DNA of 52,600 bases, taken from contig JAJZOG010000002.1 of the NCBI GenBank assembly GCA_021811585.1, positions 1 to 52,600 of the forward strand. The letters are read 5' to 3'. The stretch's first letter is position 1, and the number at the start of each line of letters is the position of its first letter. This document shows positions 1 through 52,600 of this stretch, one piece after another. The stretch is from a bacterium (GTDB lineage Bacteria; Patescibacteriota; Doudnabacteria; UBA920; VMFF01). Both the position numbers and the translations under genes were made by a program. Under the pieces are notes generated by a model. That model searched no databases. It saw nothing but the letters and a program-made list of their open reading frames with translations, and was not told where the DNA came from.

Positions 1-2
1 GA

Positions 3-119
3 CAACATATGGCACTGGCAGGGAAAACCCCATCAGAATATCTTGATGAAAAACTTAAAAATCATGTCTCAAACCAATCATTAATTGCACCTATCAAAAG
101 TGTTCAAGAGGTGCGTTGA
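3..119 (+). CDS. C-terminal fragment of an integrase-core (rve/DDE) transposase, truncated by window start
   Basis: Frame 3 reads QHMALAGKTPSEYLDEKLKNHVSNQSLIAPIKSVQEVR*, resembling the 'RPHxALgGkTPxEy' tail of IS3/IS481-type transposases. Confidence 0.5.
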   Translation, partial: QHMALAGKTPSEYLDEKLKNHVSNQSLIAPIKSVQEVR

Positions 120-351
120 AAACTACACTGGGACTTCGATCTTCTGTGATGGTTTCGCCTGTGTGGCCGGCAATATGTTTTTAAATCCCTTGCGGAAAAT
201 CCCGAAATGCCAATTACCCATGTAGCCACCCGAAAAGGTTCCCGAAAACTCGGCATGTTTCCTCCGGAAAATTTTGTTTGGATTTCAACTGCGGCCTCTG
301 TGCCTTTATTATATCAAAGCAATTGCCAAACTCCAAAAGCGCAAATAATAT

Positions 352-2202
352 ATGGGTATGACAGAAGCGCTCACAAAACAATATAAAAACCTTCCCCACA
401 AGCCCGGGGTTTATATTTTCAAAGGCGCTGCCGGGGAAACGCTCTATATAGGAAAGGCGCGCGATTTGAAAAACCGCGTTAGCCAGTATTTTCGAAGCGG
501 CCACGACGGGCGGCATCAAATACCTTTTCTCATGGGCGAAGCGTCCGCGCTCGAGCACATTATCACCGATAATGAAATTGAATCGCTTTTCTTGGAGAGT
601 TCGCTCATAAAAAAGCGCAAGCCAAAATACAACATCAAATTGCGCGACGATAAAAATTACGTTTTCATCAAAATAGATTTTTCCACGGAGATCCCGCAAA
701 TTACCACTGCCCGCAATGCCGATGAGGCGGGCGCAAAATATTTCGGGCCTTATTCTTCGGCGCAAAAGGTGCGGCAAACTCTAAAATTCGCGCGCGGCAT
801 TTTCCCCTACTGCGCAAACAAAAAAATCGGGGAGCGCCCGTGCTTTTATTATTATCTGCATAAATGCCCGGGCGTCTGCATTGGAAAAATTTCCATCCAA
901 GAATACGGCGAAACCGTAAAACGAATTATGCAATTTTTGTCCGGAAACCTGGCGGCAATTAAAAAATCATTAAAATCGCAAATGCGCCGGGCCGCGCAAA
1001 AGCGCAGATTCGAGACAGCCGCGCGCATCCGAGACCAGCTTAAATCCCTTGAAATCATGGAAGAAAAGCAGAAAGCGATCTTCGCCAAAAAGGCGGATTG
1101 GGATTTTATTTCCTATTTTCAGGCAGCTGATAAATCCGGCGTTAACGTTTTCGAGCTGCGCGGCGGCAGAATTATCGACAACAAAAATTTCATTCTGGAA
1201 AACACGCGGGGCAAAACCGGCGCGGAAATCCTGGAGGCATTTTTGGAAAATTATTACTCTGAAAATTCGGAGGATTTGCCCAAGGAAATTTTCGTTCAGG
1301 AAAATATCGGCGGCGCAATGGAACACAGCGGCGGAAAAAACGAAAATGCCGAGATTTTGAAAAATTTCTTTGTCAAAAAGCGCATAAAAATTTCCAAGCC
1401 GGCGCGCGGCAAAAAAGCGGGACTGATAAAACTGGGGCAAAAAAATGCGCAGGAATATTTTGAGAATTGGCTTGCGCAAATGGCCGGCGAAACGGCTCGG
1501 ACAACCCTGGCATTATCCTTCCTTGCGCAAATCTTGGGGCTTCCGCAAGGGCCGCGGCGCATGGAATGCTTTGACATTTCCAACACGCAAGGCACGAACG
1601 CTGTTGCAAGTATGGCTGTTTTTGAAGGCGGCAAGCCGAAAAAATCGGATTATCGGAAATTCAAAATAAAAACCGACGGCCGACCGAATGATTTTGCAAT
1701 GATGAAAGAAACGCTGGAAAGGAGATTCCGCGGATACCGCGGCAACGGGAATGCGGCGGCAATAAGCGAGCGCGCGGAAAAAAAATGGCCCCTGCCGGAC
1801 CTGCTTGTAATTGACGGCGGCAAAGGCCAGCTGGGAATCGCAACAGAAGTGCTTGCAAAATTGGGCTTGGAAATTCCGGCAATCGGGCTGGCGAAGCGCG
1901 AAGAAGAAATTTTCGTGCCGCAAAAAAGCGACCCGATAGTATTGCAGAAATCCGATTACGCGCTCCAGCTTCTGCAGCGCATTCGCGACGAAGCGCACAG
2001 GTTTGCCGTAACTTTCCATAAAAAGATCCGTTCGCGCCAGGCCTACGGCTCCGCGCTCGACGAAATTCCGGGAATCGGCCCGAAAAAGAAAAAACAGCTC
2101 ATAAAAAAATACGGCACAATAAAAAAAATCAGGGAAGCAAGCCATGCAGAACTTGCTTCCCTGGTTGGGGAAAATGGGGCAAAAAATCTGGATAATCTCT
2201 AA
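352..2202 (+). CDS. uvrC: Excinuclease ABC subunit C
   Basis: GIY-YIG N-terminus (KPGVYIFKGAAGETLYIGKARDLKNRVSQYF), UvrC core 'RRMECFDISNTQGTNAVASMAVFEGGKPKKSDYRKFKI', C-terminal HhH; start may be 358. Confidence 0.97.
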   Translation: MGMTEALTKQYKNLPHKPGVYIFKGAAGETLYIGKARDLKNRVSQYFRSGHDGRHQIPFLMGEASALEHIITDNEIESLFLESSLIKKRKPKYNIKLRDDKNYVFIKIDFSTEIPQITTARNADEAGAKYFGPYSSAQKVRQTLKFARGIFPYCANKKIGERPCFYYYLHKCPGVCIGKISIQEYGETVKRIMQFLSGNLAAIKKSLKSQMRRAAQKRRFETAARIRDQLKSLEIMEEKQKAIFAKKADWDFISYFQAADKSGVNVFELRGGRIIDNKNFILENTRGKTGAEILEAFLENYYSENSEDLPKEIFVQENIGGAMEHSGGKNENAEILKNFFVKKRIKISKPARGKKAGLIKLGQKNAQEYFENWLAQMAGETARTTLALSFLAQILGLPQGPRRMECFDISNTQGTNAVASMAVFEGGKPKKSDYRKFKIKTDGRPNDFAMMKETLERRFRGYRGNGNAAAISERAEKKWPLPDLLVIDGGKGQLGIATEVLAKLGLEIPAIGLAKREEEIFVPQKSDPIVLQKSDYALQLLQRIRDEAHRFAVTFHKKIRSRQAYGSALDEIPGIGPKKKKQLIKKYGTIKKIREASHAELASLVGENGAKNLDNL

Positions 2203-2978
2203 GATTTTGCCGCTGCCGCGCCGATTGCGCGAAGCTGAATTCCATCAGCCGGCATGGTTCCGTTGGGTGCATTGGAACCAAAATCCGGCCCTGGCGCAGA
2301 ACCAATTTCGGAAATTACTTCAATGACCTGCGCCGCAAAGAGGGTATATTTAAGCAGCTCCGCCCGCTGTTGGCGCATGCACATGCCCGCCTCCTCGCGG
2401 CTCATGCCCGGCCTGTGGCGGGATTCCATGCAAGCTACAAAGATATCTGCAAAATGTAATATCTCGCCCAAACGGCGTACATGAATATTTTTAAGTTCCC
2501 ACGGAGCGTGATGCTTGTCGATCATGTCAAAAATCGGCTGATACCAAAACTCTGTCCGATATCCTGATTTCATGACATGTTCGCGCACGGAGTTTCGAAA
2601 CATTACCGCGGAACTCCGCGCGTGATGGCCGGCCATCAGCCGCTCCGCCTCCGTGAACTGCCTGTTCAGCCAAAACATGCTGGCGAACAGCTTGCCCTGG
2701 TCATGCAAACAGGCGGACGTACACAGAAGTGCCGCATCCACTGAATTAAAGCCCAAAGCCAAGGCCGCCACAACGCACAACTCCGCAACGCCCACCGAAT
2801 GTTCAAAAAGCGAATATTCGGCAAAAAATTGGGCGCTGTTCGGATCAGTGGCAATTCTCCGGCACATTGCCAGATCATGCTCTTTGATTTTTTGAAGCGA
2901 TTTAAAAAGAACCGTGCCCAGGCCTTCAGGCAAGAATCTCGCCACCGCCCCAGTTCTTGCAGGAATGCTTATGGTCAT
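2199..2978 (-). CDS. HD / HD-GYP-like domain protein
   Basis: Spaced His/Asp motifs: FEHSVGVAELCVV..CLHDQGKLF..MAGHHARSS..IDKHHAPWE..ILHFADIFVACMESR. Confidence 0.7.
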   Translation of the reverse strand: MTISIPARTGAVARFLPEGLGTVLFKSLQKIKEHDLAMCRRIATDPNSAQFFAEYSLFEHSVGVAELCVVAALALGFNSVDAALLCTSACLHDQGKLFASMFWLNRQFTEAERLMAGHHARSSAVMFRNSVREHVMKSGYRTEFWYQPIFDMIDKHHAPWELKNIHVRRLGEILHFADIFVACMESRHRPGMSREEAGMCMRQQRAELLKYTLFAAQVIEVISEIGSAPGPDFGSNAPNGTMPADGIQLRAIGAAAAKS

Positions 2979-3181
2979 CGCTTAATTCCCTGCCCTTTCA
3001 TCCTCCGTTTTGTTTTTCTATAACCTCCTCCTGATTATGCCTCCTGCCAAATTTTCAACAGTTATTGTAATATTATTCAAATGCCGGAAATTGCTTTATG
3101 TACGTTCTCAACTAAAATAAGCGCGTTAACTTGGAATCCTTGTCCATTTGCACATATCCTGTGCATTATTATTTTCAGGTT

Positions 3182-3210
3182 TTGACCGCCCAAATTTGTT
3201 TTGATATAAT
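3182..3210 (+). promoter_or_regulatory. sigma70-type promoter of secG
   Basis: TTGACC (3182-3187) - 17 nt - TATAAT (3205-3210); secG ATG at 3219. Confidence 0.7.
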
Positions 3211-3218
3211 CCCGACAT

Positions 3219-3449
3219 ATGCTTCACTCCACAAAAATCATCAGCTTGGCGCAAGTAATTGTCGGCGTCATTTTAATTATTGCCATTGTCTCGCAAAACA
3301 AAGGCGTGGGGCTTTCCAATGTTTTCGGCGGCAGCGGGGTTATTTACAGAACCAAGCGCGGCTTTGAAAAATGGCTCTTTTACGCAACCATTGCATTGGC
3401 GCTTATTTTTGTGGCTCTAAGCATTGCGGCCGTGCTTTACGGCAAATAA
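3219..3449 (+). CDS. secG: Protein-export membrane protein SecG
   Basis: 76 aa, two TM segments around 'QNKGVGLSNVFGGSGVIYRTKRGFEKWLFYAT'. Confidence 0.9.
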   Translation: MLHSTKIISLAQVIVGVILIIAIVSQNKGVGLSNVFGGSGVIYRTKRGFEKWLFYATIALALIFVALSIAAVLYGK

Positions 3450-3454
3450 TAATT

Positions 3455-5224
3455 TTGAAAAATTTTTTCGCCACAACTTTTAAAGAAGCCGAAAAAATCG
3501 GACGCGGAATCAAAAATCTGCGTTCTTTTAAGTTTGGGCGAATCGCCGGGACATTCGGGATTTTCGGCAGAAAAGAAAAAATCGCGGCTGTACTTTTGGG
3601 CGCGATTTTCGTCTTGGATATTTCATTCTCCGCGGCAAGGTTCTATTTTCTGCACACGCAAGCAGTGCCCGCATACGGCGGCACATACACCGAAGGGTTT
3701 GTCGGCCAGCCGCAATTCATAAATCCGCTCCTGGCGCAAAGCCCAACCGATAAGGCGCTTGCGCGCCTGGCTTATTCTGGATTGTATAAATTTGACGATA
3801 ATGGCAACCTCGTTCCTGATCTTGCCCAAGGCATGCCGGCAATCTCCAAAGACCAGAAAACAATTTCAATAAATTTAAAACCCAATTTGCAATGGCAGGA
3901 TTTGCAGCCCATAACATCCGATGACGTAATTTTTACGCTGCAATCGGTGCAAAATGCGCAGGTGAAAAGCCCGCTGCGCGGGCTCTGGGAAAATGTCAAA
4001 ATCCAAAAAACTGGAAATCTCTCGCTCCAAATTACAACGCCGAACGTTTCAGCTCCTTTTTTAAGCAATTTGGTTTTGGGAATCCTGCCGCAGCATATTT
4101 GGGGAAAAATCGCGGCCGCAAATTTTTCCGTTTCCCCGTATAATTTGGAACCAATCGGCAGCGGCCCGTATTTTATGAAAGAAATCAGCAAATCGCCTTT
4201 TGGAGAAATTAATTATATTAAAATGAATTCGTTTGCCGAATATCAGGGCGGCAAAGCGTATATAAATACCTTTGAAGCGAAATTTTTTGATAATTACCAG
4301 GATGCCATACTGGCCCTGCACAGCAAAACCATACAGGGCTTGGGTTTTGTGCCCTTTGATCAGAAAATTTACGTGGATACCGCCAAAACAAACCTGCAAA
4401 TTATAAAATTGCCGATCCCTGAATATCAGGCGCTCTTTATAAATGAAGGCGAAGGCGGCTCCAGCATTCTCCAGGATCCGGCTGTGCGGGAGGCCTTGGC
4501 AAAAAGCATTGACAGGCAAAATTTAATTACAACCGTTTATAACGGCCTTGCCGCGCCTGCCTACGGGCCCATAATGCCGCAACAGCTTGGATATAATTCC
4601 GCGGTTCAAAATATGAACGGGTATGACAGCGCGGCTGCCGGCGCAATTTTGGACAAAGACGGCTGGGCAATGAACGCAAGCAGCGGCACGCGCTACAGGG
4701 CGGGGCAGCCGCTTGCATTTACGATAACCACGAATGATTACGAATTGAATGAAGAAAGCGCGGAAAACCTGCAAAGCCAGTGGAAAAAAATCGGTGTTGA
4801 GGTTAAAATAAATGCGGTGCAAACCAGCGACCTGGAAAACAATTACATACGCCCCAGAAAATTTGACGCCATTCTTTTTTCCGAGAGCACGGGCTTTGAT
4901 CCGGATCCGTTCGTGTTTTGGCATTCATCCCAGGCGCGCAACCCCGGATATAATTTAAGCCAATACCGCGACAGCGCCGCTGACAAGCTTATTAATGAGG
5001 CGCGCAACACTTTTGATCCCTCGCTGCGCGCGCAAAATTACAGGCAGTTCCAGGCCTTGATAGAAAATACCGTACCGGCAATTTTTTTGGATCAAAGCGA
5101 ATTTGTTTATGAATTGTCGCCGGATATTAAAGGCACGCAATTTACGGAGCTTGCAAATCCGGAAGACCGGTTTTATGATATTACTCACTGGTACATAAAT
5201 ACCGGCAGGATCTGGAAAAAATAA
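3455..5224 (+). CDS. Peptide ABC transporter substrate-binding protein (SBP_bac_5)
   Basis: GGTYTEGFVGQPQFINPLLAQSPTDKALARLAYSGLYKFDDNGNLVPDLAQ...; the track ORF starts at 3371 inside secG, an in-frame TTG at 3455 is more plausible. Confidence 0.88.
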   Translation: MKNFFATTFKEAEKIGRGIKNLRSFKFGRIAGTFGIFGRKEKIAAVLLGAIFVLDISFSAARFYFLHTQAVPAYGGTYTEGFVGQPQFINPLLAQSPTDKALARLAYSGLYKFDDNGNLVPDLAQGMPAISKDQKTISINLKPNLQWQDLQPITSDDVIFTLQSVQNAQVKSPLRGLWENVKIQKTGNLSLQITTPNVSAPFLSNLVLGILPQHIWGKIAAANFSVSPYNLEPIGSGPYFMKEISKSPFGEINYIKMNSFAEYQGGKAYINTFEAKFFDNYQDAILALHSKTIQGLGFVPFDQKIYVDTAKTNLQIIKLPIPEYQALFINEGEGGSSILQDPAVREALAKSIDRQNLITTVYNGLAAPAYGPIMPQQLGYNSAVQNMNGYDSAAAGAILDKDGWAMNASSGTRYRAGQPLAFTITTNDYELNEESAENLQSQWKKIGVEVKINAVQTSDLENNYIRPRKFDAILFSESTGFDPDPFVFWHSSQARNPGYNLSQYRDSAADKLINEARNTFDPSLRAQNYRQFQALIENTVPAIFLDQSEFVYELSPDIKGTQFTELANPEDRFYDITHWYINTGRIWKK

Positions 5225-5228
5225 ACAT

Positions 5229-5315
5229 GCCCTCGTGGCGGAATTGGCATACGCGTACGCTTCAGGAGCGTATGGGAGCAATCCCGTGTGGGTTCAAGTC
5301 CCACCGAGGGCACCA
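5229..5315 (+). tRNA. tRNA-Leu (CAG)
   Basis: GCCCTCG/CGAGGGC acceptor, loop TTCAGGA (anticodon CAG), long variable arm, GGTTCAAGTCC T-arm, encoded CCA. Confidence 0.95.
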
Positions 5316-5336
5316 AAAATTTAATCGGAACATAAA

Positions 5337-6713
5337 ATGCGGCGAAAAATTTACTTTATCGGCATCGGCGGCATAGGCATGTCCGCTGTCGCAGGCCTTG
5401 CCAAAGCGCGCGGATATGATGTTTGCGGATCGGATTCCGGCAAAATCTACGAACCCTCAAAAAGCATTTTGGAAAAATATAAAATCGTTTGCCTGCCCGG
5501 AGCGGCGGCGGAAAATATAGATAACGCCAAGCCGGACACGGTTGTCGCGACTTCGGCGGCGGATTTAACAAACCCCGAGGTTGCGCGAGCCCTGGAATTG
5601 AAAATCCCCGTGCTTTCTTTTCCGCAGCTGCTTGCCGAACTTACCAAGGACAAACGGAAAATAGTTGTCGTGGGAACTCACGGCAAAAGCACAACCTCCG
5701 GCATCCTCGGCTTTGCACTGAAGAATTTAAACGACTCTTCTTTTTTTGTCGGCGGAGTGCTCGCAAATACCGAATCCAATTTTTACCTTGGGGCAGGCCC
5801 GGACTTTGTGATCGAAGGCGACGAATACAAATCCTCATACAATGACAGGCGCCCGAAATTCCTGCATTATTCACCGGATATTCTGCTCATAAATAATATC
5901 GAGCTTGATCATCCGGATATTTACCCGACATTTGAGGATTTTAAAAAACAATTTCTTATTCTGGCGGAAAGCATGCCCGCAAATGCCACAATAATTTACA
6001 ACGCGGATGATCCGGCGGTGATCGAGGCGGTAAAAAACGCTTGCGCGAAAAAAATCCCCTTCTCATATTCTGATCTCAAAAATTTTAATTTCACGGCGCG
6101 GCTCCCGGGAAAAATATACGCCTACGATTACCTCGGCGCCGCAAAAGTTTTGCAGGAACTTGGCTTTGCTTTCAAGCAATTCAAGGGCTTGCTGGAAGAA
6201 TTTTCCGGAATCAGGCGCAGGTTTGAAATAATTTACGACAGCAATAGCGCGGAAAGCCGCGCAGGCGGCGGGTTTACCGTAATTGACGACTACGCGCACC
6301 ATCCCACTGCCGTTTTGCGGACACTTGAAGCGGCACGCGAAAAATACGGCCGCCGCCGAATAATCTGCTTTTTCGAGCCGCACACGTTTTCACGCACAAA
6401 AGAAACTTTGCCTGATTTGGCCAAATCCTTTGTCCCGGCGGATATCGCTTATATTGCCGAAATTTATTCCGCGCGAGAGCAAGGCAAGGATTTTAAAATT
6501 TCCGGGCAGGACGCGGCTGCCGCTGTCTCCGAATATAACGCGCGCATCGGCGCAAAAACGCAGACATTTTTTGTCGAAAACGCAAATGCCGCATTTGAAA
6601 ATTATTCAAAAATCAAACAGCCCGGAGATGTCCTCATCATAATGGCTGTCGGCGAATTCCACGAGCTTGCATATAAAATCAAAGCGCTCGCAACCGAAAA
6701 AGTGGGGGCATAG
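5337..6713 (+). CDS. Mur ligase, MurC/Mpl family (Mpl-like signature)
   Basis: IYFIGIGGIGMSAVAGLA; VVGTHGKSTTSG; VIEGDEYKSSYNDRRPKFLHYSPDILLINNIELDHPDIYP; IDDYAHHPTAV. Confidence 0.9.
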   Translation: MRRKIYFIGIGGIGMSAVAGLAKARGYDVCGSDSGKIYEPSKSILEKYKIVCLPGAAAENIDNAKPDTVVATSAADLTNPEVARALELKIPVLSFPQLLAELTKDKRKIVVVGTHGKSTTSGILGFALKNLNDSSFFVGGVLANTESNFYLGAGPDFVIEGDEYKSSYNDRRPKFLHYSPDILLINNIELDHPDIYPTFEDFKKQFLILAESMPANATIIYNADDPAVIEAVKNACAKKIPFSYSDLKNFNFTARLPGKIYAYDYLGAAKVLQELGFAFKQFKGLLEEFSGIRRRFEIIYDSNSAESRAGGGFTVIDDYAHHPTAVLRTLEAAREKYGRRRIICFFEPHTFSRTKETLPDLAKSFVPADIAYIAEIYSAREQGKDFKISGQDAAAAVSEYNARIGAKTQTFFVENANAAFENYSKIKQPGDVLIIMAVGEFHELAYKIKALATEKVGA

Positions 6714-6715
6714 GC

Positions 6716-7471
6716 CTAAAACCCTTCAGAAGATTGTTTCCAGGCGATTTCAAAAAGCGAACGAAAAGTTTTAACCACGTCTTCGCTTTGGATCATGACC
6801 ACGAATTCCTTGTCATAGGAAAAAATCGCAATTTTATCCTGCCAAATTATATTGTCCGTAAAAAACGGCGTGCTCTCGCGGACAAAACGCGCTTCGCGGT
6901 TCGGCAACTTTCCGCCTTCCTTAATATAAAAGTGCTGGCGGTTTTTAGCGTAGATAAGTTCCCGGCTCTTAATTCCGGGGTTGGTTTTCAAAAACTTCAC
7001 AAAAAGGTCGAAAGATTCGTGCGCCTTGGAAGAAATCGCTTCCGGGGAAAAAAAACTCAAAAATTCTTTTTCGCCTGAGCGCAAAATTTCTTCGTACGCC
7101 CCGCGGATCGCGCCAAGGCCCTCATAAAGCCGCACAGCCGGCTTTGCGGTTTTAGAATTGTAAAGCGCCGCGAGCTGGGGCATGGCTGTTTTGAGCGCCA
7201 TATTTTTCCGCTCATAACTTTCTCGGATCCTGTCCGGCGGCAATGCCAGATAAATTTTCTTTTTTTCGTGGGGAACCGTGGCAATATATCCGAGTTTTAT
7301 TAAATCCTCTAAAACCAAATAAATAGTGGGGCGCTTTAAATTAACCTGCCTGCTTATTTGCACCACAGTCGCTTGGCCGAGCTGGAGAAGCCCAATATAC
7401 ACTTGCGCTTGTTTTGAATTTAATCCCAGATTCTCGAGAAGATTTTGGAGTTCCATATAAACAGCATACAC
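6716..7471 (-). CDS. TrmB-family transcriptional regulator
   Basis: N-terminal wHTH 'LENLGLNSKQAQVYIGLLQLGQATVVQISRQVNLKRPTIYLVLEDLIKLGYI' plus TrmB C-terminal region; start may be the internal Met (MELQNLL, 7456). Confidence 0.85.
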   Translation of the reverse strand: MYAVYMELQNLLENLGLNSKQAQVYIGLLQLGQATVVQISRQVNLKRPTIYLVLEDLIKLGYIATVPHEKKKIYLALPPDRIRESYERKNMALKTAMPQLAALYNSKTAKPAVRLYEGLGAIRGAYEEILRSGEKEFLSFFSPEAISSKAHESFDLFVKFLKTNPGIKSRELIYAKNRQHFYIKEGGKLPNREARFVRESTPFFTDNIIWQDKIAIFSYDKEFVVMIQSEDVVKTFRSLFEIAWKQSSEGF

Positions 7472-7653
7472 AAAAATAAAAATTATGTCAATATTTCTGA
7501 CAACATTTGTATTTTAATGATTATTTGCCTTAAATAAGATAAATTTCAATAGATTAGTTTGTATGGTTCTTTGACATTTTGTTTAATTATTGGTATTATA
7601 TATTCATAAAAAATTAATTGGCCTATGTCGGGCCAAAATAGAAAGATTAAAAA

Positions 7654-7827
7654 ATGCCAAAAGGATATAACGATAAAGCCATTGCCGGAATGCTCACTTT
7701 TCTCGAAGGATGCTTTGAGCTGATCCTCAGTGAAATAAAACGCGGCAAAGCGCCTGAACAGGCAATACAAGAAGAGCTCGACGAAATACATCGCCGGCTT
7801 GAAGCAGATAAGGCACCAGCCAGATAA
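7654..7827 (+). CDS. Hypothetical 57-aa protein
   Basis: MPKGYNDKAIAGMLTFLEGCFELILSEIKRGKAPEQAIQEELDEIHRRLEADKAPAR; not in the track; followed by the palindrome GGCAGGAGCATGCTCCTGCC. Confidence 0.5.
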   Translation: MPKGYNDKAIAGMLTFLEGCFELILSEIKRGKAPEQAIQEELDEIHRRLEADKAPAR

Positions 7828-7834
7828 CAAAAGC

Positions 7835-7859
7835 GGCAGGAGCATGCTCCTGCCTCTTT
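7835..7859 (+). terminator. Hairpin/terminator-like palindrome
   Basis: GGCAGGAGCATGCTCCTGCC then TCTTT. Confidence 0.5.
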
Positions 7860-7913
7860 CCAAGTCCGCAAATTTTTTTGCGGATTAAGAAGGGCGAAAA
7901 CCAAGGAGGATTT

Positions 7914-8324
7914 ATGGCAACCGATACGGCAACCGAATGGATTAACGGAGTAGAATATTTATCTGCGGCTTGCGACCGCTGCGGGCGGCGCCTGGAACCA
8001 ATACAAAAAGTGCTTCGCTTGGATGAGCGCGATATTAGCGAATGGGCGGAATTAAATAAACAATATGAAGGATTTTGTGTGATGTTATCACTTCCGATGA
8101 TATGTCTGTTTGTATTTGTTTTAATCCTATATGGTTATCGCCTAGCAACCCACTGGGACATTCTGCTTGCAATACTTAACGGATTAATCTTCTGGATTTT
8201 AGTGAAAACTATCCCGGATGCATTGAATCGGCGCAAGCAACGGCTGCAGCAAACAATTCTCGACCGCTATAACTATAAAATAGAAATTAGCGACGGCAAA
8301 TATGTTTTTTTGCCGAAACGCTAA
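7914..8324 (+). CDS. Hypothetical membrane protein with N-terminal CxxC
   Basis: AAGGAGG upstream of ATG 7914; CDRCGRRL motif then two hydrophobic segments. Confidence 0.6.
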   Translation: MATDTATEWINGVEYLSAACDRCGRRLEPIQKVLRLDERDISEWAELNKQYEGFCVMLSLPMICLFVFVLILYGYRLATHWDILLAILNGLIFWILVKTIPDALNRRKQRLQQTILDRYNYKIEISDGKYVFLPKR

Positions 8325-8395
8325 AACTGTACAACAAATTTTCTCGAAGTTGCTCCCTAAAAGCAATTTTCTCGATGGTTGTTCGTCTGTTTGCG

Positions 8396-8428
8396 GCGCC
8401 TGCACATGCATGTGCAGGCGCATTTTTT
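8396..8428 (+). terminator. Rho-independent terminator
   Basis: Perfect 26-nt palindrome GCGCCTGCACATGCATGTGCAGGCGC followed by ATTTTTT. Confidence 0.85.
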
Positions 8429-8557
8429 GGATTTTTATAGGCAATTGCGCCGTGCAAAATAAAGCTTGTGATAGATGCCCATGCGGGCTGAAACCAGCAT
8501 TTCCTTTGAATCCAGCTGTTCTTAGGTTCTAATCCAAAGTGCAACATTCTTTTGCGT

Positions 8558-8586
8558 TTGACAAACCCATCCCCTTTATATATAAT
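8558..8586 (+). promoter_or_regulatory. Consensus sigma70-type promoter upstream of RNase J
   Basis: TTGACA (8558-8563) - 17 nt - TATAAT (8581-8586). Confidence 0.85.
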
Positions 8587-8813
8587 ATAAGCAAATCGTT
8601 AACTTTTACTCTAAATTTCCTTTAAAACGGGAAACAAAAACTTTTAATCAAATAACTAACTACCGAGTTCTTGAGTATACTCGGTGAAAAACTGTTTTCG
8701 CATGGAATTTTCCGCGAAAACAGCCAGAAAATTTGGGCGCGCTAAAACCCGGGAGCAAACGCGAAAGCGAAAACGCACCGGCTTGCGGCGCATTCAAAAG
8801 GAGATAAGATAGA

Positions 8814-10622
8814 ATGATGAGACAGAGATCTCACAGGACGCAGGCAGACCAAGATCCCAGCCAGGATAGGCCCGCAAATGTCCCGAGCGACAGAATCGCG
8901 CACAGCGCGATTATGCCTCAACCTCAACCCGTTATAAACACAAGCAAATTCACCTCTTCAAGGCAGAACTTGCGCGTCATACCAATGGGCGGCGTGGAAG
9001 AAATCGGCGAAAACATGACTGTTTTCGAATATGGCGATGACCTCATAATCATAGATATGGGCCTTGCCTTCCCGGACGAAACCATGCCCGGAATTGATTA
9101 CATAATTCCGGATACAACTTGGCTGGAACAAAACAAGAAGCGCATCCGCGGAGTAATAATTACGCACGGACACTTGGACCATATCGGCGGAATACCGTAC
9201 ATTTTGCCGAAACTGGGAGATCCGCCGATTTACACAATGCCGCTTACAGCGGGATTCGTAAAAAAGCGCCTCGAAGAATTCGGCCTTTTGGGCAGAAGCA
9301 GGATTAACACCTTTAATAAAGACGATGTCCTGAAACTCGGAAATTTCTCCATAAGATTTTTCCGCATCAACCACAATATTCCCGACGGCGTTGGTTTGGC
9401 AATCACAACCCCTGTCGGCAACATTGTCTATGCCACTGACTGGAAATTCGACCATACGCCGGTGGATGACAGGCCCACGGAATTCGACAAGCTCGCAAAA
9501 TACGGAAGCGAAGGCGTGCTTATGCTTATGTCCGATTCCACGAACGCGACAAAGCCGGGATATTCCACTTCAGAAAGCGAACTTTCCGAAACCATCGACA
9601 GGATTTTCCAGGATGCTCAGGGAAGAATTATTTTTGCGACTTTTTCAACCTTGATTTCCCGCATTCAGCAGGTTTTCAATTCAGCGGCAAAGCACAACCG
9701 CAAAGTAATTGTTGTCGGCCGCAGCATGGTCAACAATATTGAAATAGCGCTGTCGCTGGGATACCTGAAAATCCAGCCGAAAATAATCATAAAAACAGAG
9801 CAGGCGAAAAAATATCCGGACAAAAATATTGTCATTCTCACAACCGGCTCCCAAGGCGAAGAAGCCGCGGCGCTGGCGAGAATTTCACGGGGCGAGCACA
9901 AAACAATTAAGCTCAAGCCCGGCGATACGGCCGTGGTTTCGTCTTCCCCAATTCCGGGGAATGAACGGGCAATTTCGTCCGTGCTTTCCAACATCACCCG
10001 CGAAGGCGCAAAAGTCCTGTATTACCAAAATCTGGACATTCACAGCTCCGGACACGCCAAGCAAGAAGATTTGAAACTCATGATTGCCCTCACAAAGCCG
10101 AGATACTTTATGCCCATCCACGGCGAACACCACATGCTTGTGGCGCACGCCGAACTTGCGCAATCGCTGCACATTCCGGATCAGAATATTTTTATTCTTG
10201 ATAACGGCCAGGCAGTGGAGCTTACTTCCGCCGGCACGGCAAAAAAAATCGACCCGAAAATTCCTTCAGGATATTTATTCATTGACGGGCTCGGGGTCGG
10301 CGATGTCGGCGAAGTTGTGATCCGCGACAGGCAAGTAATGGCGCGCGACGGAATGTTTGTGATAATCATGACCGTGGACAAGCGCACAGGCAAGCTTATC
10401 AGCCAGCCGGACATTATTTCGCGCGGGTTCATATACATGAAAGGGTCTGACGAGCTCATCCGCGAAGTAAAACACGAGGTGCGCAAGCTCTTCGAAAGCA
10501 AAGGCAAAGGCGAAGCCAACTGGGCATATATCCGCCAAACCGTCCGCGACCAAATCGGCGAATATCTCTACCAAAAAACCGAACGCAAACCAATGATTCT
10601 GCCGGTTGTTCTGGAAGTATAA
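8814..10622 (+). CDS. rnj: Ribonuclease J
   Basis: LRVIPMGGVEEIGENMTVFEY; THGHLDHIGG; SDSTNATKPGYS; FMPIHGEHHMLVAHAELAQ. Confidence 0.96.
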   Translation: MMRQRSHRTQADQDPSQDRPANVPSDRIAHSAIMPQPQPVINTSKFTSSRQNLRVIPMGGVEEIGENMTVFEYGDDLIIIDMGLAFPDETMPGIDYIIPDTTWLEQNKKRIRGVIITHGHLDHIGGIPYILPKLGDPPIYTMPLTAGFVKKRLEEFGLLGRSRINTFNKDDVLKLGNFSIRFFRINHNIPDGVGLAITTPVGNIVYATDWKFDHTPVDDRPTEFDKLAKYGSEGVLMLMSDSTNATKPGYSTSESELSETIDRIFQDAQGRIIFATFSTLISRIQQVFNSAAKHNRKVIVVGRSMVNNIEIALSLGYLKIQPKIIIKTEQAKKYPDKNIVILTTGSQGEEAAALARISRGEHKTIKLKPGDTAVVSSSPIPGNERAISSVLSNITREGAKVLYYQNLDIHSSGHAKQEDLKLMIALTKPRYFMPIHGEHHMLVAHAELAQSLHIPDQNIFILDNGQAVELTSAGTAKKIDPKIPSGYLFIDGLGVGDVGEVVIRDRQVMARDGMFVIIMTVDKRTGKLISQPDIISRGFIYMKGSDELIREVKHEVRKLFESKGKGEANWAYIRQTVRDQIGEYLYQKTERKPMILPVVLEV

Positions 10623-10677
10623 CAACCAGGGCAGGCGCTGAAATCCATGGCTCTGCCAAAAATCCAAAAAAACGAAA

Positions 10678-10702
10678 CCCCCGGAAAAGCCCGGGGGTTT
10701 TT
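10678..10702 (+). terminator. Rho-independent terminator of the RNase J gene
   Basis: CCCCCGG-loop-CCGGGGG-TTTTT. Confidence 0.9.
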
Positions 10703-10774
10703 CATTGTTGATAACGCAAAACCTAGGGCCGCAAAATATGTGCTAAAATTAAAACATATTAAATTTAATCCCAG

Positions 10775-11749
10775 ATGCCCACAACAAAAATTTTAGTTTC
10801 AGGGGTTCGCGCTTCGGGAGAGCCGCATATTGGAAATTACCTCGGCGCGATCAAGCAATTCATCGCACTTCAAAACCAATACCGCTGCCATATTTTCATA
10901 GCAGACCTGCATGCCCTGACGACAATTTCCGATCCCAAAGAAGTGCGCGTGCAAACCCTGGAAGTGGCGGCGGATTACCTCGCTCTTGGCATTGACCCGA
11001 AAAAAACAACGCTTTTCCTGCAGTCGCAAATTCCACAGCACGCCGAGCTTGCCTGGATTTTTAATTGCATTACGCCTATCGGCGAGCTTGAAAGAATGAC
11101 CCAGTTCAAGGAAAAATCCAGCCAGCAAAAAGAAAATATTAATGCCGGCCTTCTAAATTATCCCGTGCTTATGGCAGCTGATATTTTACTCTATAAAGCC
11201 GAAGCCGTGCCTGTTGGCGAGGATCAAGTCCAGCACTTGGAACTTGCCCGAACCATTGCCCGAAAATTCAACAAGCATTTTGGCAAGACATTCCCGGAAC
11301 CAAAGCCGCTTCTTTCGGAAGCGTTGCGCGTTAAAAGCTTAAGCAATCCTGAAAAAAAAATGAGCAAAACAGGAGACGAAGCGCTTCTGCTGTCGGATCC
11401 GCCGGAAGAGATTTCGCGCAAGCTCAAAAAAGCCGTAACAGCCACGGACGCAAAAGGCGCACACCCCGGAGTGGATAATTTAATGCTCATGCTTCGCGAA
11501 TTCGGAAGCCGCGAACAAATTCTGCGCTTTGAAAGCGAGCTGGAAAACAACACCATAAAATATTCGGAATTAAAAGAAATCCTGGCGCAAAGAATTGCCG
11601 CGCATTTCGCGGATTTCAGAAAAAAAAGAAAAGAATTGCTCGCAAGCCCAGAAACGCTCGCGGATATCCTGGGCGAAGGTGCGGAAAAGGCGCGCGCTGC
11701 CGCGGAAAAAACCATGCGCGAGGTTAAAGAAAAAGTCGGCTTGCTCTAA
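10775..11749 (+). CDS. trpS: Tryptophanyl-tRNA synthetase
   Basis: SGVRASGEPHIGNYLGAIKQFI (HIGN), MSKTGDEA (KMSKS-like). Confidence 0.97.
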   Translation: MPTTKILVSGVRASGEPHIGNYLGAIKQFIALQNQYRCHIFIADLHALTTISDPKEVRVQTLEVAADYLALGIDPKKTTLFLQSQIPQHAELAWIFNCITPIGELERMTQFKEKSSQQKENINAGLLNYPVLMAADILLYKAEAVPVGEDQVQHLELARTIARKFNKHFGKTFPEPKPLLSEALRVKSLSNPEKKMSKTGDEALLLSDPPEEISRKLKKAVTATDAKGAHPGVDNLMLMLREFGSREQILRFESELENNTIKYSELKEILAQRIAAHFADFRKKRKELLASPETLADILGEGAEKARAAAEKTMREVKEKVGLL

Positions 11750-11843
11750 AGTTCATAAAAATTTGCCACATCCTGCCTTGGTGCTATACTTATTTTAATA
11801 AACTCTGCTGCAAAACAGAGGGAAGCCCAAAAAAGGAGGGCTT

Positions 11844-12017
11844 ATGTGTGCGGTAACCCGGAAGTGCGCCGTCTGCGGACGGTATATCTGCTGCGGAGAC
11901 AGCCACGACGAGTGGCCGGTCTACAAATGCAGTGAATGCGGGGGACCTACGTATGCAACCCCGATCCAGCCGCGGCCGGAGAAACAAACATCAGCACAAC
12001 AAGGAGCGAGCGCATGA
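11844..12017 (+). CDS. Small zinc-ribbon-like protein, 57 aa
   Basis: MCAVTRKCAVCGRYICCGDSHDEWPVYKCSECGGPTYATPIQPRPEKQTSAQQGASA; AGGAGGG just upstream; CxxC pairs; absent from the track. Confidence 0.6.
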   Translation: MCAVTRKCAVCGRYICCGDSHDEWPVYKCSECGGPTYATPIQPRPEKQTSAQQGASA

Positions 12018-12037
12018 AACAAACGCACACTCCGCCA

Positions 12038-12076
12038 AAAACGGCATCCTAATTAGGAGGACAAGGATGCCGTTTT
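12038..12076. terminator. Bidirectional terminator
   Basis: AAAACGGCATCCT ... AGGATGCCGTTTT, between convergent genes. Confidence 0.8.
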
Positions 12077-12105
12077 CATATTCCTATTTAAAATTCAACC
12101 TCGCG

Positions 12106-13572
12106 CTATGCCGTGCGAATCTCTTCCAAAATTTCATCGCGCTTCTGCGCCATAATTTCCGGGCTGCGCGCTTCCAAAGTGAAGCGGATAAGCGGCTCTG
12201 TATTTGACGCGCGCAAATTAAACCAAAAATCGGGATATTCCACGCTCAAGCCGTCAATTAAATTCTGTTTGCCGTCCGCAAACTTTTCCTTAAGCGCGGC
12301 AATTTTGCGCAGAGAAGCTTCCATGCCCGCCACTTTCATGTTAATTTCGCCCGAGCTGAAATATTTTTTGTACGGCGCAAAGCACTCCGAAACCGGCCTG
12401 CCCTGCGCGGAAAGGAATTTCAATAATTTATAAATTAAGACAGCAGGCGCCTCAAAAGTGCCGTACGGCAATTTATAAAAAAAATGGCCCGACGATTCGC
12501 CGCCAAAAACCGCGCCATGCTCTATCATTTCCGCTTTTATAAGAGAATGGCCAACCGGCGTAATAATCGCTTTGCCGCCGTGCGAATCGATTATGTCTTT
12601 TGTGATTCTTCCCGGCCGGATATCATAAGCGACCACTGCATGCGGATTCTCGGCAAGCTCTATTTCCGCCAGAACGCCGCGCAAAATATCCTGAGCAATC
12701 ATCTCGCCTTTTTCGTCGCAGAAAAAATACCTGTCCCCGTCGCCGTCCGCTATTATGCCAAGATCGCATTTGCCTTCAAGCACCGCGCCGCGCAGCTGCG
12801 CCGTGTTTTCGGCGATCATCGGATCAGCGCCATGCGCGGGAAAATTTCCATCCGGCCGGAAATTCAGCTTCACGGCTTCGCAATTCAAATTTGAAAAAAT
12901 CGCGTCCATGTCCGCGGCGCCCATGCCGCTGGAAGCATCCGCGGCGATTTTAAATTTTTTTATCGCCGAGCCGGGAAAACGGCCGCCGCCGGCAAAATCA
13001 ATCTGCTCCTTAATCTCTTCCATGACAACATTCTCCTTTTTGCCAAGCACTCCCCACCCATGCTTTGCAACCGGCGAAAAATCTTCATTTAAAATAATAT
13101 CCCGAATTTCAAAAATTCCCGTTTTCGCGCTCAAAGGAATTGCATGGGATTTCACAATCTTAAAACCATTCCATTCTTTGGGATTATGGGAAGCCGAAAC
13201 CTGAATGCCGCCGCTGTATCCGTAAAACGCCGTGGCAAAATAGAAACTTGGCGTGGAAACCATGCCAATATCGTCAACATCAATGCCGCTGTCCAAAAGC
13301 GCGGAAATAATTTTCGTTTTGAGGGCAGGGCTGGATGTGCGCATATCAGAGCCAACTGCCACGCGAAGCTTTTCCGCTTTTTCCACAGTACTCGCGGAGA
13401 CGATGCCATCCCCCATACCAGCTTCGGTGCCTGCTTCAGCGGCGTTTTCAGCGGCCAAGAGCCAAGTTGCATACGCGCGGCCAATGCCGTAAGCTGCCTC
13501 CTCATTTATCTGCCCGGGGTAAATTCCGCGGATATCGTAAGATTTGAATATGTTTTGATCTATGTTTCGCAT
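12106..13572 (-). CDS. Phosphomannomutase/phosphoglucomutase family
   Basis: FKSYDIRGIYPGQINEEAAYGIGRAY; GGIQVSASHNPKEWNGFKIV; IADGDGDRYFFCDEKG; GGESSGHFFY. Confidence 0.93.
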   Translation of the reverse strand: MRNIDQNIFKSYDIRGIYPGQINEEAAYGIGRAYATWLLAAENAAEAGTEAGMGDGIVSASTVEKAEKLRVAVGSDMRTSSPALKTKIISALLDSGIDVDDIGMVSTPSFYFATAFYGYSGGIQVSASHNPKEWNGFKIVKSHAIPLSAKTGIFEIRDIILNEDFSPVAKHGWGVLGKKENVVMEEIKEQIDFAGGGRFPGSAIKKFKIAADASSGMGAADMDAIFSNLNCEAVKLNFRPDGNFPAHGADPMIAENTAQLRGAVLEGKCDLGIIADGDGDRYFFCDEKGEMIAQDILRGVLAEIELAENPHAVVAYDIRPGRITKDIIDSHGGKAIITPVGHSLIKAEMIEHGAVFGGESSGHFFYKLPYGTFEAPAVLIYKLLKFLSAQGRPVSECFAPYKKYFSSGEINMKVAGMEASLRKIAALKEKFADGKQNLIDGLSVEYPDFWFNLRASNTEPLIRFTLEARSPEIMAQKRDEILEEIRTA

Positions 13573-13663
13573 TTTGGCCGCAAAAAAATTGGGTTTAATT
13601 TCATTTTAATTATAACCCAATTTGAGTTTGAAAATATAGTGCTTTGCACAATATCTATACTGC

Positions 13664-13695
13664 GAGCCGGCTCACGCCCTAACATGAGCCGGCTC
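13664..13695. repeat. Strong inverted repeat (hairpin)
   Basis: GAGCCGGCTCA-cgccctaaca-TGAGCCGGCTC. Confidence 0.7.
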
Positions 13696-13713
13696 CTTAA
13701 AGCAACAAAAAAA

Positions 13714-14142
13714 CTATTGAACAAACTCGTCAGTAATCTCCTGTTCGCTGTCGAACATGGAATTACTGACAAATTCGCTGGAAAGATACCGGAATTTCCG
13801 GTATCCCCCGGGCGTGAGAAACCAGACGGTAACCCATCCCGTGCGAGGGCCCTCACTGGCGCACACAGCATTGTACATTTTATTGTACAAATGCCATGAA
13901 CCACCAGCCGCCAAAGAAATTTTGGATGCCAACTCGGCATCCGGAGGTACCCAAACCAATGCCAATCGCTTGGCAATGGCCCGGAGCACCACTTGGCGGC
14001 GCGGACCAGTTAATCCTTCAGATAATCCTTCTTTTTTTTGAATACCAGGGGCAGCATTTGCCCCCTGTCTATTTTGTTGAGGTTTCACCATGGGCACCTT
14101 GCGGCGCACGGCGGTATTGCGAGTCACTACAATAGAACTCAT
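13714..14142 (-). CDS. Hypothetical protein
   Basis: 142-aa ORF followed on its strand by the 13664-13695 hairpin; no family recognised. Confidence 0.5.
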   Translation of the reverse strand: MSSIVVTRNTAVRRKVPMVKPQQNRQGANAAPGIQKKEGLSEGLTGPRRQVVLRAIAKRLALVWVPPDAELASKISLAAGGSWHLYNKMYNAVCASEGPRTGWVTVWFLTPGGYRKFRYLSSEFVSNSMFDSEQEITDEFVQ

Positions 14143-14414
14143 TATGAGTCCTTTCGTGTGGAATCGAGCCCCAACTTCAGCTCATATAAAATATTTTACT
14201 CTTGAGGAAAAATTAGTCAAATGCACCAACTGTTGATAATTTTTAACCAAAATTTTGTGCAGCATACATAAAAATCAAAAAATAAAACCACCACACTCCA
14301 AGATTGAACCGTGCCCCTTCTCATTCAAAATCACCTCGTCCGATAAACGCGGGGTGATTTTATTAACCTGGCTGATACGCTATACTTTATATATAAATTT
14401 TAACGAACACCTTA

Positions 14415-15512
14415 TTGTCATTCAAAATCGGCATAGTCGGATTGCCAAACGTGGGAAAATCAACGCTTTTTAATGCCTTAACCAAAAGCAAGGTTGAAGC
14501 GGCAAATTATCCGTTCGCGACAATCGAGCCAAATATTGCCGTTGTCGCTGTGCCGGACGAACGGCTGGAAAAGCTTGCGGCGCTCGAACATTCCGAAAAA
14601 ATCGTGCCCACAACAATAGAATTCGTGGATATTGCAGGCCTGGTTGCAGGAGCCCATAAAGGCGAGGGGCTTGGCAATAAATTCCTGGCGAAAATTCGCG
14701 AAGTTGATGCGATTCTCGAAGTTGTCCGTTTTTTTGAAGACAAAGATATTATCCATGTGTCGGGCTCTGTTGACCCTGATCGGGATTTGGAAACAATTTC
14801 CATTGAACTTGCGCTTGCGGATTTGGAAACAGTTGGCAAGCGGATTGAAAATAGCTCCAAAGAAGCCAAGAGCGGCGACCGCGAGGCGCTCCAAAAAAAA
14901 TTCGCACTGGAAAAAATCCAAACGCTTTTATCTCAAGGCAAACCGGCAAGAGAAGCTGTTTTAACGGAAGCGGAACAAAAAACCGTTGCAGATATCCAAC
15001 TTCTTACAGCCAAACCCTTTTTATATGTTGCCAATGTGGCTGAATCTGAAATTGCAAACGCGCAAGCGGCAAAAACAGGGGCGCAGCATGCATCCGCTGA
15101 TAAAAACCGGCCGACGCTGATACCAATATCCGCAAAAATAGAAAGCGAGCTTTCCGAACTCCCGGATAACGAGCGCAAACAATATCTGGCTGACCTTGGC
15201 ATGGAATCCTCCGGCTTGGAAAAAGTTATTCGCGCGGCCTACAAAATACTGGGCCTCGTAACCTTTATTACAGCCGGCCCGAAAGAAAGCAAGGCCTGGA
15301 CATGCCGAGCCGGCACAAAAGCCCCGCAAGCTGCCGGAATTATCCATACGGATTTTGAACGGGGCTTTATCCGCGCCGAAATCATACAATGGGACAAGCT
15401 TTTGGAAGCAAACGGATATGCCGGCGCCCGTGAGCGCGGCTGGCTAAGGGTTGAGGGCAAAGAATACGTTATTCAAGACGGGGATGTTGTACATTTCAGA
15501 TTTAATATTTAA
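14415..15512 (+). CDS. ychF: Ribosome-binding ATPase YchF
   Basis: FKIGIVGLPNVGKSTLFNALTKSKVEAANYPFATIEPNIAVVAVPD; C-terminal TGS-like end; TTG start. Confidence 0.97.
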   Translation: MSFKIGIVGLPNVGKSTLFNALTKSKVEAANYPFATIEPNIAVVAVPDERLEKLAALEHSEKIVPTTIEFVDIAGLVAGAHKGEGLGNKFLAKIREVDAILEVVRFFEDKDIIHVSGSVDPDRDLETISIELALADLETVGKRIENSSKEAKSGDREALQKKFALEKIQTLLSQGKPAREAVLTEAEQKTVADIQLLTAKPFLYVANVAESEIANAQAAKTGAQHASADKNRPTLIPISAKIESELSELPDNERKQYLADLGMESSGLEKVIRAAYKILGLVTFITAGPKESKAWTCRAGTKAPQAAGIIHTDFERGFIRAEIIQWDKLLEANGYAGARERGWLRVEGKEYVIQDGDVVHFRFNI

Positions 15513-15804
15513 TTAATTTCCCAAACGTATAATAAACAGGAAGAAAGTTTCAAAGCAATTTTCAACAAATCTCTAAATTCCAGCATCCAGCCTAAAGGTT
15601 GCAAAGGCATTCAACCAAAACGCGCCCTTTACAAAAAAGCCCTCTTTTGATAAAATCCCTGTACAAGTTAATATTCACATATTCGCCCCAAGCTATTCGG
15701 GGCGATGATAAGATAAATCATATTTGCTCCTCAGCTCGGAATCCTCACGCTTCGCGTTCGGCTTCCCTTGGCTAAGTTGCGAACAAGAAAGGATTTTGAT
15801 CATC

Positions 15805-16281
15805 ATGCCGAAATATGAAATGATGTACATAGTTGCATCAAGTGTTTCAGATGACCAAATCCCCGCTGTTACAGACGGGGTTTTAAAATACATAACTGAG
15901 CTTGGCGGCACGGTTGTGAAAGAAGAAAAATTGGGTAAAAAAAAGCTCGCCTATCCCATTAAAAAAACCAGGAACGGTTTTTACGATGCGGTTGTTTTCG
16001 AAATGGACGGCAAGCAGGTAAATGAGCTGGATTTAAAGCTCCGTTCCTCGGCCGACATTATCAGGCATATTGTAGTTAATATCGAAGAAGCGCTGGTACG
16101 AATACAAAAAGACGCCGAAGCCCAGGAAAAAATGAATCGCAGCAGAAGCGAGCGCGCCAAAGCATCGGGCTTTAAAGGCGAAAAAACCGAACAAACAAGC
16201 GAGGGCAAAGCGGAAATTTCCGATGAAAAACTTAATCAGAAAATAGAAGAGGCCTTATCCGAGGATTTAACAAACATTTAA
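15805..16281 (+). CDS. rpsF: 30S ribosomal protein S6
   Basis: MPKYEMMYIVASSVSDDQIPAVTDGVLKYITELGGTVVKEEKLGKKKLAYPIKK; start moved to 15805 from the track ORF 15724. Confidence 0.95.
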   Translation: MPKYEMMYIVASSVSDDQIPAVTDGVLKYITELGGTVVKEEKLGKKKLAYPIKKTRNGFYDAVVFEMDGKQVNELDLKLRSSADIIRHIVVNIEEALVRIQKDAEAQEKMNRSRSERAKASGFKGEKTEQTSEGKAEISDEKLNQKIEEALSEDLTNI

Positions 16282-16333
16282 CGCGTTTAACGCAACAATA
16301 ATTAAGGCCCGAACGGGCCGCAAAGCAAAACAT

Positions 16334-16810
16334 ATGGATTTAAACAAAGCTTTAATAATCGGCCGGCTGACGCGCGATCCGGAAATGCGCACAACGCCCC
16401 AAGGTGTTAATGTCTGCTCGTTTTCAATAGCAACCAACTATGTCTATTCCAATGCCGGCGGACAAAAACAAGACCAGGTTGAATATCACAATATCGTTGC
16501 CTGGAGAAAACTCGGCGAAATCGCCCACCAATACTTGAAAAAAGGCAGCCGCGTTTACGTTGAAGGAAGAATTCAGACCAGGTCATGGCAGGGAACCGAC
16601 GGCGTAAAGAAAAACCGCACCGAAATTATTCTTGATAACATGATCATGTTGGATTCCAAAGGCGCAAACAGCAGCGGCTTCGGCGGCAGCGCAAGCGCAA
16701 ATGCAAACAATGCGCCGGATTCGGCCTCCCAGCCCGAAGAAATCCCAACCATAAGCCAGGACGCCCCAACCGATGCCGAAGAAATCACCGTAGAAGATAT
16801 TCCATTTTAA
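16334..16810 (+). CDS. ssb: Single-stranded DNA-binding protein
   Basis: MDLNKALIIGRLTRDPEMRTTPQGVNVCSFSIATNY ... acidic tail EEITVEDIPF. Confidence 0.96.
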   Translation: MDLNKALIIGRLTRDPEMRTTPQGVNVCSFSIATNYVYSNAGGQKQDQVEYHNIVAWRKLGEIAHQYLKKGSRVYVEGRIQTRSWQGTDGVKKNRTEIILDNMIMLDSKGANSSGFGGSASANANNAPDSASQPEEIPTISQDAPTDAEEITVEDIPF

Positions 16811-16911
16811 ATGGCTTGGTTTTGACAAGGCCTCGGGCCCAAAAACGTCCGCTTTGAATGAGGGCCTCTGTCTAAAACCGTTGAAGCAAACGCTAATTAT
16901 AAAGGAACACA

Positions 16912-17127
16912 ATGCAAACAACAGCAAAAAAAGTATGCTATTTCTGCAGTAATAAAATTAATTATGTTGATTACAAGGATTCGCAAACCTTGAGGCGCTT
17001 CATGTCCCCGCATGCAAAAATATTGTCGCACGCAAGAACAGGCACCTGCCCCAAGCACCAGCGAATGGTAACCATTGCCTTGAAACGTGCGCGGCATATG
17101 GCGCTTTTGCCGTTCGTGGCAAGTTAA
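16912..17127 (+). CDS. rpsR: 30S ribosomal protein S18
   Basis: CYFCSNKINYVDYKDSQTLRRFMSPHAKILSHARTGTCPKHQRMVTIALKRARHMALLPF. Confidence 0.95.
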   Translation: MQTTAKKVCYFCSNKINYVDYKDSQTLRRFMSPHAKILSHARTGTCPKHQRMVTIALKRARHMALLPFVAS

Positions 17128-17131
17128 CCAC

Positions 17132-17201
17132 CTACTAACTACTAACTACTAACTACCAACTACTAACTACCACCTACCAACTATTAACTCCCAACTACTT
17201 C
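17132..17201 (+). repeat. Ten degenerate 7-bp tandem repeats (consensus CTACTAA)
   Basis: ctactaa ctactaa ctactaa ctaccaa ctactaa ctaccac ctaccaa ctattaa ctcccaa ctacttc, ending 3 nt before efp ATG. Confidence 0.95.
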
Positions 17202-17204
17202 CCT

Positions 17205-17765
17205 ATGGACATCTCGGATATTAAACTTGGCTTGATCATCAACATGGATAACCAGCCGTATCAGGTGATATGGTCGAATTTCATGCGCACCGCACAAAGA
17301 AAGCCGGTAATGCAAACCAAACTAAAAAACATCATCAACGGAAAAGTTATCGAATATTCATTTAAGTTCGGCGAAAAAATCAGCGAGGCAGATGTCACCC
17401 GCGAACGCGCCAGCTTCCTGTATGCCGATGGCGGCGGCACGCATTTCATGAACCAGGAAAATTTCGAGCAGATTGATTTCCCGAAAGAGGCCACCCAAGA
17501 ACAGGAGAAATTCCTGAAAGAAGGCATGGAAGTTATGGTTTTGCACTACAACGGAAATCCGGTTTCAATAGAACTGCCTATTAAAATTGATCTAAAAGTC
17601 GCCGAAGCCCCGCCTGCGATTACGGGCAATTCTGCCGGAAGCATAACCAAGCCCGTTACTTTGGAAACCGGCCTTGTCGTGCAAACGCCAATGTTTATAA
17701 AAGAAGGAGACACAATTCGCATTGATACCCGCACCAGCAGTTATGTTGAACGGGCAAACGCATAA
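17205..17765 (+). CDS. efp: Elongation factor P
   Basis: GLIINMDNQPYQVIWSNFMRTAQRKPVMQTKLKNIINGKVIEYSFKFGEKISEADV; C-term GDTIRIDTRTSSYVERA. Confidence 0.96.
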   Translation: MDISDIKLGLIINMDNQPYQVIWSNFMRTAQRKPVMQTKLKNIINGKVIEYSFKFGEKISEADVTRERASFLYADGGGTHFMNQENFEQIDFPKEATQEQEKFLKEGMEVMVLHYNGNPVSIELPIKIDLKVAEAPPAITGNSAGSITKPVTLETGLVVQTPMFIKEGDTIRIDTRTSSYVERANA

Positions 17766-17833
17766 AACAATTTTAGTAAAAGAGCCGGAATCCGCGCCTC
17801 TTGGTGCGTAAACTGTTGCGGAAATTATTGTGT

Positions 17834-17861
17834 AACGCGTGAATTTCCCACGCGTTTTTTG
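17834..17861 (+). terminator. Rho-independent terminator of efp
   Basis: AACGCGTG-loop-CACGCGTT followed by TTTT. Confidence 0.85.
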
Positions 17862-17896
17862 TTTTTGTTGATGGAAAATCAGGCCTCCAAAACTTA

Positions 17897-17956
17897 TTGG
17901 ACAAAATATCCGGACATTGAACAAAATATCCGAACATTGGACAAAATATCCGGACA
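17897..17956. repeat. Three tandem 20-bp repeats
   Basis: TTGGACAAAATATCCGGACA / TTGAACAAAATATCCGAACA / TTGGACAAAATATCCGGACA. Confidence 0.95.
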
Positions 17957-18002
17957 TGAAATAGAATATGCTTGAGAATTGTTCACAGCTCAAGGAGGAG
18001 CT

Positions 18003-18425
18003 ATGAAAATGACAACCCGAAACAAAATGGACCCGTGGATATGGATCCTGGCTGTTGGTTTTTTACTCTTGTTGGTGCTGATGGGCCAAATAAACGCCCA
18101 GAAACCGCGGCAACGGCCAATTTTCATCCGTGTCGCGGCCTTTCTGCCGCGGCTATTCACGCAACCGGCGCGGCAAGCCCGTGAGCGCGCGGCCCTGGAA
18201 ACCGCAGAAAGCAAGGAGGCAGCTGGCTATGTAGCAGCATTTGGAATGCTGCGGGATCAGCTCCAAACACCTGCCGCTAAAAAAGAAGTGGCAATGTTGA
18301 GGCCATGCGTCCAAGCGCTTAAAAAAGCGATGGCAGCGCATATGCCGCTGATTTGTTTCAAGCGGTTGGAATCGGAGTCCTGTAAACGAACAGCAACCGT
18401 GAGGTTGCTGGACCCGGATCCGTGA
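18003..18425 (+). CDS. Hypothetical single-TM protein
   Basis: AAGGAGG upstream; MKMTTRNKMDPWIWILAVGFLLLLVLMGQINAQ... then a charged helical region. Confidence 0.5.
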   Translation: MKMTTRNKMDPWIWILAVGFLLLLVLMGQINAQKPRQRPIFIRVAAFLPRLFTQPARQARERAALETAESKEAAGYVAAFGMLRDQLQTPAAKKEVAMLRPCVQALKKAMAAHMPLICFKRLESESCKRTATVRLLDPDP

Positions 18426-18448
18426 ACCACAATATCGAGTTTTCTAAA

Positions 18449-18478
18449 AAAGGCACGCCTCCCCCGAGACGTGCCTTT
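18449..18478. terminator. Bidirectional terminator between convergent genes
   Basis: AAAGGCACG-loop-CGTGCCTTT flanked by A/T runs. Confidence 0.75.
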
Positions 18479-18522
18479 AAAATTATTTTTGTTCTTCCCG
18501 TTATTCCCATCTTCCGCTATTT

Positions 18523-19503
18523 TTATTTTTCCGTCAAAAATTTTTCCACATCCAAAGCCGCCATGCAACCCATGCCCGCGGCAGTAACCGCTTGGCGGTA
18601 CCGCGGATCGCCAATATCCCCGGCCACAAAAACGCCCTCCGCACTTGTGCGCGTATTGTTCAAAACCTTTACATATCCGCGCTCATCCAGTTCCACCTGC
18701 CCCTTCAGGAGCCCTGTGTTTGGATGGTGGCCAATTGCCAAAAATAATCCGTCAATTTTCATTTCCGAAACATCGCCGCTCGCCGTATTTTTCAACCTCA
18801 GGCCTTCAACTTTATTTTCGCCCAAAACATCCGCAACTTCGCTGTTGAGCACAAAAGCAATTTTTGGATTTGCCTGCGCGCGCTCCAACATTATTTTTGA
18901 GGCCTTGAATTCACCGCGCCGGTGAATTATCGTCACCTTGTTCGCATATTTTGTCAAAAAATTTGCCTCCTCCATCGCCGAATCGCCGCCGCCGATAACA
19001 GCCACTTCTTTTCCTTTGAAGAAAAACCCGTCGCACGTCGCGCACGCGGAAACGCCTTTACCGCGCAAGCGCTGCTCACCGGGAAGCCCAAGCCAATTCG
19101 CCTCCGCGCCCATTGCCAAAATGACGCTCTGCGCACTGTACTCGCCGCTTTCGGTTTTCACAACCAGCGGCCGCGCGGCAAAATTAACGGCGCTGACAAT
19201 TTCATATAAAATTTTTGCGCCAAACCGCTCTACCTGCTTTATCATGTTGTTCATGAGGTCAGGCCCCATTATGCCCTGGATAAACCCGGGAAAATTTTCA
19301 ACTTCTGTTGTCATCATCAGCTGGCCGCCGGGCGTGATGCCGGCAATGACCAGCGGCCGGAGCTCGGCGCGGGCAGCGTACAAAGCCGCAGTAAGGCCGG
19401 CCGGCCCTGAACCGATAATAATAACTTTATGGAGCGCGCCTGTTTCGGCTTGCGTCTCTGTTGTCGCTACTTTTATTCCATTTGTCCCGTTTGTCTGGTC
19501 CAT
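18523..19503 (-). CDS. trxB: Thioredoxin reductase
   Basis: VIIIGSGPAGLTAALYAARAELRPLVIAG; SACATCDGFFFKGKEVAVIGGGDSAMEEANFL; GVFVAGDIGDPRYRQAVTAAGMGCMAALD. Confidence 0.95.
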   Translation of the reverse strand: MDQTNGTNGIKVATTETQAETGALHKVIIIGSGPAGLTAALYAARAELRPLVIAGITPGGQLMMTTEVENFPGFIQGIMGPDLMNNMIKQVERFGAKILYEIVSAVNFAARPLVVKTESGEYSAQSVILAMGAEANWLGLPGEQRLRGKGVSACATCDGFFFKGKEVAVIGGGDSAMEEANFLTKYANKVTIIHRRGEFKASKIMLERAQANPKIAFVLNSEVADVLGENKVEGLRLKNTASGDVSEMKIDGLFLAIGHHPNTGLLKGQVELDERGYVKVLNNTRTSAEGVFVAGDIGDPRYRQAVTAAGMGCMAALDVEKFLTEK

Positions 19504-19755
19504 GATTTTTTAGTTTATCCTGTAGTTTAATTGTAGCAAATGTGTCAAATTTCAGGAAATTTGAAGGATTGGCGAAAAATTTGCCTGTCCTTTTCCCGGC
19601 GCGTAAATTCACTCAGGCAACCCCTTGGCTTGGAAAAACCTTTTGCACTTTGGCGGGGTTAAGCCCAAATACAAGAATGTTTCCAAGCTAGTGGCACAAT
19701 GCGACGCAGTTGAAAAAAACCGCCATATTTGATAAAATCTAAAGGCAAAACGCAT

Positions 19756-19830
19756 GGCGCTATCGTCTAATGGTTAGGACACCACGCTTTCAATGTGGGA
19801 ATCCGGGTCCGATTCCCGGTAGCGCTACCA
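19756..19830 (+). tRNA. tRNA-Glu (TTC)
   Basis: GGCGCTA acceptor, loop CTTTCAA (anticodon TTC), GGGTCCGATTCCC T-arm, encoded CCA; TTGAAA-N17-TAAAAT promoter upstream. Confidence 0.95.
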
Positions 19831-21254
19831 GGCGGGATAGTTTGGCGGTTTGCGACCTCGCGGAATACAGAATCAAGCGTAAATACAGGGGTTTTGGAGC
19901 ACAGCTCGCGGTTCGAGGTTGAGATTTCCAGCAGATCACGTTTTTCGTAGGGATTTGCTTTTAAATACAATGAATATGCGCTTTTTGCGAGTTCGAGGAA
20001 TTTTTCCAACTTCGATGGCATGTCAGGCAGCGGCTCTTGACCCGAGGTCACATTGTTGATCTTTTGCCTCTCCAACAGAAGCGCGGTTCGGCGTTCCTCA
20101 AAAATTGTTTTTTCGAACACACCATCAAGATAGGCATCGGCCAGGCGGTTTAATTTCCATGAAATCTGGGACTCCTGAAGGCGCAAGCCGGCCTTAAATT
20201 CATCTTCTTTGTTTCCCCAATCCTGCCGAAATCCCGCAATGATGTCGTTGATGACGTAATCCTCTTCCGCGGTAAATTGAAGTGGCTTGAATTTCGAAAT
20301 TGCTTCATCATTTAACTTCTCTTCACGCACAGAATTCGTGGGACAGCTTTGGGTATGACAGCGGTAGTAGATATTGCCCTTTGCGATCTCGCCGATAATC
20401 GAATATCCGCAGTGGGCACAGCGCACCAGCCTGCGAAAAAGGAAATCGTGCCGAATAATTTTTGCGTTGGTCCTGCCCTCTGCCACGGCGCGCGCCCTTT
20501 CGAATAGCGAGGCGGAAATTATCGGCTGATGTGCGCCTTGGTAGATTTCGCCGGTTTTCTGAATTTCGATCAGGCCGGCATAAAAGGGATTGGACAAAAT
20601 ACGGGAAATGACGGTTTTTCCTACCTTCCCCCCTGATTTTGTACGCAGCCCCAGGCAATCCATTTTATCGCTCAACTCGATGATGCCGCACTGGCCTGAG
20701 GCATACAGCTCGAACATTCGCCTGATCAAGGGCATGGTCATTTGATCGGGCGTTTTTGGCTTTCCCGGGCCCTGGTCTTTGTATCCCAACGGGGCAGGAC
20801 GCGGGTATATCCCCTGCTTTAGCCTGCCGTAGAAACCTTTGCGGGTCTCTTCGCGCAAGTTGCGGATGTAGTCGGCGGCCACGACGGCTTGAATATCAGC
20901 CGAGAGCCGGCCGCCGCGTGATTGCAGGTCAACGGAATCATTGGCAAAACGAACGTCAATTCCGGAATCGATTAGTTCGCCGAGATCCGACCAGTCCTTA
21001 AGGTTTCTGGCGCTCCTGTCGATTTTATGGATGATGACGCCAGAGGCTCGCCCATTTCGCAGTAGTGAAAGCATTTGGGTGAAAACAGGCCGGCCAAGTT
21101 TTGCGGCTGTCTCTCGCTCTTCAAACCATCGGCTGATTTGAAGCTCGTGAATTTTGGCGTATCGTTCAATTGCTTCTCTCTGCTGAGGGAGCGACACTCC
21201 CTGTTCTCCCTGCCTTGCTGTGGAAACGCGGATATATGCGTAGAACTGCTTCAT
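19767..21254 (-). CDS. Large serine recombinase (resolvase + recombinase + zinc ribbon)
   Basis: YAYIRVSTARQGEQGVSLPQQREAIERYA; IIHKIDRSARNLKDWSDLGELID; CAHCGYSIIGEIAKGNIYYRCHTQSC; last ~20 codons (GSATGNRTRIPTLKAWCPNH) are antisense to tRNA-Glu. Confidence 0.93.
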   Translation of the reverse strand: MKQFYAYIRVSTARQGEQGVSLPQQREAIERYAKIHELQISRWFEERETAAKLGRPVFTQMLSLLRNGRASGVIIHKIDRSARNLKDWSDLGELIDSGIDVRFANDSVDLQSRGGRLSADIQAVVAADYIRNLREETRKGFYGRLKQGIYPRPAPLGYKDQGPGKPKTPDQMTMPLIRRMFELYASGQCGIIELSDKMDCLGLRTKSGGKVGKTVISRILSNPFYAGLIEIQKTGEIYQGAHQPIISASLFERARAVAEGRTNAKIIRHDFLFRRLVRCAHCGYSIIGEIAKGNIYYRCHTQSCPTNSVREEKLNDEAISKFKPLQFTAEEDYVINDIIAGFRQDWGNKEDEFKAGLRLQESQISWKLNRLADAYLDGVFEKTIFEERRTALLLERQKINNVTSGQEPLPDMPSKLEKFLELAKSAYSLYLKANPYEKRDLLEISTSNRELCSKTPVFTLDSVFREVANRQTIPPGSATGNRTRIPTLKAWCPNH

Positions 21255-21331
21255 ATATATTTCTTTCTAACCATTTAGACTTTAATTAATTTCGACCTTT
21301 TCTGAATCCTAATTGGATGAATCGTGATCCG

Positions 21332-21571
21332 TCAAGGAGTTCCCTTTTTTTCTGCTTCCAAGCGGTTAAATATGCGTAGCGCCAGAAGCAAATATTGCTC
21401 TAGCTTGTCCCGCCCGCGCACAAGCTCCTCTTCAGTTAAATTTGGGAACAGGCGCCGCAACTCTTTGATCTGGGCTTGATGGCGCGGCCTCAATTCTGGC
21501 GAAATCTCAGGATTCATGCTTTTCAGCTTCGCGTGAAGCATGGACCGTTTGGAATTAAGCGATGGGCGCAT
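21332..21571 (-). CDS. Small hypothetical protein upstream of the serine recombinase
   Basis: 79-aa helical/charged ORF, same strand and adjacent. Confidence 0.5.
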   Translation of the reverse strand: MRPSLNSKRSMLHAKLKSMNPEISPELRPRHQAQIKELRRLFPNLTEEELVRGRDKLEQYLLLALRIFNRLEAEKKGTP

Positions 21572-21756
21572 GAACGCATCATAAATAAAATTCGCGCCAG
21601 ACCGAAGACGTGAAAATGTATGATTTTATTTATATAAAGTTCAAAGCCAGAAGTTCTTTCTCGCACGGGTAAATTGAGAAGTCCCCAAATATCCCGCAAT
21701 CAGTTTTATGGAGCTTGAATGCGCGTCGCACTGGAATGCAAACGAAATGCGGAATT

Positions 21757-22656
21757 TTATTGCAGTCCAGCGTGCTTCAGCATGGCCAAGAACTGCGGTC
21801 GCGTGCGCATATCCATAGCCACTGCCGCCAACTTGCCGGCGCGGTCGTAAAGAAAACTCATCGGAATGCCTTCCACGCTATATAGCCGGTGCACGCGATC
21901 GCCGGGGTCGAGCAGCACGGGATAATTAACGCCAGCCTGGCGCACGTAGGGCAGAATCTTGGCTGGCGCTTCATCGTCAATGCCTAAGATCACCAGCCCG
22001 TGCGGGCCGTAGCGCCGCGCCAGCCCCTCCAGATCGGGAATTTCCGCCCTGCATGGCGGGCACCAGGTGGCCCAGAAATTCACCAGCACCACTTTGCCGC
22101 GCAACTGGCTAAGTTTCCATAAGCGGCCGTGCAAATCATGCAAGGAGAAATCTGCCGCTTGCCGGCGGGCGTCTTGCCGCGCCAAACGCGCCATTGCGGC
22201 AGTGAATGGCGGTACCTGGAGATCAGTCTGCATGTGCTCGTACCGCACCAGCGAAGCGAGTTCCAGATAGGCCATATTGACGCCGGGATTGTTCGCGGGC
22301 AACTGTTTGTGCCGAAGCGACTCGGCCAGAGTCGTGGTCACTTCTTGCAAGACAGACGGCCCGCCGGGATCGCCTTCGGTGGATAAGTTCGCCAAGGCAT
22401 TAGCCAACATGACCTGCACCATTGAGGGTGGCAATCCTCGGATTGCCCGAGCCAGCTTGAGTGTGGCCGCGGCGCGCGCGGCGGGGCGCAGGCCGCGCAG
22501 TGTATTGATTTTGGCGATAATGGCGCGTTGCTGCGGTGACAGCTTCGGCGGGGATTGCTGCGCGCCTAGCGGCGGTGCGGCAAAGCAGCAGAACAGCATG
22601 AGCCCCAGGAGCGCCGGTGCAAGAAGGAATTGACGACAATTGGCCGTATTATCCAT
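21757..22656 (-). CDS. Secreted TlpA/ResA-like thioredoxin-fold protein
   Basis: Signal-like N-terminus (LLAPALLGLMLFCCFAAPPLGAQ) and 'GKVVLVNFWATWCPPCRAEIPDLEGLARRYGPHGLVILGI'; start at MDNTANCRQ (22656) preferred over 22686. Confidence 0.88.
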   Translation of the reverse strand: MDNTANCRQFLLAPALLGLMLFCCFAAPPLGAQQSPPKLSPQQRAIIAKINTLRGLRPAARAAATLKLARAIRGLPPSMVQVMLANALANLSTEGDPGGPSVLQEVTTTLAESLRHKQLPANNPGVNMAYLELASLVRYEHMQTDLQVPPFTAAMARLARQDARRQAADFSLHDLHGRLWKLSQLRGKVVLVNFWATWCPPCRAEIPDLEGLARRYGPHGLVILGIDDEAPAKILPYVRQAGVNYPVLLDPGDRVHRLYSVEGIPMSFLYDRAGKLAAVAMDMRTRPQFLAMLKHAGLQ

Positions 22657-22918
22657 GCGGAATTCTCCTATTGGATGATTCTTCACTCCGCACTATACAC
22701 CCGCAGCTGTTGAACAGATATGGAACACATTTAGCCGTTCCGAAAAGCGAGCACCACTAGTAGACACCATCCGAAGCTTCACCCATTCCAAGCTGCAGGA
22801 TCCTTTTGATTGGACTCGCCTGAACTGTGGCAATATGACCATGTAGCGCAACGGCAAAACCTTTACTCAAAGCGAAGATTCCGATTGTTTTTTCAGTTCT
22901 AATAACATTTAAAGCTGG

Positions 22919-23539
22919 ATGAACATGAGCACGAACAAAAATATCAGACAAAAGATGGAAGAATTTTCGAAGCGGAACGCGCCGTGGAAACCAAAACAAA
23001 GTTGCGATTATTCGTGGGTTTGGGACATGTCCTGGAAGAGGCAGGAATGGATCAATACGGCGATCGAGCGTATTGAAGCAAAATCCTTAACCTTATTGCG
23101 CGGCCTTTGGTATTTTGGTGCTGCACTTGCAGCGTGGTTCGGCTTTGCAGCTTCCCACGGATATGGAATGCGTTGGTGGTCGTTAGGTATAGGGGCCGGT
23201 ATATGGGCTATCCTTGCAATACTCTCTCTTTATGCGCTTGATCCGATTGATAGATGGCCACCTCCGGATGAACAAAGGCTAATCATGGTTGCGGAAAAGT
23301 ACTCTTCACGCGAGGAAGCCCTTGGTAAGGCTGCCCAAGGCATGTCTTTTGCTAATGCGCAGTCTACGATCGTCGCAAGAATTAAAGCTCGCCGTTTGCG
23401 CCGGGCACTGGTTGCGAGTGCGATTGGAATCCCGCTTATTGCCCTAATTATTTTTTGGGGGACGGGGGCACGTAATCCGAAAGCGGAATTACATCATCAC
23501 CATGCGGCGACCAAAAGTCAGGGTCTTCTGGATCATTAG
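22919..23539 (+). CDS. Hypothetical membrane protein
   Basis: Three hydrophobic segments (LWYFGAALAAWFGFA, WSLGIGAGIWAILAILSLYAL, ALVASAIGIPLIALIIFWG). Confidence 0.55.
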   Translation: MNMSTNKNIRQKMEEFSKRNAPWKPKQSCDYSWVWDMSWKRQEWINTAIERIEAKSLTLLRGLWYFGAALAAWFGFAASHGYGMRWWSLGIGAGIWAILAILSLYALDPIDRWPPPDEQRLIMVAEKYSSREEALGKAAQGMSFANAQSTIVARIKARRLRRALVASAIGIPLIALIIFWGTGARNPKAELHHHHAATKSQGLLDH

Positions 23540-23603
23540 GCTGGTCCGGTTCTGGAGAAGGCTGGGGCTTGGGATTGCCTGAATCACCAGATTCGTTGTC
23601 CAT
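23448..23603 (-). CDS. Possible 51-aa proline/acid-rich protein overlapping the preceding gene
   Basis: MDNESGDSGNPKPQPSPEPDQPNDPEDPDFWSPHGDDVIPLSDYVPPSPKK; not in the track; no obvious RBS. Confidence 0.25.
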   Translation of the reverse strand: MDNESGDSGNPKPQPSPEPDQPNDPEDPDFWSPHGDDVIPLSDYVPPSPKK

Positions 23604-23803
23604 GGTTCGCATGCTATCACAAAATTACTCGGTAAAATATGCTGTACAGCCTACATAATCTGGCTAGGCATGCTTTATAAAGGGGTTATCCATCTGATAT
23701 TCACAAAACTTATTAAATAATTATTAAAAGCATACAATTGCACGGCTTCCTGCATTTCCAGAAATTTGATAATGTCCGAAATGTAAGGAGAAAATATTCA
23801 GAA

Positions 23804-24103
23804 ATGAATAAAACAAAAACTAAAGTACCCAACAACCTGCTGCAATATCGCCGCCGTCTAGGACTGAGCCAGGAGAGAGTGGTCGAGCTCCTTGGAATAA
23901 AATCGCGGCAAATGCTTTCAAATCTGGAAGCCGGCAGGTGTTTGCCAAAGCTGACCACAGCATTCCAGCTTTCGGCCATATACCGCGTTCCGGTTGAATT
24001 TCTTTTCAAGGACATCTATGAAGCCCTTCGGGACAATGTTCGCCGCTTAGAAAAGGATCATCCCGTTGCTGAGCAGGGTATGCTTGCATTTTCAAATCTA
24101 TGA
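23804..24103 (+). CDS. XRE-family HTH regulator
   Basis: NNLLQYRRRLGLSQERVVELLGIKSRQMLSNLEAGRCLPKLTTAFQLSAIYRVPVEFLF. Confidence 0.85.
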   Translation: MNKTKTKVPNNLLQYRRRLGLSQERVVELLGIKSRQMLSNLEAGRCLPKLTTAFQLSAIYRVPVEFLFKDIYEALRDNVRRLEKDHPVAEQGMLAFSNL

Positions 24104-24327
24104 GCATCCTCGATAAATTTAAAACACAGGGGGCCTCATTTTCAGCCGGAAGCATTCAGGAATACTTCGCCATCCAGCTTGCCCGAAAGCTAAAGGATGA
24201 AGCCAATATCCATTTTTATGTTCAGATCTGCCAAAATCACGCTCCTGAGCAGGTGCTTGCCGCATACCGGCGCCTCTCTGTAAGAAAACCGACTATCGAA
24301 CAGTTCCGTTCATTTTTCAATCATTAA
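24100..24327 (+). CDS. Hypothetical 75-aa protein
   Basis: Start overlaps the stop of the XRE gene by 4 nt (ATGA). Confidence 0.55.
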   Translation: MSILDKFKTQGASFSAGSIQEYFAIQLARKLKDEANIHFYVQICQNHAPEQVLAAYRRLSVRKPTIEQFRSFFNH

Positions 24328-24341
24328 AACCAAAAATTAAA

Positions 24342-24809
24342 ATGCCCACCCCGCTTTCGGCGGCTGTTGCCATTCACCGCCGGTCTATGGCTATTGCTCT
24401 TTTCCGCGGTATACAACTGGAGGATATCCAGCAGCACCAGCTCCCAAACGATCCGGCAAAGGCAGTAGACAGTCTTTCGGCGTTCATTCACCGCGCCATA
24501 AGCCTTTTCAATATTCAAAACGCTTTCATCAATGGCGCTGATGTCCAGAGCGGGCGCATCGAGCTTTTCTACACCCAGGCAGAAGGGATATTTAGGACTG
24601 AGGGCATTCCGATTGAGAAAACATCCCAAAGCAAGCTTTTTGAAAGCTTCAGAATGCCGCCGCTCCTGCGCATGGACCAGCTCAGGGAAATCGTCCGCCT
24701 GATTTGGCCATCGCTTGCTGCCGCAGCCAAACCGGCCCTAGATGCCGCAGCCCTTGGCCTTCATTGTGCCGTAGAGCGCCTTTTCAGAATTAATCAACCT
24801 GCCCAATGA
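24342..24809 (+). CDS. Conserved-looking element protein, possible RNase H/RuvC-like fold
   Basis: Alternating strand/helix pattern 'RSMAIALFRGIQLEDIQQHQ...KAVDSLSAFIHRAI...' and terminal 'WPSLAAAAKPALDAAALGL'; fold is inference. Confidence 0.45.
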   Translation: MPTPLSAAVAIHRRSMAIALFRGIQLEDIQQHQLPNDPAKAVDSLSAFIHRAISLFNIQNAFINGADVQSGRIELFYTQAEGIFRTEGIPIEKTSQSKLFESFRMPPLLRMDQLREIVRLIWPSLAAAAKPALDAAALGLHCAVERLFRINQPAQ

Positions 24810-25561
24810 GAGGACCGCTTTGCTACATCGGTGGCAAAAACCGTATTGCCCAGTTGATAATCAAGCAAATACCGCTACATCGGACATATGTTGAGCCCTT
24901 TGCCGGAGGCGCCCAGGTCTTTTTCCACAAGGAACCGTCTAAGGTAGAGATTCTGAATGACTTAAGCGACGATATTGTCAATTTCTTCAGGGTTTGCCAA
25001 AGCCATGCACCGGAACTTGTCCGGCAATTGAAGAGCATGGTGGCCGCCCGGCGGCTTTTCGAACTACTTCTCAATACCCCGCCGGCATCGCTTACCGATG
25101 TTCAGAGGGCCGCGCGCTTCTTCTACCTCCAAAGGCTTGCCTTTGCCGGCCTCATTGCACATCGTAATTTCAGAATCCAGGTTGTGCAGTCAGCCCATTG
25201 GGACCAGGAACGCCTTGAACAGATGATCTCGGAAACAGCCCGCCGGCTACAGAATGCACAAATCGAGCATTTGTCTTATGAAGAGATCATCCGCCGGACA
25301 GACCGGCCGTCCACCTTTTTCTACCTTGACCCGCCGTATTTTGGGAAAGCCCTTTACCAGTTCAATTTGAAGGAGGAGGACTACATTTCAATGGCAGAAT
25401 TGCTTTCGCAGATCAATGGCAAGTTCATATTGTCCCTGAACGATGTCCCCAAAGTCAGGGCCATTTTCTCCAGGTTTAAAATGCAACCTATTGAGCTTGC
25501 CTACAGTGCGCAGAAGAAAGCAGGAAACCGGTACAAGGAACTGCTGATCAAAAATTTCTGA
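24806..25561 (+). CDS. D12-class DNA adenine methyltransferase
   Basis: CYIGGKNRIAQLIIKQIP; YVEPFAGGAQVFFHKEPSKVEILNDLSDDIVNFFRV; FYLDPPYFGKA. Confidence 0.93.
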   Translation: MRGPLCYIGGKNRIAQLIIKQIPLHRTYVEPFAGGAQVFFHKEPSKVEILNDLSDDIVNFFRVCQSHAPELVRQLKSMVAARRLFELLLNTPPASLTDVQRAARFFYLQRLAFAGLIAHRNFRIQVVQSAHWDQERLEQMISETARRLQNAQIEHLSYEEIIRRTDRPSTFFYLDPPYFGKALYQFNLKEEDYISMAELLSQINGKFILSLNDVPKVRAIFSRFKMQPIELAYSAQKKAGNRYKELLIKNF

Positions 25562-25576
25562 GGAGTTTCATGGGTC

Positions 25577-26734
25577 GTGGTTGAGTTTGCATCCATTCCT
25601 AGACCGGGAAGCGCCGCGCAGTACTACCGTTCAATCCGGCTCCTGCATGAAGGCTTTGGAGTACCTGTAAATACAATTGCTCGCCTTTTCCAGACAGGGC
25701 GCCCTAATATCCGTCAAACCGAATCCCGGGAATATGAGGATGTTCCGACCTTTCTAGTGCCTCCCATCACTGGCTTGCTCAAAGAATATTCAGATGAGCG
25801 GCAGTGGGACCTGCTCAGGAAAAAATCACGCATCGAAAGCCCGTTACGAAACAGCAGGAGTCTGGATGCTTTTGAGCGGGAAATCGAAAAGACCTTCAGC
25901 ATATATTCAAGATCAGAAAACTTCCTTGCTGGTGAAAGGGCACTGCGGCTTTACATCCCATTTGTTGCCCGCGCAAGCAATCCCAAGATGCTTCGGCTGC
26001 GGGCGATTGTCTTTCAAAATCCTGCCTGGATGCTCACGCACGCCGGAAATGCCAGACGCTCCATTGAATATGCGTTTGAAGCCATGCATTGCGCATCGCT
26101 TGCCTTTGACGCCAGCCTTGGCGACCGAGCATTCCTCAAGCAATATCATCAATCCGCGCTCATCGCATCGAATGCTCTATTGAAATCTAGGCAACCTGAT
26201 GCAGCGATGTCTGTGCTTGACCAGGCGGATGCCGCGGTCCTTGTCCGTGAAGGCAGGCTTGGGAGCGAACATTACCATCAGCGGGCAGTCGGACATTTTC
26301 AAAAGGGAGAAGATGAGGCGGCTAAAGAAGAGCTTGAAAAAGCCCGTGTTGAAGTAGAGCGCGTCGGATATTCAGATTTCATCCAGGTCCGCATGGCGAG
26401 CCAGCGCCAGTTGAATGTCATTGAACCATCATCCGGCATACCACGCGCATTTAATCTAATCCATCAAGCAGCCAAATTTTACGGGCAAGGAAGCCTTGAG
26501 CACACCATGGCAATTAATTGGGCGGCAGGCAGTGTGCTTGCAACTGATAGTCAAGAAGATTTAAAGCAAGCATCCTCGATAATTTCCAGCATTGATCCTT
26601 TAAAGCGCGGGTTTGGACACCAGGCAACGACCAGATTCCTGCTATCCATAACGCCGGCACTCAACCTTTCCAAAGCAGCGCGAAATCGTTGGATTCGTTT
26701 TTTATTTTACGAAAATGCCTTTCGAATGAAGTAG
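25577..26734 (+). CDS. HTH plus helical-repeat hypothetical protein
   Basis: 385 aa; N-terminal 'RSIRLLHEGFGVPVNTIARLFQTGRPNIRQ' HTH-like, then helical repeats. Confidence 0.5.
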   Translation: MVEFASIPRPGSAAQYYRSIRLLHEGFGVPVNTIARLFQTGRPNIRQTESREYEDVPTFLVPPITGLLKEYSDERQWDLLRKKSRIESPLRNSRSLDAFEREIEKTFSIYSRSENFLAGERALRLYIPFVARASNPKMLRLRAIVFQNPAWMLTHAGNARRSIEYAFEAMHCASLAFDASLGDRAFLKQYHQSALIASNALLKSRQPDAAMSVLDQADAAVLVREGRLGSEHYHQRAVGHFQKGEDEAAKEELEKARVEVERVGYSDFIQVRMASQRQLNVIEPSSGIPRAFNLIHQAAKFYGQGSLEHTMAINWAAGSVLATDSQEDLKQASSIISSIDPLKRGFGHQATTRFLLSITPALNLSKAARNRWIRFLFYENAFRMK

Positions 26735-26850
26735 CTACCCTCCATAAACGAAATTTTCTGCTGTGACAAAAATCGAGGGGGATCAGCTGGCCTTTCGTTC
26801 TTGACTTGCACGATTATCATTTTCAGCGCTTCAGAAATGCGAAAGATAAT

Positions 26851-26893
26851 GCCGGCGTTGCGCAAACAACGCCGGCTCCGCAGATGCGGAGCC
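26851..26893 (+). promoter_or_regulatory. Two overlapping hairpins in the leader of the GGDEF gene
   Basis: GCCGGCGTTG-cgcaaa-CAACGCCGGC (26851-26876) and GGCTCCGCA-GA-TGCGGAGCC (26874-26893), sharing GGC. Confidence 0.7.
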
Positions 26894-26916
26894 ACCCCGA
26901 ACTCAGGAGGTTCGAG

Positions 26917-27741
26917 ATGACCGCCCACCGGCCTTCATACGATCAATACGGGCCTGAAGACCACCACGCACAAAATAACGGTGCCGGAGATGTCCGTCAA
27001 GAGATTGATCATCCAACATCCCGCCATACCGTAGAAGCATCTACAGCACAGCTCGCATTCATAGCAATTCAAAATGGTCTAGAAATCCGTGTTCTACGTG
27101 CCCAGAACCAACTTCTTATAGGCACCGTTGCCGAACTTGAAAAAAAGAACCGGATATTAGCCCTAAAAGTTGAGGAACAGCGGGTTAGGAATGAATTCGA
27201 TCTGCTTACCGGCGTTCGTGTTCGAAGCGCATATCCCTGGATTATTGAGGATCAACCCCTACCGCCAGCTGTCAGTGCTGTGCTCTTCATTGATGTAAAC
27301 GACTTCAAAGAGGTAAACGATAAATACGGTCATGCTGCCGGCGATGTAGTACTTCGAGAAATTGCGTTAACAATTCAGTCGGCAATACGGACATGGGATC
27401 TGTACAGGTACGGAACAGACCACATGGACGCGCGGGAGAGAGATGAAATTATTCGAAGCGGTGGCGATGAATTTGTGATCATTCTGAACCATTGCTCTCC
27501 CCGGGTCGCAAGAAAACGCGCCGACCAAATTCGTCTGGCTGTTCATGAACACCCAATCCGTCTTGGAAGCGATTTACTACACGTATCTATATCAGTTGGC
27601 ATAGCTCCTAGATCGCTTGGCAGAACATTCCGGGAACTTGCTCTTGCCGCAGATAGCGATATGTATGCCGATAAGGCTTCGATGAAAATGTCTATCGCAT
27701 ATGGAGACAGGAAAGCTTCGCTAACGAATAGCAATCTTTGA
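26917..27741 (+). CDS. GGDEF-domain protein (probable diguanylate cyclase)
   Basis: AVLFIDVNDFKEVNDKYGHAAGDVVLREIA..IIRSGGDEFVIIL..ISVGIAP; AGGAGG at 26905-26910 supports ATG 26917 rather than 26806. Confidence 0.88.
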   Translation: MTAHRPSYDQYGPEDHHAQNNGAGDVRQEIDHPTSRHTVEASTAQLAFIAIQNGLEIRVLRAQNQLLIGTVAELEKKNRILALKVEEQRVRNEFDLLTGVRVRSAYPWIIEDQPLPPAVSAVLFIDVNDFKEVNDKYGHAAGDVVLREIALTIQSAIRTWDLYRYGTDHMDARERDEIIRSGGDEFVIILNHCSPRVARKRADQIRLAVHEHPIRLGSDLLHVSISVGIAPRSLGRTFRELALAADSDMYADKASMKMSIAYGDRKASLTNSNL

Positions 27742-27749
27742 TTTAGCAA

Positions 27750-29132
27750 ATGCCCATGGTTTTTTTCGAAACAATCCTCGCCAACACCTGGAACCGGCTC
27801 ATGCGGCTCGGAGATCAGCGCCTCACGGGCGGCCTTGATCTGGGCAAGATGGTGATCGACCGCAGGACATCGAAAAAGCACTTTTACATTCCCCATATCA
27901 AGCGCGCCGAGCACATGGTCGTGCTTGGCAAAACAGGCTCAGGTAAAACCAGGCTGCTACTGCGGATGTGCATGCAGGACATCAAGGCCGGCCGCGGATT
28001 TGTTTTTTTCGACCATCATGGCGACACAATTCCCCTGCTGCTTGCAGCCATCGCGGCTGAAGAAAAGCGCGCCGGCACTGATTTAAGCAAGCAGCTAGTA
28101 GTCATTGATCCCTCGGACCCCGACTGGTCCATAGGACTCAATATTCTGGAGCCGTCAGGGCGCGACCCGTTCGTTGATGTTGTCTCAACGACAACCATCC
28201 TTAAGGACCGCTGGGGCCTGTCGTCATTTGGGGCGCCGACCGAGGAATTGCTGCGAAACAGCCTTTATGCTCTTTGCCAGAGCAGGAAAACCCTGGTTGA
28301 ACTCGGGCCGTTCCTGATGGATTCGGCATTCCGGGCGCAGTGCTTAAAGCACGTTTCCAATCCCGACATCAGAGAATATTTTAAGCTGCGCTTTGAACCG
28401 CTCAGCGAGGCATACAAAGCAGTTAAACGCGATCCGGTTCTGAATAAAGCAGCTGAGTTCACAACTGATCCGCACTTCCGCCACATCATCGGGCAGGAAA
28501 AATCAACGGTTGATCTACTCGACTGCTTTGACAGCGGCAAATGGGTTCTCGTAAACCTTAATAAAGGTAGGCTTGGCCGCCATTCCTCAACCCTGGGAAG
28601 TTTGATTCTTGGCCAGATCAGGCAGCAGGTTTTCCGCAGGCGCACCCGGCAAATATTCACGCTCTACTGCGACGAAATCCAGAACCTGCTAGCTCAGGAC
28701 TCAGGAATTGACGTGCTTTTTGCAGAAGCGCGCAAGTTTGCGGTATCACTGACCACCACAAATCAATTCCTGGATCAGTTCCCAAAGGACATCCGCTCTG
28801 CCATTCAGGCAATCGGTTCTCATATATTTTTCCAGGTATCAAGCGATGATGCCTCAACAGCCGCTTCAATGCTCGACGGCGGCAAAGCGCTTGCCGAGCT
28901 TTTAAAGAACCTGCCCAAGCGCAACTGCATTGCAAAAACCGGGCATTACAAATATCGCCAGGTTGAAATCCCGCCGGTGGAAATTCCAAAGGTTTCCTTT
29001 TCAGACCTTCTGCAGCGCTCGAGAGCATTTTATGCAAGGAGGCGTAGCGACATTGAGGCGGATATCCGCAGCCGCCGGCCAAAAACGTTAACAGGAAATG
29101 CCAAGGAGGAAGTGCTTCGTGAATGGGAATAA
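27750..29132 (+). CDS. TraD/TraG-like type IV coupling ATPase
   Basis: HIKRAEHMVVLGKTGSGKTRLLLRMCMQDIKAGRGFVFFDHHGD (Walker A); IFTLYCDEIQNLL (Walker B-like); TTTNQFLDQFP. Confidence 0.9.
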   Translation: MPMVFFETILANTWNRLMRLGDQRLTGGLDLGKMVIDRRTSKKHFYIPHIKRAEHMVVLGKTGSGKTRLLLRMCMQDIKAGRGFVFFDHHGDTIPLLLAAIAAEEKRAGTDLSKQLVVIDPSDPDWSIGLNILEPSGRDPFVDVVSTTTILKDRWGLSSFGAPTEELLRNSLYALCQSRKTLVELGPFLMDSAFRAQCLKHVSNPDIREYFKLRFEPLSEAYKAVKRDPVLNKAAEFTTDPHFRHIIGQEKSTVDLLDCFDSGKWVLVNLNKGRLGRHSSTLGSLILGQIRQQVFRRRTRQIFTLYCDEIQNLLAQDSGIDVLFAEARKFAVSLTTTNQFLDQFPKDIRSAIQAIGSHIFFQVSSDDASTAASMLDGGKALAELLKNLPKRNCIAKTGHYKYRQVEIPPVEIPKVSFSDLLQRSRAFYARRRSDIEADIRSRRPKTLTGNAKEEVLREWE

Positions 29133-29895
29133 CCGGATCGTGATGGACTGCGACCGGCAATTGTTTTTCGCCCTTGCAGAGATGCGCCTTGTAGACCGCG
29201 AGCAGGCGGCTTTGATAACAGGCCGGCAGGGCGTTTCCGTAAGCACCACCAATGCCTGGCTTTCAAAACTTGTAAAGGCAGGATTTCTTCGCCGCTACTT
29301 TATCGCCACAGAAAAGCGCGGCATCAAGGCACTGTATGGCCTTTCGCCAAAATCCGCCCTGATTACCGGCAGGCGGTTTCAGCCAATCCAGCGTCCCGAG
29401 AATTCTGTCCTTACAAGCGAACCATTCATCTTGCACCAGATGGCGGTAAACCACATTTATGTCCAGCTGCGGTTCAAAATTTTCTCAACGCCTGGCATCA
29501 GTTTGATCCGTTGGCAAAGCTTCCAAAAAGTACTTTCTGAAAATTCACCAATAAAGCCTGACGGGTATTTTGAGCTTGAAACCCCGGAAGGCATCAAGTC
29601 CATGTTCTGCGAGGTCGATCGCGGAACGGAAAGCCAAAAGGTCTGGTCCAAAAAGGTTGAACTGTACATCAGGTATGCAGCATCAGGCGAATTCGAAATC
29701 GAGTTCAAGAACAAGCAATTCAGGGTGCTTGTCATAGCGCAGTCACAAAGGCGCCTGGAAGAAATCCGCAAAACCGTTCAGGCGCAAACCCAGAAGATCT
29801 TTTGGTTTTCAACCCTATCCGAAATTAATGGCGAGGGACTGTTTGCATCCATCTGGACTCGTCCAGAAGGAAGTGAAAGGTTCCCGCTCATTTAG
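29119..29895 (+). CDS. Replication-relaxation family protein (mobilization-associated)
   Basis: wHTH 'FALAEMRLVDREQAALITGRQGVSVSTTNAWLSKLVKAGFLRRY' and 'KPDGYFELETPEGIKSMFCEVDRGTESQKVWSKKVELYIRY'; GTG start likely. Confidence 0.75.
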   Translation: MNGNNRIVMDCDRQLFFALAEMRLVDREQAALITGRQGVSVSTTNAWLSKLVKAGFLRRYFIATEKRGIKALYGLSPKSALITGRRFQPIQRPENSVLTSEPFILHQMAVNHIYVQLRFKIFSTPGISLIRWQSFQKVLSENSPIKPDGYFELETPEGIKSMFCEVDRGTESQKVWSKKVELYIRYAASGEFEIEFKNKQFRVLVIAQSQRRLEEIRKTVQAQTQKIFWFSTLSEINGEGLFASIWTRPEGSERFPLI

Positions 29896-29905
29896 GAATC
29901 CATAT

Positions 29906-30286
29906 ATGCGATTTTGCAACAACTGTAAAAGGATGACCGCGGGGCAGCCAAGCTTTTGCCCGCAGTGCGGCGCAAGCTATGGCGTAAAACTCTGCCCGCG
30001 CTCACACCCCAATCCCCGCTCTGCCGAGGTCTGCTCCCAGTGCGGCTCCAAGGATTTGTCCACGCCACACCAGAAATTGCCCTTTTGGCTGTTCTTGCTG
30101 CTCCTTCCCCTGCGTGGCTTTGGGTGGCTGATCTTGTTTTTCTTGATTATCTGGTCTTTCTTCTATGTGCGCCATCTGCTCTACAGCCCCTATGGGCTTT
30201 TGCCTTTAATGTCCATTGCCCTACTGCTTGGCTTTCTTCTATATGTCTGGACCCTGCTTGGCGGATCAGGAAGGAAAAGGAAATAA
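29906..30286 (+). CDS. Double zinc-ribbon membrane protein
   Basis: MRFCNNCKRMTAGQPSFCPQCGASYGVKLCPRSHPNPRSAEVCSQCGSKDL followed by two TM segments. Confidence 0.7.
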   Translation: MRFCNNCKRMTAGQPSFCPQCGASYGVKLCPRSHPNPRSAEVCSQCGSKDLSTPHQKLPFWLFLLLLPLRGFGWLILFFLIIWSFFYVRHLLYSPYGLLPLMSIALLLGFLLYVWTLLGGSGRKRK

Positions 30287-30427
30287 CGGGGAGCAGATTA
30301 TGCGCAGATGCATAGGTAGTCGGACTTTTCAGGAGGCAAGCAGTACCGCAATTCCATTGGTCGAAATGGACGATTACCCTCCTGCAGCAATGCAGGAAGG
30401 ATTACAGGAGGCATTGCAGGAAGGCAG

Positions 30428-30715
30428 ATGAATGATGAAAGCAAGAATCTGGTGGCGCCCGGGCTTGGCGAGGCGCTTTCAATCAAGCAGGTGGCAAAGA
30501 TGCTTGGCTGCTGCCAGTGGACCGTAAGGCACAAGCTCATGCGGCAGGGACTGCCGCACCTGCGGCCCTCTGAGAGCGGCAAATTGATTTTCTTCAAAAA
30601 CCAAGTTGCCGCCTGGGTGATCAAGCGCCAAATACAACAACAAGGAGGTATTCCCATTGACGCTTTACAAGCGAGGACGAATCTTTTGGGCCTACATAAC
30701 CCTAAACGGCCTTAG
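30428..30715 (+). CDS. Excisionase-like HTH protein
   Basis: LSIKQVAKMLGCCQWTVRHKLMRQGLPHLRPSESGKLIFFKNQVAAWV; overlaps the integrase start. Confidence 0.75.
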   Translation: MNDESKNLVAPGLGEALSIKQVAKMLGCCQWTVRHKLMRQGLPHLRPSESGKLIFFKNQVAAWVIKRQIQQQGGIPIDALQARTNLLGLHNPKRP

Positions 30716-31784
30716 GCATGCCCGTTCAACAGGAACAGGCAACCGAAAGCTTGCCGAAACCATTGGCCGCAAGTTCGAAGAGGAGCTTTTGACCTGCCAG
30801 GAGGGCATCACAAAACTTCAGCCCGAAATGAAATTTCAGGAGCTTGCCGCCCGCTTTATTGCCGAAGGCGAGGTCAAGCCCTGGCACCTGGAGCGCCTAA
30901 AGCAGCTCCTTCCCTTCTGGGGAGGCCTGCCGCTTCGCTCCATAACCAAAGGCACTGTCCGGGTATACCGCATGGAGCGGCTAAAGCAAAAGAAACTGAC
31001 AGAGAAGACCATCAGCCACGATCTTGCGGTTGTCCGCCACCTGCTTTTCTGGGCTCAGGATGAAGGCATTGTTGCCGCAAACCCGCTAACCAGGCTACGG
31101 CTTCCCAGGGCCCGGCACCGCAAGCGGCCGGTCCTGAGTTTTGAAGAAGAACAAAAACTGCTCACCTCAGCTGCAGTCCACCTTAAGCCCATCATCCTTA
31201 GTGCCATTGACACAGGCATGAGGCGAGGAGAACTTCTCACTCAACGCTGGGAGGATGTTGACTTCCAGCGCGGACTTCTCTCCGTCTCGCATTCGAAAAC
31301 AGCCGAAGGTGAACAGAGGGAAATTCCGCTAACCGATCGGATGGTTTCACTGCTTGAAGGCCAAAGGAAATCATCAGGCCTTGTCTTCACGTTCCAGGGA
31401 AATGCGATCAACAGGATAAAGACGGCCTGGAAGACGGCATTAAAGAAAAGCGGGATACGGGCGATGCGCTTCCATGATCTACGCCACACGTTCAATACAA
31501 GGCTGCTTGAGGTTGGAATTGTCGCTGATGTTCGTAAAGCCCTAATGGGCCATTCCTTAGGCGATGATCCCCATGCCCTATATACCCACGTCGAGCTGCC
31601 GCTAAAGCGAAAGGCAATCCAGGCGCTTAATGCCTGGATTTGGGAGCAGGTCAAAGCGGCCAAGCAAGCTCAACAGCATTTGCAAGTAGATACAGGTGAA
31701 AGGCGGCTGCTTGGGCCGCCAACAGTCGAGGTTTTGTCCGAAAAGCTCAAGGAGGAAAGCTATGAGCGCAGAGAAAAAGTCTGA
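30657..31784 (+). CDS. Tyrosine recombinase/phage integrase
   Basis: TGMRRGELLTQRWEDVD; RFHDLRHTFNTRL; LMGHSLGDDPHALYTHVELPLKRKAI. Confidence 0.95.
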   Translation: MTLYKRGRIFWAYITLNGLRHARSTGTGNRKLAETIGRKFEEELLTCQEGITKLQPEMKFQELAARFIAEGEVKPWHLERLKQLLPFWGGLPLRSITKGTVRVYRMERLKQKKLTEKTISHDLAVVRHLLFWAQDEGIVAANPLTRLRLPRARHRKRPVLSFEEEQKLLTSAAVHLKPIILSAIDTGMRRGELLTQRWEDVDFQRGLLSVSHSKTAEGEQREIPLTDRMVSLLEGQRKSSGLVFTFQGNAINRIKTAWKTALKKSGIRAMRFHDLRHTFNTRLLEVGIVADVRKALMGHSLGDDPHALYTHVELPLKRKAIQALNAWIWEQVKAAKQAQQHLQVDTGERRLLGPPTVEVLSEKLKEESYERREKV

Positions 31785-31977
31785 GGCCAAAGAACAGCCA
31801 TCTTCCGCTCCCCCGAAAGGCCGCAAGGCCTGGGTGCCGAAGACGCCGGTTGAAAACATCCTGCAGCAGATTGACAAGCAACAGGTGCGGGTTTCCGAAC
31901 TCCAGCAAGATCTGGACAAGGAAAAAGCCCTACTTGCAAAACTGCTTCAGGCCAAAAAGGTCTTGGAATCTGTGTGA
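31762..31977 (+). CDS. Small coiled-coil protein
   Basis: MSAEKKSEAKEQ...VENILQQIDKQQVRVSELQQDLDKEKALLAKLLQAKKVLESV; AAGGAGG upstream. Confidence 0.6.
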   Translation: MSAEKKSEAKEQPSSAPPKGRKAWVPKTPVENILQQIDKQQVRVSELQQDLDKEKALLAKLLQAKKVLESV

Positions 31978-31981
31978 TTCC

Positions 31982-32016
31982 AAAAAGGGTACTTGAAACG
32001 ACAGGTGCCCTTTTTC
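31982..32016 (+). terminator. Rho-independent terminator
   Basis: AAAAAGGGTACTTG-aaacga-CAGGTGCCCTTTTT. Confidence 0.8.
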
Positions 32017-32036
32017 TTTTGGGAGGAAATTTTAAA

Positions 32037-32324
32037 ATGCTGCATATTCTGGTTCCGCTCGTTGGCCTTGCCCTGGCGGTATTGGCAATCCTGGTCATGG
32101 TCCGGGCAGTCTCAGTCCAGGAAATCTTCAGCTTCAGCCGCAAGGGCATGGTTGCGCTGGTCGTCTTCCTGGTTGCCGGCTGCTATTTGGAGCACGCCGT
32201 AGTTACCCTGCTGCCGGTCGCGGCAAAAGCGCTTCTCTTCATTGCTTTAGTCGTTGCCATATATTTCCTACTCATATTCCTTGCCAGCAGATTTTCCAGC
32301 CGCGGTGAAAACCGCCAGATCTGA
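32037..32324 (+). CDS. Small three-TM membrane protein
   Basis: MLHILVPLVGLALAVLAILVMV ... VALVVFLVAGCYL ... ALLFIALVVAIYFLLIFLASRF; GGAGG upstream. Confidence 0.6.
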   Translation: MLHILVPLVGLALAVLAILVMVRAVSVQEIFSFSRKGMVALVVFLVAGCYLEHAVVTLLPVAAKALLFIALVVAIYFLLIFLASRFSSRGENRQI

Positions 32325-32340
32325 CCTCCGGAGGTATTTT

Positions 32341-33510
32341 ATGCCATCAAGTTCACTTTTCAAATCACAGCTACGCAGGTCAGGCAATATTCGCCAGCTT
32401 GAGGCGGATGCATTTTTCCAAGGCGCGCATGGAGTTGCAATTGATCCAGGCCTTGCCGATATCCATTCCCACTTCGACCAGGAAGCATCCCGGGCAAACC
32501 AGGAGTCAATACCCCGCCAGAAAAATTTCGAACAGACTATTGAGCACGTCCGGGCTGCAATTCCCGAGGCAGAGCACAAATGGCAACTCGTAAAGGAGCG
32601 CCTGGGCGAGCAGACCCCACCATTTGTCTTGCCGCTTCTGGTTGCAATATCAGCCGTAATTGTCGCCATTGCCGAGATCACGATGCTGGCGCCGGCGCTA
32701 GATGTCCTAGACATTACAGACCCGGCATCGCAGGTAATGTCCGCAACCGGTATCACCCTGATCGGCTCCCTTGCCTTTCATTTTGCCTGGGAAAGCCTTT
32801 CATCTGAAAAGTTCACAAAGGCCTGGCGCTGGGCAATACGGATACTTTCCGGCTTTACCGCAACTGCCCTGGCCTACTGGGGAATTCTTCGAGGGCAGCA
32901 AGTGGCCTTTGCCGCTCGGCTTAACGACAATCCCCTGGGCCGCTTCCTTGCAGGACACCCCATTGCTTCATCCATCTTCTACGTTTTCATCACCCTGGGC
33001 GCACCGCTGATGATTGCGGCAGCAAGCCATTATTCTTTCCATCACCTGCGCGACTACTGGGAATGGAAAAAGGCAAATTCTCGGCTTAAGTGCCTGATCA
33101 AGCAAAAAGCAGCCGCTCAAAAGGGGCTTGAGGCGGAAAAACAGGGTCTTGAACACCGCCTTGCTGAAATTGCCCACAAATGCGAGCAATGGAAGGCATC
33201 CTACCGCCTCCACCATGAGCGCGGATCCAAGCGCGGAGCCATACAGGAGCCGTTTTGGACGGTTCCTTTGAAAGCCACGTTTGCCGGCTTAATTGTCGCT
33301 GCGCTGCTCTTCTGGGCACCCATTGTCGTTGAGATCCCAGCAGTTCTGGCTTCCTGGATTGCCGCCTTCCTCTATTTCCGCCGGCAGTGGCATAGCCCCA
33401 CGCCTGAGGAATATTTCGAACTGGAGCATGTGCACTTCTCAAATCCGGCCGATATACAAAATCAAAAACTGCCTTCCTGGAATCAGAAACCTAAGGAGTT
33501 GGCGGAATGA
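32341..33510 (+). CDS. Multi-TM membrane protein with central coiled coil
   Basis: TM segments (PPFVLPLLVAISAVIVAIAEIT; IFYVFITLGAPLMIAAASHY; FAGLIVAALLFWAPIVVEI) and helix KQKAAAQKGLEAEKQGLEHRLAEIAHKCEQ. Confidence 0.65.
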   Translation: MPSSSLFKSQLRRSGNIRQLEADAFFQGAHGVAIDPGLADIHSHFDQEASRANQESIPRQKNFEQTIEHVRAAIPEAEHKWQLVKERLGEQTPPFVLPLLVAISAVIVAIAEITMLAPALDVLDITDPASQVMSATGITLIGSLAFHFAWESLSSEKFTKAWRWAIRILSGFTATALAYWGILRGQQVAFAARLNDNPLGRFLAGHPIASSIFYVFITLGAPLMIAAASHYSFHHLRDYWEWKKANSRLKCLIKQKAAAQKGLEAEKQGLEHRLAEIAHKCEQWKASYRLHHERGSKRGAIQEPFWTVPLKATFAGLIVAALLFWAPIVVEIPAVLASWIAAFLYFRRQWHSPTPEEYFELEHVHFSNPADIQNQKLPSWNQKPKELAE

Positions 33511-34247
33511 AAGTGGCGGGAATGGTTTTAGCGGCCCTGATTGCAGCAATGGCACTGACCTCATGCGAGCTGCTTCAGAGGCCGCTGGCGCATCCGCTCC
33601 ACGTCGTCTACCTTGTGGACTGCAGCGCCAGCATAAAACCAAAATCCCTGGATGATGCGTTCAGTGCGATCCGGGCTGAGGCTGGCCGGCTTCGGCGCGG
33701 CGATCGGATCACGGTTATCCCGATCACCGGGGATGCCCTGAACGATGTGCCAGGCCGAATTCTAAGCAGGAGAGTCCCGCTTCAGCGGCAACCGTATGAT
33801 CTGGATTTAAAGATATTTCGGAAGAAATTCTCGAAGGAGTTGCGGAAATTCGAGCTGAGGGCCCAAACACATCCATACGAGAGGACTGACATTCTGGGGA
33901 CCGTTGCTGTTGCTGTCCAGGAGTTTGCGATTGACGACTCTCAAGTGCGCAAACGCCTTGTGATCTTTTCTGATTTTATTGAGGAGGATGGCCGATGGAA
34001 TTTCATGAATGATCCTCGATTCGAAAACAAATCAAGCGCGCGAGCACTCGCAGCGCATTTGAGTAAAGCGGAGCCAAGGTTAAATGGCACTCAAGTTTAT
34101 TTGATTGAATTGAGAAGTAAAGAAATGAAAAGGCTGGGGTACGAGAGGCGGGAGGCAATAACAGAGTTTTGGGATGATTATTTTGCTGGTTGCTTTTTGA
34201 GAACACATTGCAAGGTACATCCGATCTTGATTAAAACGAAATACTGA
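33507..34247 (+). CDS. vWA-like putative lipoprotein
   Basis: Lipobox-like AMALTSC; HVVYLVDCSASIKPKSLDDAFSAI (MIDAS DxSxS); RLVIFSDFIEEDG; overlaps the previous stop (ATGA). Confidence 0.75.
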   Translation: MKVAGMVLAALIAAMALTSCELLQRPLAHPLHVVYLVDCSASIKPKSLDDAFSAIRAEAGRLRRGDRITVIPITGDALNDVPGRILSRRVPLQRQPYDLDLKIFRKKFSKELRKFELRAQTHPYERTDILGTVAVAVQEFAIDDSQVRKRLVIFSDFIEEDGRWNFMNDPRFENKSSARALAAHLSKAEPRLNGTQVYLIELRSKEMKRLGYERREAITEFWDDYFAGCFLRTHCKVHPILIKTKY

Positions 34248-34272
34248 GTTCCCCCAAAGGAGGTGGGAGTTA

Positions 34273-34425
34273 ATGGCGACGACGAGGATAAATCCAGAAA
34301 CTGGGGTGATCGAGGAATTTCATTGGCCTTGCTGGGAACCAGCAGAACCGATGACGAGGATCAACCCGGAAACCGGAATGGTAGAGGAATATATTTGGCC
34401 CGTCTGGCAGCCAAAAGATAAATAA
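34273..34425 (+). CDS. 50-aa protein made of two tandem ~23-aa repeats
   Basis: M-A-T-TRINPETGVIEEFHWPCWEPAEPM-TRINPETGMVEEYIWPVWQPKDK; AAAGGAGGTGGGAG upstream; absent from the track. Confidence 0.65.
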   Translation: MATTRINPETGVIEEFHWPCWEPAEPMTRINPETGMVEEYIWPVWQPKDK

Positions 34426-34435
34426 TCGTTTACGG

Positions 34436-34464
34436 AAGAGGCGGCCAGGTACTGACCGCCTCTT
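34436..34464 (+). terminator. Hairpin closing the 32.0-34.4 kb gene set
   Basis: AAGAGGCGG-loop-CCGCCTCTT; no T tract. Confidence 0.45.
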
Positions 34465-35284
34465 GGTTACTATGACAATTTGGCATGATATATACAGCAC
34501 AGTATACTTATATATACATTTAAATATGTTTTATACTATGTCTAATAAACTTGTACGCTATATACAATCATTCTGGTTCGCAACGTGCCAGCACATAAGG
34601 CGCACAATATTGTTCACGCCTAATTCATCGGAAGACCGGGTGAGTCTACAACAAAAACTCCTCAGCGAACATCGTACTCGCTGGCTTGATGTAGGCAGCG
34701 GCCTAAACATGGAGGAAGGGTTCGATCTGCTCGATATCCTTCCGCCGCCGCGACACCTGCCTGCAGGGCAGCGATATTATCAATTGGATATCCTAATGGC
34801 TAGTGATGACGATATTTCATCTCTGGGCTCATTTGATTTGATTCGGATGCAACACGTTCTTGAGCATTTCACTTTCGAGGACGGACTCATAGTACTAAAC
34901 CGTTGTGCGTATCTTCTTCGCCCGGATGGTATTCTCCTTGTTACCGTACCGGACCTCGCTAAATATGTTGATAAATATCTTAATAATTCCTTCTGGATGT
35001 GGCCACGCTTTACTTATTGGGCAACCAAACGCATTCCTCTTTTATCGCCTGATAGTTTTTATTTCAGTATTTATTGCCACAGCGCCTTGAGCGAACCGCA
35101 CAAGTGGTGCTACGACATTGAGGGCCTGCTATACGAGATTAATAATTCCCGTTGCTTCACGAATGCTAAACCACTATCATTTACAGATCCTCTTGCTAGC
35201 TATCCATTTACGCACAATCGGCCAGAGGAAGAGATCTGCGTTGTGGCGACACGTTCCCCATCACTACCTTTGAGATCTTTCTAA
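34463..35284 (+). CDS. SAM-dependent class I methyltransferase
   Basis: RTRWLDVGSGLN; FDLIRMQHVLEHFTFEDGLIVLNRCAYLLRPDGILLVTVPD; internal start MSNKLVRYI likely. Confidence 0.8.
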   Translation: MVTMTIWHDIYSTVYLYIHLNMFYTMSNKLVRYIQSFWFATCQHIRRTILFTPNSSEDRVSLQQKLLSEHRTRWLDVGSGLNMEEGFDLLDILPPPRHLPAGQRYYQLDILMASDDDISSLGSFDLIRMQHVLEHFTFEDGLIVLNRCAYLLRPDGILLVTVPDLAKYVDKYLNNSFWMWPRFTYWATKRIPLLSPDSFYFSIYCHSALSEPHKWCYDIEGLLYEINNSRCFTNAKPLSFTDPLASYPFTHNRPEEEICVVATRSPSLPLRSF

Positions 35285-35317
35285 AGCTGCTGCCAATTGT
35301 TGTGAATTGCTAGGTTC

Positions 35318-35908
35318 TCAATTTAGACAGCCAAAGCGCGCTAATTTAGACAGTAGGGCTATCATCCCATAAAGGATTATCAGCAACACATCGGCACAGC
35401 ACAGAGCCCACTGTCCGGGTGTTGGTTTCCACCCTATCCATAAACCGGCGAGAAGGCTGATTAAAGCAAAGATCGAAACCAATGCCTGCCGGAAAAATCC
35501 CGTTATATACAAAGGCCAGGAAATCGTGGACGTGTGAAATGCTTCCCATCGCCAGTAGCGCTCGTCGGCTGATTCTGTAATGAGGGCGCGTAGAGTTACT
35601 ATATAACTACCTATCCGGCGGACCATCATTTCCTCGTTTTGTTGGGTAAGCGCAAACGGCAAGAACAGGAATGGCATAATCAATAAAATAGTAGATATCG
35701 TCCAATTATCAATACCGCGAGCTTTGAGAGCGATGATGGCACTCGCAGCAGCCGCAATCATCACGGTCAAAACCTGAATCACTTTGTTTTGCGAATCGAG
35801 CCGTTGACGCTGTTCCGCTCGAAGTGCATTGTACTCTGCAATATGTAGCTGTAGTAGTTCGCTTGTTTTCAGGATTGCCTTGGTGTGATGCGAATTATCT
35901 TCGTTCAT
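35318..35908 (-). CDS. Membrane protein, two TM pairs, 'EYNALRAEQ' N-terminus
   Basis: QVLTVMIAAAASAIIALKA, ISTILLIMPFLFLPFAL, ALVSIFALISLLAGLWIG, ALCCADVLLIILYGMIALL. Confidence 0.6.
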   Translation of the reverse strand: MNEDNSHHTKAILKTSELLQLHIAEYNALRAEQRQRLDSQNKVIQVLTVMIAAAASAIIALKARGIDNWTISTILLIMPFLFLPFALTQQNEEMMVRRIGSYIVTLRALITESADERYWRWEAFHTSTISWPLYITGFFRQALVSIFALISLLAGLWIGWKPTPGQWALCCADVLLIILYGMIALLSKLARFGCLN

Positions 35909-36185
35909 TGGCTACCTCCAATCGTGCAGTAAACTTTAGACCAATGGGAACATGCAGAAACACATAGCTGTCCGGCACGTTCAATAATAATATATTAAAC
36001 ATCGCGCAAATGCGTTCATTTACAGTTCGAACAGAAATTCGACTAGGGCAGTCATCTTGAAATATTAGCCGTTCTGCGATCATCAGCAGCAGTTTCAGGC
36101 GCTCGATAGCGGACTCGCCCAGAAAACGGAATGGTAAAGGAATTCGGGACTGTTGGCCTATCAGGTTTCCTGGATGACCACACAT
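35895..36185 (-). CDS. Hypothetical protein overlapping the downstream membrane-protein start
   Basis: 96-aa ORF, 14-nt overlap with the 35908 start; no family recognised. Confidence 0.4.
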   Translation of the reverse strand: MCGHPGNLIGQQSRIPLPFRFLGESAIERLKLLLMIAERLIFQDDCPSRISVRTVNERICAMFNILLLNVPDSYVFLHVPIGLKFTARLEVANERR

Positions 36186-36255
36186 TAATCGCTCAAGCGA
36201 GGGTAGTTTGAGTTAAACTGATCATATCGCTACATAATTAGCAGATCATCAATAT

Positions 36256-36293
36256 TTAAGTTGAAGCACTTGATTTAAGCTGAAGCACTTGCG
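36256..36293. repeat. Tandem 19-bp duplication over the 3' end of the tRNA-binding gene
   Basis: TTTAAGTTGAAGCACTTGA / TTTAAGCTGAAGCACTTGC. Confidence 0.9.
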
Positions 36294-36730
36294 GTCTTAA
36301 TTAGATCTGGCGTGAACTGAATTCCAACAGGAGTATTGGAAGGAAGTATAAGTAAAACTTTATTCGGTGAATCACTCAAACCTAGTTCAAATGGCGCACA
36401 TAGCATACCTCTACTTTCAATACCTCGAAATGTTTCTCGATGTAAAGTAAAAGATTCGTGCGTATTTGAATGTATATTCTTTTGTATTTTAGCTCCGGGT
36501 AACGCTAGAACAACTATATCATGCCTGTCGAAGTTGGTTGCACTCGTGATGGAATATATTTTAACTTTACCATTTGGTTTATCGAGAATTTTCCGATTCA
36601 AATTCATGAATTCATTATCTTGATATTTGTACCCTAGGTCTAACTTGACTATGCGAAGATGATCGGCATTTGGGTGTTTACGATATTTTACAATTTTAGC
36701 TGTCCATATGTTATGCCATTTATTGTTCAT
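36275..36730 (-). CDS. Stand-alone tRNA-binding (PheT N-terminal/EMAP-type OB fold) domain protein
   Basis: AKIVKYRKHPNADHLRIVKLDLG...SITSATNFDRHDIVVLALPGAKI...FRGIESRGMLCAPFELGLSDSPNKVLLILPSNTPVG; start at MNNKWHN preferred over 36766. Confidence 0.85.
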   Translation of the reverse strand: MNNKWHNIWTAKIVKYRKHPNADHLRIVKLDLGYKYQDNEFMNLNRKILDKPNGKVKIYSITSATNFDRHDIVVLALPGAKIQKNIHSNTHESFTLHRETFRGIESRGMLCAPFELGLSDSPNKVLLILPSNTPVGIQFTPDLIKTASASA

Positions 36731-37008
36731 GGGTGTGTATCCGTATTCCACAAAAAATATTAACAATTAAATGTCTAAAGTGTCAATTATTAATTCTGAA
36801 ATTTATGATTATACACAAAATATCATGACGGTGCTTTAATCGATTGACACAATACCGCAGTCGCTTCCTGCTTTGTGGATCAGGCATTAGCAGGCATAAA
36901 TTTACGATTTTTAATGTGATTTTCCGACTGTCTGGATGTTTACTATTCAGATACTTGACAAACATCCATGCAATAAATAAAATTTCACGCGATCTCACTG
37001 GAGACATT

Positions 37009-38589
37009 ATGCACCACGCCGTAAGCCCATTTGGAGTCATGCTTTCGATTATTTGTGTGTCTGTAGGGATATTGTATCTATGGTATTTAAAAAATCACGT
37101 ACGAAAAAATATCAAAATGGATTCATTTAACACTTTCTTTTTAGGTGGCGCAAGGATTGGTGAACGGCTAACAACAAATGATAATTGGGGACTTTGTTTT
37201 GCATTTGCTAATGCTATTTGGTACTATTCATACCTTGGATATTATTTTGGCTTATATGTATTTCTTATTCAACTATCTTGGTCTATAGGTGTAGTTTTCA
37301 TCGCTTGGCAACTACAACGTTATCTAGCCGGGAGCAAAGATGGAACCGTTCATGGATTTATAAGCCATACTTATGGGGTTAGGGCTTCCCTGCTTGCAGC
37401 GATAGCTACTTTAATAGGATATACACTCAATATTGGTTTTGAAATATTCTACTCTGCCCACCTATTAGTTACCTCCTTGGGTGGAATTAAATATGAGCTT
37501 CTTTTAGCAATATCAATTGCGATCTTTGTGGGCGGGTATTGTATCATTGGAGGTTATTTAAGCAATGTGGTTTCCGACCCTCTACAAAATAAATTGGCCT
37601 TGTTTTCTCAAATAGCGATTATTGGTCTGCTTATATTTTATTTCCCAACAATAATTCAAAAAAGCTCGATAAGCGCTATGTTAACCGTTTCTAAAACTAT
37701 TGATGCCCCTACGTCCTTTATTATTGGAGTAATAACGTTCTCTTTCTTTTTCAATTTAGTAGATATGGCAAATTGGCAATCAATGGCAGCAAATAAAGAC
37801 GTACCGAGAGAAGACCTAAAAAAAGTGAAAGTGGGATTTATAGTTTCTGCTGCACGCCAAATGATAGCTCCTGCGGCCTTAGGAACCTTATTTGGTGCTG
37901 CTCTCAGAGTTGTTTCATCTGGAGTGCCTGATGATGGTTATTTTGCCGTTCTATTTAAGCCATTATCGTCCTCTATGTCTCCTGTTACGGGTATATTATT
38001 AGGCATTATCATATTGGGGTTTTTCGCTGCAACTATTACTAGCGCTGGTAGTTATTTAATAGCAGCCATGCAGACCCTTGCGGTAGATGTTTTTAAACGT
38101 AAAGAAGCTGTTCAATTGAAAAATAGTGGAATTAATCCTGAGCAATTGCAAGAAGCAGAACAATTAGTGCTTGCATGGGTTAAGAGAATGATGATTCCTG
38201 TTGTACTAGCTATGACACTGGTTTTCGCGTTTTTATATTATGGGCTATCTAGAGTTAATATGCAGGGACTCGCCTTTCAATTTCAATTTGTAATGTATGG
38301 TGCGGCCGTCTCTCTTGTTCCGTCTGTCATATACGGCCTATTTCATAAAGCGCCTGTTGCCAACAGAAGTGCGGGCTTTTGGTCTATATTAATTGGATTG
38401 ATATTTGTCATTATTCCTTTTATTATGGCTGAGGTTTTTAGAAATATAAAACTTCCACTTAATTTAGGCTCCGATGATATCGTAAATCTAACGCCATTAT
38501 TTGGTTTAATTGCTTCAACTGGAACATTTTATATACTTAAAGGTACTAAGGTTGAAAAACACGCGAGTGCGGCCGTTGGAGGCGCATAA
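37009..38589 (+). CDS. Sodium:solute-symporter-like (SSS) multi-TM transporter
   Basis: MDSFNTFFLGGARIGERLTTNDNWGLCFAFANAIWYYSYLGYYFGLY... many TM segments; track ORF starts at 36844. Confidence 0.8.
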   Translation: MHHAVSPFGVMLSIICVSVGILYLWYLKNHVRKNIKMDSFNTFFLGGARIGERLTTNDNWGLCFAFANAIWYYSYLGYYFGLYVFLIQLSWSIGVVFIAWQLQRYLAGSKDGTVHGFISHTYGVRASLLAAIATLIGYTLNIGFEIFYSAHLLVTSLGGIKYELLLAISIAIFVGGYCIIGGYLSNVVSDPLQNKLALFSQIAIIGLLIFYFPTIIQKSSISAMLTVSKTIDAPTSFIIGVITFSFFFNLVDMANWQSMAANKDVPREDLKKVKVGFIVSAARQMIAPAALGTLFGAALRVVSSGVPDDGYFAVLFKPLSSSMSPVTGILLGIIILGFFAATITSAGSYLIAAMQTLAVDVFKRKEAVQLKNSGINPEQLQEAEQLVLAWVKRMMIPVVLAMTLVFAFLYYGLSRVNMQGLAFQFQFVMYGAAVSLVPSVIYGLFHKAPVANRSAGFWSILIGLIFVIIPFIMAEVFRNIKLPLNLGSDDIVNLTPLFGLIASTGTFYILKGTKVEKHASAAVGGA

Positions 38590-39239
38590 TGATCATCAAA
38601 TCAGCTTTAGGTTTTTTGGGTTTTGCATTACGGATACTTTTGTCTGCTTTAGCGACATATCTTATTTATATTAAGGTGCCGCTTCCATTTCCAGCTGTCG
38701 TCAGTATTTGGCAAATAACATTGTACCTATCATTTATATTCGTACCTTTACGATTAGACACGATACTCTTGCGCTCAAAAACAGATTCAATGTTAGTAGC
38801 GATTGAGCAGGAATATTATAACATTCCTCACCATATTCACAAGGATAGAATCATGATTTCGCAATTTTGGGACTCGCCAGTCGAGAAGGCCGCGCAAATA
38901 CGGTTCATTTCGAAAGCTTCTTCTATTCGGAAGCGTGCCATCGAGGAGTCTTTTATTCACGATATAATTCCTCTATTCCTGATTACAGCTATTACTATTG
39001 CATTTTCTATATTTTCAGCGAGTGGACAAATCCATATAAATAATAGCTTTATGGGAAGTTCATCGCTGCTGTCTTTCGTCCAAGGCCTGATTGTATTAAT
39101 GCCGCTCCTAATTATATTAGGGAAATTATTTGGGGTTATATCCTGCCACCGGGATACTGTTTTTATTGCATTGGATGCAAATATGCCGACCCATCCTCCC
39201 ACTCCTGTTGCTGCCGCTGCTAGGGCGTCTTCTCCGTGA
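38589..39239 (+). CDS. Membrane protein translationally coupled to the transporter
   Basis: TAATG overlap with the transporter stop; TM segments at both ends. Confidence 0.65.
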   Translation: MIIKSALGFLGFALRILLSALATYLIYIKVPLPFPAVVSIWQITLYLSFIFVPLRLDTILLRSKTDSMLVAIEQEYYNIPHHIHKDRIMISQFWDSPVEKAAQIRFISKASSIRKRAIEESFIHDIIPLFLITAITIAFSIFSASGQIHINNSFMGSSSLLSFVQGLIVLMPLLIILGKLFGVISCHRDTVFIALDANMPTHPPTPVAAAARASSP

Positions 39240-39273
39240 TTATAATTGAACCTAGTGAGGAGGTGATGAATAA

Positions 39274-39457
39274 TTGAATACTTCAGGTGAATTCAGAAAT
39301 GAATCCTTGATTGACGAAGCCGCGCTAAACGAAAAGCAACGGCGACTTTTTGACCAGAGCGGCGTCAATCCAACTTGCGATCCTTGTAATTGCGATGTTG
39401 GCGACTCTGGTTGCTGCCGTTGCAATTAACCGATTGCGGCGTCGGAGAGGAAAATAG
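39274..39457 (+). CDS. Small ORF with a frame ambiguity: Cys-rich 51-aa product (stop 39429) or, after a frame change near 39347-39351, a single-TM basic-tail protein (stop 39457)
   Basis: AGGAGGTGAT then TTG 39274; frame 0 ends CDPCNCDVGDSGCCRCN; frame +1 reads AASIQLAILVIAMLATLVAAVAINRLRRRRGRK. Confidence 0.5.
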
Positions 39458-39484
39458 CGTAGGCCCCGCGTAAGGGGCCTGCGC
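39457..39484 (+). terminator. Hairpin after the transporter operon
   Basis: GCGTAGGCCCC-gcgtaa-GGGGCCTGCGC. Confidence 0.5.
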
Positions 39485-39682
39485 CTATAAGCGCACTAGA
39501 TTCTAATTAGCCCAGAAGTAGATAATGAGACATGACCTTTGGTTTTCAACAAAATCAGTGCATCGGTGAACTTTCGCAGTAGTTATTATTTGCTTTAAAT
39601 GAAGAATCTTGTTGAACAGCTGAAAAGCTGTCCGTGTCTACAATTTTGACTACAACGGGCGATTCAGCAAACGTGAATGCGA

Positions 39683-39777
39683 CCGCAAGTCATTGATTTT
39701 ATTGGTCGGGGCGAGTGGATTTGAACCACCGACCCCCTGGTCCCGAACCTGACGCCGCAAGTTATTGAAAATTATGG
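39683..39777. repeat. Imperfect direct repeats flanking the tRNA-Pro remnant
   Basis: CCGCAAGTCATTGATTTTATTGG (39683-39705) and CCGCAAGTTATTGAAAATTATGG (39755-39777). Confidence 0.75.
39703..39747 (-). other. 3'-half tRNA-Pro remnant (anticodon loop to CCA), att-site-like
   Basis: Reverse complement TTCGGGACCAGGGGGTCGGTGGTTCAAATCCACTCGCCCCGACCA; no matching 5' half. Confidence 0.8.
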
Positions 39778-40011
39778 GTTTGTACTGTTTTTAAGTGATT
39801 GATATTGAACCTGTTGCGGACGATACATTGAAGCCGATTCAATTTTATTGAACTCGGTGGAAATCGCTGCTACAAAATTGCCTACAGTTCAGTGGCATGC
39901 AATTTTTTTTATGATTGATTTCACAACAGGCATGCCCTGCGGATTTGGATCAATAAACAGTGAAACGAGCGCAGACTAGCCGCTTGTTCACAACTGCTGG
40001 TTGATGGTGAC

Positions 40012-43000
40012 ATGCATCAATTCCAACGAATTTCATTCCGGCATTTGAATGGATGCGGGCTGCTCTTCCTGTTGGTTGCAACGGTTACGGCCCAGGTTCA
40101 ATTGCAGAGTATTCCCGTGAAGCACGGGCCGTGGTTGAAGCCGCTGCGCTTGAATCCTGCCGGCTCGACCGATCCATTGAAAATATTTCAGGTTTGGCGG
40201 CGGCGCAATCTGGTCACGCTGCCGGCAACGCCCGAGGTATGGCAGGCGCACCTGAAATGGCTGCAACTGCATCCGCGGATTGCGCGGCAACTGCGAAACA
40301 TGCGGCGCGTTCCGGCGCGGCGTGAGCGGACGGGCAATCTGAACCTGGCGGGGGTCGTGAGCGATGGGAATGTCGTGCCGGCGAATGGCCTGAGCGCGTA
40401 CCAGGGCGAGATCGCGGCAGCGATCAATCCCGGCAATGTGCAGCAGATGACGGCGTCGGCGAACTCTTTTTTGCCTGACCCACAATGTAGCGATATCTCG
40501 ACACTGTCGCTATACGGTTCGCAGGATGGCGGGCAAAACTGGAATTACAGTTGTGCCCCCATACCGTCCGTCTTGGACCACACCCTGTTCGGCTCGGATC
40601 CTTCGCTTGCTTGGGATGCCAATGGCAATGCCTATGCGGCGTATATGTTGTTGCGGAATGATCCCAATATTGCCAATACATACGATTCCGCCATCGTGGT
40701 GGCGAAAAGCAGCGATGGCGGGCAAAGCTGGACGAGCTTAGGGGTGGTGGTCAATCACTACGGCGATCCCTATCATTTCGACGACAAGGAAATGATCGCG
40801 GTTGACCGCAGCAGTGGTCAGGCGTATTCACATCCCAACCGGCTGTATGTCATCTGGGATGAAAACAATACCGAGATGATCGCCCATTCGGACGATGGCG
40901 CGAGTTGGTCGCCGGTCGTGGTTGAAGATGCGGCGGATGCGGGCGACGATATTGGCGGCAATTTAGCCATCGGTCCCGAGGGTACGGTGTATGCAATTTG
41001 GACCCGAGCCGGAAGCGCTCCGAACACGCCCTACGGCGGCGACAGCCTGGTGTTTTGCAAATCCAGCGACGGCGGCCAGAGTTGGACAGCGCCGGCGACG
41101 ATTGCTGCCGGTCAACTGGCGATCATTACTGACAATGTCCTAATCCCGGCGCAGGACCAGCGCGGCATCAATGCCTTCGGCTCGATTGCGGTGGACGATA
41201 GCGCCTCGGCATACCGCGGCTCGATCTATGTCGTTTATAACGAAACCCCGCCAGGCGTGAACGCGCCCGAGCCGCTGGATGGCATTCCCGTGCAGCCGGC
41301 GGTCAATATTTACGCGATTCAGTCGAGCGACGGCGGCGCGATCTGGAGCCCGCCGCTACAAGTAAATGACGATGGCAGCGATGGTGCCTCGCACTTTTTC
41401 CCCTGGTGCGTGGTGGACCCAACGAATGGGATTTTAAGCGTGGCCTGGTACGACACGCGCAACGATCCCGGATACTTGATGCGGACACAGATTTATTACG
41501 CGCAATCCACCGATGGAGGAGCCAGCTTTTCACCCAACCTGCAAGTGACGCAGGCGGCGTCCGGGCTGGACAATAGCTCGGTTGACTACAACGATGAGAA
41601 TTCGTTGGAAAACTTTTTTTCTAATCCCAACCAGTACGGCGATTACACCCAAGTCAGCGCGGCGGGCGGGAAAGTGCTGATTGGGTGGACGGACACGCGG
41701 CAATTTTATCCGCAAGACGGAGTGAATCCGCTGGGCGAGGATCTGGTAACGGACACGTTAGAGAACGGCGCGTCACTGACCTACACTATTTCCGGGCGCG
41801 TGACGGACGCAAACGGACAAGGCATTGCAGGCGTGGCGGTGGCGGCAGGCGGAGCCAGCGCGGCGACCGACGGCGCGGGTCACTATACGCTGTTCGGGCT
41901 GGCGAATGGCGATTATACGGTCAGCGCCAACTCGGCAAATTTCAGCTTTAGCCCGAACAGTATCGCGGTCTCCGTTCAATGCGCGCCCGTTGCCGGAGTG
42001 GATTTCACGGCAACCGCCACGGCTCTGGTGTATTCGATTTCAGGCCAGGTGACGCTGAACGGAACGGGGTTGGAAGGCGTGGCAGTAAGCGATGGAACCG
42101 CTATGGCGATCACGGATAATTCGGGCAATTATGTCCTGGCCGGCCTGCCGGCGGGCAATTACACGATCACCGCAACCGATCCTGCCTACAGCCTCGCGCC
42201 CGGCTCGCGAGCAGTAACGCTAGGCGGCGATGTTAACGGTATTGATTTCAGCGTGCCGGTGTATTCGATTTCGGGAAGAGTTTACGGCACCTGGCCGGAG
42301 GGAGGATCGCCTTGTTGCGCCTCCATTGGCGCCGTGGCCGGTGCTACCATACAGGCCGGAGGGCATGCCACGGTCACCGATGCGAATGGCGAGTACACGA
42401 TTTCCGGCTTGCCTTCAGGCACGTATATCGTTACCGCCCAAATGCCCGGCTTCTGGGTGAATGCCTCCTTCCCGCCCTTTATAGACGATCCCACCGAATA
42501 TGTGTTCTTGACCGGCGCCAATCAGGTCAACGTCGATTTCATTGCGCAGGCGCAAGGCGTCTATAAAATTACCGGCAATATCCAGCAAAACGGGGCTGGC
42601 GTTTCCGGCGTCAAAATCGCTAGCGGCAATACCTTCGGCATCAGCGACAGCCAGGGCCACTATGCGCTGTTCGAGAATGATGGCACTATCACTTTCACAC
42701 CCAGCAAGCCCGGGTATAGTTTCAGCCCCGCCAGCCAAACTTTTTCGATTCCGGCGGGCACTCCCAACGTCATAACCGGCCCGAATTTCAGCGCGACCGC
42801 CACCCAAGGCCTGCACAGCATCAGCGGACAGGTGACGAGCGGAGGCGCCGGCCTGGCAGGTGTGACCGTGGCCGCGGGTTTCAGCTCGGGATTAAGCGAT
42901 GCGCAGGGCAATTACACGATCAGCGGATTGAGCGACGGCGGCTACATGCTGGATGCTGTGGCCGATCAATACGTGTTTACGCCGGTGTGGCAGCCTGCCA

Positions 43001-44928
43001 CGGTGGCGGGCAGCGACATCGGCGGATTCAATTTTAGCGGCGCTACAGCCTTGTTTTCGATCTCAGGCACGATCGCCAATGAGGCCGGCCAACCGCTCGC
43101 TGGCGCAACCGTGACCACGCAACAATTTATCTCGACAACGCCAATTACGGCCACAACCGATGCCCAAGGAAACTACACCTTGAGCGGGCTGCCGCCACAA
43201 AGCGAGGCATACCTGGTAACGCCCAGCGACAAAGGATATAGTTTTCTGCCATTTTTTGGCTGGTCGCCGGTTTCTAACGCCGATGTCACCGGGATCAATT
43301 TCACCGCCATCCCGGCGCTTACAGTCAGCGGCAGAATTACAGACACCAGCGGCGCTGGAGTCGGCGAAATCTATATCTATCCCGATGTGGCCCTCAACAC
43401 CACCATTGAAACCGACAGCGAGGGCAATTACAGCCTGACGATGCCGCCCGGAGATTACACGCTCAGGCCGGTGGATGGCTTAGGGCTGTACAACTTCGAC
43501 CCTGCAGCAGCGCGTATCCATCTTGATACGAGCAATTTAAGCGGGGTCAATTTCAGCGCCTCGCAAAATTTTCAGATCTCCGGCCAGGTGCTGAACGGGG
43601 CTACGGGCGTGCCGGGCGCGTCGGTGAAGTTGTTCCTGGAATCGTTCAGTCTGGAAAATGCGACATACGGTGCCACGACAACCACCGATGCGCATGGCAC
43701 CTTTTATTTCAACAACGTGCCTTCCGACATCGGCGTGCAACTGATGCCGGTGCTGCCGGGCTATGGACTGAATCCCCCCGGCGAATATTTGCAAATGGTT
43801 TACGACCGGTTTTATCCGCCCGAAATCTTCCAGGTCGTGCCGGGGGCGGTGGTTTCCGGCACTGCCGCAGATGGACAAGGGAACCCCATTCCTTATGTGA
43901 TGCTGAACACCCAGCCCGCCACGCCCACCAGTTGGGATATCGAGACATATATCACCGATCCGAACGGGGTCTTTGCCGTAAGCATGCCGGCCGGCGGTTA
44001 CAAAATCACGCCTTGGGATGGAGTGCACGTATTCACGCCGGCGAGCGCGAACATCACCGTCCAGCCAGGAGCCGCGGTGAGCGTCAATTTCAGCGGCGCC
44101 GTTCCCACGCTGGCGATGAGCTTGGGACAAACGCAATACACCATCAACGGCAGCGTGAATACCCTGAATGACCCGGTTACGTTTACCAGCAACGTCAACC
44201 AGGCGGTGAACATTTCCTGCCCATGCAGTTACAGTCCCATGCCGATGCTGTCGCAAGGCAGCGGCACGCTTACCTTTAATGGGCTGGCCAACGGGGCCGA
44301 ATCGCAGCAGACGGAGACGATCGAGGCCAATCTTCTCGGAGCCACGCAAACCCAGACCGTCACGATCAACCGGCAAAGCCTGACGCTGGCGGCCGGCACA
44401 TCCAGCGCTACCGTCAATGCAGGGCAAATCGCGGATTATACGGTGAACGTGACTGCCGTGAATGGCTATGCCGGAGCTGTGACCCTCAGTTGCAGTTCGC
44501 AGGCGAATTATGTATGCAGCGCCAGCCCTGCGAATCCCTCGCTGTCCGCCAATGGCGCGGTCGCAGTTACCATTGCCGTAAATACGGCCGCCAAGACGAA
44601 TGGAAAGTCCAAACCAGGAAAGCATGGGGCAGGCTGGGCCGGCGGATTCAGCCTGGGCGGGCTGGGGTTGGCCCTTCTGATCGCCTGGCTGCCGATCGGC
44701 AAGCGTTCCGGGCAAGGCCGGCGCTCCGCAGCTCGGCGCAGGGTCCGGCGTTGGACGCCGGCGTTGTTGTTTCTCGCCATGAGCGGCTGCGGCGGTAACC
44801 CAAGTTATACGCCTCCCCCTCCGACGCCCATCACGACTACGGTGTCCAGCAGTGTGATTGTCTATGCCACCGCGGGGAGTCTCGCCCAGACGCTCACGTT
44901 GACCTTAAACGTGCAAACCACAAGCTGA
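40012..44928 (+). CDS. Secreted 1638-aa protein: Asp-box/BNR propeller plus about nine carboxypeptidase-regulatory-like repeats
   Basis: Asp boxes GSQDGGQNW, KSSDGGQSW, HSDDGASW, KSSDGGQSW, QSSDGGAIW, QSTDGGASF; repeats of SISGxV..G.gl.GV.v...g...Td..GnYtlsgLp.G.Y. Confidence 0.88.
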   Translation: MHQFQRISFRHLNGCGLLFLLVATVTAQVQLQSIPVKHGPWLKPLRLNPAGSTDPLKIFQVWRRRNLVTLPATPEVWQAHLKWLQLHPRIARQLRNMRRVPARRERTGNLNLAGVVSDGNVVPANGLSAYQGEIAAAINPGNVQQMTASANSFLPDPQCSDISTLSLYGSQDGGQNWNYSCAPIPSVLDHTLFGSDPSLAWDANGNAYAAYMLLRNDPNIANTYDSAIVVAKSSDGGQSWTSLGVVVNHYGDPYHFDDKEMIAVDRSSGQAYSHPNRLYVIWDENNTEMIAHSDDGASWSPVVVEDAADAGDDIGGNLAIGPEGTVYAIWTRAGSAPNTPYGGDSLVFCKSSDGGQSWTAPATIAAGQLAIITDNVLIPAQDQRGINAFGSIAVDDSASAYRGSIYVVYNETPPGVNAPEPLDGIPVQPAVNIYAIQSSDGGAIWSPPLQVNDDGSDGASHFFPWCVVDPTNGILSVAWYDTRNDPGYLMRTQIYYAQSTDGGASFSPNLQVTQAASGLDNSSVDYNDENSLENFFSNPNQYGDYTQVSAAGGKVLIGWTDTRQFYPQDGVNPLGEDLVTDTLENGASLTYTISGRVTDANGQGIAGVAVAAGGASAATDGAGHYTLFGLANGDYTVSANSANFSFSPNSIAVSVQCAPVAGVDFTATATALVYSISGQVTLNGTGLEGVAVSDGTAMAITDNSGNYVLAGLPAGNYTITATDPAYSLAPGSRAVTLGGDVNGIDFSVPVYSISGRVYGTWPEGGSPCCASIGAVAGATIQAGGHATVTDANGEYTISGLPSGTYIVTAQMPGFWVNASFPPFIDDPTEYVFLTGANQVNVDFIAQAQGVYKITGNIQQNGAGVSGVKIASGNTFGISDSQGHYALFENDGTITFTPSKPGYSFSPASQTFSIPAGTPNVITGPNFSATATQGLHSISGQVTSGGAGLAGVTVAAGFSSGLSDAQGNYTISGLSDGGYMLDAVADQYVFTPVWQPATVAGSDIGGFNFSGATALFSISGTIANEAGQPLAGATVTTQQFISTTPITATTDAQGNYTLSGLPPQSEAYLVTPSDKGYSFLPFFGWSPVSNADVTGINFTAIPALTVSGRITDTSGAGVGEIYIYPDVALNTTIETDSEGNYSLTMPPGDYTLRPVDGLGLYNFDPAAARIHLDTSNLSGVNFSASQNFQISGQVLNGATGVPGASVKLFLESFSLENATYGATTTTDAHGTFYFNNVPSDIGVQLMPVLPGYGLNPPGEYLQMVYDRFYPPEIFQVVPGAVVSGTAADGQGNPIPYVMLNTQPATPTSWDIETYITDPNGVFAVSMPAGGYKITPWDGVHVFTPASANITVQPGAAVSVNFSGAVPTLAMSLGQTQYTINGSVNTLNDPVTFTSNVNQAVNISCPCSYSPMPMLSQGSGTLTFNGLANGAESQQTETIEANLLGATQTQTVTINRQSLTLAAGTSSATVNAGQIADYTVNVTAVNGYAGAVTLSCSSQANYVCSASPANPSLSANGAVAVTIAVNTAAKTNGKSKPGKHGAGWAGGFSLGGLGLALLIAWLPIGKRSGQGRRSAARRRVRRWTPALLFLAMSGCGGNPSYTPPPPTPITTTVSSSVIVYATAGSLAQTLTLTLNVQTTS

Positions 44929-45497
44929 TGCGCTGGCCAGATCGTTTGGCCGCCGCAGGTCGGTGTTTTTATGACTTCAACCCGCCTTTGACCCAATATT
45001 CCGTTTTTTGCCCTTTTCAGGTGAATGACTGGTTTGTGAAAAACTGCGGGGAAGGTTGGCGAAAACCTTTTTGATTATTGTAAAATACCAACCACTTTAC
45101 GTCTTTTCCAGGTGGCGCCAGACATGTCCGCGGACGCGAGGATTGCAACCGATCTGTCCCCGATCAATGAATTTCGTCTCCGTCAGGCGTTGAGTATCAT
45201 TCATGCGCGTTTTCGCGAGGAAACCTTAACGGTCGAAATTATCTCGCGCGATTTAGGTTTCTCATCCAGCCTATTACGCCAGCTTTTCCACCGATATTTG
45301 GAAACGACCCCGGTTAAATATATTTGCCATATCCGCCTCAAACAGGCTCTGACGCTGATGCGAGTCAATCCGGGGCAGGAAATCAAGCAAATCATGATGC
45401 AATCAGGATTTAGCGACCTGACCTGGTCTGGGTATTTTAGACACAAAGGTCGAAATCAATTAACATTGTGTCATAAACTAAATATCCAATAATAAAT

Positions 45498-45758
45498 ATG
45501 CCAAAGAAACATAATAATATATCTTCTGACCTCAAAGCAGATATTCTGCGCCGGGTTAAAGAAGAAGGAATACCGGTATCCCAGGCAGCCAAAGATCATG
45601 GCATCCATGAATCAACCATATATTCCTGGCTAACTAAGGGAGCCAGCGGTTCTCCATCATTCGCTGAGTTTGCAAGGATAGCAAGGCAAAACAAGGAACT
45701 TTTAGAACTGGTGGGAGAGTTAACCTTGAAAATGTCCCAAGCCCAAAAAAACAGCTAG
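45498..45758 (+). CDS. IS3-type OrfA (HTH)
   Basis: LKADILRRVKEEGIPVSQAAKDHGIHESTIYSWLTKG; A_AAA_AAC slippery site at 45746-45752 just before its stop. Confidence 0.88.
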   Translation: MPKKHNNISSDLKADILRRVKEEGIPVSQAAKDHGIHESTIYSWLTKGASGSPSFAEFARIARQNKELLELVGELTLKMSQAQKNS

Positions 45759-45793
45759 GTAAAACTCAAAACAAGAAAGCCTTAGCTAAAGCA

Positions 45794-46576
45794 TTGGGAA
45801 TATCCCGCAGTAGCCTTTACTACAAATCACGCTTAGATGCTAAAGACTGGCAAACTAAGATTAAGATGGAAGAAGAACTTCAAGTGCATCCATCCTACGG
45901 ATCAAGGAATTTAGCCAAAGCGCTTCATATTGGCAGGGATCAAGCCAGAAGGGTGATGCGCAAATATGGTATTAAGCCTTACAGGAGAAGGAGAATTAAA
46001 AAATGGCGTAAACCAAAGCATTCTCACACATTCCCTAACCTGCTTTTGGCTGCACGTCCTAGTTATGAAGATCATGTTTGGGCCACTGATTTTACGGAGT
46101 TAATTTTCCATGGCAGTAAAGTATACATATCAACCATAATTGACTTGTTTACCAGGAAAACCGCGGGGTTGCATGTTGGGGTACGCAAAGGAGCAGCCTT
46201 AACTATTCAAACGCTTGCCAATGCCTTAATGCACAAACCGCCACCCAATATTCTTCATTCTGATAATGGCAAAGAATATGAAGCCCAAAGCTACGTTAAT
46301 ATGCTTAATCAATTTGGTATTAACATCTCCAGGTCAAGGCCGGCTTGTCCTTGGGAAAATGGCTATCAGGAAAGTTTTTATGGCAAATTCAAGCTGGATT
46401 TAGGAGACCCAAACAGATTTAAAACACTAGGTGGACTTGTTGCTGAAATATACAGAGTTATCTGGCATTACAACAATACCAGAATACATTCAGCTCTAAA
46501 TATGCCGCCTGCCATATTTGCCAACCAGCAGGCATCAAAAAAGACGACTTTAGGAGTCGTCGAATTACTGTCTTAA
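45794..46576 (+). CDS. IS3-type OrfB DDE transposase
   Basis: YEDHVWATDFTELIF..KVYISTIIDLFTRK..HSDNGKEYEA..SRPACPWENGYQESFYGKFK..YNNTRIHSALNMPPAIF; the -1 frame is open back to the slippery site. Confidence 0.95.
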   Translation: MGISRSSLYYKSRLDAKDWQTKIKMEEELQVHPSYGSRNLAKALHIGRDQARRVMRKYGIKPYRRRRIKKWRKPKHSHTFPNLLLAARPSYEDHVWATDFTELIFHGSKVYISTIIDLFTRKTAGLHVGVRKGAALTIQTLANALMHKPPPNILHSDNGKEYEAQSYVNMLNQFGINISRSRPACPWENGYQESFYGKFKLDLGDPNRFKTLGGLVAEIYRVIWHYNNTRIHSALNMPPAIFANQQASKKTTLGVVELLS

Positions 46577-46728
46577 AAAACCAGACCTTGACAGCGACCC
46601 CTGCTATTTCAATCGCATCTTTAAGAAGAATCTGGGCATGACCCCTGGGGAAGCTCGCTCCCGAATCGCGCGAAATTTGCCTGTAATACTCGCCGAGTAT
46701 CAGGATTAGCCTCGCCTGGTCCACCAGC

Positions 46729-46763
46729 TTTCGAAAAAGACAACGATATTTCGAAAAAGACAA
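46729..46763 (+). promoter_or_regulatory. Two 15-bp direct repeats, 20 bp start to start, upstream of the Rhs gene
   Basis: TTTCGAAAAAGACAA at 46729-46743 and 46749-46763. Confidence 0.8.
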
Positions 46764-46865
46764 TTTTTTATCAATTTATTCAATTTTATTTTCTTGCGTG
46801 CGGGATAGTCTTGCGGGTTTGATAGCGGCAGGCTTTTGCCTGTGGGTGAGCGGAGGGGAATAAAG

Positions 46866-49800
46866 ATGCGACTCTCATGGCTCGGCAGGGTAGTGAGTCT
46901 ATGTATTGGCTTAATATTAATACTTTCAACAATGGCCTGGGCGCAGGAAGCGAATTTTACCGATGTGACCTCTACGCCTGTGCCTGGAGCCGGCCATGAC
47001 TACATTAAAGGCCTGAATGAAAGCGTGAACCCCGGGAATGGGTCTCTCAGTATACATATCAACATCCCGCTTCCCGCCGGGCGTCAGCTCAACATCCCCT
47101 TCTCCATCAATTACGACTCCACGGAAACCAACTATCCAGCCGGCACGTCAGGAATCGGCTGGAAGAGTGCCGAAAATCTAGAGCGGATAGGCGGATGGAC
47201 CTACACTGAGCCCGTGGTTACGGCCTCGACCAATCAATCAACAATTCAAGTGGCTTTCAATGAATTGGTTACGTGCGATGTATCTATTAACTATATGGCG
47301 ACAGACCTTACCGGACAGTCGCATCCGCTCGATCTCTCCATTTATGGAATCAAGCCCGGCTCCCGACCCTATGGCCAATACAACAGCAGTTGCTCGCAAT
47401 CGCTTTACCCGGATGGTACAAGCCCGGTGCAACGGACTACGGGCGGGGATGCGCCTTTCTATGCGGATACCAGCGCCGATACCTCAAACGGCACCTCATT
47501 TCAATTTAATCCGGTTACGATGATCGCGCCGGATGGCACTCGTATAACTTTTCCCGGCGGTCCGGCAGGCGATGGGACCAGCTACTCGGAACGCGCTAAT
47601 CAGCTTGAAGACCGAAATGGCAATATTATTACCGTGACTGCAACAGGCACTACGGGTTTTTACTATACTGACACTCTAGGCCGCACATTACTATCAGTGT
47701 CGAGTATAGGTGGAGCCCCTGATGATATTTATGTATCCGGCATCAGCAATCCTTACGTGGTTAATTGGACAAATACCAATGTGAGTTGGAACCCCGCGGC
47801 GGTTCCTCTTTCGGGGACTTACTGTACTGGTTTCTCATCGCTGAGCACATTACGAGGCGTAATCAGCTCGATTCAATTACCGAACGGCCAAAGCTACCAA
47901 TTCCAATATGATGGGACGTATGGATTTGTCAGTAAAATTATTTATCCCTCGGGCGGATATGTCCGATACGTGTGGGGATTGCAAAATCCTTGGGAAGTAG
48001 GAGATTATTCGTGCGGTTCTTACCGTTATGCCTGGCCAGTAATTACCGATCGGTACGTAAGCTATGATGGCACGAATGAAGTATTGCACCAGCATTTTAA
48101 CTATTCCGAAAGTTATACTTCAGGCGAAGATGGTTATGATAGCAGGACCACTACGATAACCACCTACGATATGGCGCGGAACACACAATATCAAACGGTA
48201 TACACTTATAAACCATTGTACGTCCAACCACAAATTAATGACAATTCTGTGAGCTCGAATACGGTGACGCTTGAGCAGGAGATCCAATATTATAATTACA
48301 ATGGAAATTTGTTGAAAACCGTTAACAAAACATGGGGCGGTATTAAAGAATTATTGACGCGCACGGTTCAGTATAATGATAACTCAAATAACCCTACTCG
48401 AGAAATCGCCTGGCATTATGATAATAATCTACAAACTACCGAAATTGATAATTACGATTTCGGCAATGGGTCGCCCGGCGCTTTATTGCGGAAAAAGCTG
48501 ATTAGCTATGCCAGCTTTGGTAATAATCCCTGGAACGAACCCAGCCATATCGTGGACCGCCCGAGCCAGGTGGAAATCGAGGATGGCAGCGGTAATGTCT
48601 GTTCGCAGACGCTTTATGATTATGACCAGCAGGATACACAATCAACGTCGGGCATTTCGCAGCATGACGATACAAATTATTCGAGTAGTTTTAATGTGCG
48701 AGGCAATCTGACCGAGGTTCAACGGTGGGATAATAATACCTGTTCCACTAGCCCGGGCGGCAATTATCTCAATACAACGATTACTTATGACGATACTGGC
48801 CAACCGTTGATATTGACCAATCCCCGCGGCTACCAAACCTCTTTGGGTTATGCCGATCAGAACGCTTATGTATCAACTTTTACGGACTCCATGGGCGACG
48901 TTTGGCAGCGTAGCTATAACCAAGCAACCGGAACGCTAGCCTCGCAGATTGATCCCAACAATCAAACGACGAGCTTTTATTACAATGACATCCTTTCGCG
49001 GCTGACGGAAATAGATTTTCCCGACAGCGGCAAGACTACGGTTGCCTATGACGACACACCGGGCCAGGTTTCGACAACTGTCCAGCGTTACCTGAATGGC
49101 TCCGCTTGGACCGATCAGGTCACGCTTTATAATGGTTTGGGAATGCAATTGTCCGTATCCACCGCCAATGGCGAGGGCAGCCCCTGGGATCGCCATGATA
49201 CTGAGTACGATGGTGATGGCCGCATTCTGGTGTCCGGCTATGCCTACCAAACCGGTACGAGTCCGACGACTTGGCCGTCCAGCTTTACCGGAGACACTTT
49301 TACCTATGATTCCCTGGGGCGAACAACAGTCGATACCCACAGTGATGGCACCTCAGCCAACACTACATATTCGGGAAGAGCTTTGGAAGTATCCGATGAG
49401 GGCGACGGCAGCTACAATGTCACACGCATTTCCCAGATCAACGGCTTAAAGCAGGTGCTGGATCTATGTGAAGTGACGACTATTACCGATGCAGCAGGCA
49501 ACGCAGCCAACCAATGTGGCGGCCTCGATATCACGCCTTCGGGTGGATTTCTGACTACGTATGGATATGATACATTAGGCAATCTGATATCTGTGACACA
49601 AAATGGCAGCGCACATTCATTGAATCCGCGTACTTATAGTTTTGACACTTTATCGCGTTTGATTTCATCCACCAACCCGGAATCCGGCACCACCACCTAT
49701 GCCTATGACGGCGACAGCAATTGTTCGAGCAGCTATCCGGGGCTTTTGGCCAGCCAAACCGATCCGCGCGGCATTCGCACCTGCTTTCAGTACGATCCGC

Positions 49801-51791
49801 TGAATCGGGTAACGCAAAAAAGTTATTCGGATGGCACCGCCAGCGCCAATTTTGTTTATAGTTCCACCAATAGCTTGATTGGCAGCTATATGGGTATTTC
49901 GCTGACCAACACCATTGGCCGTTTGGCGTATGAATATACCGGCACAAGTCCTTCATCGCCCCAAACCGCGGAAGTCTTTTCCTATGACGCGCTCGGTCGC
50001 ATCGTCAACAACTCGCAGTGCGTCACCTACACGTGCTCCAGTGGGAATTTCTTCCCAGTTTCCTACGGATGGGACAATGCCGGCGAGCTGACGAGCTCAA
50101 CCAATGGCGCCGGGGTGAGCTTTACCGATGCCTACAACCAGGCGGAGCGTCTGATCAGCCTGGTGAGCAGTATCGGCAATACCACGCTGATTTCCGGACT
50201 GCACTATAATGCCTTTGGGGAAGAGGTCTCCGGCGCGCTGGGAAGCGGCCAGGGTGAAAGCCGGGGCTATGACGTGCGTGGACGCCTCACCAGCATGGAT
50301 CTGGGCAGTTCTGTTTACACCCTTTCGCTCAGCTATATGCCGAATGGCACGATCGATACGGCCGATGATTCGGTCAACGGCAATTGGACTTTCAGCTACG
50401 ATCCGCAAAACCGGCTGAGCGCCAGTTCCTGCTCAGCGAACTCCACCGCCAATTGTCCCGATGGGGGCGCGTCGCAGGGCTTTAGCTATTCCTACGACCG
50501 CTATGGCAATCGCTGGGCGCAGACGGTGACTGCGGGCACGGGCCCGGGGCCCTCCAATTCCTTCACCGGTGGCAACAATCACATGGATGGCTATAGCTAT
50601 GACGCCGCCGGCGATCTGCTCAGCGACGGCCATTGCACCTATACCTACGACGGCGCCGGCCGGATCAGCTCCGTCTCATCCTGTGCATCGGCCAGCTACA
50701 TCTATAACGCCAGCGGCCAGCGGGTTTACAAGGAGACTGGCACTATTGAGAAGGCATACGTAGTCGATTTGGCCGCCAATGCGGTGGCGCATTTTACCTA
50801 CAACGGCACGGCCTGGAGCTACGATCGCGGCGAGGTTTACGCCGGCGGGCGGCATCTGGCCACCTACAATAGCGGCACGCTTTACTACAACCAATCCGAT
50901 TGGCTGGGAACCGAGCGGATGCGCACCACATCGAGTGGCACGCCCTGTGAGGCGATTCAAAGCCTGCCCTACGGCGATGGGCAAAATACGATTGCCCAAA
51001 ATGGCGGCTGCGGCGACCCCTCGCCACTGCATTTTACCGGCAAGCAGCGCGATGCCGAATCGGGACTCGATTATTTCGGCGCGCGTTATAACGACAGCAG
51101 CCTCGGCCGTTTCATGACGCCCGATCCGTTGAATGGGAAGCTTGGGAATGGATTGAGTTGGAACCGTTATCTGTACACCTTAGATAATCCCGTTACCTTT
51201 ACCGATCCGACGGGAATGGCGCCTGACCTTCCCCCAACTGCAGCAGGCGAACCTCAAGAAACCTGCGGAGGAACTTTTGAATGTGCGGGAACAAGTGATA
51301 AAACTGATACAAATACCAGAAAAGTTCAAAAAAAGGCGCAACAGCAGTTGAGCCAGAAAGGTCTTGAATTCATAGCCCGCCATGAAGGACTCGGCGGAAA
51401 GAAGGTAGGTGGCAGATACCAGGTATACAAAGACGCCTATGGCAATCCGACTGTCGGCTATGGCCACCTCGTCAGAGGCGAGGATTTTTCCAAAGGCGTC
51501 ACGAAAGCGCAGGCCCTCGCTCTCCTGAAGAGTGATGCTCAAACCGCTGTATCGTTCGTGAACGGGCATCTGTCAGGGACTCTGAAGCAAACCCAGTTTG
51601 ATTCCTTGGTGGACGTTGCTTTCAATAGCGAAAGAGCAGCAGCGATCCTCATCAAAAGAGTCAATAGCTCCGAGACAATGGGACCGGCTAATTTTGTAAA
51701 CACGCTCCCACACGGCTATCACAGTCTGCCTGGTTTAATCAACCGACGTGAAGACGAAGCGAATCTATTTCTGAATGGGGGCTATCAATGA
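46866..51791 (+). CDS. Secreted Rhs/YD-repeat protein with C-terminal T4-type lysozyme (GH24-like) domain
   Basis: Sec-type signal (MRLSWLGRVVSLCIGLILILSTMAWAQ); YD repeats; core 'LDYFGARYNDSSLGRFMTPDPLN...NRYLYTLDNPVTFTDPTGM'; C-term 'GLEFIARHEGLGGKKVGGRYQVYKDAYGNPTVGYGHLV'. Confidence 0.93.
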   Translation: MRLSWLGRVVSLCIGLILILSTMAWAQEANFTDVTSTPVPGAGHDYIKGLNESVNPGNGSLSIHINIPLPAGRQLNIPFSINYDSTETNYPAGTSGIGWKSAENLERIGGWTYTEPVVTASTNQSTIQVAFNELVTCDVSINYMATDLTGQSHPLDLSIYGIKPGSRPYGQYNSSCSQSLYPDGTSPVQRTTGGDAPFYADTSADTSNGTSFQFNPVTMIAPDGTRITFPGGPAGDGTSYSERANQLEDRNGNIITVTATGTTGFYYTDTLGRTLLSVSSIGGAPDDIYVSGISNPYVVNWTNTNVSWNPAAVPLSGTYCTGFSSLSTLRGVISSIQLPNGQSYQFQYDGTYGFVSKIIYPSGGYVRYVWGLQNPWEVGDYSCGSYRYAWPVITDRYVSYDGTNEVLHQHFNYSESYTSGEDGYDSRTTTITTYDMARNTQYQTVYTYKPLYVQPQINDNSVSSNTVTLEQEIQYYNYNGNLLKTVNKTWGGIKELLTRTVQYNDNSNNPTREIAWHYDNNLQTTEIDNYDFGNGSPGALLRKKLISYASFGNNPWNEPSHIVDRPSQVEIEDGSGNVCSQTLYDYDQQDTQSTSGISQHDDTNYSSSFNVRGNLTEVQRWDNNTCSTSPGGNYLNTTITYDDTGQPLILTNPRGYQTSLGYADQNAYVSTFTDSMGDVWQRSYNQATGTLASQIDPNNQTTSFYYNDILSRLTEIDFPDSGKTTVAYDDTPGQVSTTVQRYLNGSAWTDQVTLYNGLGMQLSVSTANGEGSPWDRHDTEYDGDGRILVSGYAYQTGTSPTTWPSSFTGDTFTYDSLGRTTVDTHSDGTSANTTYSGRALEVSDEGDGSYNVTRISQINGLKQVLDLCEVTTITDAAGNAANQCGGLDITPSGGFLTTYGYDTLGNLISVTQNGSAHSLNPRTYSFDTLSRLISSTNPESGTTTYAYDGDSNCSSSYPGLLASQTDPRGIRTCFQYDPLNRVTQKSYSDGTASANFVYSSTNSLIGSYMGISLTNTIGRLAYEYTGTSPSSPQTAEVFSYDALGRIVNNSQCVTYTCSSGNFFPVSYGWDNAGELTSSTNGAGVSFTDAYNQAERLISLVSSIGNTTLISGLHYNAFGEEVSGALGSGQGESRGYDVRGRLTSMDLGSSVYTLSLSYMPNGTIDTADDSVNGNWTFSYDPQNRLSASSCSANSTANCPDGGASQGFSYSYDRYGNRWAQTVTAGTGPGPSNSFTGGNNHMDGYSYDAAGDLLSDGHCTYTYDGAGRISSVSSCASASYIYNASGQRVYKETGTIEKAYVVDLAANAVAHFTYNGTAWSYDRGEVYAGGRHLATYNSGTLYYNQSDWLGTERMRTTSSGTPCEAIQSLPYGDGQNTIAQNGGCGDPSPLHFTGKQRDAESGLDYFGARYNDSSLGRFMTPDPLNGKLGNGLSWNRYLYTLDNPVTFTDPTGMAPDLPPTAAGEPQETCGGTFECAGTSDKTDTNTRKVQKKAQQQLSQKGLEFIARHEGLGGKKVGGRYQVYKDAYGNPTVGYGHLVRGEDFSKGVTKAQALALLKSDAQTAVSFVNGHLSGTLKQTQFDSLVDVAFNSERAAAILIKRVNSSETMGPANFVNTLPHGYHSLPGLINRREDEANLFLNGGYQ

Positions 51792-52558
51792 TTATCCACC
51801 AGCGCGCGTTAGCATGCATGGGTCCAGCGGCCCTATTTATTCTGTTCATTCCGGGAATTGCTCAGGCAAGGACGTCCAGTCCAAAGCCCCCATGTGACAG
51901 CGCCGCCAGTTGCAACCAACTCGGCACGCAGGCTTTCAAGAGGGGTGATATCCCCGCAGCAATTCAACTGTTCAAACTTCAGGTGGGTTACGCGGAAGAT
52001 GCACAGGACGCGAAACAGTCTGCGGCTGCGTACAACAACCTCGCGCTCGCCTATATGCGAGAGCGGGACTACCTCCGAGCCTCAGCATGGACGCGCCTAG
52101 CACTTCAGGCCGATTCAAAAAGCCAAGCAGCGAAGCACAATCTAATAGGAATTCAAAAGGGCTTGGCTCATCACCGTTGGCCAACAAACATCGGTGGAAC
52201 CTATGTCCAATATGCAGGCCGGACACAGTGGAATTCCCTCTGTGTGTCAAAGCTGCAAGACAAGGGCTTTCATTTCAGGCTGCTTGCCTACCGCATGGGA
52301 GCTGCTTGGCGACGCTACGGTCCCGCAGCGTTAGGTGACCTTAAAGGTGAGGCGACTTTAACCGCCGAAGACGACGCTCAGTATAAAGGCGCTGCCGATT
52401 TTCCCACCTGCCACATTGAGATGAAATTCACACCGAATGGGGTCACTCTCGAACAGCAGGGCGACTGCGGTTTCGGACATGGAGTTCGCGCTGCCGGACA
52501 CTATGAGCGGATCAATACAGTCGGCAATGACAACTGTGACGAGCACGGCCTTCCTTGA
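51788..52558 (+). CDS. Secreted TPR protein with Cys-containing C-terminal domain; candidate immunity protein
   Basis: ATGA overlap with the Rhs stop; signal-like N-terminus (ALACMGPAALFILFIPGIAQA); TPR-like 'NQLGTQAFKRGDIPAAIQLFKLQ..AAAYNNLALAYMRERDYLRAS'; C-term '..QQGDCGFGHGVRAAGHYERI'. Confidence 0.7.
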   Translation: MIIHQRALACMGPAALFILFIPGIAQARTSSPKPPCDSAASCNQLGTQAFKRGDIPAAIQLFKLQVGYAEDAQDAKQSAAAYNNLALAYMRERDYLRASAWTRLALQADSKSQAAKHNLIGIQKGLAHHRWPTNIGGTYVQYAGRTQWNSLCVSKLQDKGFHFRLLAYRMGAAWRRYGPAALGDLKGEATLTAEDDAQYKGAADFPTCHIEMKFTPNGVTLEQQGDCGFGHGVRAAGHYERINTVGNDNCDEHGLP

Positions 52559-52600
52559 TCTCAACAGGCATGCCGTGAGCCCTGCGGCTTACTGCCAGTT

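What the first reader, a model, noticed from the sequence alone, without database searches (positions are those of the whole stretch)
46866..52558. Rhs-lysozyme effector overlapping a secreted putative immunity protein
The YD/Rhs shell carries the usual hypervariable break after the conserved NPVTFTDPTGM, followed by a T4-type lysozyme-like domain (E..D-x5-T-x-GYGH pattern: HEG...YKDAYGNPTVGYGH, with a longer E-to-D spacing than T4 lysozyme). The next gene overlaps by 4 nt and has its own signal peptide, as expected for immunity to a periplasmic muramidase. It couples a TPR region to a C-terminal domain ending in CGFGHGVRAAGHYERI that I recognise only vaguely as lysozyme-inhibitor-like. The Rhs protein has a Sec-type signal and no PAAR or T6SS motif, so the export route is unclear. 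Domain names are established; the toxin/immunity pairing and TPR-immunity architecture are inference.
Basis: partly seen in the sequence, partly recalled or inferred. Interest (0 to 1): 0.75.

Follow-up and report, generated by a model that had tools for sequence, protein, structure and literature searches.

The report
Rhs toxin with a lysozyme tip
A bacterium, probably one of the tiny-genome Patescibacteria, carries a large exported Rhs-type toxin gene whose variable end is a phage-type lysozyme, followed at once by a secreted protein that may protect the producer but belongs to a widespread family that is usually found with no lysozyme nearby.

Summary
46866-51791 is an Rhs/YD protein with a Sec-type leader. 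After NPVTFTDPTGM it switches to a genuine GH24 (T4-type) muramidase with E, D and T all present. The 4-nt overlap and the exported downstream protein (TPR helices plus an eight-stranded beta-barrel) are also real.

Most likely it is a Sec-exported polymorphic toxin of Acidobacteriota type. Two Acidobacteriota Rhs proteins with a related shell change at the same motif to other tips (YkuD; Ntox44-like). Each is followed at once by a different exported or membrane protein.

The immunity role is only positional. Relatives of the downstream protein are solitary exported genes in Gammaproteobacteria and Acidobacteriota. No GH24 gene lies near any of them, and the barrel matches no known inhibitor family.

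The bin looks like a Patescibacteria genome. From a tRNA-Glu onward the contig has a resident-type serine recombinase and foreign cargo, and an IS copy beside Rhs recurs in a core contig. So the toxin may be an acquisition by a CPR cell, though a chimeric join is not excluded.

It is a new member of a known kind with an unproven partner.

The parts
46866..51791 (+). Rhs/YD-repeat protein, 1641 aa, Sec-type signal peptide, Acidobacteriota-type shell
   Evidence: best shell match is Acidisarcina polymorpha plasmids, E 2e-84 over 86% of the shell; Patescibacteria Rhs only 25-47% and partial, best 33% over aa 613-1458
46866..46943 (+). signal peptide of the Rhs protein (about 26 aa, cleavage near AWA-QE)
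   Evidence: read from the sequence; no signal-peptide predictor available
50967..51218 (+). Rhs-associated core ending NPVTFTDPTGM, the conserved break and presumed self-cleavage motif
   Evidence: TIGR03696 E 3.8e-18 at aa 1368-1451; the same break is seen in L127 and L181
51219..51791 (+). variable C-terminal tip, 190 aa: about 60-aa linker plus GH24 muramidase domain (PF00959 covers 51408-51758; catalytic E 51384, D 51432, T 51450)
51788..52558 (+). exported TPR plus beta-barrel protein, 256 aa, overlaps the Rhs stop by 4 nt (ATGA): candidate immunity protein
   Evidence: AlphaFold2 mean pLDDT 88.5: helices 39-127, strands 137-243
52175..52525 (+). C-terminal eight-stranded beta-barrel domain (unnamed family; invariant G, C...CGFG, V, G)
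   Evidence: alignment A4; model pLDDT 90.1; no Pfam/NCBIfam/PDB sequence match
45794..46576 (+). IS3-type transposase (rve) 290 nt upstream of Rhs; 46081-46593 also present at 98.6% in contig C12 of the same genome
19756..21254 (.). tRNA-Glu (19756-19830, +) with an overlapping serine recombinase (19767-21254, -): left boundary of the foreign segment that carries the Rhs locus

Best explanation
The locus encodes a Sec-exported polymorphic Rhs toxin of Acidobacteriota type whose tip is a GH24 N-acetylmuramidase. The YD-repeat shell would be exported and would hold the tip. Cleavage after DPTGM would free about 190 residues, and the GH24 domain would then cut the glycan strands of peptidoglycan in a neighbouring cell. 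The downstream gene is translationally coupled by a 4-nt overlap. It most likely encodes a co-exported protector that keeps the producer's own wall safe, built by recruiting a member of a widespread exported TPR/beta-barrel family. Shown here by sequence: the shell, the break, the GH24 domain with its catalytic residues, the leader-like N-termini and the gene overlap. Inferred: self-cleavage, target, export route and protection.
For: GH24 tip with intact E/D/T. The same shell type carries different tips after the same motif: G564 Rhs ends in YkuD (E 1.4e-12) and Acidisarcina Rhs in an Ntox44-like domain (E 5e-4, below cut-off). Each is followed within about 10 nt by a different membrane or exported protein. 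That is the polymorphic-toxin pattern described in PMC3482391, which lists L,D-peptidase and glucosaminidase toxins but whose text has no muramidase and mentions lysozyme only as a fold name. Precedent for muramidase effectors with linked neutralising proteins: VgrG3cp-TsiV3cp (PMC9927483). T4 gp61.3 is a periplasmic inhibitor of a T4-type lysozyme (PMC7650644). The 4-nt overlap and two leader-like N-termini are seen directly.
Against: Relatives of the downstream protein occur without GH24 or Rhs next to them in the gammaproteobacterial, Campylobacterales, Legionella and Acidobacteriota loci examined. GH24-tipped Rhs was not seen in 396 sampled Acidobacteriota genomes, so no second pair was available to confirm co-inheritance. 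The barrel has no significant match to a known inhibitor.
Confidence: 0.55

Rival explanations
1. The Rhs-GH24 protein is a toxin, but the downstream gene is not its immunity protein. It is a general exported TPR/beta-barrel protein that happens to sit downstream, and protection comes from caging by the Rhs shell or from another gene beyond the contig end.
For: The family is found as solitary genes in 59 confirmed loci plus E. coli, Salmonella and Acinetobacter with no GH24 within the fetched flanks. The contig ends 42 nt after the gene, so further genes cannot be seen.
Against: A 4-nt overlap with a matching export signal is unusual for an unrelated gene. Two other Acidobacteriota-type Rhs genes also have an exported or membrane protein directly downstream.
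Confidence: 0.28
2. The Rhs-GH24 protein is not an antagonistic toxin. It is a surface-displayed or secreted muramidase for wall remodelling, attachment to a host cell or feeding, and the downstream protein is a chaperone or regulator of it.
For: The leader is Sec-type and no delivery machine is encoded nearby. In a monoderm-like Patescibacteria cell Sec alone would place it outside. The lysozyme family is widespread as endolysins and wall enzymes.
Against: The sharp, motif-defined switch of tips between related shells is the signature of polymorphic toxins rather than of housekeeping enzymes.
Confidence: 0.12
3. The segment is not part of this genome: the contig is a chimeric join, or the right half was misbinned, and the locus simply belongs to an Acidobacteriota bacterium.
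For: Tetranucleotide correlation to the bin falls from 0.96 to 0.65-0.8 right of 19.8 kb and GC rises to 0.58. Rhs shell and downstream protein both match Acidobacteriota best.
Against: The recombinase at the tRNA-Glu junction is 51% identical full-length to one in a same-order genome that also overlaps a tRNA-Glu. An IS3 piece beside Rhs recurs at 98.6% in contig C12, which encodes GMP synthase and has bin composition. An integrated element would be expected to differ in composition.
Confidence: 0.4

Closest known systems
Polymorphic toxins with RHS repeats (Zhang et al. 2012, PMC3482391), including WapA/Rhs-type Sec-exported forms
   Same: Sec-type leader, YD repeats, Rhs core, break at DPxG, short enzymatic C-terminal tip, adjacent small gene
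   Different: The tip is a GH24 muramidase; that paper's text has no occurrence of muramidase and its only use of lysozyme is the fold name of Tox-Glucosaminidase. The partner is not a catalogued immunity family as far as Pfam shows.
VgrG3cp-TsiV3cp (pesticin-like muramidase effector and immunity, Vibrio cholerae, PMC9927483)
   Same: Lysozyme-type domain at the C-terminus of a large delivery protein, with a linked downstream protective gene
   Different: Delivered by T6SS on VgrG; pesticin-like catalytic order differs; the immunity protein was not compared here
T4 gp5 lysozyme and Spackle gp61.3 (PMC7650644)
   Same: A periplasmic protein that inhibits a T4-type lysozyme by a 1:1 complex: works like the proposed pair
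   Different: gp61.3 has a fold described as novel; phage superinfection exclusion, not an Rhs toxin
MliC/PliC lysozyme inhibitors
   Same: Small exported eight-stranded beta-barrel
   Different: No sequence match; Foldseek to PliC-St only E 0.5-1.2; MliC/PliC act on c-type, not GH24, lysozymes (established knowledge)
Free-standing GH24 endolysins of phages and prophages
   Same: Tip shares the domain (27-43% identity in most matches)
   Different: Here fused to Rhs, with a 7-residue insert between catalytic E and D

Membership tests
Rhs/YD polymorphic toxin | YD/RHS repeats and Rhs-associated core | tested here: met
   PF05593 2.5e-25, TIGR03696 3.8e-18
Rhs/YD polymorphic toxin | conserved shell with a tip that changes at a fixed point | tested here: met
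   Window GH24, G564 YkuD and Acidisarcina Ntox44-like tips all follow ...DP[TA]G[ML]
Rhs/YD polymorphic toxin | cognate immunity gene directly downstream | tested here: inconclusive
   Overlapping exported gene present, but its family is usually independent of lysozymes
Rhs/YD polymorphic toxin | toxic tip, released by self-cleavage | not testable with these tools
   Motif DPTGM present; activity needs the bench
GH24 (T4-type) lysozyme | profile match above curated cut-off | tested here: met
   PF00959 68 bits against 22.3
GH24 (T4-type) lysozyme | catalytic Glu, Asp, Thr | tested here: met
   HEG...YKDAYGNPTVGYGH aligned to five phage enzymes; phi29 lacks the Asp in the same alignment, so that position is not absolute
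GH24 (T4-type) lysozyme | muramidase activity | not testable with these tools
   needs a zymogram
T6SS Rhs effector | PAAR or VgrG delivery domain | tested here: not met
   no such domain in the 1641-aa protein; leader-like N-terminus instead
MliC/PliC lysozyme inhibitor (PF09864) | sequence profile match | tested here: not met
   no match in the window protein or 36 relatives
MliC/PliC lysozyme inhibitor (PF09864) | eight-stranded beta-barrel fold | tested here: inconclusive
   eight strands predicted; Foldseek match to PliC-St not significant, TM 0.42/0.53
LprI-type protein (PF07007) | sequence profile match | tested here: not met
   no match in 37 members
TPR protein | tandem helix pairs matching TPR profiles | tested here: met
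   TPR_2 matches 30 of 37 members; five helices modelled at pLDDT above 90

The most novel reading that the evidence does not exclude
A Patescibacteria (CPR) cell carries, on a tRNA-Glu integrative element with Acidobacteriota-type cargo, a Sec-exported Rhs toxin with a muramidase tip. Its immunity protein would come from an uncharacterised, widespread family of exported TPR/beta-barrel proteins, whose solitary members elsewhere might be general guards against GH24-type muramidases.
Probability: 0.2. Interest if true: 0.7.

Novelty: new member of a known kind. Interest (0 to 1): 0.42.

Why it matters
It adds GH24 muramidase to the enzymes seen at the tip of Sec-exported Rhs shells. It also gives a concrete functional guess for an unnamed, widely distributed exported domain (CGFGxxVxAxGxY) found in E. 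coli, Salmonella, Acinetobacter, Legionella and Acidobacteriota. If the Patescibacteria location holds, it is a case of cross-phylum transfer of a wall-cutting weapon into a reduced-genome, probably host-dependent cell. In a cell without an outer membrane the puzzle of the export route largely disappears.

Tried and rejected
Pfam, NCBIfam, PHROGs and PADLOC searches gave no name for the C-terminal domain. A single-protein scan of genome contigs and viral contigs for the downstream protein found nothing; an alignment query was needed, and a viral scan with the domain alignment also found nothing. A viral-contig scan with the lysozyme tip failed. Foldseek with the full-length model was dominated by TPRs, so the domain was folded alone. 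A guessed tRNA pattern search was uninformative.

Considered and dropped: T6SS effector (no PAAR); MliC or LprI membership (no profile match); an Rhs-linked origin of the Salmonella relative (an Rhs fragment lies about 6 kb away on the other strand, but the gene sits in a different operon); other Acidobacteriota Rhs-GH24 fusions (G564 has an Rhs and a GH24 side by side, but the GH24 is next to phage-tail-like genes and on the opposite strand).

An early reading of the right half as simple bin contamination was weakened by the recombinase and IS evidence.

Full report
WHAT IS THERE. The window is one whole contig (C15, 52600 nt) of a 748.7-kb, 91%-complete bin. Its two last genes are the finding. 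The first, 46866-51791, encodes 1641 aa with a Sec-type leader, RHS/YD repeats (PF05593 2.5e-25) and a Rhs-associated core (TIGR03696 3.8e-18, aa 1368-1451) ending in NPVTFTDPTGM. The remaining 190 aa are a linker and a GH24 lysozyme domain: PF00959 at 68 bits (cut-off 22.3), PHROG 7 endolysin 2.4e-25, and 13 solved GH24 lysozymes at 6e-11 to 6e-6. A profile built from five phage lysozymes alone finds the tip in the window at 1.9e-24. The catalytic Glu, Asp and Thr line up with the phage enzymes; a 7-residue insert lengthens the Glu-Asp gap from 9 to 16. A comparable long gap exists in the GH24 protein of L142.

The second gene, 51788-52558, overlaps by 4 nt and has its own leader. Its AlphaFold2 model (mean pLDDT 88.5) has five TPR-like helices (39-127) and an eight-stranded barrel (137-243). 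The barrel alone gave pLDDT 90.1.

THE SHELL AND ITS TIPS. The shell's best match among 72,556 plasmid records is Acidisarcina polymorpha (Acidobacteriota), 30% over 86% of its length, E 2e-84. Rhs proteins are present in 20 of 287 sampled genomes of the bin's own phylum, but those resemble the window shell only partially (best: 33% over aa 613-1458, E 3e-37). A second Acidobacteriota genome, G564, has a 2448-aa Rhs sharing the N-terminal motif P-[VI]-PG-x-GH-[DN]-YI-x-GL-x-E-[ST]-VNP-x-NGSLS and the core. After the DP[TA]G[ML] motif the window has GH24, G564 has YkuD (1.4e-12), and Acidisarcina has an Ntox44-like domain (5e-4, below cut-off). Each is followed almost at once by a different gene: an exported TPR/barrel protein overlapping by 4 nt, a 107-aa membrane protein after 8 nt, and a 151-aa protein with a leader and a GGC motif after 2 nt. 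That is the layout of polymorphic toxins (PMC3482391).

HOW RARE IS THE TIP. In 396 sampled genomes of the phylum of G312 (its locus L086 is titled Acidobacteria) the lysozyme tip matched 21 genomes, always in short frames of 146-272 aa except one of 640 aa. That one is GH24 plus PG_binding plus YkuD, not Rhs. No Rhs-GH24 fusion was seen, nor among the 60 plasmid records listed, which carry lysozyme, holin or unnamed annotations.

THE DOWNSTREAM FAMILY. tblastn found relatives on Salmonella and Acinetobacter records (31% over 80%), then in three E. coli chromosomes between yegP and yegQ/trhP. An alignment-guided scan gave 59 loci, mostly Enterobacterales, Pseudomonas and Acinetobacter, with one Campylobacterales MAG, two Acidobacteria and two Legionella. 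In 65 loci (1.24 Mb with flanks) there is no GH24 match, and only one unrelated Rhs fragment about 6 kb from the Salmonella gene. In Acidobacteriota the barrel occurs in 20 of 396 genomes, mostly as short leader-bearing proteins of about 150 aa, none with GH24 or Rhs within the fetched flanks of about 1.5 kb. The closest relative found, in G664, has the same TPR-plus-barrel build (38% identity) and is also solitary. The barrel has no Pfam, NCBIfam or PDB-sequence match. Foldseek finds only non-significant lipocalin-like barrels, PliC-St among them. So 'lysozyme-inhibitor-like' is at most a remote fold resemblance.

MOST LIKELY MECHANISM. The shell is exported by Sec, presents or cages the tip, is cut after DPTGM, and the muramidase attacks the glycan strands of a contacted cell. 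The overlapping exported gene makes the protector. Muramidase effectors with linked neutralising proteins exist (VgrG3cp-TsiV3cp, PMC9927483), and an exported inhibitor of a T4-type lysozyme exists (gp61.3, PMC7650644), so the proposal needs no new principle. The toxin reading is well supported by anatomy. The immunity reading rests on position, overlap and export signal only, and the family's habit of living alone is evidence against an exclusive pairing. It is compatible with recruitment of a general exported protein.

WHERE IT LIVES. The left 19.7 kb has bin composition (tetranucleotide r about 0.96) and core genes (uvrC, murC, RNase J, trpS, EF-P). Genome size and relatives point to Patescibacteria (inference). 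At tRNA-Glu 19756-19830 composition changes (r down to 0.65, GC up to 0.58). A serine recombinase overlapping the tRNA is 51% identical, full length, to one in same-order genome G007, which also overlaps a tRNA-Glu. A 513-nt IS3 piece next to Rhs is 98.6% identical to one in contig C12, a core contig with GMP synthase. These favour a real integrated element with Acidobacteriota-type cargo. A chimeric assembly is not excluded without reads, and no second attachment site was found in the window.

VERDICT. Observation confirmed; interpretation partly supported; a new member of the polymorphic Rhs toxins with an uncommon tip, an unproven partner and a possibly interesting host.

Noticed in passing
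19756-52600: From a tRNA-Glu (19756-19830) onward the contig looks like an integrated element: serine recombinase overlapping the tRNA, TlpA-like protein, Dam methylase, TraG-like ATPase, replication-relaxation protein, tyrosine integrase, IS3, Rhs. A same-order genome (G007) has a 51% identical recombinase at a tRNA-Glu too.
   Followed up: partly
46081-46593: IS3 piece 98.6% identical to contig C12 (19851-20363) of the same genome; useful anchor for deciding residence against chimera.
   Followed up: yes
40012-44928: 1638-aa leader-bearing protein with BNR-like and many CarboxypepD_reg domains ending in a C-terminal stretch that, from memory, looks typical of Acidobacteriota; GC 0.59.
   Followed up: partly
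36844-39239: Low-GC (0.38-0.40) two-gene island (solute-symporter-like and membrane protein) with codon use unrelated to the rest of the contig.
   Followed up: no
1-127: The first about 127 nt of the contig are shared at 99-100% with ends or stretches of four other contigs of the bin: probably assembly-overlap or a repeat.
   Followed up: no
L181:5759-13437: Acidobacteriota Sec-type Rhs of 2448 aa with a YkuD (L,D-transpeptidase) tip and a 107-aa membrane protein 8 nt downstream: a second wall-directed tip on a related shell, next to a prophage-like segment with a GH24 endolysin.
   Followed up: partly
L030:9947-10666, L031:9836-10555, L027:7875-8594: The E. coli/Salmonella relatives of the downstream protein sit in a variable spot beside baeSR, with DUF4034, DUF1266 and PcfJ genes in several strains: an unexplained gene set.
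   Followed up: no
L183:2484-4349: 621-aa Acidobacteriota protein joining GH24, PG_binding_1 and YkuD domains in one chain.
   Followed up: no
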